From positions 1 to 64,000 of the forward strand of contig NZ_JACHXD010000002.1 of the NCBI RefSeq assembly GCF_014191875.1: a stretch of 64,000 bases of DNA, in the 5' to 3' direction. Every line of letters begins with the position of its first letter. Position 1 is the stretch's first letter. Positions 1 to 64,000 of this stretch are shown piece after piece. This stretch comes from Pseudoduganella violacea (GTDB lineage: Bacteria > Pseudomonadota > Gammaproteobacteria > Burkholderiales > Burkholderiaceae_D). The notes below the pieces were generated by a model. It saw nothing but the letters and a program-made list of their open reading frames with translations, was not told where the DNA came from and made no database searches. A program made the position numbers and the translations under genes.

Positions 1-87
1 AATTCAGCATTGGGCAATCTGTCGCCCGCCGTCTATGAACGGAAAATGGCAGTGCGTGAACCTATTGTTGTGTCCGAAATTTCTTGA
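1..87 (+). mobile_element. 3' end of an IS3-family transposase (OrfB), cut by the window edge
   Basis: Reading frame 1 from the first base gives the end of an integrase-type transposase: a SALGNLSPAVYE stretch, the usual C-terminal signature of IS3-family OrfB (rve domain), then 12 more residues and TGA at 85-87. The catalytic DDE part and the left end of the element lie outside the window, so intactness cannot be judged. The right terminal repeat should lie around 70-100 but cannot be confirmed without the left end. The same reading frame stays open after the stop into the next gene. Confidence 0.75.
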
Positions 88-123
88 CCACCGCAGTCTT
101 TCCCTGTTGATTTTTTCAACGCC

Positions 124-837
124 ATGGCGGGAGGCCACAAGTGCAGATTCAAAGGCGAGTTTTTCGACCTGATCATCCACCTCGACGAAGGACGGTTGGA
201 GTTCTCATCCAATCTCGGGACTAAGCAATTTCCGTTGCACCATCTGCAAGCCGCGCTGAGATTTCAAGCGCTCTTATGCTCGGAGACGAGAATTCTCTTC
301 GAATTTAACACGCCGGACAATGTCCACTACAGCATCGCTGGCTTTTCGCAAGGTCGCACCTTCGCATTCCAAAACGAGCTGGACGCGACTGAGGCCACCC
401 TGCGAGTTCTTCAGCGCATGGGTATATTCGACCACGTCAGGGCCTCCTTTCCCGAGATATCGCGCCATGCGGAACAGATCATGCAATTTGAAAAAATCAC
501 TGATGAGGACAACCTCGCAATGCGCCTAGAGATGGATATAGGGCCTCATGATCCGCGATTGGACCCCGCCAAGGAGTTTGCATGCGTTCGTTTTGAATGG
601 GCGCGGTTCGGAGCCTGGAGCATCGGCGTCTTCATCACTTTGATCGGGCGGCCATTTCCCTCTGACGGCGGCGGCTTCACACTGCTTCCCGCTCAAAAGA
701 TCATCGAAAAAGTGATCTCGCGTAGCCCAAGCAAGCCAATGGGCGCCTCCAACCTCGCCACGACAGTGGAGGAAATCGAGGCCAAGTATGACGCCCATTA
801 CAACCTTGTGCTGTTCTTCGACAAAGACAGACTTTGA
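124..837 (+). CDS. Hypothetical protein next to an IS end, possibly 5'-truncated
   Basis: A 237-residue soluble protein with no signal peptide, membrane segment or family I recognise. No Shine-Dalgarno sequence precedes the ATG at 124. The frame is open upstream to the transposase stop at 85-87, so the element may have inserted in or just before the original 5' end, leaving a truncated gene. Codon use and GC content are more mixed than in the core genes from mutS onward. The next gene is on the opposite strand. Function unknown. Confidence 0.5.
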   Translation: MAGGHKCRFKGEFFDLIIHLDEGRLEFSSNLGTKQFPLHHLQAALRFQALLCSETRILFEFNTPDNVHYSIAGFSQGRTFAFQNELDATEATLRVLQRMGIFDHVRASFPEISRHAEQIMQFEKITDEDNLAMRLEMDIGPHDPRLDPAKEFACVRFEWARFGAWSIGVFITLIGRPFPSDGGGFTLLPAQKIIEKVISRSPSKPMGASNLATTVEEIEAKYDAHYNLVLFFDKDRL

Positions 838-895
838 AATGAGCCTGGCCAGCGCGCGGCGCCTGTGCCAAGCCCAAATCGAATCGTCGGGACGG

Positions 896-1402
896 CTATA
901 TCTCGCTGGCTGCGCTTCCGCGTTGCTCCGGCTCTTCCCAATGATAGGCAAAAAAGGCGATTCCCATCAACGCGCACGCCGTCACCAATCGCCCCTGCTC
1001 GACGGCGCGAGACAAGCTTTCTCCGCCGCCCCAATACACCGAAGCGCACAGGGCCGCGCCCGCGTGCGCAGACGCCGATGAAACCTCGTCCCACAACTGG
1101 TGGGGAAACCTCTCCACCTTCGCTCGATTGATGGAGCGCCGGTTGACGTTTAGATCGATCATCGACACGACGCCCATGGCCGCCAACGCGCACACGCTTA
1201 GGAGCAGCACCACGCGCCCATCTCCAAACGCGGACAAGTTCACTAAATGCAAACGCGTCGGCGCTCCGCCTTCCGATAAATATCCAACCATCCAGGCCGC
1301 TGATTCAAAGATCGCGAGCGCGAACAACCAGAGCGCCGCCACCGGGAACAACCTGTTTTCGACAAAGGGCTTCACCTTTCTATACAACTTGGTTTGTTTC
1401 AT
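896..1402 (-). CDS. Hypothetical integral membrane protein
   Basis: About 168 residues. Hydrophobic stretches near residues 20-40, 60-85, 110-125 and 140-160 suggest three or four transmembrane helices around a more polar middle (an Asn/Arg-rich segment near residues 80-95). I chose the ATG at 1402 over the one at 1414 because a GGAGG sits at the right distance upstream of 1402; that GGAGG overlaps the first codons of the longer version. No family is recognised. It is transcribed towards the gene at 124-837, tail to tail. Confidence 0.5.
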   Translation of the reverse strand: MKQTKLYRKVKPFVENRLFPVAALWLFALAIFESAAWMVGYLSEGGAPTRLHLVNLSAFGDGRVVLLLSVCALAAMGVVSMIDLNVNRRSINRAKVERFPHQLWDEVSSASAHAGAALCASVYWGGGESLSRAVEQGRLVTACALMGIAFFAYHWEEPEQRGSAASEI

Positions 1403-1571
1403 CGCAGCCTCCATTGAGTGATATCAGCCTGTCGTTCGCCTTCGCAGCGCACTCCCATCCACCACGCGCTTCGATCGCGAGCCAGCGGAGCTCGGCGCCT
1501 TCGCCACAGCCCGCCCAGCGCTCAAAGTCTGGAGCATAATATTGATATCAGTCAACTCAAGGAGGACGCCT

Positions 1572-2270
1572 ATGAATGAGAACCTAGCCCGCCCAGCCGC
1601 TCTTTCTTACCTCAACCAATGGGAGCGAACCGACAAGCCTCTGGCCACGATCCTGAGAAGCGACGCAGGGCCGAAGGAGCTGGCGATCGCCTTCCGAGAA
1701 CTGGCGACAAAATACAATGTGGTTCGCAACTTCTCCACCAAGGAGGCGAAGAAAGCTGGCCCCCGGCAGGTTGAGCTCTTGTGGCGCAAGGTCGCCAACG
1801 CCGTTCGGAAAGTGGAGTTGACCTCCACCGATTCGCCAGCCGACGAGGTTCATCGACTGGCCAAGAAGCTTGGGAAGATTTTCCCGTTGGCAGACGACGC
1901 GGGCGCGCAACCGATCTTGCTTTCAGCTGCGACCAAATTCCTCTGGTTTCGCGGGCATACGAGCGTCCGAATTTACGACAAACGCGCTGTCGCGGCTCTT
2001 AACGCGTTGAGCAAGCTTCGCGATGATAGCAAAGGGCAAAAAGTGGATGGCGATTACGAGCTGTTCGCCGCCGCGTGGGAGCTTGAATATCAGGCGCTGC
2101 GGAGCGAGCTCAAAGAGGCGATCAAGGGCCTGCCCGGCGTCGCTCACTGGTCCATGGTCCCGGAAGCGAATCAAAAATCAGCGCTGAAAGACTCCAAGGC
2201 CGACTGGTTTCAGGATCGCGTCTTCGACAAGATCCTCTGGATCAATGGCGAAAAGAAGAACGTCATATAG
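1572..2270 (+). CDS. Hypothetical protein, possibly DNA-glycosylase-like
   Basis: 232 residues from an ATG preceded by a strong AAGGAGG, which decides the start over the in-frame ATG at 1542. Soluble and rich in Lys/Arg helices in the first half. Around residues 125-150 it reads KFLWF followed by VRIYDKRAVAAL. This faintly recalls the helix-turn and Asp region of OGG-fold glycosylase-like proteins, but the match is from memory and weak, so no function is assigned. It lies between hypothetical genes near an IS end, which fits an accessory region. Confidence 0.6.
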   Translation: MNENLARPAALSYLNQWERTDKPLATILRSDAGPKELAIAFRELATKYNVVRNFSTKEAKKAGPRQVELLWRKVANAVRKVELTSTDSPADEVHRLAKKLGKIFPLADDAGAQPILLSAATKFLWFRGHTSVRIYDKRAVAALNALSKLRDDSKGQKVDGDYELFAAAWELEYQALRSELKEAIKGLPGVAHWSMVPEANQKSALKDSKADWFQDRVFDKILWINGEKKNVI

Positions 2271-2778
2271 CTTCGCGACAATCTGTTCCCGCGCTGCCGT
2301 TCACCTGTGGTTGCCCTGCGGATTGCGCGGCGGCGACAGGGTTTGGAACCATGCAGGCCATGGCGAGAGTCCGCCCCGCCAAGTCATTTCGCGCCCCGAT
2401 AAGTCTGCATGCGCAAATATAATCATGGCTTGGCGCCGCCGGGGGGCGCAGAAACGACAACGCCAGCGGCATTTTCACGCTTACTAGCATGTTTATGATG
2501 ATTTCCGATTTTCGCTCGGGCGAATCCTCTTTGGGAAAAATGCGCTGCCGGTTTTTCTTTGTCCGGCGATAGCGAACGGCCTGGGCCAACATTCCCAGAA
2601 CATCCAAATCTGGGCGGCTGAAATAAACGTTGTCGTAACACGAGGCGCACTGCAATTTATTCAGCGCGAAGACATCGGCCTCTTCCGATTGGATCATCGC
2701 GGCGTCATCAGCATGCCCATGAAGGCGATACACGTCGCTGTCAAACAGGATTAGTGCCAGCGTAGGGACAGGGAACAT
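2263..2778 (-). CDS. Possible hypothetical gene (weak)
   Basis: The roughly 560 bases between the gene ending at 2270 and the DUF29 remnant hold no clear gene. The best candidate is this minus-strand frame, about 171 residues from an ATG at 2778. Its first two thirds look protein-like, with a CASC pair, acidic-basic alternation and few low-complexity runs; the end looks random. No Shine-Dalgarno sequence stands out and no family is recognised. It could be a decayed gene or a chance frame. Confidence 0.25.
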   Translation of the reverse strand: MFPVPTLALILFDSDVYRLHGHADDAAMIQSEEADVFALNKLQCASCYDNVYFSRPDLDVLGMLAQAVRYRRTKKNRQRIFPKEDSPERKSEIIINMLVSVKMPLALSFLRPPAAPSHDYICACRLIGARNDLAGRTLAMACMVPNPVAAAQSAGQPQVNGSAGTDCREAI

Positions 2779-2830
2779 TCTCTGGACATCCCCACCCTCA
2801 CTGCTAGCTTGCTTCGAGGAGGTGCCGATC

Positions 2831-3284
2831 ATGCTCGACTTCAAAGACCAAACACCTGCCCAGCCCGATTACGAAGATGACTTCGTGCTGTGGCTGGACG
2901 CCCAGGCTGCGCTGCTGCGCAGCGGCCAGCTGGAACAACTGGATATCGAGAACCTGATCGAGGAATTGAACGGCATGTCCCGGCAAGAACGTCACGCCCT
3001 GACAAGCAGACTGGCAGTTTGATTCAGCATCTGCTGAAATGCCCGTTTCAGCCCGAGCGAAAAACGCCGAGCTGGACTGCCACGACCATCGAACAACGCG
3101 CAAGCATTCAAACGATATTGGACGACAGCCCAAGCCTGCGGCCAAAAATTATGCAGTTTGCAAACAATACCTATCCGGTAGCCGCCAGGCAGGCATCCAT
3201 AGAAACAGGCTTGGCTTCCATCGTTTTTCCGTCCCCCTCCCGTATATGGTCGAGCAACTGCTGGATGAGGATTTTCCACCTTGA
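2831..3284 (+). pseudogene. DUF29 family gene broken by two one-base frameshifts
   Basis: DUF29 proteins are about 150-residue helical proteins of unknown function. The N-terminal part (DFVLWLDAQAALLRSGQ, then a NLIEELNGMSRQER stretch) reads in one frame from ATG 2831, behind a GAGGAGG. It shifts near 3018-3020 into a frame with the family's middle part (LIQHLLKCPFQPERK, then SPSLRP). It shifts again near 3232-3240 into the frame with the family's ending [12 protein letters not shown] and a stop at 3284. Restoring one T in the TTT run and one C in the CCCCC run gives a single family-like reading frame. It is either a recent pseudogene or two homopolymer sequencing errors. Confidence 0.75.
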
Positions 3285-3373
3285 AGGGACCGCATCCTGC
3301 TGCGAATTTTGCAAAAGAGGTAAAATGTCAGGTTTACGACGCGCTCCGTGCGCTGCACTACCGACATACCGAC

Positions 3374-6070
3374 ATGACCACCGTTCCCAAAGAAATCAAC
3401 GCCGCCGCCATCAAAAACAGCCCTGCCGAAAAAGTCACGCCGATGATGCAGCAGTACCTGCGCATCAAGGCCGAACACCCCACGATGCTGGTCTTCTACC
3501 GCATGGGCGACTTCTATGAGCTGTTCTTCGACGACGCGGAAAAGGCCTCGCGCATCCTCGGCATCACGCTGACGGCGCGCGGAACGCAGAACGGCATGCC
3601 GATCAAGATGGCGGGCGTGCCTTTCCATTCGCTGGACGGTTATCTGGCCAAGCTGGTCAAGCTGGGCGAATCCTGCGCCATCTGCGAACAGATCGGCGAT
3701 CCGGCCACCAGCAAAGGGCCGGTGGAGCGCAAGGTGATGCGCGTGGTCACGCCGGGCACCTTGACCGATTCGGACCTGCTGCCGGAGAAATCCGAACGTC
3801 CACTGCTGGCCATGTGCGTGATCGCCAACCGCAAGGTGTACACGGCCGGCCTGGCCTGGCTCTCGCTGGCCAGCGGTTCGCTACGTCTGATGGAGTTCTC
3901 GGGCGAGCAGCGCGCCGTCACCGCGCGCATCCAGCAGGAGCTGGAACGCATCGTGCCGGCCGAAATCCTGCGCGGCGATAACGGCGAGCTGTTCGAGGAT
4001 AGCACCCTGTGCCACGTCAACCGCGTGCCGGACTGGCACTTCGATGTAGTGCACGGCCACAAGGCGCTGCTCGACCAGCTCGGCGTCGCCACCCTGACCG
4101 GCTTCGGCGCCGACGGCCTGGGCGCGGCTTTCGGCGCGGCCGGCGCCCTGCTGCGCTACGCGCAATCGACCCAGGGCCGCGGCTTGCAGCACGTGCGCAG
4201 CCTCGCCTGCGAAACCGAATCGGAATTCATCGGCCTGGATTCGGCCACGCGCCGCAATCTGGAGCTGACCGAAACCATCCGCGGCCAGGAATCGCCGACT
4301 CTGTTCTCGCTGCTCGACCACTGCCGCACGCCCATGGGTTCGCGCCTGCTGCGCCACTGGCTGCACCATGCGCGCCGCGCGCAATCGGTGGCGCGCGCGC
4401 GCCACGACGCCATCGCGGCGCTGATGCAGAACGATGTCACCGGCTCGCTGTCCCACCATCTGGCCCAGGTGCCGGATATCGAACGCATCACCACCCGCGT
4501 GGCCCTGCTGACGGCGCGTCCGCGCGACCTGGCCAGCCTGCGCGACGGCCTGCGCCAGTTGCCCAATCTGCGTCACGCCATGGAGCGCAGCCTGAGCCAC
4601 GATAACGACGCCAGCCTGCTGTCGCACATCCACGCCGCCATCGACACGCCGCAAGCCTGCCTCGATCTGCTGCAAAGCGCGGTGATGGAGGAGCCGGCGA
4701 ATATGGTGCGCGACGGCGGCGTCATCGCGCGCGGCTTCGACGCGGAGCTCGACGAGCTGCGCGGCCTGTCGGAAAACGCGGGCCAATTCCTGATCGACCT
4801 GGAAACGCGCGAACGCGCCCGCACCGGCATCGCCAATCTGCGCGTGGAATACAACAAGGTGCATGGCTTCTATATTGAAGTCACCAACGGCCAGGCCGAC
4901 AAGGTGCCGGATGACTACCGCCGCCGCCAGACGCTGAAGAACGCCGAGCGCTATATCACGCCCGAACTCAAGGCCTTCGAGGACAAGGCCCTGTCGGCGC
5001 AGGACCGCGCCCTGGCGCGCGAGAAAGTGCTGTACGACCAGCTGCTGGCCGACCTGGCGCCGCATATCGGCACCTTGCAGACCATCGCCCAGAACATCGC
5101 CCAGCTGGACACGCTGACCGCGCTGGCCGAGCATGCGCTGCGCCATAACTGGTGCGCGCCGGAGCTGGTGGCCGAGTCCTGCATCCATATCGTTGAAGGC
5201 CGCCATCCGGTGGTGGAAAACCAGATCGAGCGCTTCATCGCCAACGACTGCAAGCTGCTCGACGAACGCCGCCTGCTGCTGATCACCGGCCCGAACATGG
5301 GCGGTAAATCGACCTTCATGCGCCAGGTCGCCCTGATTACCCTGCTCGCTTACGTGGGCAGCTACGTGCCGGCGGCCAGCGCCACCATCGGCCCGATCGA
5401 CCGCATCTTCACCCGTATCGGCGCCACCGACGACCTGGCCGGCGGCCGCTCCACCTTCATGGTGGAGATGACCGAAGCGGCCACCATCCTGAACGGCGCC
5501 ACCGAGCATTCGCTGGTGCTGATGGATGAAATCGGGCGCGGCACCTCGACCTTCGACGGCCTGGCCCTGGCCTGGGCCATCGCGCGCCACCTGATCGACG
5601 CCAGCCGCAGCTTCACGCTGTTCGCCACCCACTACTTCGAACTGACCCAGTTGCCGGAAGCGCATCCGACGGCGGCCAATGTGCACCTGTCGGCGGTGGA
5701 GCACAAGGACAGCATCGTCTTCCTGCACGCGGTGCAGGCCGGACCGGCCTCGCAAAGCTATGGTCTGCAAGTGGCCCAGCTGGCGGGCGTGCCGCAGCCG
5801 GTGATCAAGGCGGCGCGCAAGCATCTGGCCCGCCTCGAATCGCAGGCGCTCGACGCCACGCCGCAGCTCGACCTGTTCGCCGCGCCGACGGCCGACGCCA
5901 ACGACGAGGAAGCGGCTGCGCCGGTCGCCGCCGCGCCGGCCGATGCCAATCCCGCGCTGCAGGAACTGCTGGGCGCATTGGACGAACTCGATCCGGACGC
6001 CCTGTCCCCGCGCGAAGCGCTGGAACAGCTCTACCAGCTCAAGCGCCTGGCGCAACCCGCGCTGGCATGA
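3374..6070 (+). CDS. mutS: DNA mismatch repair protein MutS
   Basis: 898 residues, normal for the family. It recognises mismatches and small loops and starts methyl- or nick-directed repair with MutL. Seen in the sequence: the N-terminal mismatch-binding domain with the [12 protein letters not shown] stretch carrying the Phe-x-Glu wedge, connector and lever/clamp regions, then the ABC-type ATPase with Walker A GPNMGGKS near residue 639, Walker B DEIGRGTS near residue 718 and the ATHYFEL switch region. The start at 3374 gives the usual N-terminus; frames upstream of it belong to the DUF29 remnant. The stop overlaps the next gene's ATG, so the two are probably co-transcribed. Confidence 0.97.
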
Positions 6071-7128
6071 GCATGCGGCGCGCCGCCGTGCCGCCCTTGA
6101 GCGCCGCCGCGCTGCTGGCGCTCGCGCTGGCGGCGCTGGCTCCGGCGGCCGCCGCACCAGCCAAGAAATCCTTCCAGTTTGCCGTCGCGGCCCAGGTGTT
6201 GAAGGGCGAGTCCGACGAAGCCGAACTGCAACGCACCCTGGAGGACGCGGAGCAAAAGCGCGCCGCCTTCCTGCTCGTCACCGGCATCAAGTCGGCCAGC
6301 GAAGCCTGCAGCGACAAGCTGTACGCCCAGCGCCGCGCCCTGCTCGACAAGTCGCCCCGTCCGCTGGTGCTGTCGCTGGCCGGCAGCGACTGGACCGCCT
6401 GCCGCAACTCGGCCGGCCGTTCGAATGCGATCGAGCGCCTGAACCGCATCCGCGAACTGTTCTTCGACCAGGACGAGTCGCTGGGCGAGAAAAAGCTCGC
6501 GCTGAACCGCCTGTCGAACTCCAGCCAGTTCCGCAGCTACGCCGAAAACGCCTACTGGGAATATGGCAATGTGCTGTTCGCCACCATCAACCTGCCGGCG
6601 AAGAACAACCACTTCCTGACCGAAGCCGGGCGCAATAGCGAATATGAAGACCGCACCGTGGCCAACCGCAACTGGCTGCAGCGCCTGTTCGCGCTGGCCA
6701 AGCGCAAGAAACTCGATGGCATCGTGCTGGTATCGGACGGCGATATCGGCGCCCACCAGGAGGAAAGCTTCTCGCTGCTAAGCGGCTTCTCCTCCAAACA
6801 GGACGGCTTCGCCCAGACACGCAAGCAGGTGCGCGCGCTGGCCGAGAAATTCAAAGGCAAGGTGCTGCTGATCGACAGCGCGCAAAAAACCGCCAAAGCG
6901 CCGGCCGCCCAGAACGGCACGGCCAGCGCATCGGCCAACGCCGCCGCATCCGCGCCGGACGCCGAAGCCGTCCTGCAATGGCGCGGCAACCTCGCCCACC
7001 TGAGCCTGAGCCCCGGCTGGACCACCATCCGCGTCGCCCCCGGCAGCCCCACCCTGTTCACCCGCCCCAAAGCCGAGCCCGTGTCCACCTTGGGGTCAGA
7101 CCCCAATCGGACACGAACCCGACCGTAG
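6067..7128 (+). CDS. Secreted calcineurin-like phosphoesterase family protein (putative)
   Basis: 353 residues, starting in the ATGA overlap with mutS. A Sec signal peptide (hydrophobic Ala/Leu stretch, residues about 8-30, cleavage after AAA) points to the periplasm. The body, with AGSDWTAC, a [16 protein letters not shown] stretch and a IVLVSDGD strand, resembles extracellular metallophosphoesterase-fold proteins. The usual DxH/GNHE metal motifs are degenerate, so activity is uncertain. The C-terminus is odd: the last residues are encoded by a palindromic repeat (7081-7114), which suggests the repeat has replaced the original end. Confidence 0.65.
7081..7114. repeat. Short palindromic repeat with a GGGGTCAGACCCC core
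   Basis: TTGGGGTCAGACCCCAA is a perfect inverted repeat around one central base. It is flanked by GTGTCC and GGACAC as an outer inverted pair, giving a 34-base imperfect hairpin. It lies inside the 3' end of the preceding coding frame and just before the terminator. I recall similar GGGGTCAGACCCC elements as frequent intergenic repeats in Oxalobacteraceae; only one copy is seen in this window. Confidence 0.6.
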
Positions 7129-7136
7129 CGGTGCAA

Positions 7137-7168
7137 TAAAAAAGGCGAACCGGGGTTCGCCTTTTTTT
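7137..7168. terminator. Bidirectional Rho-independent terminator
   Basis: Inverted repeat AAGGCGAACC / GGTTCGCCTT with a two-base loop, A-run on the left and T-run on the right. It separates the convergent phosphoesterase-like gene and slyD and can serve both. Confidence 0.9.
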
Positions 7169-7183
7169 GCTTGCGGGACGCGA

Positions 7184-7729
7184 TCAGTGGATCGGGTGGG
7201 TACGGAAGTGGTCGCCCTCTTCGCCTTCGTCGTCCTCGTCGTCGTGGTGGTGGCCGTGGGCGCCGTGCACGTGGCCGTGGGCGATTTCTTCTTCGCTGGC
7301 GGCGCGCACTTCAACCACTTTCAGTTCGAAACGCAGGGCCATGCCGGCCAGCGGGTGGTTGCCGTCAAGTACGACCTTGTCGTCGGCGATTTCGGTCACG
7401 GTGAAGATCATGGCTTCTTCTTCGCCATCTTCGCCATCCGGCATGCCTTCGAATTGCATGCCGATTTCCAGCGGCTCGGGCAGGCGGGCGCGGTCTTCGA
7501 CCTTGACCAGATTGGCATCGTAATCGCCGAAGGCATCTTCAGGTTCGATCTGGATCGTGTTGCTGTAACCGACTTCCTTGCCGTCCAGCTCTTCTTCGAT
7601 CTTCGGCAGGGTATTCTCGTAGCCACCGTGCAGGTAGACCATGGGTTGACGGCCGTCTTCGATCAGATTGTTCTGTGCGTCGGACAGTTTGTAGTTCACC
7701 GTCACGACGGTATTCTTGGCGATCTTCAT
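7184..7729 (-). CDS. slyD: FKBP-type peptidyl-prolyl isomerase SlyD
   Basis: 181 residues. A cytoplasmic prolyl isomerase and chaperone that also binds nickel and other metals through its tail. Seen: the FKBP half-domain at the N-terminus (NTVVTVNYKLSD), an inserted-in-flap chaperone domain (GYENTLPKIEEELDGK through EPEDAFGDYD), a return to the FKBP fold (GNHPLAGMALRFELKV), then a His/Asp/Glu-rich tail with HGHVHGAHGHHHDDED. The spacing and tail are typical of SlyD rather than FkpB. It shares a terminator with the convergent gene on its left and is divergent from the oxygenase gene on its right. Confidence 0.95.
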   Translation of the reverse strand: MKIAKNTVVTVNYKLSDAQNNLIEDGRQPMVYLHGGYENTLPKIEEELDGKEVGYSNTIQIEPEDAFGDYDANLVKVEDRARLPEPLEIGMQFEGMPDGEDGEEEAMIFTVTEIADDKVVLDGNHPLAGMALRFELKVVEVRAASEEEIAHGHVHGAHGHHHDDEDDEGEEGDHFRTHPIH

Positions 7730-7821
7730 TATGGCTTCCTTTCGTTTTTAAGCGCAGGCAGATTATACCTCCTGGGCTGTCCCGCCGCCGCCGTCCGGCG
7801 GCCGGTTGCTATAATGGCGCC

Positions 7822-8946
7822 ATGAAAAAACTCACTCTTCTCGGCGACATCACGCCGGCTCAATTCCTGAGCGAATACTGGCATAAAAAACCCCTGCTGA
7901 TCCGTCAGGCCGTGCCGGGCTTTCAGCCCCTGCTGCCGGTCGAGGCGCTGGCCGAGCTGGCGACCAAGGATTACGTCGAGTCGCGCCTGGTCACGCTGAC
8001 CGGCGGCCAATGGGATCTGCAGCACGGCCCGCTGACCGGGCTGCCGCCGCGCAGCCAGAAGGAATGGACCATGCTGGTGCAGGGCGTGAACCTGCACGAC
8101 GCGCGCGCCGACGCGCTGCTGCGCCAATTCCGCTTCATCCCCGATGCGCGCCTGGACGACCTGATGGTCAGCTTCGCCACCGATGGCGGCGGCGTCGGCC
8201 CGCATTTCGACTCGTATGACGTGTTCCTGCTGCAAGCCCAGGGCCAGCGCCGCTGGCGCATCGGCCCGCAGAAGAACCTCGACCTGGTCGAAGGCTTGCC
8301 GCTGAAGATCCTGAGCAAGTTCAAGCCCACCGAGGAATTCGTGCTGGAGCCGGGCGATATGCTCTACCTGCCGCCCCACTACGCCCACGACGGCATCGCC
8401 ATCGGCGATTGCCAGACGTATTCGATCGGTTTCCGCGCGCCGGCCTACCAGGAGCTGGGCGAGGCTTTCCTGCAATTCATGTGCGATTCCATCGACCTGC
8501 CGGGCATCTACGGCGATCCGGAGCTGGAGCCGACCACCAAACCGGCCGAAATCCCGAAACACATGCTGGCCACCGTGGCCGAGGAATTGAACAAGGTGCG
8601 CTTCACCGAGGACGATGTGACTATCTTCCTGGGCGAATACCTGTCCGAGCCGAAGCACAATGTCTTCTTCAAGGGGCCGGAAAAGCCGCTGACGACCGAG
8701 CGCTTCGCCCAGACGGCGGCGAAAAAGGGCGTGCAACTGTCGCTCAAGAGCCAGATGTTCTACCGCGGCAAGAATGTCTTCATCAATGGCGAGTCCTTCG
8801 CCATCGGCAAGGCCGACAAGGTGACGCTGGAAACGCTGGCCAATAGCCGCGCCCTCGATGGCGCCGCCGTGGCCGCCGCCTCGGAAGACGTGCTGGAAGC
8901 GCTGTACGCCTGGTACCACGACGGCTGGCTGGAGCTGGCCCAGTAA
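7822..8946 (+). CDS. roxA: Ribosomal oxygenase, 50S L16 arginine hydroxylase (JmjC type)
   Basis: 374 residues. Iron and 2-oxoglutarate dependent oxygenase of the YcfD/RoxA family, which hydroxylates an arginine of ribosomal protein L16. The JmjC/cupin domain fills the N-terminal half: KPLLIRQ, then the metal ligands His128 and Asp130 in GPHFDSYD, then the distal histidine in the PPHYAHDG segment (residues 184-191). A winged-helix-like C-terminal domain follows. ATG 7822 is preferred; the longer upstream frame is antisense to slyD. The next gene starts 11 bases after the stop and is likely co-transcribed. Confidence 0.93.
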   Translation: MKKLTLLGDITPAQFLSEYWHKKPLLIRQAVPGFQPLLPVEALAELATKDYVESRLVTLTGGQWDLQHGPLTGLPPRSQKEWTMLVQGVNLHDARADALLRQFRFIPDARLDDLMVSFATDGGGVGPHFDSYDVFLLQAQGQRRWRIGPQKNLDLVEGLPLKILSKFKPTEEFVLEPGDMLYLPPHYAHDGIAIGDCQTYSIGFRAPAYQELGEAFLQFMCDSIDLPGIYGDPELEPTTKPAEIPKHMLATVAEELNKVRFTEDDVTIFLGEYLSEPKHNVFFKGPEKPLTTERFAQTAAKKGVQLSLKSQMFYRGKNVFINGESFAIGKADKVTLETLANSRALDGAAVAAASEDVLEALYAWYHDGWLELAQ

Positions 8947-8957
8947 AGGAGAACGCG

Positions 8958-9428
8958 ATGGAGAAGCAGCCTTTTTCGAGCCGGGCCGAGTTTGAAAGCC
9001 TGCTGCACACCTGCTTCTCCCGCGCCCGCCTGACGCTGGACCTGTTCGATCCCGACTTCGGCTGGTGGCAGCTGGGCAGTTCACAGATGGACGCGCTGCT
9101 GCGCCAATTCCTGCACGGCCAGGGCCGGCTACGCCTGGTGGCCCACAGCAATGCCCGCCTGGAGCGCGACGCGCCGCGCTTTCTGCACCTGCTGCGGGAT
9201 TACAGCCACCTGATCGAGTGCCGCCTCACCATCCCGGCCCTGCGCCAGCTCACCGACTCCTTCGTCATCGCCGACGGCCGCGACATCGTGCGCCGTTTCC
9301 ACGCCGACCATCTGCGCGGCGAAGCGGCGTTTGACGCGCCCGCCGAGACGCAAATCAGCGCCGAACGTTTTGTTGCTGTCTGGAATGACACAAATCCTGG
9401 CCTGCATGCAAACATTGCTGGATTATGA
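8958..9428 (+). CDS. Conserved hypothetical protein following the ribosomal oxygenase gene
   Basis: 156 residues, soluble, behind a good AAAGGAG. It reads as an alpha/beta domain with FDPDFGWWQLGSS, a RLRLVAHSNARLERDAPRF strand-helix unit and SFVIADGRDIVRRFHAD. This resembles the small phospholipase-D-like or DUF7931-type proteins often found beside YcfD genes; the HxK motif of active PLD enzymes is absent. Probably co-transcribed with the oxygenase gene. No function is assigned. Confidence 0.7.
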   Translation: MEKQPFSSRAEFESLLHTCFSRARLTLDLFDPDFGWWQLGSSQMDALLRQFLHGQGRLRLVAHSNARLERDAPRFLHLLRDYSHLIECRLTIPALRQLTDSFVIADGRDIVRRFHADHLRGEAAFDAPAETQISAERFVAVWNDTNPGLHANIAGL

Positions 9429-9554
9429 TCCAGAAATATGTAAAATGCGGCTGTTCGACAGGTAAGCCGGCGATGCCGTCCAAAGCAGGCAGATCGGGGC
9501 AGAAAATTATATTGCATTACCGCAAAATAGTTATGAAATCGGCTCCCACCGCTA

Positions 9555-9581
9555 TTGCGACGCGTCAAAATTCGCTATAAT
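9555..9581 (+). promoter_or_regulatory. Candidate sigma-70 promoter for the Ala-rich lipoprotein
   Basis: A perfect TATAAT at 9576-9581 with TTGCGA 15 bases upstream. The spacer is shorter than the ideal 17, so the -35 assignment is uncertain. It implies a leader of about 130 bases before the ATG at 9721. Confidence 0.5.
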
Positions 9582-9653
9582 ATTAGGTTAGGAAGTTTAC
9601 GTTGTCCGGGAAACCATACGGTACACAAGGCTTCGAAGACACCCTAAAGAGCG

Positions 9654-9671
9654 ATAATTACCGGTAATTAT
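9654..9671. repeat. 18-base perfect palindrome in the lipoprotein leader
   Basis: ATAATTACCGGTAATTAT, flanked by GCG and ATCGC, which extends the pairing. It lies 50 bases before the start codon, downstream of the candidate promoter, so it could be a dimeric repressor operator or an RNA hairpin. No regulator can be named. Confidence 0.55.
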
Positions 9672-9720
9672 TCATCGCAACATCGTTGTTTACTTTTTGT
9701 GAATTAATTAAGGAAAACCC

Positions 9721-9984
9721 ATGAAAAAATCCCTGCTGATCGCCTCCCTGCTGGCTGTTGCCCTGGCTGCTTGCTCCAAAAAAGAAGAAGCCGCTCCTGC
9801 TGCTCCAGTAGCCGCTCCTGAAGCTTCGGCTCCAGCCGCTGCTCCAGCCGCTCCAGCTGCTGACGCTGCTGCTCCAGCCGCTGCTCCAGCCGCTGACGCT
9901 GCTGCTCCAGCTGCCGCTCCAGCCGCTGACGCTGCTGCTCCAGCCGCTTCCGCTGCCGCTTCGGCTGCTTCCGCTGCCAAGTAA
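9721..9984 (+). CDS. Small Ala/Pro-rich lipoprotein with tandem repeats
   Basis: 87 residues. The signal peptide ends in a lipobox (LAAC, Cys about residue 18), followed by SKKEE and then a low-complexity tail of about 60 residues made of APAADAA and AAP units with nearly identical DNA copies. Such tails are flexible, and the protein has no folded domain. It has its own promoter, a long leader with a palindrome and a strong terminator, so it is a monocistronic, probably well-expressed envelope protein. Repeat copy number is likely to vary between strains. Confidence 0.8.
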   Translation: MKKSLLIASLLAVALAACSKKEEAAPAAPVAAPEASAPAAAPAAPAADAAAPAAAPAADAAAPAAAPAADAAAPAASAAASAASAAK

Positions 9985-9998
9985 TTCGGCACGCAGGG

Positions 9999-10028
9999 AA
10001 AAAAACCGGCCTTTGGCCGGTTTTTTTT
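9999..10028. terminator. Rho-independent terminator
   Basis: CCGGCC-TTT-GGCCGG with an A-run before and eight T after. It serves the lipoprotein gene and probably, on the other strand, the end of the secretion locus. Confidence 0.9.
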
Positions 10029-10081
10029 CGTCTAGCGTTTGCCCCAGCTGCCCACTTCCCCTTTTCTTCCCCGCCCCGGTC

Positions 10082-12286
10082 TTACAGGCCGCCCTCCCGG
10101 CGCAGCAGCGCCAGCAGCGCGCGCCAGCCCCGGCCTAACAGGCTGTGCCGTTCTCCTTGCAAGCGCGCCACCCCGGCCATTTCACGCAGCGGCGCCGCCC
10201 CGCTCGCGCACTCGTCCAGGCGCACGCGGAACACGGCCGCCAGCGGCACCAGGCCGCGCTCGCGCGCCTCCACCGGGATCGGGCCGCCATGGGTCGATGC
10301 CAGCAGGGGCTGGTCGAGCAGGGGCAGATTCAGATCGTCGATGGCCCCCACCCGGCATTGCACGGCCCAGTGCTCGCCGCCATCGGCCACGAAGCGCGCC
10401 GGCGCGCCGGCTTGCAGCTCAGCCAGCTGGGCTTCGCCGACGAAGGCTTCGCCGCGCGCGCCCCGCGGCCCCAGCACGTCGAGCAGGTGTTCGCCTTCGG
10501 CGATCACGGTACCGGGCCGCAGCGCTTCGCTGACATCGGCCACGCGGCCGGCGAACGGGGCGCGCACGCGCAAGCGGGCCTGCTGCTGGCGCAGGCTGGC
10601 CACCTGTTCCTGCGCCGCCGCCCATTGCCGGCGCAAGACGGCGCCTTGCTGCTGCAGCTCGCTGTGGAAGGCTTGCTGGGCCGCCAGCCAGCCCAGCTGG
10701 CGCTCGCGCGCCTCGGCCTGGGCCAGCTGCATGTGCAGCAGGGGCGAGCGCAGGTGGGCCAGCACTTGCCCGGCCTGCACCAGTTGGCCCGGCCGCACCG
10801 CCACCGCCGCCACCTCGGCCGCGGCGGGCGCGTACAAGCCTTGCGACTGGCGCGCGCCGAGCACCGCGGGCGCGCCCACCTCGGCCTGCCAGGGCAGAAC
10901 CAGCCCGGCCACGAGCAGCCCCAGCAGCACGGCGCTGCGGCGGCTGGCGCGGCACCAGCGCAGTTCGGCGCGGCGCTGCCACCACAGCCCCAGCTCGCCC
11001 GCGATGGGGCGCACGATGAACCAGCCCAGCTCAACGAACAGCAGGAACAGGCCGAGCGCCTTGAAGAACAGGTGGTAGACCAACAGGGCGATCGACAGGA
11101 ACAGCACCAGCCGGTACAGCCAGGTGGCCCAGGCGAACACGATCAGCTTGCGCCGCGTCGCAGCCGGGAAGTGCTCCGGCGCGGGATCGTCCAGGCCCAG
11201 CAGCCACTGGCGCAGCCGCCACAGGGCCTGGGCGAAGGCGCGCTGGTGCAGATTGGGCAAGCCCACATAGTCGGCCAGCAGGAAGTAGCCGTCGAAGCGC
11301 ATGAAGGGGCTGGCGTTCACGGCCAGCGTCGCCAGCCAGGTGGTGGAGGCGAGCAGGAAGGCGCCGGCGCGCAGCGGCCCGTCCGGCAGCACGCACCACA
11401 GCAGGGTGGCGGCCACGGCCAGCAAGAGCTCGGCCAGCATGCCGGCGCCGCCGATCAAGAGGCGCTGGCGGCGCGAGCGCAGCTTCCACGCCTCATTGGT
11501 GTCGGTGTAGAGCACCGGCATCATAACCAGGAAGGCCACGCCCATGGCCGGCACGCGGCAGCCGAAGCGGCGCGCCGTCAACGCGTGGCCCAGTTCGTGC
11601 AAGACCTTGGCCAGGCTCAGGGCCGCGCCGATGCCGAGCGCCGCCGTCCAGCCGCCATAGCCGGAAAAAGTGTGGGTGAACTCGTCCCAGCGCCGCGCCA
11701 GCAAGCCCAGGGCCAGCAGCAGCGCCCCGCCCGCCGCCCACCAGAAGCGCGGATGGAACAGCCAGGCGCAATAGGGCAGCAGGCGCAGCAGGAGCGCCTC
11801 GGGCCGCAGCAGCGGGACGCGGAAGAACAGGTAGTTTTTCAGCAGCCACATGGCGCGGCTCGGGCGGCTGGCCTGGCGCGCCTGCCACAGGCGCGCGCTC
11901 TGCTCGGCCGTGGCCGCCACCAGCAGCTGGTGGCGGGACAGGAAGGCCAGCATGGCCGCCACCTCGTCACGCCCCAGCTGCAAGGTGGTTTCGGCGCGCA
12001 GGGCCGCCAGCAGGCGCTCGGCGCTGCCCAGCTGCCAGCGCTGCAGGATCTCAAAACTGGCCCAGCCCAGTTGGTAAAAGCGGTTGCTGCTGGGGTCGTG
12101 CAAGGTCCAGCTGGGCGCGCCGTCGGCCTGCACCGGCCCCGCGTGCAGGCTCAGCTCCTGGCGCAGCGGCGGCAGCGCGTAGTCGGCCGCTCCCGGCCCC
12201 GTACCGGCCGGCGCGCCGGCCGCCGCCGCGTCCGCACCGGCGCCCCCGCGCCCGCCCTGCCCGTCCGCCCGGCGCATGCCTACCAT
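10082..12286 (-). CDS. M50 metalloprotease fused to an HlyD-type adaptor
   Basis: 734 residues from ATG 12286, which overlaps the stop of the previous gene; ATG 12277 and GTG 12295 are alternatives. N-terminal part (about residues 60-125) resembles a PqqD-like winged helix. Then a multi-helix membrane region follows with zinc motif HELGH near residue 230 and a NASPFMRFDGY segment near 325, the Asn-Pro and Asp-Gly signature of site-2-type M50 proteases. After the last membrane helix (about 455-475) comes a periplasmic HlyD-like unit: lipoyl half-motifs around LYAPAAAEVAAVAVRPGQ, a coiled coil rich in Gln/Arg, and RVRAPFAGRVADVSE. It is last of five same-strand genes. Role inferred: an export adaptor that also cuts or senses the substrate. 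Confidence 0.85.
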   Translation of the reverse strand: MVGMRRADGQGGRGGAGADAAAAGAPAGTGPGAADYALPPLRQELSLHAGPVQADGAPSWTLHDPSSNRFYQLGWASFEILQRWQLGSAERLLAALRAETTLQLGRDEVAAMLAFLSRHQLLVAATAEQSARLWQARQASRPSRAMWLLKNYLFFRVPLLRPEALLLRLLPYCAWLFHPRFWWAAGGALLLALGLLARRWDEFTHTFSGYGGWTAALGIGAALSLAKVLHELGHALTARRFGCRVPAMGVAFLVMMPVLYTDTNEAWKLRSRRQRLLIGGAGMLAELLLAVAATLLWCVLPDGPLRAGAFLLASTTWLATLAVNASPFMRFDGYFLLADYVGLPNLHQRAFAQALWRLRQWLLGLDDPAPEHFPAATRRKLIVFAWATWLYRLVLFLSIALLVYHLFFKALGLFLLFVELGWFIVRPIAGELGLWWQRRAELRWCRASRRSAVLLGLLVAGLVLPWQAEVGAPAVLGARQSQGLYAPAAAEVAAVAVRPGQLVQAGQVLAHLRSPLLHMQLAQAEARERQLGWLAAQQAFHSELQQQGAVLRRQWAAAQEQVASLRQQQARLRVRAPFAGRVADVSEALRPGTVIAEGEHLLDVLGPRGARGEAFVGEAQLAELQAGAPARFVADGGEHWAVQCRVGAIDDLNLPLLDQPLLASTHGGPIPVEARERGLVPLAAVFRVRLDECASGAAPLREMAGVARLQGERHSLLGRGWRALLALLRREGGL

Positions 12287-13599
12287 CCCAGCCACTGGCG
12301 CGCCGCCGTCAGCGGCCGGCGCAGCACGTAATAGGCCAGCGGCACCCAGCCGCCATACACCTTGGCCGTGCCCATCTGCCCCAGGCGCGGCGCGCCGCCG
12401 TCGGTGAAGCGGGCCTGGATGCGGTAGGCCAGCAGGCCGCCTTCGGCCGCCTCGGCCTTGTAGGCCACGCGCAGCACTTCGGCCGCATGCGAGGCGGTCG
12501 GCGCGCCGTTCGGATACAGCACGATGCGCGCGCCGGGCGCCACGTCCATCGCCTCGGCTGCCGGCAGCCAGGCCGCCAGTTCGACCTGGGCCGGGTCGGC
12601 CAGGGTCATCACCTTCTCGCCCACCACCACGGCCTTGCCCTGCCAGTCGCTGCGGTCGGAAAACACCACCACGCCGGCCTGGGGCGCCGTCACCTGCAGG
12701 CGCTGCAATTCGCGCCCGCTGTAATCGGCGGCAATGCTTTTCTCTTCCAGCCGGGCGCGTTCCTGGGCCATGGCCAGCTTGCCCTTGTCGTCGGTGACGG
12801 CGAGCTGGGCGCTGACGCGGTAGCTTTCCTGGGCCGCCTCGCGCTCGCGGCTGGCCAGCGCATACTGGCCCGCGAGCGCGGTGGCGTCGAGGGAAAACAG
12901 GGGCGCGCCGCGGGCCACGCGCTGGTTGGGTTGCACGGCGATGCTGGCGATCACGCCCGACAGCGGGGCGCGCAGCAGGAAGGGATCGCGCGCCACCACC
13001 TCGCCGCGCGCCAGCACGCTCAGGCGTACCGGCACGCAGGCCGCCAGCAGCAGGGCCAGCAAGAGCCGGCGCTGGCGCGGCCCCGGCTTGAGCCAGGCCC
13101 AGGCCAGCTCGCGCAGATTGCGGCGCGGCGCGAACAGGGCCAAGGCGTGGCCGTAGCAGTGCGCCAATTCCTGCGCCAGTTTCCGTTCATAGGCGGTCCA
13201 GGCCTCGGCGCGCGCCAGCAGCAGCGCGCCCTGCCCGCCCAGGCGCAGCCACAGCACCTCGGCCGGCAGCCAGGAGGCCCAGTCGGCCGCCAGCGCCGGC
13301 GGCAAGTCCGCGGCCTGGAGCGGCCGGCAGTCCGGCCCCGGCTGCGCCGCCAGATGGCGGAACAGCGCGGCCAGCCACTGCACATAGGGCGCCGTGGGGT
13401 CCAGCTCCGACAGGCCGGACAGCGCGCCCACCTGGCGCCGCGTGCCTTCGCGCCACAGCGCGGCCTGGCGGTAGGCCAGCAGCTGCTGGCTCTCATTGAC
13501 GATCACGAAGCCCAGCTCGGCGGCATCGCCGGCGGCGCGGGCGCGGTGCATCAGGGCGACCAGGGCGGCCAGGTCGCGGCGGGCGTCGGCGGCACTCAT
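12280..13599 (-). CDS. HlyD-type membrane fusion protein with an N-terminal GAF-like domain
   Basis: 439 residues. The first roughly 165 residues look like a cytoplasmic GAF-type sensory domain (VIVNESQQLLAYRQAALW at the start, LLLARAEAWTAYERKL near the end). One transmembrane helix follows (about 175-195), then a periplasmic adaptor: LRAPLSGVIASIAVQPNQRV, a helical hairpin, LQVTAPQAGVVVFSDRSDW and a beta-barrel end. It lies 9 bases after the lipoprotein adaptor gene and overlaps the M50 gene by 7 bases, so the genes are translationally coupled. A sensory domain fused to an adaptor is unusual for type I secretion. The GAF call is by pattern only. Confidence 0.8.
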   Translation of the reverse strand: MSAADARRDLAALVALMHRARAAGDAAELGFVIVNESQQLLAYRQAALWREGTRRQVGALSGLSELDPTAPYVQWLAALFRHLAAQPGPDCRPLQAADLPPALAADWASWLPAEVLWLRLGGQGALLLARAEAWTAYERKLAQELAHCYGHALALFAPRRNLRELAWAWLKPGPRQRRLLLALLLAACVPVRLSVLARGEVVARDPFLLRAPLSGVIASIAVQPNQRVARGAPLFSLDATALAGQYALASREREAAQESYRVSAQLAVTDDKGKLAMAQERARLEEKSIAADYSGRELQRLQVTAPQAGVVVFSDRSDWQGKAVVVGEKVMTLADPAQVELAAWLPAAEAMDVAPGARIVLYPNGAPTASHAAEVLRVAYKAEAAEGGLLAYRIQARFTDGGAPRLGQMGTAKVYGGWVPLAYYVLRRPLTAARQWLGW

Positions 13600-13608
13600 C
13601 GCGCCGCC

Positions 13609-14382
13609 CTATTTGAAGCTGGCCCAGCCGCTCATGCCCGGCAACAGCGTGGCGGCGGCGCCCTCAATCACGCCGACCGCCGGAATCGACTGGCTGACCG
13701 GGTCGATCTGGGCGCCCAGGCGCGCGATCCGGGCCGGGAAGCTCGTGCCCAGCTCATCGACGGCCACCGTGAAGCGGCTGCCCGGCTTCATGCTGCCCAG
13801 CCATTTGGACGGCAGGAGCATGCGCAATTCCAGCGGCCCGGCATCGACGATGTCGAGCACGGGATTGCCGGGACTGACGTACTGGTGCACGGCCGCCGCA
13901 CGCCGCGCCACCCGTCCCGCGAAGGGGGCGGCGATACTGCACTTGGCCACCACGCTCTGCATATAGTTGGCCTCGGCCGCCGCCTCCTTGGCGCGGCCCT
14001 GGGCCTGGGCCACTTCCAGGCTGCCGGCCGCATTGAGCTTGGCCAGCTGGGCATTGACCTCGGCCAGGCGGTTGGCCGCCTCCAGCGCGGCCTGGGCCTT
14101 GTGCAGCTGGGCGCGGTAAGTGCCGCAATCGAATTCGACCAGGGTCTGGCCGCGCTTGAAGCTGCCGCCCTCGGCCACCGGCAGCGCGGCGATGCGCGCC
14201 GCCACCTCGCCCGACAAGGTCACGGCCTGGCGCGCCATCAGTTGCACGCGCACGCGGCCATCGCCAGCGGGCACGGCACTGGCGGCCACGGGCGCGGGCG
14301 GCACCGGCGCGGCGGCGGGAACGGCGGCCGGGGCCACGCCGGCCAGACAGGAAGCCAGCACCATCACGACCGCGGGCTTCAC
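13609..14382 (-). CDS. Periplasmic adaptor (HlyD/RND type), probable lipoprotein
   Basis: 257 residues from the GTG at 14382, which overlaps the TolC-gene stop in a GTGA. The longer frame to 14427 lacks a better start. The N-terminus is hydrophobic with a lipobox-like VLASC, then a Pro/Ala linker. Lipoyl/barrel-sandwich parts are visible as RIAALPVAEGGSFKRGQTL and CSIAAPFAGRVARRAAAV, separated by a short coiled coil; a beta-barrel domain ends the protein. It probably bridges the inner membrane components and the TolC-like channel. Confidence 0.85.
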   Translation of the reverse strand: MKPAVVMVLASCLAGVAPAAVPAAAPVPPAPVAASAVPAGDGRVRVQLMARQAVTLSGEVAARIAALPVAEGGSFKRGQTLVEFDCGTYRAQLHKAQAALEAANRLAEVNAQLAKLNAAGSLEVAQAQGRAKEAAAEANYMQSVVAKCSIAAPFAGRVARRAAAVHQYVSPGNPVLDIVDAGPLELRMLLPSKWLGSMKPGSRFTVAVDELGTSFPARIARLGAQIDPVSQSIPAVGVIEGAAATLLPGMSGWASFK

Positions 14383-15950
14383 TGCTTGTCCTCCACCGCC
14401 TTGGCCGCGGCCACCTTGGCCTGCCATTGCGTTTCGGCGCCGGCGAAGGCGGCCGTCAATGCCGGCAGCTCGTGGCTGGCGGCGCTGTCGGGCAGCGGGT
14501 CGATGCCCAGGCTGGCGCCCAGTTGGCCATAGGCGTTCTGCACGTCGCCATAGCTCTGGTACAGGCGCAGCGAAGAGAACACGGCATTGGCGTCGGCCAG
14601 GATGGCCGGCAGGCGGCCCTGGGCGCCGCTGGCGCTGGCGTTGCGGTTCTGCTCGAAGATGCCCTGCTCCACTTCGCTCAATTCCCGCTCGAGCGCGAAC
14701 TGGCGGCTGCGGCCCTGCAGGTCGAGGTAAGCCACGTGCACCTGGGTCAGCACCGCCATGCTCACGGCCAGGCGCTGGGCCTTGGCCAGGTCGAGCTGGG
14801 CCTGGGCCGAACCCTTGATGCTGGCGGCGTTGAACAGGTTGAGCAGGTTCCAGCTCACGCGCAGGCCGGCGTCGCTCCAGGAATGGTTGACCAGAAATTT
14901 ATTGCTGTCGTAGCGCTGGCCCACGCTGAACTCCAGGCCCGGCAGCAGCTTGGCCACGGCCTTGCGCGTTTCCAGCGCGCCGATGCGTTCCAGATAGCGC
15001 GCCTCGCCCAGTTCCGGACGGTTGAGCAGGGCCATCTCTTCCATGCGCTCCAGGTTCAGGCCCAGGGTGGGCACCGGCATGCCGGCTGGTACCGCTACCT
15101 GGAAGTCCTGGCCGGCGGGCAGGTTCATCAGGGCGGCCAAGCGCGGCTTGGCCTGGGCCAGGTTGTTGCGGATGATGCCCATCTGGCGGATCACGTCCAG
15201 CAGTTGGCGGCGGTAGGTCAGCGCCTCGAGCGGCGAGCGCAGCTTTTGCTGCTCGACCTGGCGCGCGTCGGCCAGCCCCGCCTCGGCCTCCTGCAGCAGG
15301 GCATCGATGCGCCCTTGCAGCTGCTGGGCGCCGACGGCTTGCCACCACACTTCGCGCACCTGCTGCATCAGCTGCTGGGCCACCTTGCGCTGGCGCTGCT
15401 GCAGGATCAGCACGCGGTCGGATTGCTGCTGGGCGTTGTAATAGCTGACGCCGAAATCGAGCACGTTCCAGCTCAGGCTCAGGTCGGCCGTGTGCGCCTG
15501 CTTCTCGGTCGAGACCGACGGTACCAGGGACTGGGTGCCGGTGGCCGCGTTCTGCGAGGACGAGGCCAGGTCGCGGCTGCGCGCCGTGAAGCCGGCGCCG
15601 GCGGCCAGCTTGGGCAGCATGTCCAGGCGCGACAGGTCGAGCTGGCGCTGGGCCAGGGCCTCTTCCATCAGCTTGACGCGGAAGTCGAGGTTGTACTTGA
15701 GGGCGCGCGCCATCGCTTCCTGCAGGCTGACCGGGCCGGCCAGCGCCGCCTGGCCGCCGACCATGGCCTGGCGGTCGGCGCCCAGGGTGGCCTGGCGCTC
15801 GGCCTCGGTGAGCGGCGCCGGGGTGACGGCGCAGCCGCTCAGCGCGAGGGCGGCGGCGAGGGCGGTCCAACGGTAGCGGCCGGCGGCCGGGGCTTGCGGT
15901 TTCTGATTGTTCATGCGGGTGTTCCGGATTTTCATCTGTTCGTTAGTCAT
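14379..15950 (-). CDS. TolC-family outer membrane efflux/secretion protein (lipoprotein)
   Basis: 523 residues, normal for TolC/OprM proteins. Start at ATG 15950, 7 bases after the giant gene's stop, behind GAGG. A lipobox (LALSGC) around residues 30-35 indicates outer membrane lipidation as in OprM/NodT proteins. Two repeats of long alpha-helical segments follow (VSLQEAMARALKYNLDFR at the start of the first; LNRPELGEARYLERIGALE at the second), with beta-strand segments such as LSLSWNVLDFGVSYYNAQQ. It forms the outer membrane duct. Its place directly after the giant gene suggests it is dedicated to that protein. Confidence 0.93.
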   Translation of the reverse strand: MTNEQMKIRNTRMNNQKPQAPAAGRYRWTALAAALALSGCAVTPAPLTEAERQATLGADRQAMVGGQAALAGPVSLQEAMARALKYNLDFRVKLMEEALAQRQLDLSRLDMLPKLAAGAGFTARSRDLASSSQNAATGTQSLVPSVSTEKQAHTADLSLSWNVLDFGVSYYNAQQQSDRVLILQQRQRKVAQQLMQQVREVWWQAVGAQQLQGRIDALLQEAEAGLADARQVEQQKLRSPLEALTYRRQLLDVIRQMGIIRNNLAQAKPRLAALMNLPAGQDFQVAVPAGMPVPTLGLNLERMEEMALLNRPELGEARYLERIGALETRKAVAKLLPGLEFSVGQRYDSNKFLVNHSWSDAGLRVSWNLLNLFNAASIKGSAQAQLDLAKAQRLAVSMAVLTQVHVAYLDLQGRSRQFALERELSEVEQGIFEQNRNASASGAQGRLPAILADANAVFSSLRLYQSYGDVQNAYGQLGASLGIDPLPDSAASHELPALTAAFAGAETQWQAKVAAAKAVEDKQ

Positions 15951-15957
15951 GCTTGCC

Positions 15958-18900
15958 TCATACCGCCTCGTCCGCGGCCAGCCAGGCGGCCAGCTGTTGG
16001 TCGAAAGCGTCCTTGCCGTACTGGCGCAGCTGCTCGTTGAGCGCGGCCTTGGCCGGCACCGCCTTGCCCTCCTGCGGCCCGTGGGCCTCCTTGCCGGGCG
16101 CCGGCTTGCCGCCGTCGGCCTTCGCCTCCACCGCACCGCCGCTGCGCAATTGCAGACGGGTGACGTGCTCGTGCCCGGCCTCGTCCTGGACCCGCACTTC
16201 CAGCAGCAAGTCCTCTTCCCAGCCGGGCGGGAAAGTGCCAAGGAAGCGGCCGGTCTTGGCATCGAAGCGTATCCAGAGCGGCAAAGGACGGCCATCGCCG
16301 AGCTGGACGTGGATGGTCGGCGCCAGCTCGGCGCTGCGCGCGCCGAGCGTGCCGGCCGGTAGGCGGATCTCGAAAGCCTGGCCGGGCGCCAGCGTGCGCG
16401 TCCCCAGGTCCTGGACCTCGCGCGCCACCAAGCCGCGCGTACCGCCGGCAAAACGGTCGCCGCCCCAGGCCGGGCGCGGCGACAGCGTGGGCAGCCGGCC
16501 CATCTCGGCCAGCGCCGGCTCCAGAACCAAGGCTGGCTTACCGCTCACGATGACTGGCACGGCAGGCGCCAGCGGCGCTATCGTCTGGGCTGGACCGCCA
16601 GTCTCCCCTGGCGGCGGCCTGCCAGCGCCGGGCCGGGTCTCGGTCAGCGGTGCTTGCGGCTCCGGCCGCACTGGCGCCGACAACTGGTAGGCGGTGCCGC
16701 CTCCTCCCTGGGCCAGCGCATTGCCGGCCAGGTCGCTGGCCCCGCCCGCGCGCAGCGTCAGGGCCACGCTGCCTTCGCCGCTGGCGCTGAGCTGGACGAT
16801 ATAGCGCCCTTCCCCGCTGGGGGTGATGGACGCGATGCCGGCCTGGGCCTGGCCGCCGAGCAGCAGGCCGAAGGCGTCGGCCGCCAGCGCCACCGCCTCC
16901 GAGAATTGCACCTCATAGCGCAGCAGGCCGGCGCTGGTGGCCGTGGCGTCGAGCGGCGTGATGGCCAGCAGGCGCGGCGCGCCGGTATCGATGGTCAGCA
17001 ACAGCGGCGCCGAAGCCGCGCTGACCGCGCCCGCCGCGTTCGCCGCCACCGCCGTGACGCGATGCGCGCCCTCGGCCAGGGCCGCACCGGGACGGAAGCG
17101 CCAAGCGCCCTGGGCGTCGGCCACCACGCTGCCGAGCGCCACGCCATCGATGCTGACGGTGACGCGGCTGCCGGCGGCCGCCGTGCCGACGATGGCCGGC
17201 TGGCGCTCGCGGGTGATGCCATCGCTGGCGCTGCCGCCCGTGTCCGCGCCGGCGGCCAGGGCCAGACCGGCCGGGATGGCGGGCGGCGCGCTATCGACGC
17301 TCCAGCCGCGCGCCGCCGAGCCGGCGCCGCTGTTGCCCGCCGCATCCGTGGCCACGGCGCGCACCGTGTGCGCGCCCTCGCCCAGCAGGCCGGAGGGACG
17401 GTAGCTCCAGCGCCCGCCGGCGTCGGCCTGGACCGTGCCGGCCAGGGCATGGTCGACGTAGATGGCGACCATGCTGTTGGCCTCGGCGCTGCCGCTGAAT
17501 TCCGGCTGGGCCGGATTGGCGCCCAGGCCGGCGATGGCCGGCGCGCCCGGCGCGGCGGTATCGATGGTCAGCGCCAGCGCCGCCGACGGCGCGCTCTTGC
17601 CGCCCGCATTCTCGGCCACGGCGGCAATGCTGTGCGCGCCGTCGGCCAGGGCGCTGCCCAGGGTGTAGCGCCAGGCGCCATTGGCGTCCGCGCGCACCGA
17701 GCCGGCCGCCGCGCCGTCCACCAGCACGGTGACGGTGCTGCCCGCCTGCGCCGTGCCGCTGAGGGTGGGCCGGTTCTGGCTGGTCAAGCCGTCGCTGGCG
17801 CTGCTGCCCGTGTCCGAGCCGGGCGCCAGGTCCAGGGCCGGCGGCGGCGCCGGCGGCGGCGGCACGCGGGTATCGACCGTGAATTTCAGTTCGGCCGTGG
17901 CCGCGCTGGCATTGCCGGCCGGGTCGGTCGCCACGGCGCGCACGCTGTGCGCGCCGTCGGCCAGGGCGCTGCCGCCCTGCCAGGCCCAGGCGCCGGCGCC
18001 ATCGGCCTGCACCTTGCCCACCACCACCCCGTCGATCTGGATGCTCACGCTGCTGCCCGCCTCGGCCTTGCCGCTGAGGGCGGGGCGCGCAGCCGTGCCG
18101 CTGGTGAGCTTGAGGTCGGCCGGGCTGGCCGGGGCCATGGTGTCGATCACCAGGGCCAGGGCGCTGGACACCGGGCTGTCGCTCCCGCCGCTGCGGGCCT
18201 TGACGGTGACGCTATGGCTGCCGTCGAGCAGATCGGCCGGGAAGGCATAGGCCCAGGCGCCGCTGCCGTCGGCCGTGGCGGTGCCGTTCAGCACCCCATC
18301 GACATACACGGACACGGTGGCGCTGGCCAGGGCGCTGCCCGTCAGGATCGGCCGCGCATTGGCGGTCACGCCATCGCTGGCGCTGGCGCCGGTGTCGCTG
18401 CCCGCCGCCAGGCCGCCGATCTGCGGCGTGGGCAGGTTCAGCGCCACCGCGCGCGTCACCACCTGGCTGGTGCGGCCGCCGTCATTGATGCTGAAGGCCA
18501 CGGTGCGCGTGGCCATGTGCGGCGTCGCGGCACTGTCGAAGTATTTGACGGCGCGCAAGGCCGCCTGCCACTGCGCCAGGCTGGCGCTGGCCCCGCTCGA
18601 GGTCAGGGTCAGCTCGCCGCCGCCGGCGTGGTAGCTGGCCGTGATGTTGCCGTACAGCGTGGCGTTGGTATTGCTGAAGGACAGCGTATCCTCGCCCGCC
18701 CGGAAATTGCCGGTGATGGCCACCTTGGCGCTGGCCAGGGTGGCGCTGTCGCGGTCCAAAACTTGCAAACCGCTATCAACCACCACCGGCGCGGCCGCCG
18801 CGCCGACCACGAAGCTGGCCTGGCCGCCGCTGGCACCCAGCACGGGGGTGTAATCGGGCAGCGCCAGGGTGACGCTGCGCGTGGCCTCGGCGCTGGTCTT

Positions 18901-21900
18901 GCTGCCGTCCGACACCGCAAAGCTCACCGTGCGCGTGGCCAGGGCCGGCGTGCCGGCGCTATCGGTATAGGTCACGGCGCGTAAGGCCGCCTGCCACTGC
19001 GCCAACGTGGCCGTGGCGCCGCTGGAGGTGAGACTCAGCACGCCGCTGGCGCCGTCATAGCTGGCCACGATATTGCCGAAGCTGGCCGCGCTGGTATTGC
19101 TGAAGGCCAGCACGTCCTCACCGCTGCGGAAGTTGCCGGTGATGGCCACGCGGGCGCTGGCCAGGGTCGTACTGTCGCGGTCGGACAGGGTCAAGCCCGT
19201 ATCCACCGCCACCGGGGCGGCGGGCATGCCATCGCCCGCCGTGAAAGCCGCACTGCCGGCCGAGCCGGTCAGCAGCGGGGTCTGGGCCGTGGCCGCCAGC
19301 GTCAGGCCGCGGCTGACGGCGGCGCTTTCCTTGCCGCCGTCATTGACGCGGAAGCTGATGCTGCGGCTGGCCGTGTCCGGCGTCACCGCGCTATTGCTGT
19401 AGCTCACGGCGCGCAAGGCGGCCTGCCATTGCGCCAGCGTGGCCGTGGCCCCGCTCGACGTCAGGCTCAGCACGCCCGTACCGCTATTGTAGCTGGCCGT
19501 GATATTGCCGAAGCTGGCCGCGCTGGTGTGGCTCAAGGCCAGCACATCCTGGCCGCTGCGGAAGTTGCCGCTGATGCTCACGCTGGCGCTGGCCAGGGTC
19601 GCGCTGTCCAGATCGGACAGGCTCAGCCCCCCATCCACCAGCACCGGCGTGGACGCCGCATTGTCGCCGGCGACGAAGGCGGCGCTGCCGCCGCTGACGC
19701 TGACGATGGGACTCTGGTCGGTGCGGCTGATGCTGATTGCCTTGCTCACGCTGGCGCTGGTCTTGCCGCCGTCATCGACGCTGAAGCTGACCGTGCGCGC
19801 GGCCGTATTCGGCGTGGCGGCGCTGTCGGTATAGCTGACCGCGCGCAGCGCCGCCTGCCATTGCGCCAGCGTGGCCGTGGCGCCGCTGGACGCCATGCTC
19901 AAGACGCCGGTGGCGGCGTCGTAGCTGGCGCTGATATTGCCGTACAGGGCGGCGTTGCCATTACTGAAGGCCAGCACATCCTCGCCGCCGTGGAAATTGC
20001 CGGTGATGGCCACGGTGGCGCTGGCCAGGGTCGCGCTGTCCAGGTCCGACAGGTTCAGGCCACCATCCACCGCCACCGGCATGGCCGGTCCGTTGTCGCC
20101 GCTGGCGAAGGCCGTGCTGCCCGCGCTGGCCGTGAGCAGCGGGGTCTGGGCGGCGGCGGCCAGCGTGACCTGGCGGCTGGCGGCGGCGCTGGTCTTGCCG
20201 CCATCGTTGACGCTGAAGCTCACCGTGCGCGTGGCCATATGCGGCATGGCCTGGCTATCGCCATAGCTGACGGCGCGCAGCGCCGCCTGCCATTGCGCCA
20301 GCGTGGCCGTGGCGCCGCTCGAGGCCAGCGTCAGCACGCCCGTGCCACCGTTATAGCTGGCGGCGATATTGCCGTACAGCGCCGCGCTGGTATTGCTGAA
20401 GGCCAGCACATCCTCCCCGGACTGGAAATTGCCCGTGATCGCCACCGTGGCGCTGGCCAGGGTCGTGCTGTCCAGATCAGACAAGGTGATGCCGCCATCG
20501 ACCGCCACCGGGCTGCCGGCGGCGCCGTCGGCGCTGGTGAAGGCCGCGCTGCCGCCGCTGGTGGTGGCGATCGGGCTCTGGCTGGTGAGGCTTACCGTCA
20601 CCGCCTTGGCGGCGCTGGCGCTGGTCTTGCCGCCATCGTTGACGCTGAAACTGACCGTACGCGTGGCGGTGTCCGGCGTTGCGGCGCTGTCGATATAGCT
20701 CACCGCGCGCAAGGCCGCCTGCCATTGCGCCAGCGTGGCCGTGGCGCCCGCCGAGGTCAGGGTCAGCACGCCCGTGCCGCTGGCATAGCTGGCCGCGATG
20801 TTGCCATACAGCGCGGCGCTGGTATTGCTGAAAGCCAGCACATCCTGGCCGCCGCGGAAATTGCCGGTGATGGCCACGGTGGCGCTGGCCAGGGTGGCGC
20901 TGTCCAGGTCGGACAGGCTCAGGCCGCTATCCACCGCCACGGGCGTGGCCGGCCCGTTGTCGCCGCTGGCAAAAGCCGTGCTGCCGCCGCTGGCGCTCAG
21001 GACCGGACTCTGGGCGACGCTGGCCAGCGTCACCTGGCGGCTGACGGCGGCGCTGGTCTTGCCGCCGTCGCTGACGGTGAAGCTCACGGTGCGCGTGGCC
21101 GTATCCGGCATGGCGGCGCTAGCGCGGTAGCTCACCGCGCGCAGCGCCGCCTGCCATTGCGCCAGCGTGGCCGTGGCGCCCGCCGACGTCAGCGTCAGCA
21201 CGCCGCTGGCGCCGTTGTAACTGGCGACGATATTGCCGTACAACGCGGCGCTGGTATTGCTGAAGGCCAGCGAGTCCTCGCCGCTGCGGAAATTGCCCGT
21301 GATCGCTGCCGTGGCGCTGGCCAGGGTGCTGTTATCGAGGTCGGACAGGGTGATGCCGCCATCGACCACCACCGGCGCGCCGGCCGTGTTGTCGCCGCCG
21401 GTGAAGGCGGCGCTGCCGCCGCTGGCGGTGGCGATCGGGGTCTGGCCGGTGGCCGTCACCGTGAGCGTGCGCGTGACGACGGCGCTGGCATTGCCGCTGC
21501 CGTCGGTGGCCTGGAAGCTCAGGGTGCGGGTGGCGGTGTGCGGCGTCACCTGGGTGTCGGTATAGGTCACCGCCCGCAGCGCCGCCTGCCATTGCGCCAG
21601 CGTGGCCGTGGCCCCCGCCGAGCTCAAGCTCAGCACGCCGGTGGCGGCGTGGTAGCTGCCCACGATATTGCCCATGCCAGCGCCGTCGTTGGCGAACGCC
21701 AGCACATCCTCGCCGCTGCGGAAATTGCCGGTAATGGCCACCGTGGCGCTGGCCAGGGTGCTGCTGCCCGGATCGCTGACGGTCAGGCCGCCATCGAGCA
21801 GCACCGGGGTCGAGACGCTGTTGTCGCCGGCGACAAAGGCCGCGCTGCCGCCGCTGAGGCCGAGCAGCGGGGCGTTAATCACCGCCACCGTCACGCTGGC

Positions 21901-24027
21901 GGCGGCGCTGCTCTGGCCGCGGCCATCGTTGAGCACCACCTGCACGGTGCGCGTGGCGCTGTTGGGCGAGCCGGCCGTGTCCTTGTAGGTCAGGGCGCCG
22001 GCCAGGGCGCTCACCCGCGCCGTGCTGGCATGGCCGTTGAGCGTGACGATCAGGTCGTGGCCGCCCACGCCGTCGCCGTTGCTGGCGATGCTGCCGATGG
22101 CGACGCCGCCCACCGAGACGATGCTGCCCGCGCTGGTGCCGTTGCTGAGCGAAACCGCGCCGCTGGCGTCGAGCCCCAGCACGTCCTCGCCGCTGCGCAG
22201 ATTGCCCGTGATGCGCGCCATCAGGCTGCCACCGTTGAAATTGGGGGTGTCGCTGTCGCTCACGGTGAGGGCCGTGCCGCTGTCCAGGCGCACCGGCCCG
22301 CCGCCGGCGGTGTAGCTGACGCTGTCGCCGTGCAGATTGCCGATCACGGGGGCGGCATTGGGGGCCACGGCGACGCCCTTGCTCACCACGGTGCTGGTGT
22401 GGCTGCCATCGTCCACGGTGAAGCCGACGGTGCGCGTGCCGGTGATCGGCGACAGCGAGGTGTTCTGGTAGGTGATGGCGCGCAGCGCCGCCTGCCATTG
22501 CGCCAGCGTGGCCGTGCCGCCGCTGGAACTCAGCATCAACACGCCGGTGCCGCCCGTGTAGCTGGCGCTGATGTTGCCATACAGCGTGGGATTGTCGTTG
22601 TTGAACGCCAGCACATCCTGGCCGGCGTGGAAGTTGCCGGTGATGCTGACCATGGCGCTGGACAGGGTGCTGCTGCTGCTGTCGCTCACATTGATCCCGC
22701 TGTCGACCGCGACCGCGTTGCCGGTGCCGGCGCTGAAGGCGGAGTCGCCGCCGCTGGGCGTGAGCACCGGGCCGGGCGGAATGAAATCGATGGCGGTGAG
22801 ATTGTCGACGCCGAAAGCGCCGGTGACCTGGAAACTGCCGTCGGTTTGCACGCGGAAGGCGTCGATGCCCTGGAAGGCGCTATTGTTGGAAACATTGAAC
22901 GTGACCAGTTGGCCACCCATATACACGTCCGTTACCGACAAGGCCAGGATCGCGCCCGAGACGGCCACGCCGTTGCGATAGCCGATCAATCTCAGCGTGC
23001 CGCCCGCACCGGTCGAAAGTCCGCTCATCGCCAGGTCGACCGAAGTCAGGGTAAACAATGCGCCGTTATTGGCCTTCACCTGCAGATACAGAAGAGGGCT
23101 GCCATCCAAACTCACCCCGGTGATCATGGGGGTCTGGTTGGTGAGGGCTTCGGCGCCGATGTAGCAATTGGTGGCGGACGAGCTCTTCAAGGTGAAGTCC
23201 CAGCCGTCGACATCGGAGGCCGACAGGCCGTCGTCGGTGGCGCTGCCCGAGACAATGACCTGGCCATGGCCCATATTGAAATCGCTGACGCCGTTGCGCG
23301 GTTGCGCCAGCAAACCCGGGTAATCGAGCCGCAACGCCGCCGCCTCGACCGGCCCGCTGTGCCGCTCCAGCGTCCAGTTGCCGCCCAGGCGGGCGGCGCC
23401 GGTGGCGTCGGTGGAGGCGGCCACGTCGGCATGGCTGAAGCTGGCCAGGCGGGACACGAAGGCGGCGCCGGCGGCGCCGGCACCGATATCGCAGCCGTAC
23501 AGCAGGATGTCGCCGCCGGGCCGCAGCGCGCCGCCGATGGCCGCCAGCTCGCCCTGGCGCGCGTCCAGCGCCGCCGTGTTCAAGGCCGTGCCGCCCAGCA
23601 CCAGGCCGGCGCGCTGGCCGTGCGACACGATGTGCATGGCGCCATACCCGTGGTGCCGACCAGCCCATTGCGCGATCTGCGCCAAGCCATCCTGGCCCGC
23701 CTCGAGCAGCACCACCTCGGCGCCCGGCGGCAGCTGGCCCAGCAGGGCCTGGGAATTGGCGAGCGCGGCGTCGACGAACACCACCTGTTTTTCCGGCGCC
23801 GGCGCGGCCGGCGGCGCCGCCCGTTCCGCCAGGCGCTCGGCCGCCGCCGGCGCCATGCCGTGCTCGGGCGCCAGGTGCGGCGCCTCGGCATGCAGGGCGG
23901 CGATCGCCGTCTGCACGGCCGCGCCATCGAACATCAGGCGCGGTTCCAGCGCCTGCAGCAAGAGCCGCGAAGTTTTGTTGGGGCGCGCCGATGCCGGCGC
24001 AGTCGTTCGGGATGTAAACCAACCCAT
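15958..24027 (-). CDS. Giant secreted/surface protein: LEPR motif, DUF4347, cadherin-like and Ig-like repeats
   Basis: 2689 residues from ATG 24027, behind GGAGGAGGAG. In order: a non-classical N-terminus with LEPRLMFDGAA (27-37), seen in many large exported proteins lacking a Sec signal; DUF4347 (about 81-218) with HIVSHG (His136) and LLYGCD (Cys179); a beta-sandwich region (about 245-420); about ten cadherin-like repeats of about 145 residues (ITGNF...GEDVLAF, ATLAQWQAALRAV, VNDGGKTSA); five Ig-like repeats with VDGxxxG and GAHSVxAVA; and a C-terminal putative-Ig segment ending in a charged Gln-rich helix. No RTX nonapeptides and no sortase or autotransporter end. Likely an adhesin exported by the four proteins encoded after it. 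Confidence 0.9.
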   Translation of the reverse strand: MGWFTSRTTAPASARPNKTSRLLLQALEPRLMFDGAAVQTAIAALHAEAPHLAPEHGMAPAAAERLAERAAPPAAPAPEKQVVFVDAALANSQALLGQLPPGAEVVLLEAGQDGLAQIAQWAGRHHGYGAMHIVSHGQRAGLVLGGTALNTAALDARQGELAAIGGALRPGGDILLYGCDIGAGAAGAAFVSRLASFSHADVAASTDATGAARLGGNWTLERHSGPVEAAALRLDYPGLLAQPRNGVSDFNMGHGQVIVSGSATDDGLSASDVDGWDFTLKSSSATNCYIGAEALTNQTPMITGVSLDGSPLLYLQVKANNGALFTLTSVDLAMSGLSTGAGGTLRLIGYRNGVAVSGAILALSVTDVYMGGQLVTFNVSNNSAFQGIDAFRVQTDGSFQVTGAFGVDNLTAIDFIPPGPVLTPSGGDSAFSAGTGNAVAVDSGINVSDSSSSTLSSAMVSITGNFHAGQDVLAFNNDNPTLYGNISASYTGGTGVLMLSSSGGTATLAQWQAALRAITYQNTSLSPITGTRTVGFTVDDGSHTSTVVSKGVAVAPNAAPVIGNLHGDSVSYTAGGGPVRLDSGTALTVSDSDTPNFNGGSLMARITGNLRSGEDVLGLDASGAVSLSNGTSAGSIVSVGGVAIGSIASNGDGVGGHDLIVTLNGHASTARVSALAGALTYKDTAGSPNSATRTVQVVLNDGRGQSSAAASVTVAVINAPLLGLSGGSAAFVAGDNSVSTPVLLDGGLTVSDPGSSTLASATVAITGNFRSGEDVLAFANDGAGMGNIVGSYHAATGVLSLSSAGATATLAQWQAALRAVTYTDTQVTPHTATRTLSFQATDGSGNASAVVTRTLTVTATGQTPIATASGGSAAFTGGDNTAGAPVVVDGGITLSDLDNSTLASATAAITGNFRSGEDSLAFSNTSAALYGNIVASYNGASGVLTLTSAGATATLAQWQAALRAVSYRASAAMPDTATRTVSFTVSDGGKTSAAVSRQVTLASVAQSPVLSASGGSTAFASGDNGPATPVAVDSGLSLSDLDSATLASATVAITGNFRGGQDVLAFSNTSAALYGNIAASYASGTGVLTLTSAGATATLAQWQAALRAVSYIDSAATPDTATRTVSFSVNDGGKTSASAAKAVTVSLTSQSPIATTSGGSAAFTSADGAAGSPVAVDGGITLSDLDSTTLASATVAITGNFQSGEDVLAFSNTSAALYGNIAASYNGGTGVLTLASSGATATLAQWQAALRAVSYGDSQAMPHMATRTVSFSVNDGGKTSAAASRQVTLAAAAQTPLLTASAGSTAFASGDNGPAMPVAVDGGLNLSDLDSATLASATVAITGNFHGGEDVLAFSNGNAALYGNISASYDAATGVLSMASSGATATLAQWQAALRAVSYTDSAATPNTAARTVSFSVDDGGKTSASVSKAISISRTDQSPIVSVSGGSAAFVAGDNAASTPVLVDGGLSLSDLDSATLASASVSISGNFRSGQDVLALSHTSAASFGNITASYNSGTGVLSLTSSGATATLAQWQAALRAVSYSNSAVTPDTASRSISFRVNDGGKESAAVSRGLTLAATAQTPLLTGSAGSAAFTAGDGMPAAPVAVDTGLTLSDRDSTTLASARVAITGNFRSGEDVLAFSNTSAASFGNIVASYDGASGVLSLTSSGATATLAQWQAALRAVTYTDSAGTPALATRTVSFAVSDGSKTSAEATRSVTLALPDYTPVLGASGGQASFVVGAAAAPVVVDSGLQVLDRDSATLASAKVAITGNFRAGEDTLSFSNTNATLYGNITASYHAGGGELTLTSSGASASLAQWQAALRAVKYFDSAATPHMATRTVAFSINDGGRTSQVVTRAVALNLPTPQIGGLAAGSDTGASASDGVTANARPILTGSALASATVSVYVDGVLNGTATADGSGAWAYAFPADLLDGSHSVTVKARSGGSDSPVSSALALVIDTMAPASPADLKLTSGTAARPALSGKAEAGSSVSIQIDGVVVGKVQADGAGAWAWQGGSALADGAHSVRAVATDPAGNASAATAELKFTVDTRVPPPPAPPPALDLAPGSDTGSSASDGLTSQNRPTLSGTAQAGSTVTVLVDGAAAGSVRADANGAWRYTLGSALADGAHSIAAVAENAGGKSAPSAALALTIDTAAPGAPAIAGLGANPAQPEFSGSAEANSMVAIYVDHALAGTVQADAGGRWSYRPSGLLGEGAHTVRAVATDAAGNSGAGSAARGWSVDSAPPAIPAGLALAAGADTGGSASDGITRERQPAIVGTAAAGSRVTVSIDGVALGSVVADAQGAWRFRPGAALAEGAHRVTAVAANAAGAVSAASAPLLLTIDTGAPRLLAITPLDATATSAGLLRYEVQFSEAVALAADAFGLLLGGQAQAGIASITPSGEGRYIVQLSASGEGSVALTLRAGGASDLAGNALAQGGGGTAYQLSAPVRPEPQAPLTETRPGAGRPPPGETGGPAQTIAPLAPAVPVIVSGKPALVLEPALAEMGRLPTLSPRPAWGGDRFAGGTRGLVAREVQDLGTRTLAPGQAFEIRLPAGTLGARSAELAPTIHVQLGDGRPLPLWIRFDAKTGRFLGTFPPGWEEDLLLEVRVQDEAGHEHVTRLQLRSGGAVEAKADGGKPAPGKEAHGPQEGKAVPAKAALNEQLRQYGKDAFDQQLAAWLAADEAV
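18436..22770 (-). repeat. Tandem array of about ten cadherin-like coding repeats
   Basis: Nine closely similar units and one divergent unit, the second in protein order, each about 435 bases, inside the giant gene. Many stretches are almost identical between units, notably the ATLAQWQAALRAV and ITGNFRSGEDVLAFSNT coding parts. Boundaries are approximate. High identity suggests recent duplication or gene conversion, and short-read assemblies may have collapsed or expanded the array. Confidence 0.8.
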
Positions 24028-24290
24028 GCTGCTCCTCCTCCAAAGAATGCCAGCGCCCCGGCCTGGACAGGACCGAAGGCGCATGTATCAGATTCGTGAA
24101 GGTCCTGGATGGGCGAAAATCGAAGGGGGGAGCCGGCGGTCTGTCGCCGCGGTCTCGTGATGGTGCGGGCAGCCTTCACCACCTCGCCAGAGGTTCACGA
24201 CGGGCGCATCGTACCACTATTTAATAAAAAGTTAAACGTTGCAACTTTTCACCTGAGAAATTTTGTCAGGTATTCCCCTGCGGCGGGCGA
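24028..24290. other. Leader and promoter region of the secretion locus
   Basis: Intergenic between the giant gene (minus) and the bamC terminator. An AT-rich block at about 24215-24275 contains an inverted repeat CCTGA / TCAGG around 24252-24270, and it is the likeliest place for the promoter. The -35/-10 candidates there are weak. Nothing coding is seen. Confidence 0.4.
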
Positions 24291-24317
24291 AAAAAAACCG
24301 GCCAGCGGCCGGTTTTT
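24291..24317 (-). terminator. Rho-independent terminator of the dapA-bamC unit
   Basis: CCGGCC-AGC-GGCCGG flanked by A and T runs, 14 bases past the bamC stop. Confidence 0.9.
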
Positions 24318-24330
24318 CGAGCAAGGCTGC

Positions 24331-25488
24331 TTATTTCAGCTGTTCGTGCAGCAGGCCCAGGATCTTCTCGGCCGTGGGCGAGGTGTCGGCCTGGTTGTCG
24401 GCGTTGAGCACGCTGACCTTGCTGGTGCTGCCATTGCCGGCCTTGACCGCGATGCGGTAGCGCTGAGCTTCCTTCTCCTTGTCGGACGAACCCCAGCTGA
24501 ACAGCTTGCTGAAGAAGCCCTTGGTCTGGGCCGCATCGTCCACATAGCGCACGAAGTACAGGCCTTGCACGCGGTCGCGGTCTTCCACGGTGAAGCCGGC
24601 GCGGTCCAGCGCCAGGCCGACGCGGCGCCAGGAGCGGTCGAAGCCTTCATCGGTTTCCACATGGCGCTCGGCGCCGGCGCCCTGCAGGCTGGCGTGCAGC
24701 GGCTGCATGATGGCGTTGTCGACGGCGGTGCGCGCCGCGACCTTGTCGTCGGTGTTGCCGAGCTTGTTCATCAGGCGCGCCAGGAACAGCGCTTCCAGGG
24801 CTGGATCGTTGGGACGCGCGGTCCAGGTGGTGCTTTCCTTCTGGGCGCCGACGAACACTTCCTGGGCGCCGCGGTGGCTGATGTAAATCTCGGTGGAACC
24901 GTCGGCCAGGCGCTCGACGCGGGTGCGGTACTTGTCGCGCTCGCCGCTCGAATACAGCGGGTCGAGCACCTTGCCCAGGGTGTTGCGGATGAAGTCCTGC
25001 GGAATCTTGGCGCGGTTTTCATTCCACTCGGTTTCCAGCACGCCGGCCGTGGCGTTGTCCAGGGCCAGGGTGAAGCCCGAGTCTTCCCAGAACGATTTCA
25101 GTTGCGGCCACAGCGCTTCCGGGGTCTGCCTGACCACCAGCCAGCGCTGGTTGCCGGCGCGCTCGACGCGGATGCTGCCGACGCCGGTGCTGGCCACTTC
25201 ATTCGTGCTGGCCACGGCGGCGGTCGGCTGGGCGCCGCCGCGCTGGGCGATATAGCCCGAGGCGGTGGCCACGCCGCGGCTGGTGTCCGGCAGCGCGTAG
25301 CGGTTGTCTTTTTGCAGCTGGGTCAGATCCGGCGGCACGTCCAGGGTGCTGGCTTTCTTGGCCGATTTGTAGTCCACCTTGTCGTTACCGACGACCGATT
25401 GAATCATGCCGCAGCCCGTCAGGCTGATGGCCAGGGCACCGAGTACGAGGCCGCGCTGGGGGGTAAAAGCGTTCTTGCGAATAGTCAT
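24331..25488 (-). CDS. bamC: Outer membrane assembly lipoprotein BamC
   Basis: 385 residues. BamC (NlpB) is an accessory lipoprotein of the BAM complex that inserts beta-barrel proteins. Seen: signal peptide with lipobox LTGC (Cys about residue 26), the conserved N-terminal extended segment with DYKSAKKASTLDVPPDLT that in the family binds BamD, then two helix-grip domains (QRWLVVRQTPEALWPQLKSFW and RHVETDEGFDRSWRRVGLAL). Downstream of dapA on the same strand, as in other beta- and gammaproteobacteria. Confidence 0.95.
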   Translation of the reverse strand: MTIRKNAFTPQRGLVLGALAISLTGCGMIQSVVGNDKVDYKSAKKASTLDVPPDLTQLQKDNRYALPDTSRGVATASGYIAQRGGAQPTAAVASTNEVASTGVGSIRVERAGNQRWLVVRQTPEALWPQLKSFWEDSGFTLALDNATAGVLETEWNENRAKIPQDFIRNTLGKVLDPLYSSGERDKYRTRVERLADGSTEIYISHRGAQEVFVGAQKESTTWTARPNDPALEALFLARLMNKLGNTDDKVAARTAVDNAIMQPLHASLQGAGAERHVETDEGFDRSWRRVGLALDRAGFTVEDRDRVQGLYFVRYVDDAAQTKGFFSKLFSWGSSDKEKEAQRYRIAVKAGNGSTSKVSVLNADNQADTSPTAEKILGLLHEQLK

Positions 25489-25564
25489 GTGGATAAAAAA
25501 TAGATGCTGAAAACCAGCTGGGCTGGAGTTGAACCCGGCCCTCGCGGGCCGGACGTGTTTACGG

Positions 25565-26443
25565 TTAGTTGAGCAGGCCCGCTTCGAACAGGGCGTCGCG
25601 CACGGCGCCCTGGCACTCGTTGGCCAGCGGCACCAGCGGCAGACGGATGCCGCTCGGGATCTTGCCCATCTCGGCCAGCGCCCATTTGACCGGCACCGGG
25701 TTCGGCTCGATGAACAGCTTCTGGTGCAGCGGGAAAACTTTATTGTTCAGCTCAATGGCCTTGGCGATCTCGCCGGCCATGGCGGCCTTGCACATCTCGG
25801 CCATGATGCGCGGCGCCACATTGGCCGTCACCGAAATATTGCCTTTGCCGCCGGCCAGCATCAGGGCCATGGCGGAAGGGTCGTCGCCCGAATAGACGGC
25901 GAATTCTTTCGGTGCCAGGCGCAGCAGGTCGAGGCCGCGGCCGATATTGCCGGTCGCATCCTTGATGCCGACGATGTTCGGAATCTCGGTCAGGCGCAGC
26001 ACGGTTTCATTGCTCATATCGGCCACGGTACGGCCCGGCACGTTGTACAGAATGATGGGCAGATCGACCGCCTCGGCCACGGCGCGGAAGTGCTGGTACA
26101 TGCCTTCCTGGGTCGGGCGGTTGTAGTAAGGCACGACCAGCAGGGCCGCGTCGGCGCCCGCTTCCTTGGCGTAGCGGGTCAGCTCGATCGCTTCGGCGGT
26201 CGAGTTGCCGCCGGTGCCGGCGATGATAGGGATGCGCTTGGCCGCGTGGTCGACCGCCGCCTTGATCAGGGCGCAGTGCTCTTCCACGTTCACGGTAGCC
26301 GATTCGCCGGTGGTGCCGACGATCACGATGCCATTGGTCCCCTCGGCGATATGCCAGTCGATCAGCTTGTTCAAGCCCGGGAAGTCCAGGCTGCCGTCCA
26401 CCTGCATCGGGGTGACGATTGCTACTATGCTGCCATTAATCAT
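25565..26443 (-). CDS. dapA: 4-hydroxy-tetrahydrodipicolinate synthase
   Basis: 292 residues. Condenses pyruvate and aspartate semialdehyde in the lysine/diaminopimelate pathway. A single TIM barrel with [10 protein letters not shown] (binding of the pyruvate carboxylate and the catalytic Thr region), YYNRPTQEG with the catalytic tyrosine, [10 protein letters not shown] with the arginine binding the second substrate, and the Schiff-base lysine in GIKDATG. Length is normal. First gene of a likely dapA-bamC operon. Confidence 0.97.
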
Positions 26444-26527
26444 AGGAAACCACTTGCAAAAAGAATTAAAACACGATTGTAGACGATAGGCCGGGGCTGT
26501 GGTGCATTCCCACGCTAGAATCGTCGC

Positions 26528-27109
26528 TCAAAATGACGGCAACAGGGCCGCTTCCCTGGGGAAGTCCGGTTTCACGGCGCAAATCCGCTGCACCATGGCC
26601 GGCTTCGGGCTGTTAACGACGCCATCCTCGAATGCGATGACACGCAAGCCGTGCTCGGCCGCCAATTGCAGCAATTCGCCGGGCGCCAGCAGGAAGGCCG
26701 GGTTCGACGGTTTGCCGAAAGCGGCATTGCCTTCGGCGAAGGTTTCATAGATTAACAGGCCGTTCGGCGCCAGGCTGCCCAGCATGGCGGCCAGCAGCGG
26801 CCGGTGCAGATAGTTGGCGACGATGATGCCGGCAAAGCGCGCCGGACCGAAAGGCCAGCCGGCGCCCTCCTCTTCCAGGTCGATCTGGCTGGTGACGATG
26901 CCCAGGCCGGCCGCCGCCGCCAGCGCCTCGGCGTCGCGGTCCACCGCGACCACGGCGTGGCCCAGGGCCGCCGCGTGGCGCGCGTGGCGGCCGCTGCCGC
27001 AGGCCAGGTCCAGCACTTCGCCGCCGGGAATCAGGGGCGCAAAACGCTGCACCCAGGGCGAGGCTTGGGCGTCGCCGGGCAGAATCAGGGGTTCTTTGAG
27101 TTCAGTCAT
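26528..27109 (-). CDS. SAM-dependent methyltransferase (class I, TehB/UbiE-like)
   Basis: 193 residues. Motif I is VLDLACGSGRHARHAAALG with the following AVDRDAEAL acidic loop; the NYLHRPLLAAM segment follows and is common in TehB-like proteins. The substrate is unknown. It lies between trpS and dapA on the same strand with gaps of 36 and 84 bases, so it may belong to the trpS transcription unit. Confidence 0.88.
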   Translation of the reverse strand: MTELKEPLILPGDAQASPWVQRFAPLIPGGEVLDLACGSGRHARHAAALGHAVVAVDRDAEALAAAAGLGIVTSQIDLEEEGAGWPFGPARFAGIIVANYLHRPLLAAMLGSLAPNGLLIYETFAEGNAAFGKPSNPAFLLAPGELLQLAAEHGLRVIAFEDGVVNSPKPAMVQRICAVKPDFPREAALLPSF

Positions 27110-27145
27110 GCAGGTCTCGTCGTTCGGAAAAGGCGGGGCGGCGCC

Positions 27146-28348
27146 TCAGGTATAGGCCAGGCCCATGGCTTCGCGCACATCGCGCATGGTTTCCTGGGCC
27201 AGCTTGCGCGCCACGTCGTTGCCGTCGGCCACGATGGCGCGCACCAGGGTCGGGTCGTCCAGATAGGGCTGGGCGCGTTCGTGCATCGGCTCCTGTGCGC
27301 GGATGATGGCGTCGATCACCGGCTGCTTACATTCGAGGCAGCCGATGCCGGCCGAACGGCAACCCTGCTGCACCCATTGCTGGGTGGGCGCGTCGGAATA
27401 CACCTGGTGGAATTGCCACACCGGGCAGCGCTCCGGCTCGCCCGCATCGCTGCGGCGCACGCGCGCCGGATCGGTCGGCATGGTGCGCACTTTCTTCGTC
27501 ACCACATCCTTGCCCTCGCGCAGCGCGATGGCATTGCCATAGCTCTTGGACATCTTGCGCCCATCCAGGCCCGGCAGGCGCGGCGCCGCCGTCAGCCTGG
27601 CCTGTGGTTCGACCAGGATCAGCTTGCGGCTGCCTTCCAGGTAGCCGAACAGGCGCTCGCGGTCGATCATCGACAGGCTTTGGGCGCTGTCGAGCATGGC
27701 CTTGGCCTGCTCCAGCGCCTCGTCCTTGCCGTCCTGCTGGTAAGCCGTGCGCAGCTCGTTGTACAGCTTGGCGCGTTTGCTGCCGAGCTTTTTGACGGCA
27801 TCCTGCGCCTTTTCCTCGAAGCCTTTTTCCTTGCCGTAGAGATGGTTAAAGCGGCGCGCGATCTCGCGCATCATCTCGATATGCGGCACCTGGTCCTCGC
27901 CCACCGGCACATCGGAGGCGCGGTAGATCAATACATCGGCCGCCTGCAGCAGCGGATAGCCGAGGAAGCCGTAGGTGGCCAGGTCACGGTGGGCCAGGTT
28001 GTCGATCTGGTCCTTGTAAGTGGGCACCCGCTCCAGCCAGCCGAGCGGCGTGGCCATCGACAGCAGCAGGTGCAATTCGGCGTGCTCGGGCACGCGCGAC
28101 TGGATAAACAGCGTGGCCTGGGACGGGTCGACCCCGGCCGCCAGCCAGTCCACCAGCATGTCCCAGGTGCTGCGCTCGATGAGCGAGGGATCGTCGTAAT
28201 GCGTGGTCAGCGCATGCCAGTCGGCCACGAAGAACAGACAGGGCAGTTCGGACTGCATGCCGATCCAGTTGCGCAGGGCGCCGTGGTAGTGGCCCAGGTG
28301 CATCGGCCCCGTGGGACGCATGCCGGAAACGACGCGGTCGGGATACAT
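27146..28348 (-). CDS. trpS: Tryptophanyl-tRNA synthetase
   Basis: 400 residues. Charges tRNA-Trp; class Ic synthetase. The HIGH-like motif is in GPMHLGHYHGALRN, the KMSKS motif is intact in DGRKMSKSYGN, and the C-terminal helical part carries the anticodon-recognition region. ATG 28348 gives the family N-terminus MYPDRVVSGMRPTG; the longer frame runs into the protease gene. It is longer than the 330-residue E. coli type, with an insertion near the C-terminal third that contains Cys residues (GCRSAGIGCLECKQ), as in other betaproteobacterial homologues. Confidence 0.96.
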   Translation of the reverse strand: MYPDRVVSGMRPTGPMHLGHYHGALRNWIGMQSELPCLFFVADWHALTTHYDDPSLIERSTWDMLVDWLAAGVDPSQATLFIQSRVPEHAELHLLLSMATPLGWLERVPTYKDQIDNLAHRDLATYGFLGYPLLQAADVLIYRASDVPVGEDQVPHIEMMREIARRFNHLYGKEKGFEEKAQDAVKKLGSKRAKLYNELRTAYQQDGKDEALEQAKAMLDSAQSLSMIDRERLFGYLEGSRKLILVEPQARLTAAPRLPGLDGRKMSKSYGNAIALREGKDVVTKKVRTMPTDPARVRRSDAGEPERCPVWQFHQVYSDAPTQQWVQQGCRSAGIGCLECKQPVIDAIIRAQEPMHERAQPYLDDPTLVRAIVADGNDVARKLAQETMRDVREAMGLAYT

Positions 28349-28350
28349 GG

Positions 28351-29025
28351 TCAGCCCAGCAGCATACTCAAAGGCGTCATCAGCGTCGCGTACAGATTCA
28401 GCACCAGGCGCACCATGCCGCTCAGCAGCGGGCTCAGCATGCCGGTATACATCAGCAGAATCAGGCCGATGAAGATGTACGGGGTATAGCGCTCGACGCT
28501 GGCGAAACGGCGCGCCAGGTCCAGCGGCAGCAGGGCCGTCAGGATGCGGCCGCCATCGAGCGGCGGCACCGGCAGCAGGTTGAAGACGCACATCACCGCG
28601 TTCACGGTAACGCCGGCCGTCGCCATGCCGAGCAGGAAGGGCTCGCTCACATGCAGCGCATACAGCAGCACGTATACCGCGCTCCAGCCCAGGCCCATGA
28701 CGAAGTTGGCGGCCGGTCCGGCCGCCGCCACGAAGCCCATCTGCTTTTTCGGATTGCGCAGGCGGTTGAAATCGACTGGCACCGGCTTGGCGTAGCCGAA
28801 GGGCATGCCGAGCGGCGACAGGTACAGCATCAGCGGCAGCAGGATGGTGCCGAACAGGTCGATATGGTGGATCGGATTCAAGCTCAGGCGTCCCTGCTGG
28901 GAAGCCGTGGGGTCGCCGAAATAGCGCGCCACATAGCCGTGGGCCGCTTCGTGCAGGGAAATCGCAAACAGGACGGGAATCGCGTAAATGGCGATGGTCT
29001 GGATGGCGTGACTGAAATCGTTCAT
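28351..29025 (-). CDS. Site-2 protease family protein (M50B zinc metalloprotease)
   Basis: 224 residues, a small integral membrane protease without PDZ domain. The zinc motif HEAAHGY is in the first membrane helix, with the third ligand in VFNLLPVPPLDGGRIL. Four to six hydrophobic segments are visible. The ATG at 29025 is preferred to an upstream TTG. It ends two bases before the trpS start, so the two are co-transcribed. The substrate is unknown. Confidence 0.93.
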   Translation of the reverse strand: MNDFSHAIQTIAIYAIPVLFAISLHEAAHGYVARYFGDPTASQQGRLSLNPIHHIDLFGTILLPLMLYLSPLGMPFGYAKPVPVDFNRLRNPKKQMGFVAAAGPAANFVMGLGWSAVYVLLYALHVSEPFLLGMATAGVTVNAVMCVFNLLPVPPLDGGRILTALLPLDLARRFASVERYTPYIFIGLILLMYTGMLSPLLSGMVRLVLNLYATLMTPLSMLLG

Positions 29026-29089
29026 GGGCAAAATTCTACCAGACCGTCCACGACGGTCCGGATCAGGTGGATGGGTGGGCCGCGCCGGC

Positions 29090-29713
29090 TTACAGGCCCA
29101 GGATGGCCGGATCGCCCCGGCCTTGGCGCACCAGCGCGGCTTCCTCGCCGCTCAGGTCGATCACGGTGGTCGGCTCGAAACTGCAGGCGCCGCCGTCGAT
29201 GATCAGATCGACCTGCTTGTCGAGGCGCTCGCGCACCAGGTCGGGTTCGGTCAGCGGCTCCTCGTCGCCGGGCAGGATCAGGGTGGTGCCCAGCAGCGGC
29301 TGGTCCAGTTCGGCCAGCAGCATTTCGATGATGGCATTTTCCGGCACGCGCAGGCCAATGGTCTTGCGCGAAGGATGGCTGAGCCGGCGCGGCACGCAGC
29401 GCGTCGCTTCGAGGATGAAGGTGAAGGGGCCCGGCGTGGCCGCCTTGAGCAGACGGAACTGGCGGTTATCGACGCGCGCATACACGCCGATCTCGCTGAG
29501 GTCGCGGCACAGCAGGGTCAGGTGGTGCTTCTCGTCGATGCCGCGGATGCGGCGCAGGCGCTCCACCGCCTGCTTGTCGTCCAGGTGGCAGACCAGGGCG
29601 TAGCAGGAATCGGTGGGCACGGCGACGATGCCGCCGCCGTGGATGATCTGGGCCGCCTGCTTGATCAGGCGGGCCTGCGGATTGACGGGGTGGATCTGGA
29701 AGAACTGGGTCAT
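29090..29713 (-). CDS. Threonylcarbamoyl-AMP synthase-like protein (YciO/Sua5 family)
   Basis: 207 residues. The YrdC-like fold binds nucleotides and RNA; relatives make the threonylcarbamoyl-AMP used for tRNA t6A. Seen: IHGGGIVAVPTDSCYAL at the nucleotide site, the K-H-H-L-TLLCRDLSE segment and the TPGPFTFILEAT signature. It lacks the C-terminal Sua5 domain, so it is closer to YciO, whose exact role is not settled. It starts 4 bases after the htpX stop. Confidence 0.9.
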   Translation of the reverse strand: MTQFFQIHPVNPQARLIKQAAQIIHGGGIVAVPTDSCYALVCHLDDKQAVERLRRIRGIDEKHHLTLLCRDLSEIGVYARVDNRQFRLLKAATPGPFTFILEATRCVPRRLSHPSRKTIGLRVPENAIIEMLLAELDQPLLGTTLILPGDEEPLTEPDLVRERLDKQVDLIIDGGACSFEPTTVIDLSGEEAALVRQGRGDPAILGL

Positions 29714-29716
29714 GGT

Positions 29717-30589
29717 TCAGCGCAGCGCCTGCAGGGCCGCGATCCGCTCCTCGAACGGCGGGTGGGTCGAAAACAGGGCCGACCAGCCGCCGCCGCCGGA
29801 AATGCCGGAAGCGGCCATATTCTGCGGCAGCGCGCCCGGCTCCATGCCGCCCAGGCGGGCCAGCGCATGCTGCATCGGCACGGTGCTGCCCAAGAGCTTG
29901 GCGGACCCGGCGTCGGCGCGGAATTCGCGCTGGCGCGAGAACCAGGCCACGATCATCGAAGCGACCAGGCCGAACAGCAGTTCGCAGACGAAGACGGTGA
30001 TGGTGTAGCCGATGCCGGGACCGCGGCGCTCCTCATTGCCGCTCAGCGCCTTGTCGACGATGGAGCCGACGATGCGGGCGAAGAAGACCACGAAGGTATT
30101 CACCACGCCCTGGATCAGGGTCATGGTCACCATATCGCCGTTGGCGATGTGCGCCACCTCGTGGCCCAGCACCGCTTCCACCTCGTCGCGGTTCATATTC
30201 TGCAGCAGGCCGGTGGACACGGCCACCAGCGCGGAGTTCTTGAAGGCGCCGGTGGCGAAGGCGTTCGGCTCACCGTCGTAGACCGCCACTTCGGGCATGC
30301 CGATGCCGGCGCGCTGGGCCAGGGTCTGCACGGTCGAGACCAGCCACTGCTCGGTCGAATTGGACGGGGCGTCGATCACGCGCGCGCCGGTGCTCCATTT
30401 CGCCATCGGCTTGGACATCAGCAGCGAAATGATGGAACCGGTGAAGCCCACCACGGCGGCGAAGGCCAGCAAGCTGCCCATCTGCATATTGCCCGGACCC
30501 GGACGGCCAATGCCGAGCAGGGACAGCACGATGGACAACACCAGCATCACAGCGAGGTTGGTGGCGATAAACAGGATAATTCTTTTCAT
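29717..30589 (-). CDS. htpX: Membrane protease HtpX (M48 family)
   Basis: 290 residues. Inner membrane zinc endopeptidase that helps remove damaged membrane proteins. Two N-terminal transmembrane helices, then the zinc motif HEVAH in [20 protein letters not shown], two further membrane helices and the [13 protein letters not shown] glutamate segment, ending in [16 protein letters not shown] 30589 gives the normal [14 protein letters not shown] start. Confidence 0.96.
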
Positions 30590-30671
30590 AATATCAATAC
30601 TCCGGTCGGATTGGCCGGCCTCTAAGATAAGGTCGAGCAGCCGGAAATACAAGAGCCGCGAGTAGGGGTAT

Positions 30672-31505
30672 TCAGAACCAGTCGTGCCAGATCGGCGTGA
30701 CATTACCCGGCAGCGGCGCCAGCAGGCCGAAATCGACGCGCGCCTCGCCCGGCGCGTGGAAGTCGGTGCCGCGCGAGGCCAGGAAGCCATAGGCATTGGC
30801 CAACTGGGCGTAAATCGGGTATTGCTCGGGCGTGTGGCTGCCCGTCACCACCTCGATGGCGCGACCACCCAGCTGCTTGAACTCGTCGAACAGCACGCCC
30901 TGCTGCAATGCCGTGAATTTATAGCGGCCCGGATGGGCGATCACGGCGATGCCGCCGGCGCCGCGAATCCAGCCCACGGCCTGCTCCAGCGTGGCCCAGC
31001 GGTGCGGCACATAGCCCGGTTTGCCATCCGACAGGTATTTGCGGAACACTTCCGGCACATTGGCGCAGGCGCCGCACTCCACCAGATAGCGCGCGAAATG
31101 GGTGCGCGACATCAGGGCCGGGTTGTCCACGTACTTGAGCGCGCCCTCGTAGGCGTTGGGGATGCCGGCCTTGGCCAGTTGGGCGCCGATCTCGCGGCCG
31201 CGCGCATCGCGCCCGGAGCGGGTTTCGGCCAAGCCCTGCAACAGGGCCGGATTGTTCTCATCGAACTGCAGGCCGACGATGTGCACGGTTTCGCCGGCCC
31301 AGGTGATCGAAATCTCCACGCCCGGGACGAAGCGCATGCCCTGCTCCTGCGCCGCGGCGCGCGCGGCGGCCACGCCGCCCACCTCATCGTGGTCGGTCAG
31401 CGCCCACACATCGACGCCGCCCTGGCGCGCGTACGCGGCCACGGCAGCCGGCGCCAGCACGCCGTCGGAAACATTGGAATGGCAATGAAGATCGACTTTC
31501 AACAT
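30672..31505 (-). CDS. PHP-domain phosphatase (3',5'-nucleoside bisphosphate phosphatase type)
   Basis: 277 residues. A polymerase-and-histidinol-phosphatase fold with the trinuclear metal motifs: [11 protein letters not shown] at the N-terminus, LTDHDEV, the GVEISITW segment, AHPGRYK and the terminal GTDFHAPG. The best-studied relatives (YciV/RnaAM type) hydrolyse 3',5'-bisphosphonucleotides or trim short 5' RNA ends. It heads the htpX-yciO-like group on the minus strand. Confidence 0.9.
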
Positions 31506-31577
31506 AAGGCTTGCATCTTTAACATGTGCTAAGGCCTTATTGTACGCCGAGCGGAGCCGCGCCGGGTTGATGCCGCC

Positions 31578-32453
31578 TCAGGCGAGAAATTCCTCCAGCA
31601 TGCGCGCCAGCGCTTCGGGCTGGTCGTGATGCAGCATATGGCCGGCGTCGGGCATCATCCTGGCCGTGACATTGGCCAGGTGGCCCAGGCGGCGGTCGAC
31701 TTCGACGCGCGCCTCTTCCTTCGGCCCCATCCACAGCCACATATTGGTGTGTTCGGCCTCGACCCACAGCACGGGGGCGGTGATGGCCTTCCAGCACGCC
31801 ATCACCTCTTCCGTATGATAGAGCAGCGGCGTGGTGCGCTTGTGCACGGCGTCGCCGAGGATGCGCCACTCGCCGTCGGCGCCCTGGGCCGACCAGTACT
31901 GCGCCAGGAAGGCGGCGCGTTCGTCGCTCAGGCGTGGGTTGGTCTTTTGCAGGCGGCCGGCGACGGCGGCCAGGCTTGGGTAGCCCTTCATTTCCGGCTC
32001 GACCAGCAGCTCGTCCATCCACCTGCGGTAACGGCCGGGCGCCTGCTCGGGCAGGGCCGACTTCAGGCCGAAGCCTTCCAAGTTGACCAGGCGGCGGATG
32101 CGCTCGGGCCGCGCGCCGGCATAGATGCCGACCACATTGCCGCCCATGCTGTGACCGAGCAGATTGACCTGCCCCTCGGGCTGGTAATGGCGCAGGAGGG
32201 CGTCCAAGTCGGCCACATAGTCGGGGAACCAGTAAGTGTCCACGGCCGGATAGTCGCTCAGGCCGAAGCCGCGCCAATCGGGCGCGATCACATGCCAGTC
32301 GCCCTGCAGCGCGTCGACCACGAACTGGAAGGAGGCGCTGGCGTCCATCCAGCCATGCACCATGAACAGCTTGGGCGCGCCGTCCCGGCCCCAGTGGCGC
32401 ACATGGGTGCGCACGCCGCGCACGGTGATGAATTCGGATCGGAAGGGTTTCAT
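31578..32453 (-). CDS. Alpha/beta hydrolase
   Basis: 291 residues with the classic fold: HGWMDAS oxyanion region, nucleophile elbow GHSMGG, and acid and histidine residues near the end (ITAPVLWVEAEH and DAGHMLHHDQPEAL). The first strand (FITVRGVRTHVRHWG) matches soluble-epoxide-hydrolase-like or lipase-like members. The substrate cannot be read from the sequence. It is monocistronic and divergent from the carbonic-anhydrase-like gene. Confidence 0.9.
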   Translation of the reverse strand: MKPFRSEFITVRGVRTHVRHWGRDGAPKLFMVHGWMDASASFQFVVDALQGDWHVIAPDWRGFGLSDYPAVDTYWFPDYVADLDALLRHYQPEGQVNLLGHSMGGNVVGIYAGARPERIRRLVNLEGFGLKSALPEQAPGRYRRWMDELLVEPEMKGYPSLAAVAGRLQKTNPRLSDERAAFLAQYWSAQGADGEWRILGDAVHKRTTPLLYHTEEVMACWKAITAPVLWVEAEHTNMWLWMGPKEEARVEVDRRLGHLANVTARMMPDAGHMLHHDQPEALARMLEEFLA

Positions 32454-32620
32454 ATTCGCTTTGCCTTGAAAAGTAAGCCGCCATCACTATATCGGAGCCT
32501 TGCCGGCCGGGAAAAACGATATTAGCACGACCGTGCGAAAATTTCAGGCGAGATACAAATTCCCGGCGGCCGCCTGCCACAGCGTAAAATAGCGCCACCC
32601 CACGTCTAGCGAAGGCCACC

Positions 32621-33145
32621 ATGAGTATCTACCAATTGGGCGAGATTGCGCCCGAGATCGACGCCTCGGCCTTTGTGGCCGATTCCGCCACGGTGATCGG
32701 CAAGGTCACGCTCGAAGCCAACAGCTCGGTGTGGTTCGGCGCCACCCTGCGCGGCGACAATGAGCGCATCGTCATCGGCGAGAATAGCAATGTACAGGAA
32801 GGCGCGGTGATGCATACCGATATGGGCTATCCGCTGAACGTGGGCAAGAACGTGACCATCGGCCACCAAGCCATGCTGCATGGCTGCAGCATCGGCGACG
32901 GCGCCCTGATCGGCATCCAGGCCGTGGTGCTGAACGGCGCCAGGATCGGCAAGGGCTGCCTGGTCGGCGCCGGCGCCCTGGTCACGGAAGGCAAGGAATT
33001 CCCCGACAATATGCTGATCGTCGGCGCGCCGGCCAAGGCCATCCGCGCACTGACGGCCGAGGACGTGGCGCGCCTGCAAGCGAGCGCCGACAGCTATGTG
33101 CAGCGCAGCGCGCTGTTCAAGACGCAACTAAAAAAGATTGGATAA
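32621..33145 (+). CDS. Gamma carbonic anhydrase family protein (YrdA-like)
   Basis: 174 residues. A left-handed beta-helix of hexapeptide repeats forming a trimer, with three metal histidines visible in [13 protein letters not shown] and [10 protein letters not shown]. Members bind zinc or iron, but many lack measurable carbonic anhydrase activity, so the role is open. It ends three bases before hslO, so the two are likely co-transcribed. Confidence 0.93.
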
Positions 33146-33148
33146 AAC

Positions 33149-34114
33149 ATGAGCACCACCCAGGATACCCAAGCGCCGCAGGACACCCTGCAAAAATTCA
33201 TTTTCGAGAACGCGGCCGTGCGCGGCGAGTTCGTCGACATCTCGGCCACCTGGCGCGAAGTGCAGGCGCGCCACGCCTACCCGGCACCGGTCAAGCGCCT
33301 GCTGGGCCAGATGGTGTCGGCCGCCGCCCTGCTCTCGGCCAACCTGAAATTCAACGGCTCCATCATCATGCAGATCCACGGCGACGGTCCGGTGCGCCTG
33401 CTGGTGGTGGAATGCGATTCCGAGCTGCGCCTGCGCGCCACGGCCAAGCTCGATCCCGCGCTGCCGGTCGCCGACGACGCCAGCCTGAGCGCCCTGCTCA
33501 ATGCGCAGGGCAAGGGCCGCTTCATCATCACGCTCGACCCGGCCGAGAAAGTGCCGGGCCAGCAACCCTACCAGGGCATCGTGCCACTGGACGGCGACGA
33601 TGTGGCGAGCGTGATCGAAAACTATATGCTGCGCTCGGAACAGCTGGACACCAAGCTGTGGCTGGCAGCCGATGACGAGGTCTCGCGCGGCCTGCTGCTG
33701 CAAAAGCTGCCGCTGCACGGCGGCAAGGCCGAAGCCAATCCACTCAGCCACGAACAGGCGCTGGAAACCTGGACCCACGCGGTGACGCTGGCCTCGACCC
33801 TGAAACAGGAAGAGATGCTGACGGTCGGCATCGATGAACTGATGCGCCGCCTGTTCTGGGAAGACACGCTGCGCCTGTTCGACCCGGTGCACCCGCAATT
33901 CCACTGCAGCTGCACGCGCGACAAGGTCGGCAATATGCTCAAGATGCTGGGCCAGGAAGAAGTCGAAGCGGCCCTGGCCGAACAGGGCAAGCTGGGCATC
34001 AACTGCGATTTCTGCGGCAAGCACTACGATTACGATCCGGTCGATTGCGCCCAGTTGTTCGCCAGCGACGCGCCGGCCGAAACGCTGATGCACGCCAGCG
34101 GCGCCAAGCACTAA
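33149..34114 (+). CDS. hslO: Redox-regulated chaperone Hsp33
   Basis: 321 residues. A cytoplasmic holdase activated by oxidation. The N-terminal substrate-binding domain starts at FIFENAAVRGEFVDI. The C-terminal zinc switch has the four conserved cysteines as CSC (FHCSCTRDKVGNML) and CxxC (INCDFCGKHYDYD). Length is slightly longer than the E. coli protein. Confidence 0.96.
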   Translation: MSTTQDTQAPQDTLQKFIFENAAVRGEFVDISATWREVQARHAYPAPVKRLLGQMVSAAALLSANLKFNGSIIMQIHGDGPVRLLVVECDSELRLRATAKLDPALPVADDASLSALLNAQGKGRFIITLDPAEKVPGQQPYQGIVPLDGDDVASVIENYMLRSEQLDTKLWLAADDEVSRGLLLQKLPLHGGKAEANPLSHEQALETWTHAVTLASTLKQEEMLTVGIDELMRRLFWEDTLRLFDPVHPQFHCSCTRDKVGNMLKMLGQEEVEAALAEQGKLGINCDFCGKHYDYDPVDCAQLFASDAPAETLMHASGAKH

Positions 34115-34148
34115 ACAGCGGCGCGGCCGTGCTGGCCGCGCCCTGCCC

Positions 34149-34547
34149 TCACTCCGTTGCCGCCGGCTGCGCCTGGCGCGCCGGATTCTTCACCAGGCGG
34201 ATCGCATCTTCCGGACAGGCCGTCACGCACAGACCGCAGGCGCGGCAAGCGTCGGCGGCCGGCGTGTAAGCCGTCATCCGTCCATGCAGCACGGCCTTCA
34301 CCTTGCCCTTGAAACTCAGCTCGGAAAAGTCCTCCGCGTCCATGCGCCGCACCTCGAACACCTGATAGGGACAGACGCGCACGCAATCGTCCTTGCCCTC
34401 GCAGCGGTTGCGATCGATCTGCGGCATCACCTTGCCCGGCTCGCCGCAGCGGGCCGCGGCCTGCAGGGCCGCGATCTCGGCCGCGCTGTGCGGCGCGCCG
34501 CGTCCCCCTTCGTGGCCATGGCGGCCGCGCTGTCGATGTTGTCTCAT
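34149..34547 (-). CDS. 4Fe-4S ferredoxin-type protein
   Basis: 132 residues from ATG 34547, behind GAGGAG. A His/Arg-rich N-terminal part of about 45 residues precedes two cluster motifs: CEGKDDCVRVCP and CRACGLCVTACPED. The second is a standard CxxCxxCxxxCP; the first is a variant with CxxxxxCxxxCP spacing. It probably donates electrons to an oxygenase. Last gene of the MFS-darcynin-ferredoxin unit, which fits a supply role for the diiron enzyme at 39507-40409. Confidence 0.88.
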   Translation of the reverse strand: MRQHRQRGRHGHEGGRGAPHSAAEIAALQAAARCGEPGKVMPQIDRNRCEGKDDCVRVCPYQVFEVRRMDAEDFSELSFKGKVKAVLHGRMTAYTPAADACRACGLCVTACPEDAIRLVKNPARQAQPAATE

Positions 34548-34558
34548 CACGCTTCTCC

Positions 34559-34942
34559 TCATTCCATGACCGGCACGCCGGTGCGGAACTGCCACGACGA
34601 CAGCTGGAAGATGGCATCGCCGCGCGCGCCGTCCAGCATATCGAGCACTTCGAAATAACGGCCCCAGAACGGGGTCTTCTGCAAGTCCACCATCAGCTGA
34701 TTGTAAGCGGCGCGGTCGGTCGACTCCCACACCCAGATATCGGTAGCGGCCGAGGTCAGCGCTTTTTCCACGTCATACATCAGCAGGCGCACCTGCTCGT
34801 GGTAACGCTGCAGCACCGGCTCCACGTGGGCTTGCAGCAGCACCAGCTGCTCGCCGAAGCCCAGCGAAGTCCAGGCCGGCAAGGCCTTGACCACGATGAA
34901 GCCGGTCAGCGCCGGCAGGGTTTCCTGATTTGCCAAAGTCAT
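34559..34942 (-). CDS. Darcynin family protein
   Basis: 127 residues, a small soluble alpha/beta protein similar to the darcynin family: FIVVKALPAWTSLGFGEQL, then DIWVWESTDRAAYNQLMVDL and TPFWGRYFEVLDML. ATG 34942 sits behind AAGGAG. The family has no settled function that I know. It lies between the MFS exporter and ferredoxin genes on the same strand, and two more distant relatives lie in the same locus (39138-39479 and 40390-40761). Confidence 0.8.
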   Translation of the reverse strand: MTLANQETLPALTGFIVVKALPAWTSLGFGEQLVLLQAHVEPVLQRYHEQVRLLMYDVEKALTSAATDIWVWESTDRAAYNQLMVDLQKTPFWGRYFEVLDMLDGARGDAIFQLSSWQFRTGVPVME

Positions 34943-34963
34943 TTTAAGCTCCTTCACATTGGT

Positions 34964-36391
34964 TCAGCGGCGCGCCGGCGCCGGCTGGCCCGGCGCGGCG
35001 ACCGGCTGCAACTGGTAATTGGACGGCAGCAGCAAGGCCAGCAGCGCGCACACGACGAAGACCGGTCCCAGCACCGAAAACACGCTGCGCAGGGAATCGT
35101 TCGACAGGTGCTGCGACTCCAGCGCGTACTGGATCGCCGCCAGCGCATTGATGCCCAGCGCCGCGCCCACATTGCGCAGCAGCTGGATGGTCGAGGTGTA
35201 GGTCGCCACCGAATCGGCCGGCGCCGCGTTCTGCGCCAGCACCACCGCGCCTACGGCCACGCAACCCATGCCCAGACCGATCAGCAGCTCGGCGCCGGCG
35301 ATCGCCTGCCACGGCAGGCTGGTGCTGCCCATGGCCAGCACGAAGGCGCCCGCCACCAGCGCCAGCGCCCCGGCCAGCATGCTGCTGCGATAGCCGACGC
35401 GCTGGATCTGCATGCCGCACACGGCCGAGCTGACCACGAAGCCCAGTGCCGCCAGCAGCACGATAACGCCGGTCTGCGCGGTACTGATGGCATGGCGCGC
35501 ATGCAGCGCGATCGGCACCAGGGTGATCGAGGCGTACAGGCCGATGCTGCCGCAGATGACGATGACCATGGCCACCGCCAGGCTGCGCTGCCGGAAGAAA
35601 GCCAGCGGCACCGGGCTGGCCTGCGGCCGTCCCATCACGCGCAGCACCAACAGCAGCGCGCCCGCCGCGGCCAGCACCAGCATCGACCAGAAGCTGTCGC
35701 GAGACAGCCCCACCTGGGCCGCCGACAGCGCCACCATCACGCCCAGCAGCATCAGCGCAAAGAAGCCCTGGGCCAGATAGTCCACCGCCACGCCGCGCCG
35801 CACATGGGCGCTGAGGGCTTTGGAACGCAGCACCAGCAGGCACACCAGGCCGACCGGCATATTGATCAGGAAAGCCGCGCGCCAGCCGAAGGCGTGGGTA
35901 AACGCCAGGCCGGCCAGCGGCCCGACGATGGCCGCCACGCCCCACACGATGCTGACCATGCTCTGCACCCGGCCGCGCTGCGCCGCGCCATAGATGATGG
36001 CCAGCGAAGCATAGGACAGCACGATGATCATGCCGGCGCCCGCGCCCTGCACCACGCGCGCTAGCACCAGCATCAGCATATCGCCGGCCAGGGCGGCGCC
36101 GGCGGACCCGGCCAGGAAGACCAGGATGGCCCAGCTCAACACCGAACGCACGCCATAGCGGTCGGCCAGCGCCCCGGTCAGCGGGCCGGCCAGCGCCATC
36201 GCCACCATAAAGCCCGACATCAGCCAGGGAAACAGCGCCTGTCCGCCGCCGACCGATCCGGCGATCACCGGCAGCAGCGTGCCGATGATGGTGGTATCGG
36301 TCGCGGCCAGGAACAACACGGCCAGGATCGCGAAAGCGACCCACCGGTTCGGCGGAGTCGCGGGCGCAGCTTGTAACGGTTTATCACTCAT
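34964..36391 (-). CDS. MFS transporter (DHA2/EmrB-QacA-like exporter)
   Basis: 475 residues with 12 to 14 hydrophobic helices. Signature stretches: LAATDTTIIGTLLPVIAG in helix 1 with its aspartate, GALADRYGVRSVL (loop 2-3 motif A) and VQGAGAGMIIVLSYASL (motif B region). DHA2 exporters expel drugs or products by proton exchange. ATG 36391 behind AAGGAG is preferred to the longer frame. It is first of a three-gene unit inside the metabolite locus, so export of the product or an intermediate is likely. Confidence 0.9.
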   Translation of the reverse strand: MSDKPLQAAPATPPNRWVAFAILAVLFLAATDTTIIGTLLPVIAGSVGGGQALFPWLMSGFMVAMALAGPLTGALADRYGVRSVLSWAILVFLAGSAGAALAGDMLMLVLARVVQGAGAGMIIVLSYASLAIIYGAAQRGRVQSMVSIVWGVAAIVGPLAGLAFTHAFGWRAAFLINMPVGLVCLLVLRSKALSAHVRRGVAVDYLAQGFFALMLLGVMVALSAAQVGLSRDSFWSMLVLAAAGALLLVLRVMGRPQASPVPLAFFRQRSLAVAMVIVICGSIGLYASITLVPIALHARHAISTAQTGVIVLLAALGFVVSSAVCGMQIQRVGYRSSMLAGALALVAGAFVLAMGSTSLPWQAIAGAELLIGLGMGCVAVGAVVLAQNAAPADSVATYTSTIQLLRNVGAALGINALAAIQYALESQHLSNDSLRSVFSVLGPVFVVCALLALLLPSNYQLQPVAAPGQPAPARR

Positions 36392-36487
36392 TTTTAGACT
36401 CCTTATTAAACGGAAGCCATTGCGCGGCAAGAGCGGCAAAGCCGCGGCCCACAAGGCGAAGCCAGTATTCCACCCCGCTTCCCGCCT

Positions 36488-36509
36488 GGCTTGTATATAA
36501 GTGACAAGC
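36488..36509 (-). promoter_or_regulatory. Candidate regulator site upstream of the MFS unit
   Basis: On the minus strand TATACAAGCC occurs here and again upstream of the second operon of the locus (44205-44214), same orientation. Here it is also part of an inverted repeat GCTTGT / ACAAGC (36489-36494 and 36504-36509). The AraC-type regulator encoded next door is the natural candidate to bind it. This is inference from two sites. Confidence 0.4.
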
Positions 36510-36525
36510 TCCGTTTGCGCCAAAT

Positions 36526-36574
36526 CAAACAATGTCCCACCCTGGTGTCAGGCACCAGGGTGGGACATTGTTTG
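36526..36574. repeat. 49-base perfect palindromic repeat
   Basis: Two 22-base arms (CAAACAATGTCCCACCCTGG plus two bases, and its complement) around TCAGG. The same family appears as pairs at 47920-48022 and 51618-51737. It lies between the AraC and MFS genes and may also act as a transcription terminator hairpin. Confidence 0.85.
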
Positions 36575-36599
36575 AGGTAGATCAAACGGTGGGGCGGGC

Positions 36600-37379
36600 T
36601 CAGGCGCTGAGCAGGCGGTATTCGGAGGGGCTGAGGCCGGAGGACAGTTTCATGGCGCGGCTGAAGTGGGCGGAGTCGTAGAAGCCGGCCGCCAGGGCGA
36701 CTTCGGTGAGCGAGGCGGCGCCGTTGCGCAGCAGCGCGGCGGACATGCAGATGCGCACGGCCTGCTTGACCTGGCCGAAGGTGACGGCATTGTGCGTGAG
36801 CTGACGCTGCAGGGTGCGCGCCGAGCAGCCCAGGGCGCCGGCGCAGTCGAACAGCTCGGCGCCTGGCATATCGTACAGGGCTTCGGTCAGTTCGATCATG
36901 GCGCTGCCGGCACCGACATGGCGCGCCACCGCTTCCAGCCGCCGTTCGCCGCGCCCCAGCCCGGGCGAATGGCTGCCCGGTTTGAGCTGGTCGACAAAGG
37001 CGTGCATCACGCGCTGGCGCAGCGGGCTATCGTGGCCCTGCTGCGGCTGGCGGCTCAGGCCCGGTCCTTCGACCAGGGTGGCGACGCCGAGCGATACCTT
37101 GCGGTTGATGCCGTTCCAGCGTTCGGCAAATTGTTCGCCGTTGGCCGCGCATTGCACCAGCTCGGACAGCGGATTGGCGTCGCAGGCCAGCAGCAGGCCG
37201 ACCTGCTCTTCCAGCGCCTGGTCGCTGGGCGGCGCCCGTTCGGCGTCGGCGGCCAGGCGCACATAGTCCTCATGCGGCACGAAGCCGTTCACGGCGCTCA
37301 TGACCGCATACGAAAACAGCCGCGGCGACGAGGCGTCGCGCGGCTCCAATGCCTGGGTCAGTAAATGATAGCTGTTCAT
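36600..37379 (-). CDS. AraC-family transcriptional regulator
   Basis: 260 residues. The C-terminal double helix-turn-helix is clear (ALGCSARTLQRQLTHNAV, then LTEVALAAGFYDSAHFSRAM and GLSPSEYR). The N-terminal part is of the Arabinose-binding-like AraC_binding_2/DUF class with no obvious cupin motif, so its ligand is unknown. ATG 37379 gives MNSYHLLTQALEP. It is probably the local regulator of the metabolite locus and lies between its two operons on the same strand. Confidence 0.9.
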   Translation of the reverse strand: MNSYHLLTQALEPRDASSPRLFSYAVMSAVNGFVPHEDYVRLAADAERAPPSDQALEEQVGLLLACDANPLSELVQCAANGEQFAERWNGINRKVSLGVATLVEGPGLSRQPQQGHDSPLRQRVMHAFVDQLKPGSHSPGLGRGERRLEAVARHVGAGSAMIELTEALYDMPGAELFDCAGALGCSARTLQRQLTHNAVTFGQVKQAVRICMSAALLRNGAASLTEVALAAGFYDSAHFSRAMKLSSGLSPSEYRLLSA

Positions 37380-37459
37380 GCTACTCCCGCATTCCGCAAT
37401 CAAGCGGATCAAGCAGCCCCTGCGCGGCCAGCCGGCGCCGCGCAAGGGATGCGTCTTGC

Positions 37460-38305
37460 TCAGGCGGCGAAATCGGCCGCCAGCGCCAGCGGTTCCCAGC
37501 GTGCATACTCATTGCTGACTTGCTCGATCTTGGCTTTCGCGCGCTCGGTCGCGATCTTGCCCGTCAACAGACGCAGGGGTGGCTGCTCGGCTTCCACCAC
37601 CTCGACCATGGCGCGCGCCACGCCGAGTGGGTCGCCCGGCTGCTTGAGGTGGTTGGCCGCGCGCGCTTCACCGAGGCCATTCATCAGATTAGCATACGCA
37701 TCGAGCTTGCGTTCTGCCAGTTGCAGGCCCGTGCCAAGGAAGTCGGTCTTGTAGGGGCCGGGTTGCAGGATGGTGAGCCGGATGCCGAAGCCTTCGATCT
37801 CCTTCGCCATGGTTTCCGAGGCGCCTTCCAGCGCGCACTTGCTGGCGCTGTACATGCCCAGTCCGGGCGGCGCGCCCCAGGCATGGCTGGAGGATAGCTG
37901 GATGATATGGCCTTGATGCCGGTCGCGCATATGCGGCAGCACGGCGCGCGTCATGTTCAAGGTGCCGAAGAAGTTGGTGTCGAAGATGGCGCGCGTCTGC
38001 GCATCCGATACCGCCTCGATCGGCCCGGCCACGCCGTAGCCGGCATTATTGACCAGCACATCGATGCGGCCGAAGGCTGCGATGCAGTCCGCCACCGCGC
38101 GCTCGATGGCGGCCATATCGGTGATGTCCAGCGCGGCCGTGCGGATGCGTTCCGGCGCCAGCCCGCGCAGATCGTCGAGTGTGGACGCGACGCGGGCGGT
38201 AGCAAAAATATAGTCGCCGCGCCGGGCCAGCGTCTCGACGAAGACGCGGCCAAAGCCCTTGGAGCAGCCGGTGATGAACCACACGCGTTGTTTGGTATCA
38301 GTCAT
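37460..38305 (-). CDS. Short-chain dehydrogenase/reductase (classical SDR)
   Basis: 281 residues. NAD(P)-binding TGCSKGFG motif at the N-terminus, NNAG in VLVNNAGYGV, and the catalytic Ser-Tyr-Lys set (LSSSHAWG, YSASKCALEG). Arg residues after the Gly motif suggest NADP preference. It lies 27 bases after the second SDR gene and is likely part of the same operon as the oxygenases. It could reduce or oxidise a pathway intermediate. Confidence 0.9.
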   Translation of the reverse strand: MTDTKQRVWFITGCSKGFGRVFVETLARRGDYIFATARVASTLDDLRGLAPERIRTAALDITDMAAIERAVADCIAAFGRIDVLVNNAGYGVAGPIEAVSDAQTRAIFDTNFFGTLNMTRAVLPHMRDRHQGHIIQLSSSHAWGAPPGLGMYSASKCALEGASETMAKEIEGFGIRLTILQPGPYKTDFLGTGLQLAERKLDAYANLMNGLGEARAANHLKQPGDPLGVARAMVEVVEAEQPPLRLLTGKIATERAKAKIEQVSNEYARWEPLALAADFAA

Positions 38306-38332
38306 GGTCTTTCCTTTCCAGAGAATAGTGGT

Positions 38333-39100
38333 TTACCAGGGCAGAACCTGGCCTTTGTGCATATAGCTGCCGCTCGGCCCATCGTCGCCCAGCAGCGCCA
38401 ATTGCACGCTGGTAGCCGCGCCCTCTTCGATGCTCATTTCGGCATGGGGTCCGCCCATATCCGTGCGCACCCAGCCTGGATGGGCGGCATTCACCTTAAC
38501 GCTGCTCCCGGCCAGCTCCTTGGCCAGGTGGATGGTGAAGGCGTTCACCGCCGTCTTCGAGGCGTTGTAGGCAAACTGGCGGTGGTTCGGCAGGCGCGGG
38601 TCGTCGCTGGTGGCGTGGATATTGAGCGAGGCCAGCACGCTCGATACATTGACGATGCGCCCGGCCGGTGCGCGCTTGATCAGCGGCAGCAGGGTCTGGG
38701 TCAGCCCCACCAGGCCGAAGAAGTTCACTTCGAAGGTGCCGCGCAGCGCATCGCCCGACACCACGCTGGTGGTGTTCTTCTGGTTGAATTCCGTTTCCGG
38801 TGTTTCCAGCATGATGCCGGCGTTGTTCACCAGGATATCGAGCTTGCCGTATTTCTGCTCGATGAAGTCGTAGGCGCGCTGGTGGTCGGCCGCGTTGGCG
38901 ACATTGAATTCCAGCCATTCGGCCTGCACGTCCTGCTCCGCCAGTTCTGCCAGGGCTTTGCGGCCCGATGCCTCGTCGCGCGCGCCGAGGATCACGTGGA
39001 CGCCCTGGCGTCCCAGTTCCAGCGCCGTGCCGAAGCCGATGCCGCGATTGGCGCCGGTGACGAAAGCCACTTTGCGGCTATTTTGCTCTCTCGTGTTCAT
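38333..39100 (-). CDS. Short-chain dehydrogenase/reductase, carbonyl-reductase-like
   Basis: 255 residues. TGANRGIGFGTALELG, NNAGIMLETP, VNVSSVLASL and YNASKTAVNAFT are the cofactor and catalytic motifs. The overall sequence resembles carbonyl reductase or SDR-type dehydrogenases with a C-terminal SYMHKGQVLPW, common in bacterial members. It lies between a darcynin-like gene and the other SDR gene, all on the minus strand with short gaps. Confidence 0.9.
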   Translation of the reverse strand: MNTREQNSRKVAFVTGANRGIGFGTALELGRQGVHVILGARDEASGRKALAELAEQDVQAEWLEFNVANAADHQRAYDFIEQKYGKLDILVNNAGIMLETPETEFNQKNTTSVVSGDALRGTFEVNFFGLVGLTQTLLPLIKRAPAGRIVNVSSVLASLNIHATSDDPRLPNHRQFAYNASKTAVNAFTIHLAKELAGSSVKVNAAHPGWVRTDMGGPHAEMSIEEGAATSVQLALLGDDGPSGSYMHKGQVLPW

Positions 39101-39137
39101 AATGGTCCTTGATCGGTAAAGGTTCTTGCGGCGGTGC

Positions 39138-39479
39138 TTACAACAGCGCCTGCTGCTGTTTGTATTCGTTGTTGATGCCGATGATGACGTTGGAGATCGT
39201 CACATAGCCCTTGGTCAGCATGGGGCTGGCGCGCAGCTCTTCCATCATGAAGTAGTAGGCGCTCAGGTCTTCCGTCTCCATGATCATGAAATCGGAGAAG
39301 CTGGTGGTGAACGCTTCCGCGTCGAAGGAAGCGCGCTTGATGCGGTCGCCGTAGCGGATCAGGATGGGGAAGATGTGCTGCCCCTCGTAGTCCCGCCTTT
39401 CCCCCGGCGGCTTGTGCAGCCATTCGTTGGAAAAGGTGTAGCACATGACGATGTTGTAGACGATTTTCGGCGTACTCAT
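39138..39479 (-). CDS. Darcynin-like small protein
   Basis: 113 residues, soluble. It shares with the protein at 40390-40761 the pattern NIVMCYTFSNEWL, RYGDRIKRASFDAEAFT, FSDFMIMETEDLSAYYFMM and an ending in VIIGI. The DAEAF and DxMxxET spacing matches the darcynin family. The two copies flank the diiron oxygenase gene, suggesting a partner or regulatory role for the oxygenase. Function unknown. Confidence 0.75.
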   Translation of the reverse strand: MSTPKIVYNIVMCYTFSNEWLHKPPGERRDYEGQHIFPILIRYGDRIKRASFDAEAFTTSFSDFMIMETEDLSAYYFMMEELRASPMLTKGYVTISNVIIGINNEYKQQQALL

Positions 39480-39506
39480 GATCTCTCCTTGTCTCGCATA
39501 TCAAAA

Positions 39507-40409
39507 TCAATGGAAGTGCACGCGCTCGGACTGGGAAAAGTCCTTGAGCAGGGCGCGCGTATCGCTGTCGAGGAAGTCGTCCACCTTGCGGAACGAGTCG
39601 CCGGCCAGGATGGCGCGGCGGAAGGCCAGCGTGATGGCCAATTGCACCTCGGCGCTGCGGTTCTGCGTCTGGAAGTCAACCCCGAACTGGCGCTTGAGCT
39701 GGGCCGCGCTGGTCAGGGCCAGGGTGGTGTTGAGTTCCTCCGTGGCGTTGATCAGCTCTTCCATCTGGCGCCGCTCCAGCGGCGTCAGGCTGGGCAGCAC
39801 ATGGTCGATCACGAAGTGGTCGGTGCGGATGTGGCGCGCCTCGTCCAGTCCATGCAGATGCAGCAGGCGCGTGAACGGCGACTTCATTTCCGGGTCCATA
39901 TTGCGCATGCGCGTCTCGAACACGGTGATCACCGACTCGCCCACATAGGCCGTGGCGCACAGCGCCGCCAGCTTGACCAGCGGCGAATGATCGCCTTGGA
40001 ACAGGGTGATGCGCTCCTGGAAGTAATTGTTTTCCAGCTTATAGTCGCAGCCGGTCAGCGTGCGCACGTAGCGGTAGAAGGTGTTCGCATGCTGCACCTC
40101 TTCCGAGGCGAAGCAGCCGAGGGCGTGCACCAGATCGCTGCCTTCCCACAGCTCGCCCTTGCCGCGCATCTGGCTTTCGGCGATCACGCGCACCATCACC
40201 GAGGCGACGTGGAATTCGATCTCGGCCAGCTGCGCCAGTTCCTTGTACAGATAGGCGGTGGCGCGCAGTTGCTCGTCCTTGCGGCCGCAGACCTGCTGCG
40301 AGAGGAAATCCAGTTCTTCCTCGGCGCGCACCGCATGCCAGGGCATGTGGTTGGGATGCAGGAAGTGCTGATGGGCGCTCAGATTGATGTTATGCAGCAA
40401 CGGATTCAT
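39507..40409 (-). CDS. AurF-like diiron oxygenase (putative N-oxygenase)
   Basis: 300 residues from ATG 40409, behind GGAGG. The ferritin-like fold carries the likely diiron ligands: a Glu in LAEIEFH, Glu/His in SEEVQHAN, a Glu in VITVFETRM, then His-Glu-His in LHGLDEARH with the spacing of the AurF ligands. AurF family enzymes oxidise amines, for example an arylamine to a nitro group. The overall similarity is moderate, so the substrate is open. Flanked by two darcynin-like genes, and overlapping the upstream one by 20 bases. Confidence 0.8.
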   Translation of the reverse strand: MNPLLHNINLSAHQHFLHPNHMPWHAVRAEEELDFLSQQVCGRKDEQLRATAYLYKELAQLAEIEFHVASVMVRVIAESQMRGKGELWEGSDLVHALGCFASEEVQHANTFYRYVRTLTGCDYKLENNYFQERITLFQGDHSPLVKLAALCATAYVGESVITVFETRMRNMDPEMKSPFTRLLHLHGLDEARHIRTDHFVIDHVLPSLTPLERRQMEELINATEELNTTLALTSAAQLKRQFGVDFQTQNRSAEVQLAITLAFRRAILAGDSFRKVDDFLDSDTRALLKDFSQSERVHFH

Positions 40410-40761
40410 GTTCCACCTCCTTGGCAAGATCTTCTTCGAATTGGTGATAGCCGTCCTCGATGCCGATGAAGACCTTGTCGATGCTGCACAGGCCATCGGA
40501 CAGCAGGCGCGAATCGCGCAGCTCTTCCACCATGTAGTAGTAATAGGCCAGGTCCGTGGTTTCGATGATCATGAAATCGGTGAACTCCGTACAGAAGCCT
40601 TCGGCATCGTAGGCGCGGCGGCGCAGCAGCTTGTCGTAGCGCGCGAAGATGGGCACGACGTGTTCCATTTCGAAGGCCTTGCGCTGGTCGCGCGACATGC
40701 CCAGCCAGGTGTTCGAAAAGTTGTAGCACATGATGACGGTGTAGGTCAGCTTGGGTTTCAT
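40390..40761 (-). CDS. Darcynin-like small protein (second copy)
   Basis: 123 residues from ATG 40761. Clearly a paralogue of 39138-39479 (VIMCYNFSNTWLGM, RRRAYDAEGFCTEFTDFM, VFIGIEDGY) with a longer acidic C-terminal tail. Its 3' end overlaps the oxygenase start by 20 bases, so translation is coupled to that gene. Function unknown; see the oxygenase entry. Confidence 0.75.
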   Translation of the reverse strand: MKPKLTYTVIMCYNFSNTWLGMSRDQRKAFEMEHVVPIFARYDKLLRRRAYDAEGFCTEFTDFMIIETTDLAYYYYMVEELRDSRLLSDGLCSIDKVFIGIEDGYHQFEEDLAKEVEHESVAA

Positions 40762-40774
40762 GGACAATCCCTTC

Positions 40775-41683
40775 TCAGTAGTAGCTCAGTGCGTTGTAGA
40801 TGGTGCGCTGCGTATCCTCGATCCGCCGGCGGCCGTGCATGACGCGGGCGTTGTCGATCACCACGATGTCCCGGCTCTTCCAGCCCACGTCGAAAGTGTG
40901 GCGCTGGCAGACTTCGTCGAGCACGCGGCGGATGGCGGCGTTCAGCGGCCGGCCGTCGGCGAAGGTGATGCTGGGCCGTTCGTAGTTGAAGGACGGACCG
41001 AAAATGCTGTTGGCGAAGGCATACCGTCCAGGGCTGAACAGCGAGCGGTCCAGGATGGCCGGGGTGCGGAAGCTGTAAGTGACGGAACCATCCTCATTCA
41101 ACTCGATCTTGGTGCTGTCGTTGTCGTTGACCAGGGCCAGCAGGCGGTCAAAGCAGGACTTGGTATCGGCCGCCTCGGGGCCGCCGGCAAAGGCGTGGCG
41201 CACATAGTTCTTCCACAGTTCCTCGCCAACGCGGCGGGTGTAGACGATGTCCTGGTCCTGCAGCGCATTGCGCATCTGCGGCGACAGGTCGCGGTAGACG
41301 GCGGCACCGTCGCACACCGTGGTCTGCGATCCGACGCGCGGCGCCTGCTCGCAGTAGAACCAGCACAGGTCGGGCCAGAACGGGCTGTTGCCGTTCTCGC
41401 AGTGCAGGCCGATGGCGTCGACGCCGGCATCGACCTTCTGCGCCAGCACCTTGCCGTCCTTGTCGTGGAACTGGCGGGCCGGGTCGAGACTGATGCGGCT
41501 GGAATGGAAACGCACCAGATCGGAAAAAGCCTGCACCTCGCAGTCGAAGCCGCGCAGGACGATGTAGCCGTGCCGGCCCAGCCAATTGGCCAGCGTCGGC
41601 TTGTCGATGGAAGCCAGGGTGTCCCCGGCGGAAGCCTTGACCACCAGGCCGGCTTGTTTGGTATGAGCTTCAGTTTGCACCAT
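40775..41683 (-). CDS. TauD/TfdA-family iron/2-oxoglutarate dioxygenase
   Basis: 302 residues from ATG 41683; the longer frame lies inside the ligase gene. Seen: ANWLGRHGYIVLRGFDCEVQ at the N-terminus, the HxE metal pair in GLHCENGNSPFWPDLCWFY, and the distal histidine in DNARVMHGRRRI with the arginine that binds 2-oxoglutarate. The FCEQ and Trp-rich stretch resembles SyrP-like hydroxylases from nonribosomal peptide clusters. It could hydroxylate or desaturate the pathway substrate. The start overlaps the ligase stop by 14 bases. Confidence 0.9.
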   Translation of the reverse strand: MVQTEAHTKQAGLVVKASAGDTLASIDKPTLANWLGRHGYIVLRGFDCEVQAFSDLVRFHSSRISLDPARQFHDKDGKVLAQKVDAGVDAIGLHCENGNSPFWPDLCWFYCEQAPRVGSQTTVCDGAAVYRDLSPQMRNALQDQDIVYTRRVGEELWKNYVRHAFAGGPEAADTKSCFDRLLALVNDNDSTKIELNEDGSVTYSFRTPAILDRSLFSPGRYAFANSIFGPSFNYERPSITFADGRPLNAAIRRVLDEVCQRHTFDVGWKSRDIVVIDNARVMHGRRRIEDTQRTIYNALSYY

Positions 41684-43352
41684 GTTCTCCTTGCTGATAT
41701 TGCTCTTGCGCGTGGCGGCGGCTGCGCACATAGCTTTCAATGTCCTGCCGGCGCGGCCGCCCGGTGACGGTGAATAGGCGCTGGCGCAGGGCCGGCGCGT
41801 CGGTTTCGAATACAAAGTCGGCTGCGCGTTCCACGCCGGACAGCCAGCGTTCGCCATGCGCCTGCAGGCGCGCGCGCAGCGAGATCGGATCGGCGCCCGC
41901 CGCCGTCAGCACGAAGGCGCTCAGGCTTTCCGCGCCCTCGCCTAGCAGCACGATGTCGGCCACGCCCGGCACGCTGCGGTAGGACGCTTCAGCCGGTTCC
42001 GGCGACACGTTACGGCCATGGGCGGTGATGATCAGGTTCTTCTTGCGGCCCACGATGCTGATATAGCCGTCGGCGTCGATGCTGGCCAGGTCGCCGGTCC
42101 ACAGCCAGCCGTCGGCGTCCGTGTGGCAAGCGCTGGGATCGCTGCCGCTGTAGCCGGCGAACAGCGAGGCGCTGCGGATCGCCAGCTCGCCGTCCGAACC
42201 GAGGCGGCATTCCACGTGGGAGAGCGGCTTGCCCACCGTGCCGATGCGGTTCTCGCGCGGCGTATTCCAGGACACCACCGAACTGTTCTCGCTCAAGCCA
42301 TAGCCTTGCAGCACCGGGATGCCGTGGCGCGCCAGGCGCTCGATGGTGGCCGCCGCCACCGGCGCCCCGCCGGCCGCGATCAGCGGCGGCGTGGCGCGGC
42401 CGAACAGGGCGCGGCATAGATGCTCGCCGCGGCAACCCGCCACGGCGGCGGCAGCCAGCGCGGCCTGCTGCGGCGGCGCGGCCTCCGCTTCGGCCAGCGC
42501 CGCATCGACGCCGGCATGCGCCACCGCACCCGCCACGACGCGGTCGGCGGCGGCGGCCAAGGCTTCCACCAGCGAGGGCGGCAAGGTCATGGCGCTGGGC
42601 GCGGCGCGCTGCATCAGGGCCAGCTTGTCGGCCGCCACGGCGCCCGGATCGCCAAGCGGCGCCTGGCCCACCGGCGGCAGCACCACGCAGCCGCCTGCCA
42701 TGAAGGGCATGTACAGCGCGGTGACCTGTTCGATCAGCAGGCTGAATGGCACCAGGTTCAGGTAGCGCGTGTAGTCGCTCGGCTTGGCGCGCTGCCATAG
42801 CGAGGCAAGCAAGGCGTCCAGTCCATGTTCGCGGATGCGCACGCCCTTCGGCTTGCTGGTGGTGCCCGAGGTGTGGATCACCTTGCACACGCGGTCTTCG
42901 CGCGACAGACGGCGCAGCGGCCCGCCCGAGGCGCCCAGCAACTGGTCGATGCGCAGGCAGGGAACGGCGGCAAAAGCTTGCGGCGCGGCCGCGCGCCAGG
43001 CGTCGAAGCGTTGCTGGCCTTCCTCGTCGGTGAGCACGGCGCTGCAGGCCGACAGCAGATGCGCCGCCTGCTCGGCCGAGAAGGCCAGCGGCACCGGCAC
43101 TTCCACATAGCCGCCCAGCAGCAGGGCCAGATCGGCTTCGATCCAGCGCACCGAGTTGGCCGCCACCAGGCCGAGGGTGGCGCCCGGCGCGCAGTGGCCG
43201 CCCAGCGCGCGCTGGATGGCGCGGCAGGCATGATCCAGGGCGCCATAGCTGACGGTGTACTGCGCCGTCCCCGCGCCGCCCAGCTGGACGATGGCCGGCG
43301 CTTGCGGCGCCTTCTGCAGCGTGGCGAGGATGGCGTCGATGAAATGGCTCAT
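41670..43352 (-). CDS. AMP-dependent synthetase/ligase
   Basis: 560 residues. Acyl- or amino-acid-adenylating enzyme of the ANL superfamily. The P-loop is HTSGTTSKPKG, then GYGLSENSSVVSW and TGDLASIDADGYISIVGRKK. The A10-type lysine region near the C-terminus is weak (the ending reads TGRPRRQDIESYVRS), so thioester formation may differ. Ser in GYGLSEN replaces the usual Thr/Met. No carrier protein gene is near, so CoA or direct adenylate use by the following proteins is more likely than carrier loading. Coupled by ATGA to the thermostable-hemolysin-family gene. Confidence 0.9.
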   Translation of the reverse strand: MSHFIDAILATLQKAPQAPAIVQLGGAGTAQYTVSYGALDHACRAIQRALGGHCAPGATLGLVAANSVRWIEADLALLLGGYVEVPVPLAFSAEQAAHLLSACSAVLTDEEGQQRFDAWRAAAPQAFAAVPCLRIDQLLGASGGPLRRLSREDRVCKVIHTSGTTSKPKGVRIREHGLDALLASLWQRAKPSDYTRYLNLVPFSLLIEQVTALYMPFMAGGCVVLPPVGQAPLGDPGAVAADKLALMQRAAPSAMTLPPSLVEALAAAADRVVAGAVAHAGVDAALAEAEAAPPQQAALAAAAVAGCRGEHLCRALFGRATPPLIAAGGAPVAAATIERLARHGIPVLQGYGLSENSSVVSWNTPRENRIGTVGKPLSHVECRLGSDGELAIRSASLFAGYSGSDPSACHTDADGWLWTGDLASIDADGYISIVGRKKNLIITAHGRNVSPEPAEASYRSVPGVADIVLLGEGAESLSAFVLTAAGADPISLRARLQAHGERWLSGVERAADFVFETDAPALRQRLFTVTGRPRRQDIESYVRSRRHAQEQYQQGEHGAN

Positions 43353-44065
43353 AGCGCCACCCCCGTCATCTGCCGCGCCGCCACCAGATGCGGCAGGCCG
43401 CGCGCGATGCTGCCCATGTCCTCCAGTTCTTCCGGCGCCTCGATATCGAGCAGTTGCTGGTTGTAGCGGCAACTGACGGTGTCGAAGAAGCTGCCCAGCG
43501 CATCCAGGCGCACCAGGCCCGTGACGGGACGGGTGTCGTAATAAGTGCCCCAGTCCACACCCTCCACCTTGTCCAGGCGGTTGACGTCGGCCACGGCCAC
43601 TTCCTGGAACGGCAGCTTCATATACTGGAAGGAGCGGCGCAGCTTGGTGGTGGCGGTGCACAGCACGCCGCGCAGGCCAAGATACCAGCAGATCAGGGCC
43701 ATGCCCCGCATCAGTTCCGTGCCGATGCTCGGCTCCAGCGTGGCCAGGGCCGAGACTTCGGCCACGTCGCGCCGTGGCACGTCGCGCTGGAAGATATCGG
43801 CCAGCACCTGGGTCAGCGGCTGCTCCAGATACTGCTCGGAGAACAGCGTGCCGCTGCCGGCGAAAGTCAGGCCGGCGCAGGCCAGGGCCTGGCTCTTGCC
43901 GACGTCGATGCATACCACGAAGCGGTGCGGACGCGGCGCGATGCGCGCGCCATAGCACTGCTGGTACACATGCTGCGCCAGGTGAACCGCCTGGGCATAG
44001 TAAGGGTCGGCGGGGCCGACCAGTTTGAACGCGAGACTGCGCCCGCTTAAGTTGAGATGAAACAT
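43349..44065 (-). CDS. Thermostable hemolysin family protein (GNAT-like)
   Basis: 238 residues. Similar to the thermostable hemolysin family (PF12261), named for Vibrio delta-TH but related in fold to acyltransferases such as autoinducer synthases. Seen: FVVCIDVGKSQALACAGLTF, LFSEQYLEQPL, VAEVSALATLEPSIGTELM and the MALICWYLGLRGVLCTAT segment, a typical acetyltransferase core. First gene of the long operon, and its stop overlaps the ligase ATG. In this context an acyltransferase acting on the ligase product fits better than a toxin role; that is inference. Confidence 0.8.
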   Translation of the reverse strand: MFHLNLSGRSLAFKLVGPADPYYAQAVHLAQHVYQQCYGARIAPRPHRFVVCIDVGKSQALACAGLTFAGSGTLFSEQYLEQPLTQVLADIFQRDVPRRDVAEVSALATLEPSIGTELMRGMALICWYLGLRGVLCTATTKLRRSFQYMKLPFQEVAVADVNRLDKVEGVDWGTYYDTRPVTGLVRLDALGSFFDTVSCRYNQQLLDIEAPEELEDMGSIARGLPHLVAARQMTGVAL

Positions 44066-44204
44066 TTTTTGTACTCCTGGCTGAGGATTTGACGCACCCT
44101 GTTTATGACAAAGTTACGGCTTGGCGCAGGCTTGCTTAAAGCGCTGACCTACTCTTCCATCCGCCGTTTTAGTTGTCACATTGTCATTCCCGCAGTGCGG
44201 CAGC

Positions 44205-44214
44205 GGCTTGTATA
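44205..44214 (-). promoter_or_regulatory. Second copy of the TATACAAGCC site, upstream of the oxygenase operon
   Basis: Identical over ten bases, and in the same orientation, to the site upstream of the MFS unit (36488-36497). It lies about 140 bases before the start at 44065, in the 281-base region between two divergent genes. Shared regulation by the AraC-type protein is inferred. The rest of the 44066-44346 intergenic region shows no other clear element. Confidence 0.4.
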
Positions 44215-44346
44215 AACGCGCCAGTTTTTACAAATTCTTAAGCTGGCCAGCCTGGCAAAAAAACCGCCGCGTCATCACGCTGTAACAACTGGCCGTTACC
44301 CTGCGCGTCGTTGCAATTCCCTCTAACACGACGACAGGCAAGAACA

Positions 44347-46749
44347 ATGAACAAGCATTTCAAGGCGGCCGTTACCGCATGCGCGGCGATGACCCTGGCT
44401 CCGCTGGCGATGGCGGAAAATGTGGCGGCGGCGGTGGCCGAGATGGCGGCGAACGGCGACGCGCCCGCGAACGCGAGCGGCAGCGAGCACGCCGCCGCCG
44501 CGGCCGGCCCGATCGCTTCGGTGGAAGTGGTGTCGCGCAAGACCCGCTCCTCGGTCGACCTGAAACGCGACGAAATCCAGAAAATCCTGCCCGGCACCAA
44601 TCCGCTGAAGGCCTTGCAAACCCTGCCCGGCGTCAGCTTCCAGACCGCCGACCCATGGGGCAATAATGAGCAGAACCTCTCACTCTTCATCCACGGCTTC
44701 AGCGGCCAGCAACTGGGCTACACCATGGACGGCGTGCCGCTGGGCGACCAGCAGTACGGCAACTACAACGGCCTGTCGCCGCAGCGCGCCGTCACCAGCG
44801 AGAACGTGCGCAGCGTGATCCTCTCGTCCGGCGCCGGCGACCTGGCGACCGCCTCGACCAGCAATCTGGGCGGCACCATCGAAACCTTCAGCAGCGACCC
44901 ATCGAGCAAGCAAGGCTTCTCGGCGCAGCAGACGGTGGGCAGCCACCGCACCTCGCGCACCTTCCTGCGCTACGACACCGGCAGCTTCGGCGACGGCAGC
45001 AGCGCCTATGTCTCGGCCCTGCACCACGAGGCGCGCGCCTGGGACTTCAAGGGCCGCCAGGGCGGCGACCAGATCAACGCCAAGTATGTGAACCTGAACA
45101 GCAAGGGCAAGCTGACGCTCTACTTCAACTACAACGACAAGATCGAACCGAACGAGGACAGCACGGTGCACGTGGCCGGCGAAACCAGCGCGCCTTATAC
45201 CCGTCCCTTCCTGTACCCGGACTTCAACGCCGCCCTGTCCTACCTGTCGCCCACCGGCGCCACGCCTGCGGCCGAAGGCAACAACTACCGCAACTACTAC
45301 AGCGACGCCCAGCGCAAGGACTATCTGGCCTACGCCAAATACGACTGGCACCTGAACGACAACACCAGCTGGTCGAACCAGGTCTACTACCACTACGACG
45401 ACGGCGTGGGCGTGGTGGCCGGCCCGATCGGCGTGGCCGGCCTGCCGGCGTTGTTCGCGGTCTACTATCCGAACCAGAACCTGAAGCAGGTGTTCGGCAA
45501 TTTCGGCTACGCCACCCGCACCACGGAATACAAGATCAAGCGCGGCGGCCTGCTGTCCACGCTGCGCACCGAAATCGGCGAGCACAAGCTGCAGGCCGGC
45601 GTCTGGGTCGAGCGCAATGAGTCGGAAGCCTACCGCCGCTGGTACGCGCTGGATGTGAACAATCCAAGCAGCCCATACGACCGTCCAGCGAATCCGCTGA
45701 TCATCCAGTACGGCAGCGAAATCCGCAACACCGTGGTGCAGCTGCATGCGCAGGACGAATGGCGCGTGCATCCCGACGTCTCGCTGCTGGCCGGCTTCAA
45801 ATCGAGCCTGCAGTTCGCCAAGGGCGACTTCCCGGTACAGCCGCGCAAGGGCGCGATTGCCGGCGGCTCGAGCGCCCTGCCGGTGGGCGAGATCGACACC
45901 AAGAAATGGTTCCTGCCGCAGATCGGCGCGCGCTGGGACGTGACCCCGCAAGACCAGGTCTTCGTCAACCTGCAAAAGAATATGCGCCAGTTCGTGACCT
46001 ATGGCGGTGGCGGCGCCTCGCCATGGAGCTTGGCCAGCCAGTCCGCTTTCGATCTGTTCAAGCAGACCGCCAAACCGGAAACCTCCGTTACCTTTGAAAC
46101 CGGCCTGCGCACCAGCCGCCAGCTGAACTGGGGACCGCTGCAAGCCTTCGACGGCCAGGTCAACTTCTACCATGTGAGCTTCAAGGACCGCCTGCTGCAA
46201 ATCAGCCCGACCCCGGTGATCTCCGCCATCATCGGCGGCAATCCGGTGCTTGCCAACGTCGGCAATGTACGTACCGATGGCGTCGACCTGTCCGGCACCT
46301 TCCACTTCGGCCGCCAGTTCTCCTTCTACAACGCGCTGTCCTACAACCGCTCCAAGTACGAGGACAACTACAATAACGGCGCAGCGCTGGTGCCGACCTC
46401 CGGCAAGAAAGTGCCGGGCAGCCCGGAATGGATGAACAAATTCGTCGCCACCGTCAATGTGGCCGACACCGAGTTCCAGCTGATCGGCGACTACGTGGGC
46501 AAGCGCTACGCCACCTACACCAATGACCTCAGCGTGCCGAGCTACTTCCTGATGAGCCTTGGCGTATCGGGCAAGCTGCCCTTCATGAACGGCGGCTGGC
46601 TGAAGAACGCGCGTTATCGCCTGAACATCAGCAACCTGGCCGACCGCCGCGGCAGCCTGAATGTGGTGGTGGGCGCGGCCGACAAGACCTACAACACCTT
46701 CCCGATCGCGCCGCGCCAGGGCTTCCTGACCCTGATGGCGGACTTCTGA
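44347..46749 (+). CDS. TonB-dependent outer membrane receptor
   Basis: 800 residues from ATG 44347; the frame start at 44311 is rejected because the signal peptide begins at MNKHFKAAVTACAAM. The plug domain has SVEVVSRKTRSSVDL, LQTLPGVSFQTADPWG and YTMDGVPLGDQQYGNYNG; 22-strand barrel segments follow, ending in GFLTLMADF. Its stop overlaps the ATG of a glycerophosphodiesterase gene by one base, so the pair probably imports or processes a phosphodiester substrate. The ligand itself cannot be read. Confidence 0.92.
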   Translation: MNKHFKAAVTACAAMTLAPLAMAENVAAAVAEMAANGDAPANASGSEHAAAAAGPIASVEVVSRKTRSSVDLKRDEIQKILPGTNPLKALQTLPGVSFQTADPWGNNEQNLSLFIHGFSGQQLGYTMDGVPLGDQQYGNYNGLSPQRAVTSENVRSVILSSGAGDLATASTSNLGGTIETFSSDPSSKQGFSAQQTVGSHRTSRTFLRYDTGSFGDGSSAYVSALHHEARAWDFKGRQGGDQINAKYVNLNSKGKLTLYFNYNDKIEPNEDSTVHVAGETSAPYTRPFLYPDFNAALSYLSPTGATPAAEGNNYRNYYSDAQRKDYLAYAKYDWHLNDNTSWSNQVYYHYDDGVGVVAGPIGVAGLPALFAVYYPNQNLKQVFGNFGYATRTTEYKIKRGGLLSTLRTEIGEHKLQAGVWVERNESEAYRRWYALDVNNPSSPYDRPANPLIIQYGSEIRNTVVQLHAQDEWRVHPDVSLLAGFKSSLQFAKGDFPVQPRKGAIAGGSSALPVGEIDTKKWFLPQIGARWDVTPQDQVFVNLQKNMRQFVTYGGGGASPWSLASQSAFDLFKQTAKPETSVTFETGLRTSRQLNWGPLQAFDGQVNFYHVSFKDRLLQISPTPVISAIIGGNPVLANVGNVRTDGVDLSGTFHFGRQFSFYNALSYNRSKYEDNYNNGAALVPTSGKKVPGSPEWMNKFVATVNVADTEFQLIGDYVGKRYATYTNDLSVPSYFLMSLGVSGKLPFMNGGWLKNARYRLNISNLADRRGSLNVVVGAADKTYNTFPIAPRQGFLTLMADF

Positions 46750-47900
46750 TGGACGGCCTGTTCGCTTCTGGCGGCACAGGCCGCGTGCTGTCGCGCCGTG
46801 GCTTCATCACGGCCGCGGCGGCGGTGGGCGGCGCCCTCGCCGCCTCGCCCTTGGCCGCATCGCCGCTGCTGGCCGCGCCAAGCGGCGCCGCGCGGCCGCT
46901 GGTCTTCGCCCACCGCGGGGCCAGCGCCCTGCGTCCCGAACACACCCTGGCCGCTTACGCCAAAGCCATCGCCGACGGCGCCGACTACATCGAACCGGAC
47001 CTGGTGTGCACCAAGGACGGCGTGCTGGTGGCTCGCCACGAAGCCAATCTGAGCGAAACCACCGACGTTGCGCGGCGTCCCGAATTCGCCGGCCGCCGCG
47101 CCAAAAAGACCATCGACGGCGAGACCCACGAAGGCTGGTTCGTCGACGACTTCACCCTGGCCGAGCTGAAAAAACTGCGCGCCATCGAACGCATTCCGCA
47201 ATCGCGTCCCGGCAGCGCGGAATTCGACGGCATGTTCCAGGTGGTGAGTTTTGAGGAAGTAATCGATTTCGTCGCGGCGCAAGCAGCCATCGCCGGCCGC
47301 GTGATCGGCCTGGTGCCCGAGCTGAAAAGCTCGACCTACTTCGCCGGCGTCGGATTGAAATTGGAAGACCGTTTCATCGCCACCCTGGCCGAGCACGAAT
47401 ACACGCGCCGCAATCCAGTGGAAATCCAATCGTTTGAAGTGGCGAACCTGAAATATGTGCGCGACAAACTGGGGCGGCGCGCCAATCTGCGCCTGATGCA
47501 GCTGGTCGGCGTCGGGCCGCGCAAGCCCAGCGACATCGCCGCATCCGGCGGCAGCCTGACGTATGAAAAAATGTGCACGCCCGCCGGCCTGCGCGAAATC
47601 GCCACCTACGCCGACGTCTTCGCCCCGCCGACGCGCGCCCTGATCCCGCTCAAGGCCGACGGCAAGCTGGCCGAACCGACCGCGCTGAGCGCCGACGCCA
47701 AAGCCGCCGGCCTGCGCGTGGAAACCTGGACCTTCCGCCCCGAAAACCGCTTCCTCGCCGCCGACTTCCGCGACGGCGGCAGCGAGCACGCCCGCAACCC
47801 CGCCGGCTCGGTCGCCGAGATGCGCCGCTACCTCAAGCTCGGCCTCGACGGCTTCTTCACCGACGACCCCGCCCTCGGCCGCCTCGCCGCCGACAGCTAA
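46749..47900 (+). CDS. Glycerophosphodiester phosphodiesterase, Tat-exported
   Basis: 383 residues. Hydrolyses deacylated phospholipids to glycerol-3-phosphate and an alcohol. The N-terminus has a Tat signal (SRRGFITAAAAVGG) and a long hydrophobic h-region, so it acts in the periplasm. Catalytic motifs: FAHRGASALRPEHTL, then DYIEPDLVCTKDGVLVARHE, with the ending DGFFTDDP. Length fits GlpQ rather than UgpQ. Coupled to the TonB receptor. Confidence 0.93.
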   Translation: MDGLFASGGTGRVLSRRGFITAAAAVGGALAASPLAASPLLAAPSGAARPLVFAHRGASALRPEHTLAAYAKAIADGADYIEPDLVCTKDGVLVARHEANLSETTDVARRPEFAGRRAKKTIDGETHEGWFVDDFTLAELKKLRAIERIPQSRPGSAEFDGMFQVVSFEEVIDFVAAQAAIAGRVIGLVPELKSSTYFAGVGLKLEDRFIATLAEHEYTRRNPVEIQSFEVANLKYVRDKLGRRANLRLMQLVGVGPRKPSDIAASGGSLTYEKMCTPAGLREIATYADVFAPPTRALIPLKADGKLAEPTALSADAKAAGLRVETWTFRPENRFLAADFRDGGSEHARNPAGSVAEMRRYLKLGLDGFFTDDPALGRLAADS

Positions 47901-47919
47901 ACCGCCTTTGATCCAACGC

Positions 47920-48022
47920 AAAAAATGTCCACCCTGGTGTCAGGCACCAGAGGTGGACATTCTTTGATATTTCTCAAGAAATGTCCGACCCTGGTGCCTG
48001 ACACCAGGGTGGACATTGTTTG
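47920..48022. repeat. Pair of palindromic repeats of the AATGTCC family
   Basis: Two imperfect hairpins (cores 47924-47961 and 47980-48017) between convergent genes, each ending in a TTTG box. The loops are TCAGG in the first and CCTGA in the second, so the two copies face opposite ways. This is the geometry of paired REP-type elements. They probably also end transcription from both sides. Confidence 0.85.
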
Positions 48023-48040
48023 ATTTAGCGCAAATGGGGC

Positions 48041-49192
48041 TTAGGCCTTTGGCAGGCTGCGGGTCAGGTCGACCCAGCTTTGCGGCTGCGGTTTGGCGCG
48101 TTCGCGCACGCCGAAGAAGGTGACGACCAGCTCGCCGTCCTTGTCGAAGAATTCGACCGAGGTGACGCCGGCGCGCTGTACGATGTAGCCGGTCTTCAAA
48201 GCGCTTTCGCGGACGTGCAGGTTGAAGTTGGGGTCGAGCACGTTGTACCACTCGCCGCTGGCGGCGGTCTTTTCGATCTTGCCGCTGAAGATTTGCGTCA
48301 CCGCGTCATTGCCGAGGAAGGCCATGATGGACAGCTGCTGCTTGGCCGAGTCGTCCAGCAGCTTGCGCATGGCTTGCGGCGAGATGCGCTGCACCACGCC
48401 AGCCGGTGCCAGACGCATGGCTTGTTCGCGCGTCAGGCCGAATTCGCGCACGATGCGGTTGAATTGGTGCACGTCGGTCATCTCTTGCCAGGCCAGCTGG
48501 AACTCTTTCACGTCGACGGCGCTGTCGGCTTTTTCCGCGGCTTTCGGCGCGGCGCCGGCGATTTTCAGTTCGCCGGTTTGCTGCGGATGACGGAAATCGG
48601 CCACGATCTTGTCGAAGGCGGCGATGCCGGCTTCGTTCTTCAGGTAGACCTTGTGCGCGGCATTGCCTTGCGCGTCGAAGAACTGCAGGCTGCGCGTGAT
48701 GGCGCCGTCGCGGCCGGGCTGCACCACGGCGAAGGCGTGCTTCCAGTTGGCGAAGTGGAAACGCAGGTCGATGTCGCCGCCCAGGTAGCCGCCGGCCACG
48801 CTGCGCAGGCGCGCTTCGCTTTCCTTGTCCTTTTCCTTATCGCCGGTCGGCGCTTCCTGCTTGACGCGCATGGCCACGCCGGTGCGTTCCAGCACGGCGT
48901 TTTCATTGCGGGTCAGGGCCATCACCGTGCCCAGGTCGAGGGCGCGGCGCATGATGTCGCTGGCGGCATGCTCGCTGTCGCTCAGGCGGGTCGCGGTCTT
49001 GCCAATGCCGGTGGCCAGCAGTTCTGCCTCGGATACGTTCAGCGCGCGCGCCGCATCGCGGATCTGCAGCTTTGGCTGCTCCGCTTTGAGCGTGGCCCAA
49101 CGCTCGCCCAGCGCGGGCGCGGCGCTCACGCAGGCTGCGCTCAGCAGCATGGAAGCGGCTAGCGCGAGCGCGTAACGATGTTTGGTTTTCAT
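48041..49192 (-). CDS. Hemin-degrading factor (HmuS/HemS) homologue with a signal peptide
   Basis: 383 residues. The body has the two tandem HmuS repeats: RDAARALNVSEAELLATG in the first and HQFNRIVREFGLTREQAMRL in the second, with FHFANWKHAFAV and WYNVLDPNFNLHV strands. Family members bind or degrade heme in the cytoplasm. Here a clear Sec signal peptide (MKTKHRYALALAASMLLSAA...) precedes it, predicting a periplasmic protein, which is unusual. Nineteen bases after the receptor gene, so in one operon with it. Heme binding in the periplasm is inferred. Confidence 0.85.
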   Translation of the reverse strand: MKTKHRYALALAASMLLSAACVSAAPALGERWATLKAEQPKLQIRDAARALNVSEAELLATGIGKTATRLSDSEHAASDIMRRALDLGTVMALTRNENAVLERTGVAMRVKQEAPTGDKEKDKESEARLRSVAGGYLGGDIDLRFHFANWKHAFAVVQPGRDGAITRSLQFFDAQGNAAHKVYLKNEAGIAAFDKIVADFRHPQQTGELKIAGAAPKAAEKADSAVDVKEFQLAWQEMTDVHQFNRIVREFGLTREQAMRLAPAGVVQRISPQAMRKLLDDSAKQQLSIMAFLGNDAVTQIFSGKIEKTAASGEWYNVLDPNFNLHVRESALKTGYIVQRAGVTSVEFFDKDGELVVTFFGVRERAKPQPQSWVDLTRSLPKA

Positions 49193-49211
49193 ATCACTCT
49201 CCTTGGGTGGA

Positions 49212-51473
49212 TTAGTACATCAGCTTGAAACTTACAGCAGCCGTGCGGCCTGGGCGCGCATAGCGTTCGATATCGGCCTTGGCGCTCGCCGCCAGGGCAC
49301 GCGCCTGGGCGTAGTCCCAGTATTTGCGGTCGCCCAGGTTGTAGATGCCGGCGTTGATGGTGGCGTTCTTGCCGATATTCCAGTAGCCGGTCAGGTCCAG
49401 CACCGTCGATGCCGGCACGTCGAACATCTGCAGGATCTTGCCGCTGCGCGGGTCGGTGATGCTCGATTCGGCCTGGCGGCCACGCGCATGCACCGCGCTC
49501 AGGGCCGCGCCGCCGCGCTTGGCGGGATCATCCCAGGCCAGCGTGGTGGTGAATTTGGCCGGCAGGGCCGAGGCCAGGTCCGACTTCTTGCCGGTTTCCT
49601 TATCCTGCGAGCGGCCCTTGGCGACACCGGCCGCCAGATCCACGCTGAAGCCGTTCAGCGGCGCCGAGAAGGCGCCCAGGTCCAGGCGTACCGAGGCTTC
49701 CGCGCCCCAGGTGCGCGCCTTGCCCATGTTCTCCGGACGGTACAGGCCAGAGGTCAGCGTTGGGTAGTTAACCGGATCATCCGCCTGCGGCGCATACTCG
49801 ATGAAGTTCTTGTAGCGCGTGTTGAACACGGATGCGCTCAGCTGCACGCCCTTGGCCGCCTCGCCCTTCAGGCCCAGTTCAAAGGCGTCGCTCGTTTCTT
49901 TTTTCAGATTGCTGTTGCCCAGCACCGCGTAGCCCTGGCCTGCACCGGTATAGCTGAAGGAGTCGAAGGTGCCGGTTTGCTCGATAGCGGTCGGAATGCG
50001 CGTGCCGCGATGGTATTGCAGGTAGACGCTCAGTTCCGGTTTCAGGTAGACGCTCAGGTTCAGGCTCGGCGTCAGATAGCTGTAGTCTTGCTTGCCCAGC
50101 TCCTTGGCGGCGTTGGGCACGGCGATCGCGTAATTCTGCAGATTCTTCGGCTTCATCTGCTGATGCTCGGCGCGCAGGCCAGGGGTCAGCGCGCTCTTGT
50201 AGCCGCCCAGCTCAAAGCCCAACTCGGCGCGCACATAGGCGGCCAGCTTGCGCGTGTCCACATCGGCCATGCGGTTCTTCCTGGTGATCTGGTGCGCGCC
50301 GGTGGCGAGGATGGTGCGGTCTTCGCGCCATGGGCGGCGGCTCTCGGTATTTTCGAAGCTCAGGCCATAGTTCAGCAGCAGCTGGGCGTTGAGCTGCTTG
50401 CTTGCATTGCTGGCCAGGCCGACGCTCTTGTTGTAGTAGCCCGTATCGATGCTGCGATCGGCCGGCGAGCCGAAGGTATAGCGCGCGTTGGTGTGATCGT
50501 CCACCTTCGAATCCTGCACATAGATGCGGCTTTCCAGCGTGTCGAACCAGCTGCGGCCGCGCATCTCATGGTCGGCGCTCAGACGGTTGCGGCGGGTCTT
50601 CGAGGTTTGCAGCGCGCCTTGCGGATAGTTGGTGCTGAGCTTATTGATGAAGCGGCGCTCATGCTCGTTGCGGTAGCCGTCGAAGGTGAAGCCCAGCTTG
50701 TGGCCGGCCAGCGGCGTCCAGCTGAATTTCGCCAGCAGTGCGTCGGACGACCAGTCGTCCGGATTCTGCGCCACATCGCCTTCGCTGCGCTGCTGTTCGC
50801 CCTTGCGGTGGACGTACAATGCCATCGCCTTCACCGCGCCCGACTGCACGGCGCCGGTCAGCGCGTGCATCTTGGCCTTGTCCACGCCGGTATAGCCGAA
50901 TTTGTATTCGGCGTAGGTGGGACGCTGCGCGCTCACAAAGTCTTCCGGCGACTTGGTGACGAAGGAGACGGAGCCGCCCAGGCCCGGCGTGCCGGCACCG
51001 GCCGCCGAGGTACCGGAGCCGATGCGCACTTCGCGGAAGGTCTCAGGATCGAAATAATCGCGGCCGATGCCGAAGCTGCCCAGCGTGGTCGCATCGGGCT
51101 TCGGCGCCGCATCCGGCAGCGCGATGCCATCCAGATCCAGGCTGACGCGGTTGCCCTCGACGCCGCGGATATTGAAGCCGGTATTGCCGGCGCCATCCCA
51201 GATATTGCCCGAGCCGCTGGCGGCCAACGGCACGCTGATCAAAGGCTCATAGCGCGCCATGCCCGCCATATCGGTGACGGCACGCTTGGTCAGGTCCTCA
51301 GCGGTAAGCTTGGTATTGGTGCCGGTACGGGCCGATGCCGCCTCATCGCGCTTGGCGGTGACGAGGATTTCGCCCAATTGGGAAGCGGGAGCAGCGGTCT
51401 GGGCCAGCGCCACAGGGCTGAAAGCGGTCAGCAGCAGCACCGCCAAACGGTGCGGACGAGGGAAAGCAGGCAT
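49212..51473 (-). CDS. TonB-dependent hemoglobin/heme-type receptor
   Basis: 753 residues. Signal peptide, then a TonB box region (LGEILVTAKRD), plug (GNTGFNIRGVEGNRVSLDLDG, IGSGTSAAGAGTPGLGG) and barrel with the hemoglobin-receptor-like NAGIYNLGDRKYWDYAQA and C-terminal AVSFKLMY. The link to heme comes from the hemin-degrading-factor homologue next door and from a Fur-box-like sequence upstream. No heme ABC importer is in the window. Confidence 0.92.
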   Translation of the reverse strand: MPAFPRPHRLAVLLLTAFSPVALAQTAAPASQLGEILVTAKRDEAASARTGTNTKLTAEDLTKRAVTDMAGMARYEPLISVPLAASGSGNIWDGAGNTGFNIRGVEGNRVSLDLDGIALPDAAPKPDATTLGSFGIGRDYFDPETFREVRIGSGTSAAGAGTPGLGGSVSFVTKSPEDFVSAQRPTYAEYKFGYTGVDKAKMHALTGAVQSGAVKAMALYVHRKGEQQRSEGDVAQNPDDWSSDALLAKFSWTPLAGHKLGFTFDGYRNEHERRFINKLSTNYPQGALQTSKTRRNRLSADHEMRGRSWFDTLESRIYVQDSKVDDHTNARYTFGSPADRSIDTGYYNKSVGLASNASKQLNAQLLLNYGLSFENTESRRPWREDRTILATGAHQITRKNRMADVDTRKLAAYVRAELGFELGGYKSALTPGLRAEHQQMKPKNLQNYAIAVPNAAKELGKQDYSYLTPSLNLSVYLKPELSVYLQYHRGTRIPTAIEQTGTFDSFSYTGAGQGYAVLGNSNLKKETSDAFELGLKGEAAKGVQLSASVFNTRYKNFIEYAPQADDPVNYPTLTSGLYRPENMGKARTWGAEASVRLDLGAFSAPLNGFSVDLAAGVAKGRSQDKETGKKSDLASALPAKFTTTLAWDDPAKRGGAALSAVHARGRQAESSITDPRSGKILQMFDVPASTVLDLTGYWNIGKNATINAGIYNLGDRKYWDYAQARALAASAKADIERYARPGRTAAVSFKLMY

Positions 51474-51573
51474 ATCGTTCCAGGGAAAAGAGGTCAGTAG
51501 AAAGCTGGCTCCTCAACCCGGCGCGACAGGCGCGTTACAACGGCGGAATGGCTGGCAAAGACGTCATCTTATC

Positions 51574-51592
51574 AAGAATGATTCTCATTCGC
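51574..51592 (-). promoter_or_regulatory. Fur-box-like operator of the heme receptor operon
   Basis: The 15-base GAATGATTCTCATTC core is an inverted repeat (GAATGA/TCATTC), and 13 of 19 positions agree with the Fur consensus. It sits about 100 bases before the receptor start, in a plausible promoter position. Confidence 0.7.
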
Positions 51593-51617
51593 AAGATGGC
51601 ATCGCTTTGATGTATCA

Positions 51618-51737
51618 CAAACAATGTCCAACCGTGGTGTCAGGCGGGGCCGCCGAGGCACCACGGTCGGACATTGTTTGCGCAAAATCAAAGAATGTCC
51701 GACTCCAGTGCCTGACACCAGGGTTGGACATTGTTTG
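51618..51737. repeat. Second pair of AATGTCC-family palindromic repeats
   Basis: First copy 51618-51680: same arms as the 36526 copy but with a larger loop (a CAGGCGGGGCC insertion). Second copy 51689-51737 with CCTGA in the loop, i.e. facing the other way. It lies between the heme receptor promoter and the ftsB end. Confidence 0.85.
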
Positions 51738-51749
51738 ATGAAAGTCAAA

Positions 51750-52064
51750 TCAGGGGGTGGGGTTGGCGGCGTCGGGGGCGGGACGGGTTTGGCCTTTGCC
51801 GAGGATCTGCACGTAGATCTCGTTTTGCTTGATCATGCTGAGCTCGTAGCGGGCGCGTTCTTCGACGGCGCCGGTGCCATCCTTGAGGTCGCGCACTTCG
51901 GAGTCGAGCTTGGCGTTGCGGCGTTCCAGTTCGTCGTTTTTCTTGTGGGCCGCGGCGACCTGCTCTTCGAGTTCGCCGACGCGCAGCCAGCCGCCTTTGC
52001 CCAGCCACAGGGGGTACTGGATCAGCACGAGCAATAAGGCGAGGGACAGGGTGATCAGGCGCAT
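51750..52064 (-). CDS. ftsB: Cell division protein FtsB
   Basis: 104 residues. A small bitopic divisome protein that joins FtsL and FtsQ. N-terminal membrane helix ([20 protein letters not shown]) followed by a periplasmic coiled coil ([20 protein letters not shown]) and a [16 protein letters not shown] segment. Position after eno is the usual order. Confidence 0.95.
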
Positions 52065-52115
52065 GGATGTTCTAATACCGCGGCCGGAATCGCTTCCGGC
52101 CGCAGGGTCTTGCTA

Positions 52116-53453
<1,338 letters not shown>

Positions 53454-53546
53454 TCACACGCCAAAATTGCTGCAAGGGTAACAGAGGACCGCCAGATGTG
53501 GAAGCGGGCCTGGCGTATGGAACGCGAGGCCCGCCCTTATGACAGA

Positions 53547-56134
<2,588 letters not shown>

Positions 56135-56293
56135 TCAAACTGGCCGCTTCTTCATCACAACGCCCCGAAAAAATCCGCCAACCGCGTTCTTTGCTGGGCA
56201 AACTGCCAAGATTGCCAATGTGCGCGTCCGAACAGAAGCGCCCGCCGCCAGCGTGGAAAATAGCATTATTTCAACACGCAACAGGAGGCGAGA

Positions 56294-56707
56294 ATGAGCA
56301 CCGAACGCGACGCTTATGGTAATTATGTGGATACCGGCCATACCGGCCCCGGTCCACGCCTGATGGGGGCCGATACGCTGATCGGCGACCATATCCATAA
56401 TTTGAAGAACGAGCATCTGGGGACAGTCAAGGAAATCATGCTCGATATGCAAAGCGGGCATGTGGCCTATGTGGTGATGGCCAGCGGCGGCGTGCTGACC
56501 ATCGGCGAGAAGCTGTTCGCCGTGCCCTGGGAGGCGCTGACCCTCGATGCCGCCAACAAGCGCCTGACCCTGAATATCGACAAGGAGCGCATCGAGAGCG
56601 CGCCCGGTTTCGACAAGGACAACTGGCCCGATATGGCGAACCAGACCTGGGCGGCCGAGGTGCATACCTATTACGGCACCACTTATAGCGGCGACAATCT
56701 GCGCTAA
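56294..56707 (+). CDS. PRC-barrel domain protein
   Basis: 137 residues, behind AGGAGG. A PRC-barrel domain from about residue 25 to 100 (GADTLIGDHIHNLKNEHLG, IMLDMQSGHVAYVVM, LFAVPWEALTLDAANKRLTL) and a short polar C-terminus with YYGTTY. Related proteins bind partners at photosynthetic reaction centres or act in stress response; the role here is unknown. Monocistronic, with a terminator shared with the convergent gene. Confidence 0.9.
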   Translation: MSTERDAYGNYVDTGHTGPGPRLMGADTLIGDHIHNLKNEHLGTVKEIMLDMQSGHVAYVVMASGGVLTIGEKLFAVPWEALTLDAANKRLTLNIDKERIESAPGFDKDNWPDMANQTWAAEVHTYYGTTYSGDNLR

Positions 56708-56729
56708 GACCGTATTTTCCTGTGGGTTT

Positions 56730-56763
56730 GGGGCGCGCATAGCAAGGGACGCGCCCCTTTTTT
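56730..56763. terminator. Rho-independent terminator
   Basis: GGGGCGCG / CGCGCCCC stem with a 12-base loop and six T after. Lies between convergent genes and serves the PRC-barrel gene. Confidence 0.85.
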
Positions 56764-56770
56764 CGCCCTC

Positions 56771-57754
56771 TTAAATGGTTTCGCTTTCGCGCAGGGTGAG
56801 CGGGCTATTCAGGGCATAGCGCGCGATATCGTCCTTGCGCATGAAGACCACGCCCGGCTTGCTCCTGGCATAGGCCAGGAACTGGTCCCAGGCGCGCACC
56901 ATCTGCGGCGTGCCGCTGATGCGATCATGGGCGCTGATCGACATCATGCGGCGGCGCGTGCCCGCTTCCTCATAGAGCTGGTCGAAATCGGCCGTGATCT
57001 GCTCGCGGAACTGCTGCGGCGTGTAGTTGCGGCCTTCGATCAGGAGGATGTCGTTATTGCGCAGGGTGTAGGGCACGACCACGAAGTCCTTGCCGTTGAC
57101 CTGCTCGATGAAGGGTTCGTCGCGGCTCAGATCATCGATGTGATAGAGGAAGCCCATTTCCTGCAGCAGCGACAGGGTATTCGGGCCGCGCCGCAGCCAG
57201 TTGCAGTTATACCCTTGCGGACGCTGTCCGCTGCCCTCCTCCACCATATCGCGCGCCGCCTGCAGGAAGGCTTTCTCTTCGCCGCGGCTCATCTGGAATT
57301 GCGAACTCCAGCGCGGGCCGTGGCCGGACGCCTCGTGGCCGCGCGCCACGATCTCGCGCGCCAGCTTGGGGTTCTTCCGCACCGCCTCGCCGATCATATG
57401 CGAGGTGACTTTGACGCCATGCTTGTCCCACAGGTCCAGCATGCGCGGCACGCCTTCGCGGTAGCCATAGGCAAACCATGTATTCGCGGCCGGGTCGGAT
57501 TTCATCGAAGCGGGGAAGTCGGCTTTGGGGAAAGGGCTGTCGGCGCCTTTCGGCGGCTGGCCGCCCGCCTCAAACTGCATCGAGATCGAGATGACGAGGC
57601 GCGCGCCATCGGGCCAGAAGCCGCCCGCCAGCGTGGGCGATGCGGCGACTGCGGCAGTTGGCGTGCCGGACAGCGCGGCGCCGGCTGCCAGCAGCGTGGC
57701 GCCAGTGCCGGCTTGAGCGAGGAAGCGGCGGCGCGAGGTGGTTTGGTTTGACAC
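56771..57754 (-). CDS. Polysaccharide deacetylase family protein, Tat-exported
   Basis: 327 residues from a GTG at 57754 behind AAGGAG. Tat signal SRRRFLAQAG. NodB-like fold with LVISISMQFEAGG at the first strand (Asp replaced by Glu or shifted relative to the D-D motif), HMIGEAVRKNPKLAREIVARGHEASGHG for the His-x-x-x-His metal pair, and SAHDRISGTPQM near the end. It is closest to the allantoinase-like/puuE type deacetylases. The substrate is uncertain. Confidence 0.85.
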   Translation of the reverse strand: MSNQTTSRRRFLAQAGTGATLLAAGAALSGTPTAAVAASPTLAGGFWPDGARLVISISMQFEAGGQPPKGADSPFPKADFPASMKSDPAANTWFAYGYREGVPRMLDLWDKHGVKVTSHMIGEAVRKNPKLAREIVARGHEASGHGPRWSSQFQMSRGEEKAFLQAARDMVEEGSGQRPQGYNCNWLRRGPNTLSLLQEMGFLYHIDDLSRDEPFIEQVNGKDFVVVPYTLRNNDILLIEGRNYTPQQFREQITADFDQLYEEAGTRRRMMSISAHDRISGTPQMVRAWDQFLAYARSKPGVVFMRKDDIARYALNSPLTLRESETI

Positions 57755-57861
57755 GGGATGCTCCTTGGCTATGAATCAGGCAAATGATTCTGCCAAGGCT
57801 GGGAGCCTGCGATAAGTGGTCTGGCGCTTGAAGCGCTTTCAAGCGCCGTAAGAAGATGGCC

Positions 57862-58329
57862 TTATTGGCTGGAGCCGAGGCTAAGACGCATGGGCTGGTA
57901 GCGCAAGCCATCCTTTTCCATCACTGGGCCTTCGGACTGGAATCCCAGGCGCTCATACATGGGCAGGCCGTAGATGGAGGAATTCAGCGTGAAGCTGCCG
58001 GGGTTGCCGCGCGCCAGCGCATCGTCGCGTCCCGCTTCCCACAACAGGCGGCCCAGACCCTGGCCATGGCACTGGCGCGCCACGTACAGGTTGTACAGAT
58101 GCGAATTGCCGCGCAGGGCGACCACGCCAACCAGGGCGCCATCCCGTTCCGCCAGCTGATAGCGGAAGTTGGCGTCGGCCAGATTGCGCGCGATGGCCTC
58201 GGGACGGATCGTGGCGAGGAAGTTATCCGCGCCGCTGGCGTCGCCGCTGATGGTGAGAAAAGGCAGCAAGTCGATGACCAGGGCGCTGATCGCATCCGCA
58301 TCGGCGGCTTGGGCAAAACGCAGCTTCAT
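57862..58329 (-). CDS. GNAT-family N-acetyltransferase
   Basis: 155 residues. The ATG at 58329 sits 6 bases after AAGGAG, better than the GTG at 58335. Motif A for acetyl-CoA is LYVARQCHGQGLGRLLWEAG; the C-terminal YERLGFQSEGP segment closes the fold. The substrate is unknown. It lies 9 bases after the lipoprotein gene, probably in one unit. Confidence 0.9.
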   Translation of the reverse strand: MKLRFAQAADADAISALVIDLLPFLTISGDASGADNFLATIRPEAIARNLADANFRYQLAERDGALVGVVALRGNSHLYNLYVARQCHGQGLGRLLWEAGRDDALARGNPGSFTLNSSIYGLPMYERLGFQSEGPVMEKDGLRYQPMRLSLGSSQ

Positions 58330-58338
58330 CCGCACTCC

Positions 58339-59244
58339 TTAAACGCCGGGCACCAGATTGGCGCCGTCCACCAATTTGTAGGCGCCGTCGCGGTAGCTAT
58401 AGCGCGCGCTACCCTTGACTGCGCGCTTCACGCGCTTGCCGCCTTCCACGCCTTGCGGCAGGGCTTCGCGTTCGCCGGAAAAGTCGATCAGCACATCGCC
58501 ATAGCGCTGCCCATCGGCGGGAGCGGCAATGCGCCAGTTGCCATCCACCCGCCAGCACTCGGAAGTCTCGGGACCGCAAGCGCCCTCGCTGTCCGATTCA
58601 ACCTGCTCGCCCAGCATATGGCGCATATTCTCGTCGCTCAGATCGAACAGGGAAAGGAAGCGGATGCTGTAACCCTGCCACGTCCCGCCATGCAGCATGG
58701 CCAGGCCAGGCTTGCCCGGCGCCAGCGTAACCCATTGCGCGGAACCCGACTGGCCCATCGACCCCAGTTCGGCCACATTCTCGTGGCGGCGCTGCACCAC
58801 CCACTTGCCCTGCTCCTGGCGCAGCAGATAGACGCTCAAACGGCCTGGCGTGACGTGGGCCGTGCTGGTGACACCCTGCTCATCGGCCATCTCGCCATTC
58901 ACCACCAGCGCGGCGAGACCGTTCTCCAGCACTTTGGCTCCGGTCGGCGTAATCAGATGCAGACTGCGCACGCTGCGCTCATCCGGTTCAGGCAATTCGG
59001 CCAGCGCATCCTTGCTGGCGGGACGATAAGCGTCCGCGAAGACCGCCTGCATCAGCTGCGGCAGCAGCACCTTTTCATCCACAGCGGCCGGTGCAGGCAG
59101 CGGCGCTGAAGCGGCAGCCGCCGCATCAGCGCTGGCAGTGGCCTGCGGCACAGGCGCCGCAGGCGCCTCATCGCGCGAGCAGCCGCTCAAAATCAGGGGA
59201 AGGCAAATCAGACCAACAGAAAAACGCATCATTAAATCAGTCAC
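58339..59244 (-). CDS. Hypothetical lipoprotein
   Basis: 301 residues from a GTG at 59244 with AAGGA 9 bases upstream; ATG 59232 and 59229 are alternatives. A lipobox LILSGC (Cys about residue 22), then a Pro/Ala-rich linker of about 30 residues, then a soluble domain of about 240 residues with several short beta-strand-like stretches (HVTPGRLSVYLLRQEQGKW, GNWRIAAP). No family recognised. It lies between dnaE2 and a GNAT gene on the same strand. Confidence 0.75.
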   Translation of the reverse strand: MTDLMMRFSVGLICLPLILSGCSRDEAPAAPVPQATASADAAAAASAPLPAPAAVDEKVLLPQLMQAVFADAYRPASKDALAELPEPDERSVRSLHLITPTGAKVLENGLAALVVNGEMADEQGVTSTAHVTPGRLSVYLLRQEQGKWVVQRRHENVAELGSMGQSGSAQWVTLAPGKPGLAMLHGGTWQGYSIRFLSLFDLSDENMRHMLGEQVESDSEGACGPETSECWRVDGNWRIAAPADGQRYGDVLIDFSGEREALPQGVEGGKRVKRAVKGSARYSYRDGAYKLVDGANLVPGV

Positions 59245-59329
59245 TCGTTACAATCCTTGCAATCATACAGGAGAGCACAATAATGCGCTTTTCAACTGAG
59301 TCAATAATTTGCAGGATCAATACAGGCGC

Positions 59330-62300
59330 TCAGCAGAAATCGCGGCTGATGGTGGGAAGGCGGCCGATCAGGTGCGACATGTCGACCAGGCGCTTGGCGA
59401 CCAGATGGCGCACGATGCCTTGTTGCTGCCAGACGCCATAGACGCCCAACAGCGGCGCAGTCAGTACTTCGGCGCGCTGCTTTTCCAGCAGGGCGGGCCA
59501 GATGATGACATTCACATTGCCCGTTTCGTCTTCAATGGTGATGAAGAGAACACCCTTGGCCGTGCCGGGACGCTGGCGCACGGTGACAATGCCGCAGGCG
59601 CGGGCGAGCTGGCCGTCGGTAAAAGTGTTCAGCACTTCGGCGGGCAGGAAGCGTTTGGCGTGCAGTTGCGGGCGAATCAGCGCGACGGGATGGCGGCGCA
59701 GGGTCAGTCCTTGAGCGCGATAGTCGCCGATGATGTCCTCGCCCTCGCTGGGCGCCGTCAGTACCGGCGCGGCTTCCTGTGGCACTGTGGGGCGCAGCAA
59801 ATCCTTATCCGGCACAGCACCCACAGCGTCCCACAGCGCCTGGCGGCGGTGGCCTGCGAGGCCGTGCAAAGCGTTACCGCCAGCCAGTATCTGCAAATCA
59901 TGACGATCCAGATCGGCGCGCCGCGCCAGGTCCGCCACGCTGGCAAAGGGACGCTGCGCGCGCGCCGCCACGATGCGCGCCGCCGCTTCGGGGCGCATGC
60001 CGCGCAACATGGAAAAGCCCAGCCGCACCGCAGGCTGGTCTGCACGGCGCGCGCGGCTGCCTTCCTGCTCCTCCAATGTAGAGTCCCAATCGCTGACGAT
60101 CAGATCAACCGGCCGCACTTCCACCCCATGGCGCTTCGCATCCTGTACCAGCTGCGAGGGCTGGTAGAAGCCCAACGGCTGGCTGTTCAATAACGCGCAC
60201 AGGAAGACAGCTGGCTCATGGCACTTGACCCATGAACTCACATACGTCAACAGCGCAAAGCTGGCCGCATGCGATTCGGGAAAGCCATATTCGCCAAAAC
60301 CTTGAATCTGCAGGCAAATACGCTTGGCGAATTCCTCGCCATAACCACGCTCCACCATCCCGGCGACAATGCGTTCCTCGTATTTCTTCACATCGCCCTT
60401 GCGCTTCCATGCCGCCATATCGCGCCGCAGCTGATCGGCCTCCCCCGGCTTGAAACCGGCGGCGATAACCGCCACCTGCATCACCTGCTCCTGGAAGATC
60501 GGCACACCCAAGGTACGCCCTAACGCCTCTTCCAGTCCTGGCGGATAATCAATCTTACTTTTGTCCATGCGCCGCTGCAGATACGGATGCACCATACCGC
60601 CCTGGATCGGCCCCGGGCGCACCAGCGCCACCTCCACCACCAGATCATAGAACTCGCGTGGGCGCAAACGTGGCAGCATGCTCATTTGCGCGCGCGACTC
60701 GATCTGGAACACGCCCATGGTGTCGGCCTCGCACATCATGTCGTAGGTGGCCTCGTCTTCTTTCGGCACGTCCTGCATGCGGAACTCGCAACCGCGCCGC
60801 TGACCGATCAGATCGAAAGCGCGGTGCAAGGCCGATAGCATGCCCAGCGCCAGCACATCGACTTTGAGCAGGCCCAGTTCTTCCAGATCGTCCTTGTCCC
60901 ATTGGATGACGCTGCGGTCTTCCATGGTCGCGTTCTCGATCGGCACCAGACGCGAAAGCTTGTCGCGGGCGATGACGAAACCACCCACATGCTGCGACAG
61001 ATGGCGCGGAAACTTGAGCAGCTTCTCGGCCATCGACGCCCATTGCCGCGCCAGCAGCGATTCCGGATCGAGGCCGCATTCAGCCAAGCGCGCCAGCAGA
61101 TCGTGCTTGCTGTCGAACCAGCGGTGCGCCTTCGCCACTTTTTCCACGATATCCAAATCGACGCCGAGCGCCTTGCCGCTGTCGCGCAGTGCGCTGCGGG
61201 GCCGGTAGCAGATCACGGTGGCGGCCAGCGCGGCGCGGTGGCGGCCGTATTTTTTGTAGATGTACTGGATCACTTCCTCGCGCCGCTGATGCTCGAAATC
61301 GACGTCGATATCAGGCGGCTCTGCGCGCTCCAGCGAAATGAAGCGCTCGACCAGCAGCTTGCTGCGCGAAGGATCGACTTCGGTAATCCCCAGGCAGAAG
61401 CAGACGGCCGAATTGGCCGCCGAACCACGTCCCTGGCACAGGATATTGATCGAACGCGCATAGCGCACGATGTCGTACACGGTGAGGAAGTAATGTTCGT
61501 ACTCCAGCTTGGCGATCAGGTCCAGCTCATGCTCAATCTGTTCTTTCACCTTTTGCGGCAAGCCATCGGGATAGCGGACCTTCACCCCGGCATAGGTCTC
61601 CTGGCGCAGATAGCTGGTGGCCGTATAGCCGGACGGGATCAGCTCATCGGGATATTCATAGCGCAGCTCATCGAGCGAAAACTCGCACTGCTGCGCGATG
61701 CGTATGGTTTCGGCCAGCGCTTGTGCCGGATAAACGTTCGCCAGACGAAAACGCGAACGCAGGCGCTGCTCGGCGTTCTGTCCCAGCTCATAGCCGCACT
61801 CCCCCACCGGCTTGCCCAGACGGATCGCATTCAGCGTATCGTGCAGCGGCTTGCGCGAACGCACGTGCATGCAGACATGGCCCGCCGCGACCACCGGCAA
61901 GCCATGCTGCAGCGCCACCTCCTCGACACCGGTGCGGTGCGTTTCATCGAAGGCGCGCTGCAGCAGGGTCAAGCCGATCCAGCAGCGGCCGGGGAAAGTG
62001 GACGCCATCCACGCCGCCTGCGCATGCAGACGGTCGACCTCCTGCGCTTCCTGGGCGGGATAGGCAGGCAACAGGATCAGCAAGCAGTCCGGCATGCCTT
62101 TCAGGTGGGCGTGCTCCGGCGCTGGATTGGCAAAATCGTCGGGATGCAGCAGATATGTACCTTTATCGGCGCGCGTGCGTCCCACGGTGATCATTTCCGA
62201 CAGATTGCCGTAGCCATTGCGGTTCTGCGCGATGGCGACCAGCGACAGCGCCGGGCTGCCGTCCGGATTCTTCAAGTGGAAAAAACTGCCGATCAGCAGT

Positions 62301-62512
62301 TGCTTGAGGCCCGCCCGCTTTGCCTCACCGTGAGCGCGTACTACGCCGGCCAGCGAGCACTCGTCGGTGATCGCCAGCGCCTCGTAGTCCAGTTGCACGG
62401 CGCGCGCCGCCAACTCCTCGGCATGCGAAGCGCCTTCGAGGAAGGAGAAGTTCGTCAGGCAGAACAGTTCCGCATAGGCGGGCAGTCCGATTTTTGGCGG
62501 CGTCGCGGACAT
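59330..62512 (-). CDS. dnaE2: Error-prone DNA polymerase III alpha subunit DnaE2 (ImuC)
   Basis: 1060 residues. The alpha-type polymerase of SOS mutagenesis, working with ImuA and ImuB. PHP domain starts at YAELFCLTNFSFLEGASHAEEL; the polymerase palm has the PDIDVDFEHQRREEVIQYIY aspartates; OB-fold and C-terminal ISRDFC end complete it. Directly upstream is an SOS box. The usual partner genes imuA and imuB are not adjacent: the region upstream holds no such genes before the retron. Confidence 0.95.
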   Translation of the reverse strand: MSATPPKIGLPAYAELFCLTNFSFLEGASHAEELAARAVQLDYEALAITDECSLAGVVRAHGEAKRAGLKQLLIGSFFHLKNPDGSPALSLVAIAQNRNGYGNLSEMITVGRTRADKGTYLLHPDDFANPAPEHAHLKGMPDCLLILLPAYPAQEAQEVDRLHAQAAWMASTFPGRCWIGLTLLQRAFDETHRTGVEEVALQHGLPVVAAGHVCMHVRSRKPLHDTLNAIRLGKPVGECGYELGQNAEQRLRSRFRLANVYPAQALAETIRIAQQCEFSLDELRYEYPDELIPSGYTATSYLRQETYAGVKVRYPDGLPQKVKEQIEHELDLIAKLEYEHYFLTVYDIVRYARSINILCQGRGSAANSAVCFCLGITEVDPSRSKLLVERFISLERAEPPDIDVDFEHQRREEVIQYIYKKYGRHRAALAATVICYRPRSALRDSGKALGVDLDIVEKVAKAHRWFDSKHDLLARLAECGLDPESLLARQWASMAEKLLKFPRHLSQHVGGFVIARDKLSRLVPIENATMEDRSVIQWDKDDLEELGLLKVDVLALGMLSALHRAFDLIGQRRGCEFRMQDVPKEDEATYDMMCEADTMGVFQIESRAQMSMLPRLRPREFYDLVVEVALVRPGPIQGGMVHPYLQRRMDKSKIDYPPGLEEALGRTLGVPIFQEQVMQVAVIAAGFKPGEADQLRRDMAAWKRKGDVKKYEERIVAGMVERGYGEEFAKRICLQIQGFGEYGFPESHAASFALLTYVSSWVKCHEPAVFLCALLNSQPLGFYQPSQLVQDAKRHGVEVRPVDLIVSDWDSTLEEQEGSRARRADQPAVRLGFSMLRGMRPEAAARIVAARAQRPFASVADLARRADLDRHDLQILAGGNALHGLAGHRRQALWDAVGAVPDKDLLRPTVPQEAAPVLTAPSEGEDIIGDYRAQGLTLRRHPVALIRPQLHAKRFLPAEVLNTFTDGQLARACGIVTVRQRPGTAKGVLFITIEDETGNVNVIIWPALLEKQRAEVLTAPLLGVYGVWQQQGIVRHLVAKRLVDMSHLIGRLPTISRDFC

Positions 62513-62528
62513 GGAGGGTCAAGAAAAA

Positions 62529-62544
62529 CTGTATATAAATACAG
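62529..62544 (-). promoter_or_regulatory. LexA (SOS) box of dnaE2
   Basis: CTGT-ATATAAAT-ACAG, a perfect CTGT-N8-ACAG palindrome 17 bases before the dnaE2 start. Indicates DNA-damage induction of dnaE2. Confidence 0.92.
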
Positions 62545-62853
62545 TATTTTAGCAGTGCCTCCTAGACTCGCAAGTCTCGCAGCGGACTCCCAACTCAAGA
62601 ATTGTTCGCCACTCTCTTCTTCAGTCTGATGGCATTTCAACTACTTCGTGAAGATCAGAAAAGCCACTTCTCAGCTGGGCTGGAGTAACTGAAAGGGTTT
62701 GATCCGTTTGGCAACTATAAATTTTTACCAACTGCAAACTTACCAATAGAGCCTTCCCTAATGAGACGCGATGCCCCTTAGGTATGCACTGGCATTCTTC
62801 GTTGAACGTGTTGTATTAGGTCTAGTAATGCTCCTGCTGCTTGCTAAGCACTA
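62545..62853. other. Non-coding stretch between dnaE2 and the retron
   Basis: About 310 bases, AT-richer than the core. No open frame, tRNA or repeat is evident. A weak TTGAAC/GTAATG promoter-like pair occurs near 62802-62830. It separates the chromosome-like dnaE2 from the AT-rich retron, so an insertion boundary may lie here, but no attachment site is recognisable. Confidence 0.4.
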
Positions 62854-62882
62854 TTGCCAATGTGCTACAAAACCGCTATGCT
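62854..62882 (+). promoter_or_regulatory. Candidate promoter of the retron RNA
   Basis: TTGCCA at 62854-62859, a 17-base spacer and TATGCT at 62877-62882. Transcription would begin near 62889, inside the a1 segment, so the RNA's true 5' end may be shorter than the pairing suggests. Confidence 0.5.
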
Positions 62883-63059
62883 AGATCTACCTTACGCGTG
62901 GGACAGATTTATTTTTTGTCCTTGTCGGGCGTTTAGCCAGACACGAATTTATTGAGGATATTTAGGTTGCGTTAAAGGCTTGCCTAACGCTCCCTCGATA
63001 CCCCACCTCGCGATCGTTAGTCAAGCCTTTAACGCATCCTTTAGGTAAGGAAAATCTGG
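62881..63059 (+). ncRNA. Putative retron msr-msd RNA (type II-A like)
   Basis: Pairing ends: 62881-62895 (ending GATCTACCTTAC) with 63045-63059 (starting GTAAGGAAAATC), 13 of 15 positions pair including one G-U. After a1, G residues in ACGCGTG offer a branching guanosine as in Eco1. The msr then has two hairpins: GGACA/TGTCC (62901-62921) and GTCxGGC/GCCxGAC around GTTTA (62924-62942). The msd is a long stem, TGCGTTAAAGGCTTG (62968-62982) with CAAGCCTTTAACGCA (63022-63036), extended inside by CTAACG/CGTTAG. The order and sizes match retron RNA, and the a2 start GTAAGG matches that of Eco1. The reverse transcriptase is not in the window. Confidence 0.75.
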
Positions 63060-63060
63060 G

Positions 63061-63087
63061 CGGCCTCCTTGTGGAGGCCGTTTTTTT
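63061..63087 (+). terminator. Rho-independent terminator between retron RNA and effector
   Basis: CGGCCTCC-TTGT-GGAGGCCG followed by seven T. It follows the a2 segment directly and would separate the abundant RNA from the lower-level effector mRNA, or give read-through control. Confidence 0.9.
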
Positions 63088-63096
63088 AAGGGCGAG

Positions 63097-64000
63097 ATGA
63101 AGAAGTTTGAGGATAAGTTAATTGCAGAGTTCCAAGACTTCGAGCATGAAAAATTTCATGTTTCATTCATGCCGCCTAAAGTCTTCCTCTGCGGAGGCGA
63201 GGTTGACATTAAAGCAACTATCCCTAAAAGCCTCCGAGACAGATTAATTACTCATTTCTCTGCTCATGAAGATGAGCTTCATGATTCCCGAATTCAAGCA
63301 GAGGATTTCAAAGATTATTTTAAAGAAGGTGCATATTCCGATCTACTGGAGTTTGAGACGGACATCGCAAACATTGCAACTTTAATAGTTATTTGTTTGG
63401 AAAGCGCTGGCTCACTTGTCGAGCTTGGCCTTTTCTGCATGGCCCCTACTACAGCATCGAAGCTTCTAATAATTGCGCCACAGGCAGAACTCGCAGGTGA
63501 AGATTCCTTCATCTTTCTCGGGCCACTAGATCACATTAAGCGTAACAATCCAGATGCTGTTGTGGCGTATCCTTGGCCATCTTCTGACGTACTCGAATAT
63601 GAGCATATTGAGCTCGTGGTTGGCGACATCAAGCAGAAGTTAGAAAAAATGAAGAAAACTCAGAAGTTTTCCGAAAATAATTCTGCTCACATTGCTTTTC
63701 TTATTTACGACGTAATTATACTTGCTGAATCCATTACAATCACGGAAATCGAATATACCCTCTTGGCATTTAAATTAGAGATCGATGGAAAAACAGTAAG
63801 CAGACTTCTATACCTACTCGAAAAGATTGGCCTGATTGCGCATACTGTATATAGCAACGTAATCTACTACTTTGACACACCGGGTTCTACGAGAAGAATT
63901 AAGTTTGGCACGGATACCAAGGGGCGGACACGAGACTCGCAGGCATTGACAATGGCGCTAAGATCCGCTTACACCGCAGATAATGATGAATCATCTAAGA
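63097..64000 (+). CDS. Retron effector: nucleoside-deoxyribosyltransferase-like protein, 3' end cut by the window
   Basis: 301 codons are open to the window end with no stop. The Eco1 (Ec86) retron effector is of similar length, so only a little is missing. NDT-like domain in the N-terminal half: PKVFLCGGEVD (residues 27-37), the LEFETDIANIATLIVICLE region, ESAGSLVELG (102-111) holding the likely catalytic glutamates, and SFIFLGPLDHIKRNN. The C-terminal part (about 195-270) looks like a winged-helix DNA-binding region (AHIAFLIYDVIILAESITI, TLLAFKLEIDGKTVSRLLYL), as in the Eco1 effector. By analogy it is held inactive by RT and msDNA, and acts on nucleotides or DNA when phage disrupts that complex. 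GC content is far below the neighbours. Confidence 0.85.
   Translation, partial: MKKFEDKLIAEFQDFEHEKFHVSFMPPKVFLCGGEVDIKATIPKSLRDRLITHFSAHEDELHDSRIQAEDFKDYFKEGAYSDLLEFETDIANIATLIVICLESAGSLVELGLFCMAPTTASKLLIIAPQAELAGEDSFIFLGPLDHIKRNNPDAVVAYPWPSSDVLEYEHIELVVGDIKQKLEKMKKTQKFSENNSAHIAFLIYDVIILAESITITEIEYTLLAFKLEIDGKTVSRLLYLLEKIGLIAHTVYSNVIYYFDTPGSTRRIKFGTDTKGRTRDSQALTMALRSAYTADNDESSK

Follow-up and report, generated by a model that had tools for sequence, protein, structure and literature searches.

Judged by sequence, the nearest characterized relative of the locus described here is Retron-Sen2 (St85) of Salmonella, in which STM3845 is the effector and STM3846 the reverse transcriptase (RT), and not Retron-Eco1 (Ec86). 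We take STM3845 to be the protein called RcaT. Retron-Sen2 has been termed a tripartite toxin-antitoxin system (PMC11555353), and for Sen2, Eco9, and Eco1 it is reported that the NDT-type accessory proteins are toxic, that the full operon neutralizes them, and that msDNA length depends on RNase H1 (PMC8989520). A reference title in PMC11555353 credits Eco1 with hydrolysis of NAD. The STnc400 RNA of Salmonella is placed between STM3844 and STM3845 (PMC2515195).

The window, which is the whole stretch of DNA that was analyzed (64,000 bases), corresponds to bases 1-64000 of contig C2 (585,834 bases) in a genome of 6.25 Mb. Its right end carries an RNA-like region and a terminator-like hairpin, followed by a reading frame that opens at 63097, and only the first half of the retron lies inside the window. 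The preliminary description had read this end as a type II-A retron and had named the absence of an RT downstream as one finding that would refute it; the RT is in place. The locus is very probably a complete retron of type II-A, belonging with St85 (Retron-Sen2) and made up of a noncoding RNA (ncRNA), a terminator, an NDT-like effector, and an RT, in which the RT-msDNA complex would hold the toxin inactive. We hold this view because the RT stands downstream, because both proteins exceed the cut-offs of curated families with II-A as the top PADLOC call for each, because the msr and STnc400 families match end to end with compensatory pairing and an RNA model that recovers most related loci, because the effector precedes the RT in nearly all of those loci, and because the predicted effector fold is closest to that of Eco1, with the catalytic-residue motif aligned. 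The three components lie on one strand (+) in the order ncRNA, effector, RT, which is the type II-A layout; the two genes overlap by 4 bases (ATGA), and the RT starts 50 bases beyond the window end. Features are as follows (window positions equal C2 positions; a position in the locus sequence L002 plus 59999 gives the C2 position).

62555 to 64000, no strand: left part of an inserted cassette; three relatives are homologous in the flank as far as 62554 and again from C2:65243
62854 to 62882, plus strand: promoter-like site (TTGCCA, 17 nt, TATGCT), 9 of 12 matches
62887 to 62960, plus strand: msr portion of the retron RNA; match to Rfam RF00170 (msr) at 46.8 bits and E 4.4e-7 (gathering score 52)
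62890 to 62895, plus strand: a1 arm, 6-pair core, pairing with a2 in the single fold and in the consensus
62896, plus strand: putative branching (priming) guanosine, the first G after a1; GCG after CYTTAC in 7 of 7 aligned RNAs
62900 to 62922, plus strand: msr hairpin 1, from folding; both-side changes in 2 of 7 pairs
62923 to 62943, plus strand: msr hairpin 2, arms TGTC-GGC / GCC-GACA, from folding and alignment
62962 to 63092, plus strand: msd portion with a2 and terminator; match to Rfam RF02058 (STnc400) at 53 bits and E 3.2e-9 (gathering score 80)
62964 to 63040, plus strand: msd stem, the msDNA template; inverted repeat with 29-nt arms (62964-62992 with 63012-63040), 90% complementary
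63045 to 63050, plus strand: a2 arm, pairing with a1 in fold and consensus
63061 to 63087, plus strand: terminator-like hairpin plus seven T in the gap between RNA and effector, from folding
63097 to 64000 (continuing to C2:64053), plus strand: effector gene of the St85 family with an NDT-like domain, 318 aa, ATG at 63097; NF038232
C2:64050 to 64991 (L002:4051-4992), plus strand, beyond the window: RT, 313 aa; PF00078, NF038233

The RT is the sole PF00078 match in the genome (E 1.6e-23) and scores 327.1 bits against NF038233, the NCBIfam family of St85 RTs (cut-off 235); PADLOC ranks RT_II-A first at 383 bits, with RT_I-A 5 bits behind at 377.7. Retron RTs are recognized by the motifs YADD, NAxxH, and VTG, the names used in the preliminary description, and all three are read in the translation (NAxxH as NALRH), which makes this a retron RT. 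Its nearest solved structures are the RTs of Ec78 (E 7.5e-77, 262 bits) and Ec83 (E 3e-74), which bound a set of six close matches, three of them without a retron number; the Ec86 RT follows at E 1.3e-26 and 97 bits. By scores, as distinct from a tree, the RT thus falls outside the Ec86 branch. Because it is far nearer to the Ec78 and Ec83 RTs than to that of Ec86, we place the locus with St85 rather than with Eco1, and each protein also scores above its NCBIfam St85 cut-off.

The effector reaches 238.5 bits against NF038232, the NCBIfam family of St85 effectors (cut-off 100), and 268.8 bits against PADLOC NDT_II-A. Its homologues are listed with PF28093; a Pfam scan gave no family over cut-off in the copy scanned, which we count against the preferred reading. 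The motifs FLCGG and ESAGSLVELG, from which the frame had been likened to the NDT-like effector of Eco1, are present and both align to that protein. Among solved structures, a sequence search finds only the Ec86 effector, at E 8.9e-6 with the single sequence (residues 28-169) and at E 1.4e-17 with a 45-sequence profile (the query plus 44 of the best 120 of 182 homologues) over positions 3-195; that the match stops at 195 is a point against. The likeness extends to the predicted model (mean pLDDT 89.3, pTM 0.89): three PDB matches have E <=0.001 among the best 50 of 877 at E <=10, and all are Retron-Eco1 effector chains (E 3.4e-10 for the match to the Eco1 effector), with TM 0.50-0.58 and 18-20% identity, a moderate match that is also counted against. 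MilB CMP N-glycosidase and winged-helix repressors appear as weak structural matches (E 0.03 and above). From these weak matches the C-terminal part may resemble a winged helix, and the protein would then combine an NDT-like domain with a DNA-binding (winged-helix) C-terminus in the manner of type II-A effectors. The title of one Eco1 PDB entry identifies E106A as an inactive effector; in the alignment the counterpart of E106 is E109 of our protein, which is invariant in 45 of 45 sequences. V106 of RcaT-Sen2 and T105 of RcaT-Eco1 are taken as adjoining the active site (PMC12405559), and T105 is the residue just before E106 in RcaT-Eco1.

The folding energy of segment 62881-63096 is -89.9 kcal/mol, whereas shuffled versions average -59.3 (z -6.4) and none of 200 falls this low; the fold contains the a1/a2 arms, two msr hairpins, and long msd stem that had been proposed from the letters. 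The RF00170 and RF02058 matches run end to end. Both lie below gathering score, at which the window has 0 Rfam matches, the two retron families surfacing at an E-value threshold; this we count against the preferred reading. Weaker matches of other families, in the msd hairpin and elsewhere, were set aside as chance, and antisense STnc400 matches as a product of the stem's self-complementarity. An outer extension of the a1/a2 helix (62881-62886 with 63054-63059) is present in the single fold and absent from the consensus. In studied retrons the RT primes from a guanosine at the position taken here for the branch, and by that analogy 62896 is the probable branching guanosine.

Pairing is kept in homologous loci. 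When 26 related loci were scanned with the two Rfam families at E 0.01, msr and STnc400 were both found upstream of the effector in four (L003, L012, L022, and L028); L004 and L006 gave a match to STnc400 only, and the remaining 20 loci gave none. The seven RNAs with Rfam matches, own included, were aligned for covariation; the resulting consensus comprises 4 helices with 49 pairs, of which 14 show compensatory changes, and 93.5% of its cells are paired. The msd stem contributes both-side changes in 10 of 28 pairs; the a1/a2 helix (helix 1) is paired in 100% of cells, with such changes in 2 of 7 pairs; and all 7 pairs of msr hairpin 2 are invariant in the seven sequences, so that covariation neither supports nor opposes it. 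None of 500 shuffles reaches the covariation score, which is 0.249 against 0.059-0.083 for slid controls, in a comparison of only seven sequences where the counted structure derives from the same alignment and is thereby favored over its slid versions. A covariance model built from the seven loci and searched at E 0.1 matches 33 of 46 loci (weakest L008, 0.015), including 26 of the 39 not used to build it, and recovers loci without a match in the Rfam scan; the 13 loci that it does not match count against the preferred reading, and six extra rows are antisense matches of the stem. The RNA therefore has the paired a1/a2 arms, msr hairpins, and msd stem of a retron ncRNA, all kept in relatives. 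The effector is followed by the RT on one strand in 42 of the 46 loci, the misses being L020, L026, L033, and L037. The 46 include L039, which equals L028 in score and protein matches, and one place twice (L026 and L033); 37 of 83 loci were omitted, namely six own or repeated places, one second gene piece, and 30 loci retrieved by way of the neighbor gene.

From the promoter-like site, transcription would begin at a1 or immediately upstream of it. Such sites number 7 in the stretch against 5.4 expected, which makes one weak evidence alone; by eye, a similar spacing before a1 is seen for TATGCT in L012 and for TACAAT in L003 and L006. The terminator of the preliminary description is there on folding, although a mechanical scan for promoters and terminators, which found no excess over shuffles, missed the hairpin at 63061-63087. 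All 7 aligned loci show, by eye, a hairpin separating a2 from the effector, and in four (own, L003, L006, and L012) it comes with at least six T. The sizes given for the Salmonella STnc400 RNA, approximately 55 nt plus a faint 190-nt band (PMC2515195), agree with an RNA that ends ahead of the effector gene. A terminator in this position may set the dosage of the RNA over the toxin. It is a rather doubtful extension of this idea that the effectors of the St85 branch act on a substrate other than that of Eco1 and that the terminator gives an excess of RNA (antitoxin) over toxin, a dosage control common to the branch.

We envisage that the ncRNA would be transcribed and its a1 arm would pair with a2, whereupon the RT would prime from the guanosine just after a1 and copy the msd stem into a branched msDNA, predicted at some 75-90 bases. 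By analogy with Sen2 and Eco1, the RT-msDNA complex would bind the effector and keep it inactive, interference with the complex by a phage would free the effector, and the freed effector might attack a nucleotide of the cell or a comparable N-glycosidic bond, so that growth stops.

The locus resembles Retron-Sen2 in passing the St85 cut-offs, in its msr and STnc400 halves, and in the order of its parts; it differs in host group and in many msd bases unlike the STnc400 consensus, and the likeness is measured through family models rather than by direct alignment. With Retron-Eco1 it shares the NDT-like effector fold, the ESxGSxxELG motif, and the type II-A layout. An Eco1-like (Ec86) II-A retron whose effector forms NAD-cleaving filaments would account for this fold and for the catalytic Glu motif, but is very improbable, given an RT with 262 bits to that of Ec78 against 97 to that of Ec86, an effector only 18-20% identical to that of Eco1 in structural alignment, and family models that fit from St85. 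Ec78 and Ec83 supply the nearest named solved RTs; Ec78 itself differs in being a type I-A retron with PtuAB as effector (PMC11555353).

The preferred reading, a complete retron of the St85 kind, can also be set against decay and against other functions. An AT-rich insert that the three nearest relatives lack here could be a decayed or silent remnant, yet neither frame is interrupted or shortened, the RT has all its motifs, and the invariant effector residues and RNA pairing are kept; we regard a remnant as extremely improbable. A role other than phage defense, either slot stability as a toxin-antitoxin pair or regulation by msDNA, is unlikely and is in any case not exclusive with the preferred reading; St85 msDNA is reported as necessary for intestinal colonization by Salmonella (PMC4569332), whereas protection against phage is reported for Eco1, Eco4, and Eco9 (PMC8989520).

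STnc400 is listed as a small RNA; set beside RF00170 (msr), it appears to correspond to the msd half of the RNA in St85-type retrons. Effects of STnc400 on fitness or bile resistance have been described in papers whose main text does not contain the word retron (PMC12767474, PMC6435676). We considered whether the link to retrons was unreported and rejected this, since PMC12757443 calls a Cronobacter St85 retron from msr plus STnc400.

The cassette comprises 2,688 bases (approximately 2.7 kb) between a minus-strand gene that we take from its sequence to be dnaE2 and a phzF-like gene (PF02567 match). Its GC content is 42.2% against 61.2% and 62.7% in the flanks, in line with the AT-rich block noted before. 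The flanks are 85-94% identical to those of the three nearest relatives (L041, L042, and L043), and the identity breaks exactly at L002 position 2555 and resumes from 5244; no direct or terminal repeats were found at the cassette ends. These relatives lack the retron insert and carry at the same site a different one of approximately 790 bases. A frame in the L041 insert, the one scanned, matches DUF2335; a similar frame is present in L043 and a shorter one in L042. Neighbor-protein matches occur in 67 of 74 genomes of the genus, from which 30 loci, own included, were fetched; in all 29 others dnaE2 lies <=1.2 kb from the phzF-like gene, a gap too short for the retron. The slot seems to be a variable site occupied by small inserts that are richer in AT, the presence of smaller inserts having been compared in L041, L042, and L043.

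With the own genome counted each time, effector relatives were found in 6 of 74 genomes from the genus, 14 of 294 from the family, and 6 of 369 from a class sample; in another two family samples the figures were 6 of 198 and 7 of 201, and NF038232 was matched in 8 of 398 genomes of a phylum sample (6 over cut-off) and in 0 of 14 controls. Among the best 120 of 182 homologues in protein collections, the closest effector is 92% identical. The suggestion of an undescribed member far from Eco1 stands insofar as this is a new member, and needs amending in that St85/Sen2 is its nearest relative and close relatives are already in sequence collections; the picture of retrons is unchanged. A literature search on retrons in Massilia or Oxalobacteraceae, which did not extend to the 2020 classification tables, returned by title none about this locus. 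The locus offers a clear member of the St85 branch from outside the enteric bacteria, with defined RNA and insertion site, of value for effector comparison and for retron tools in such hosts. One genome of the same family (G301) has a homologue in which effector and RT are each 68% identical and the RNA aligns end to end; it differs in an adjoining frame that by eye looks like VgrG. Within the genus, G034 holds two separate divergent retrons with such an effector (L007 and L011).

Related retrons are found on mobile elements. Phage and plasmid searches gave only relatives of <60% identity (3 and 4 records), and scans of genome and viral contigs, within reach of close relatives only, gave 2, 1, and 2 loci. 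The retron of L029 lies on PfAC04, a filamentous Pseudomonas phage (Inoviridae); that of L028 adjoins ogr/Delta-like and phage polarity suppression genes, and that of L022 has C4 antisense and isrK RNAs close by. Just ahead of dnaE2 in our locus, at window positions 62529-62544, is a LexA-like box, CTGTATATAAATACAG. It is the sole occurrence of the pattern in the window, yet 36 of 100 shuffles contain at least one; L041 and L043 have the identical box, and that of L042 shows a single-base difference.
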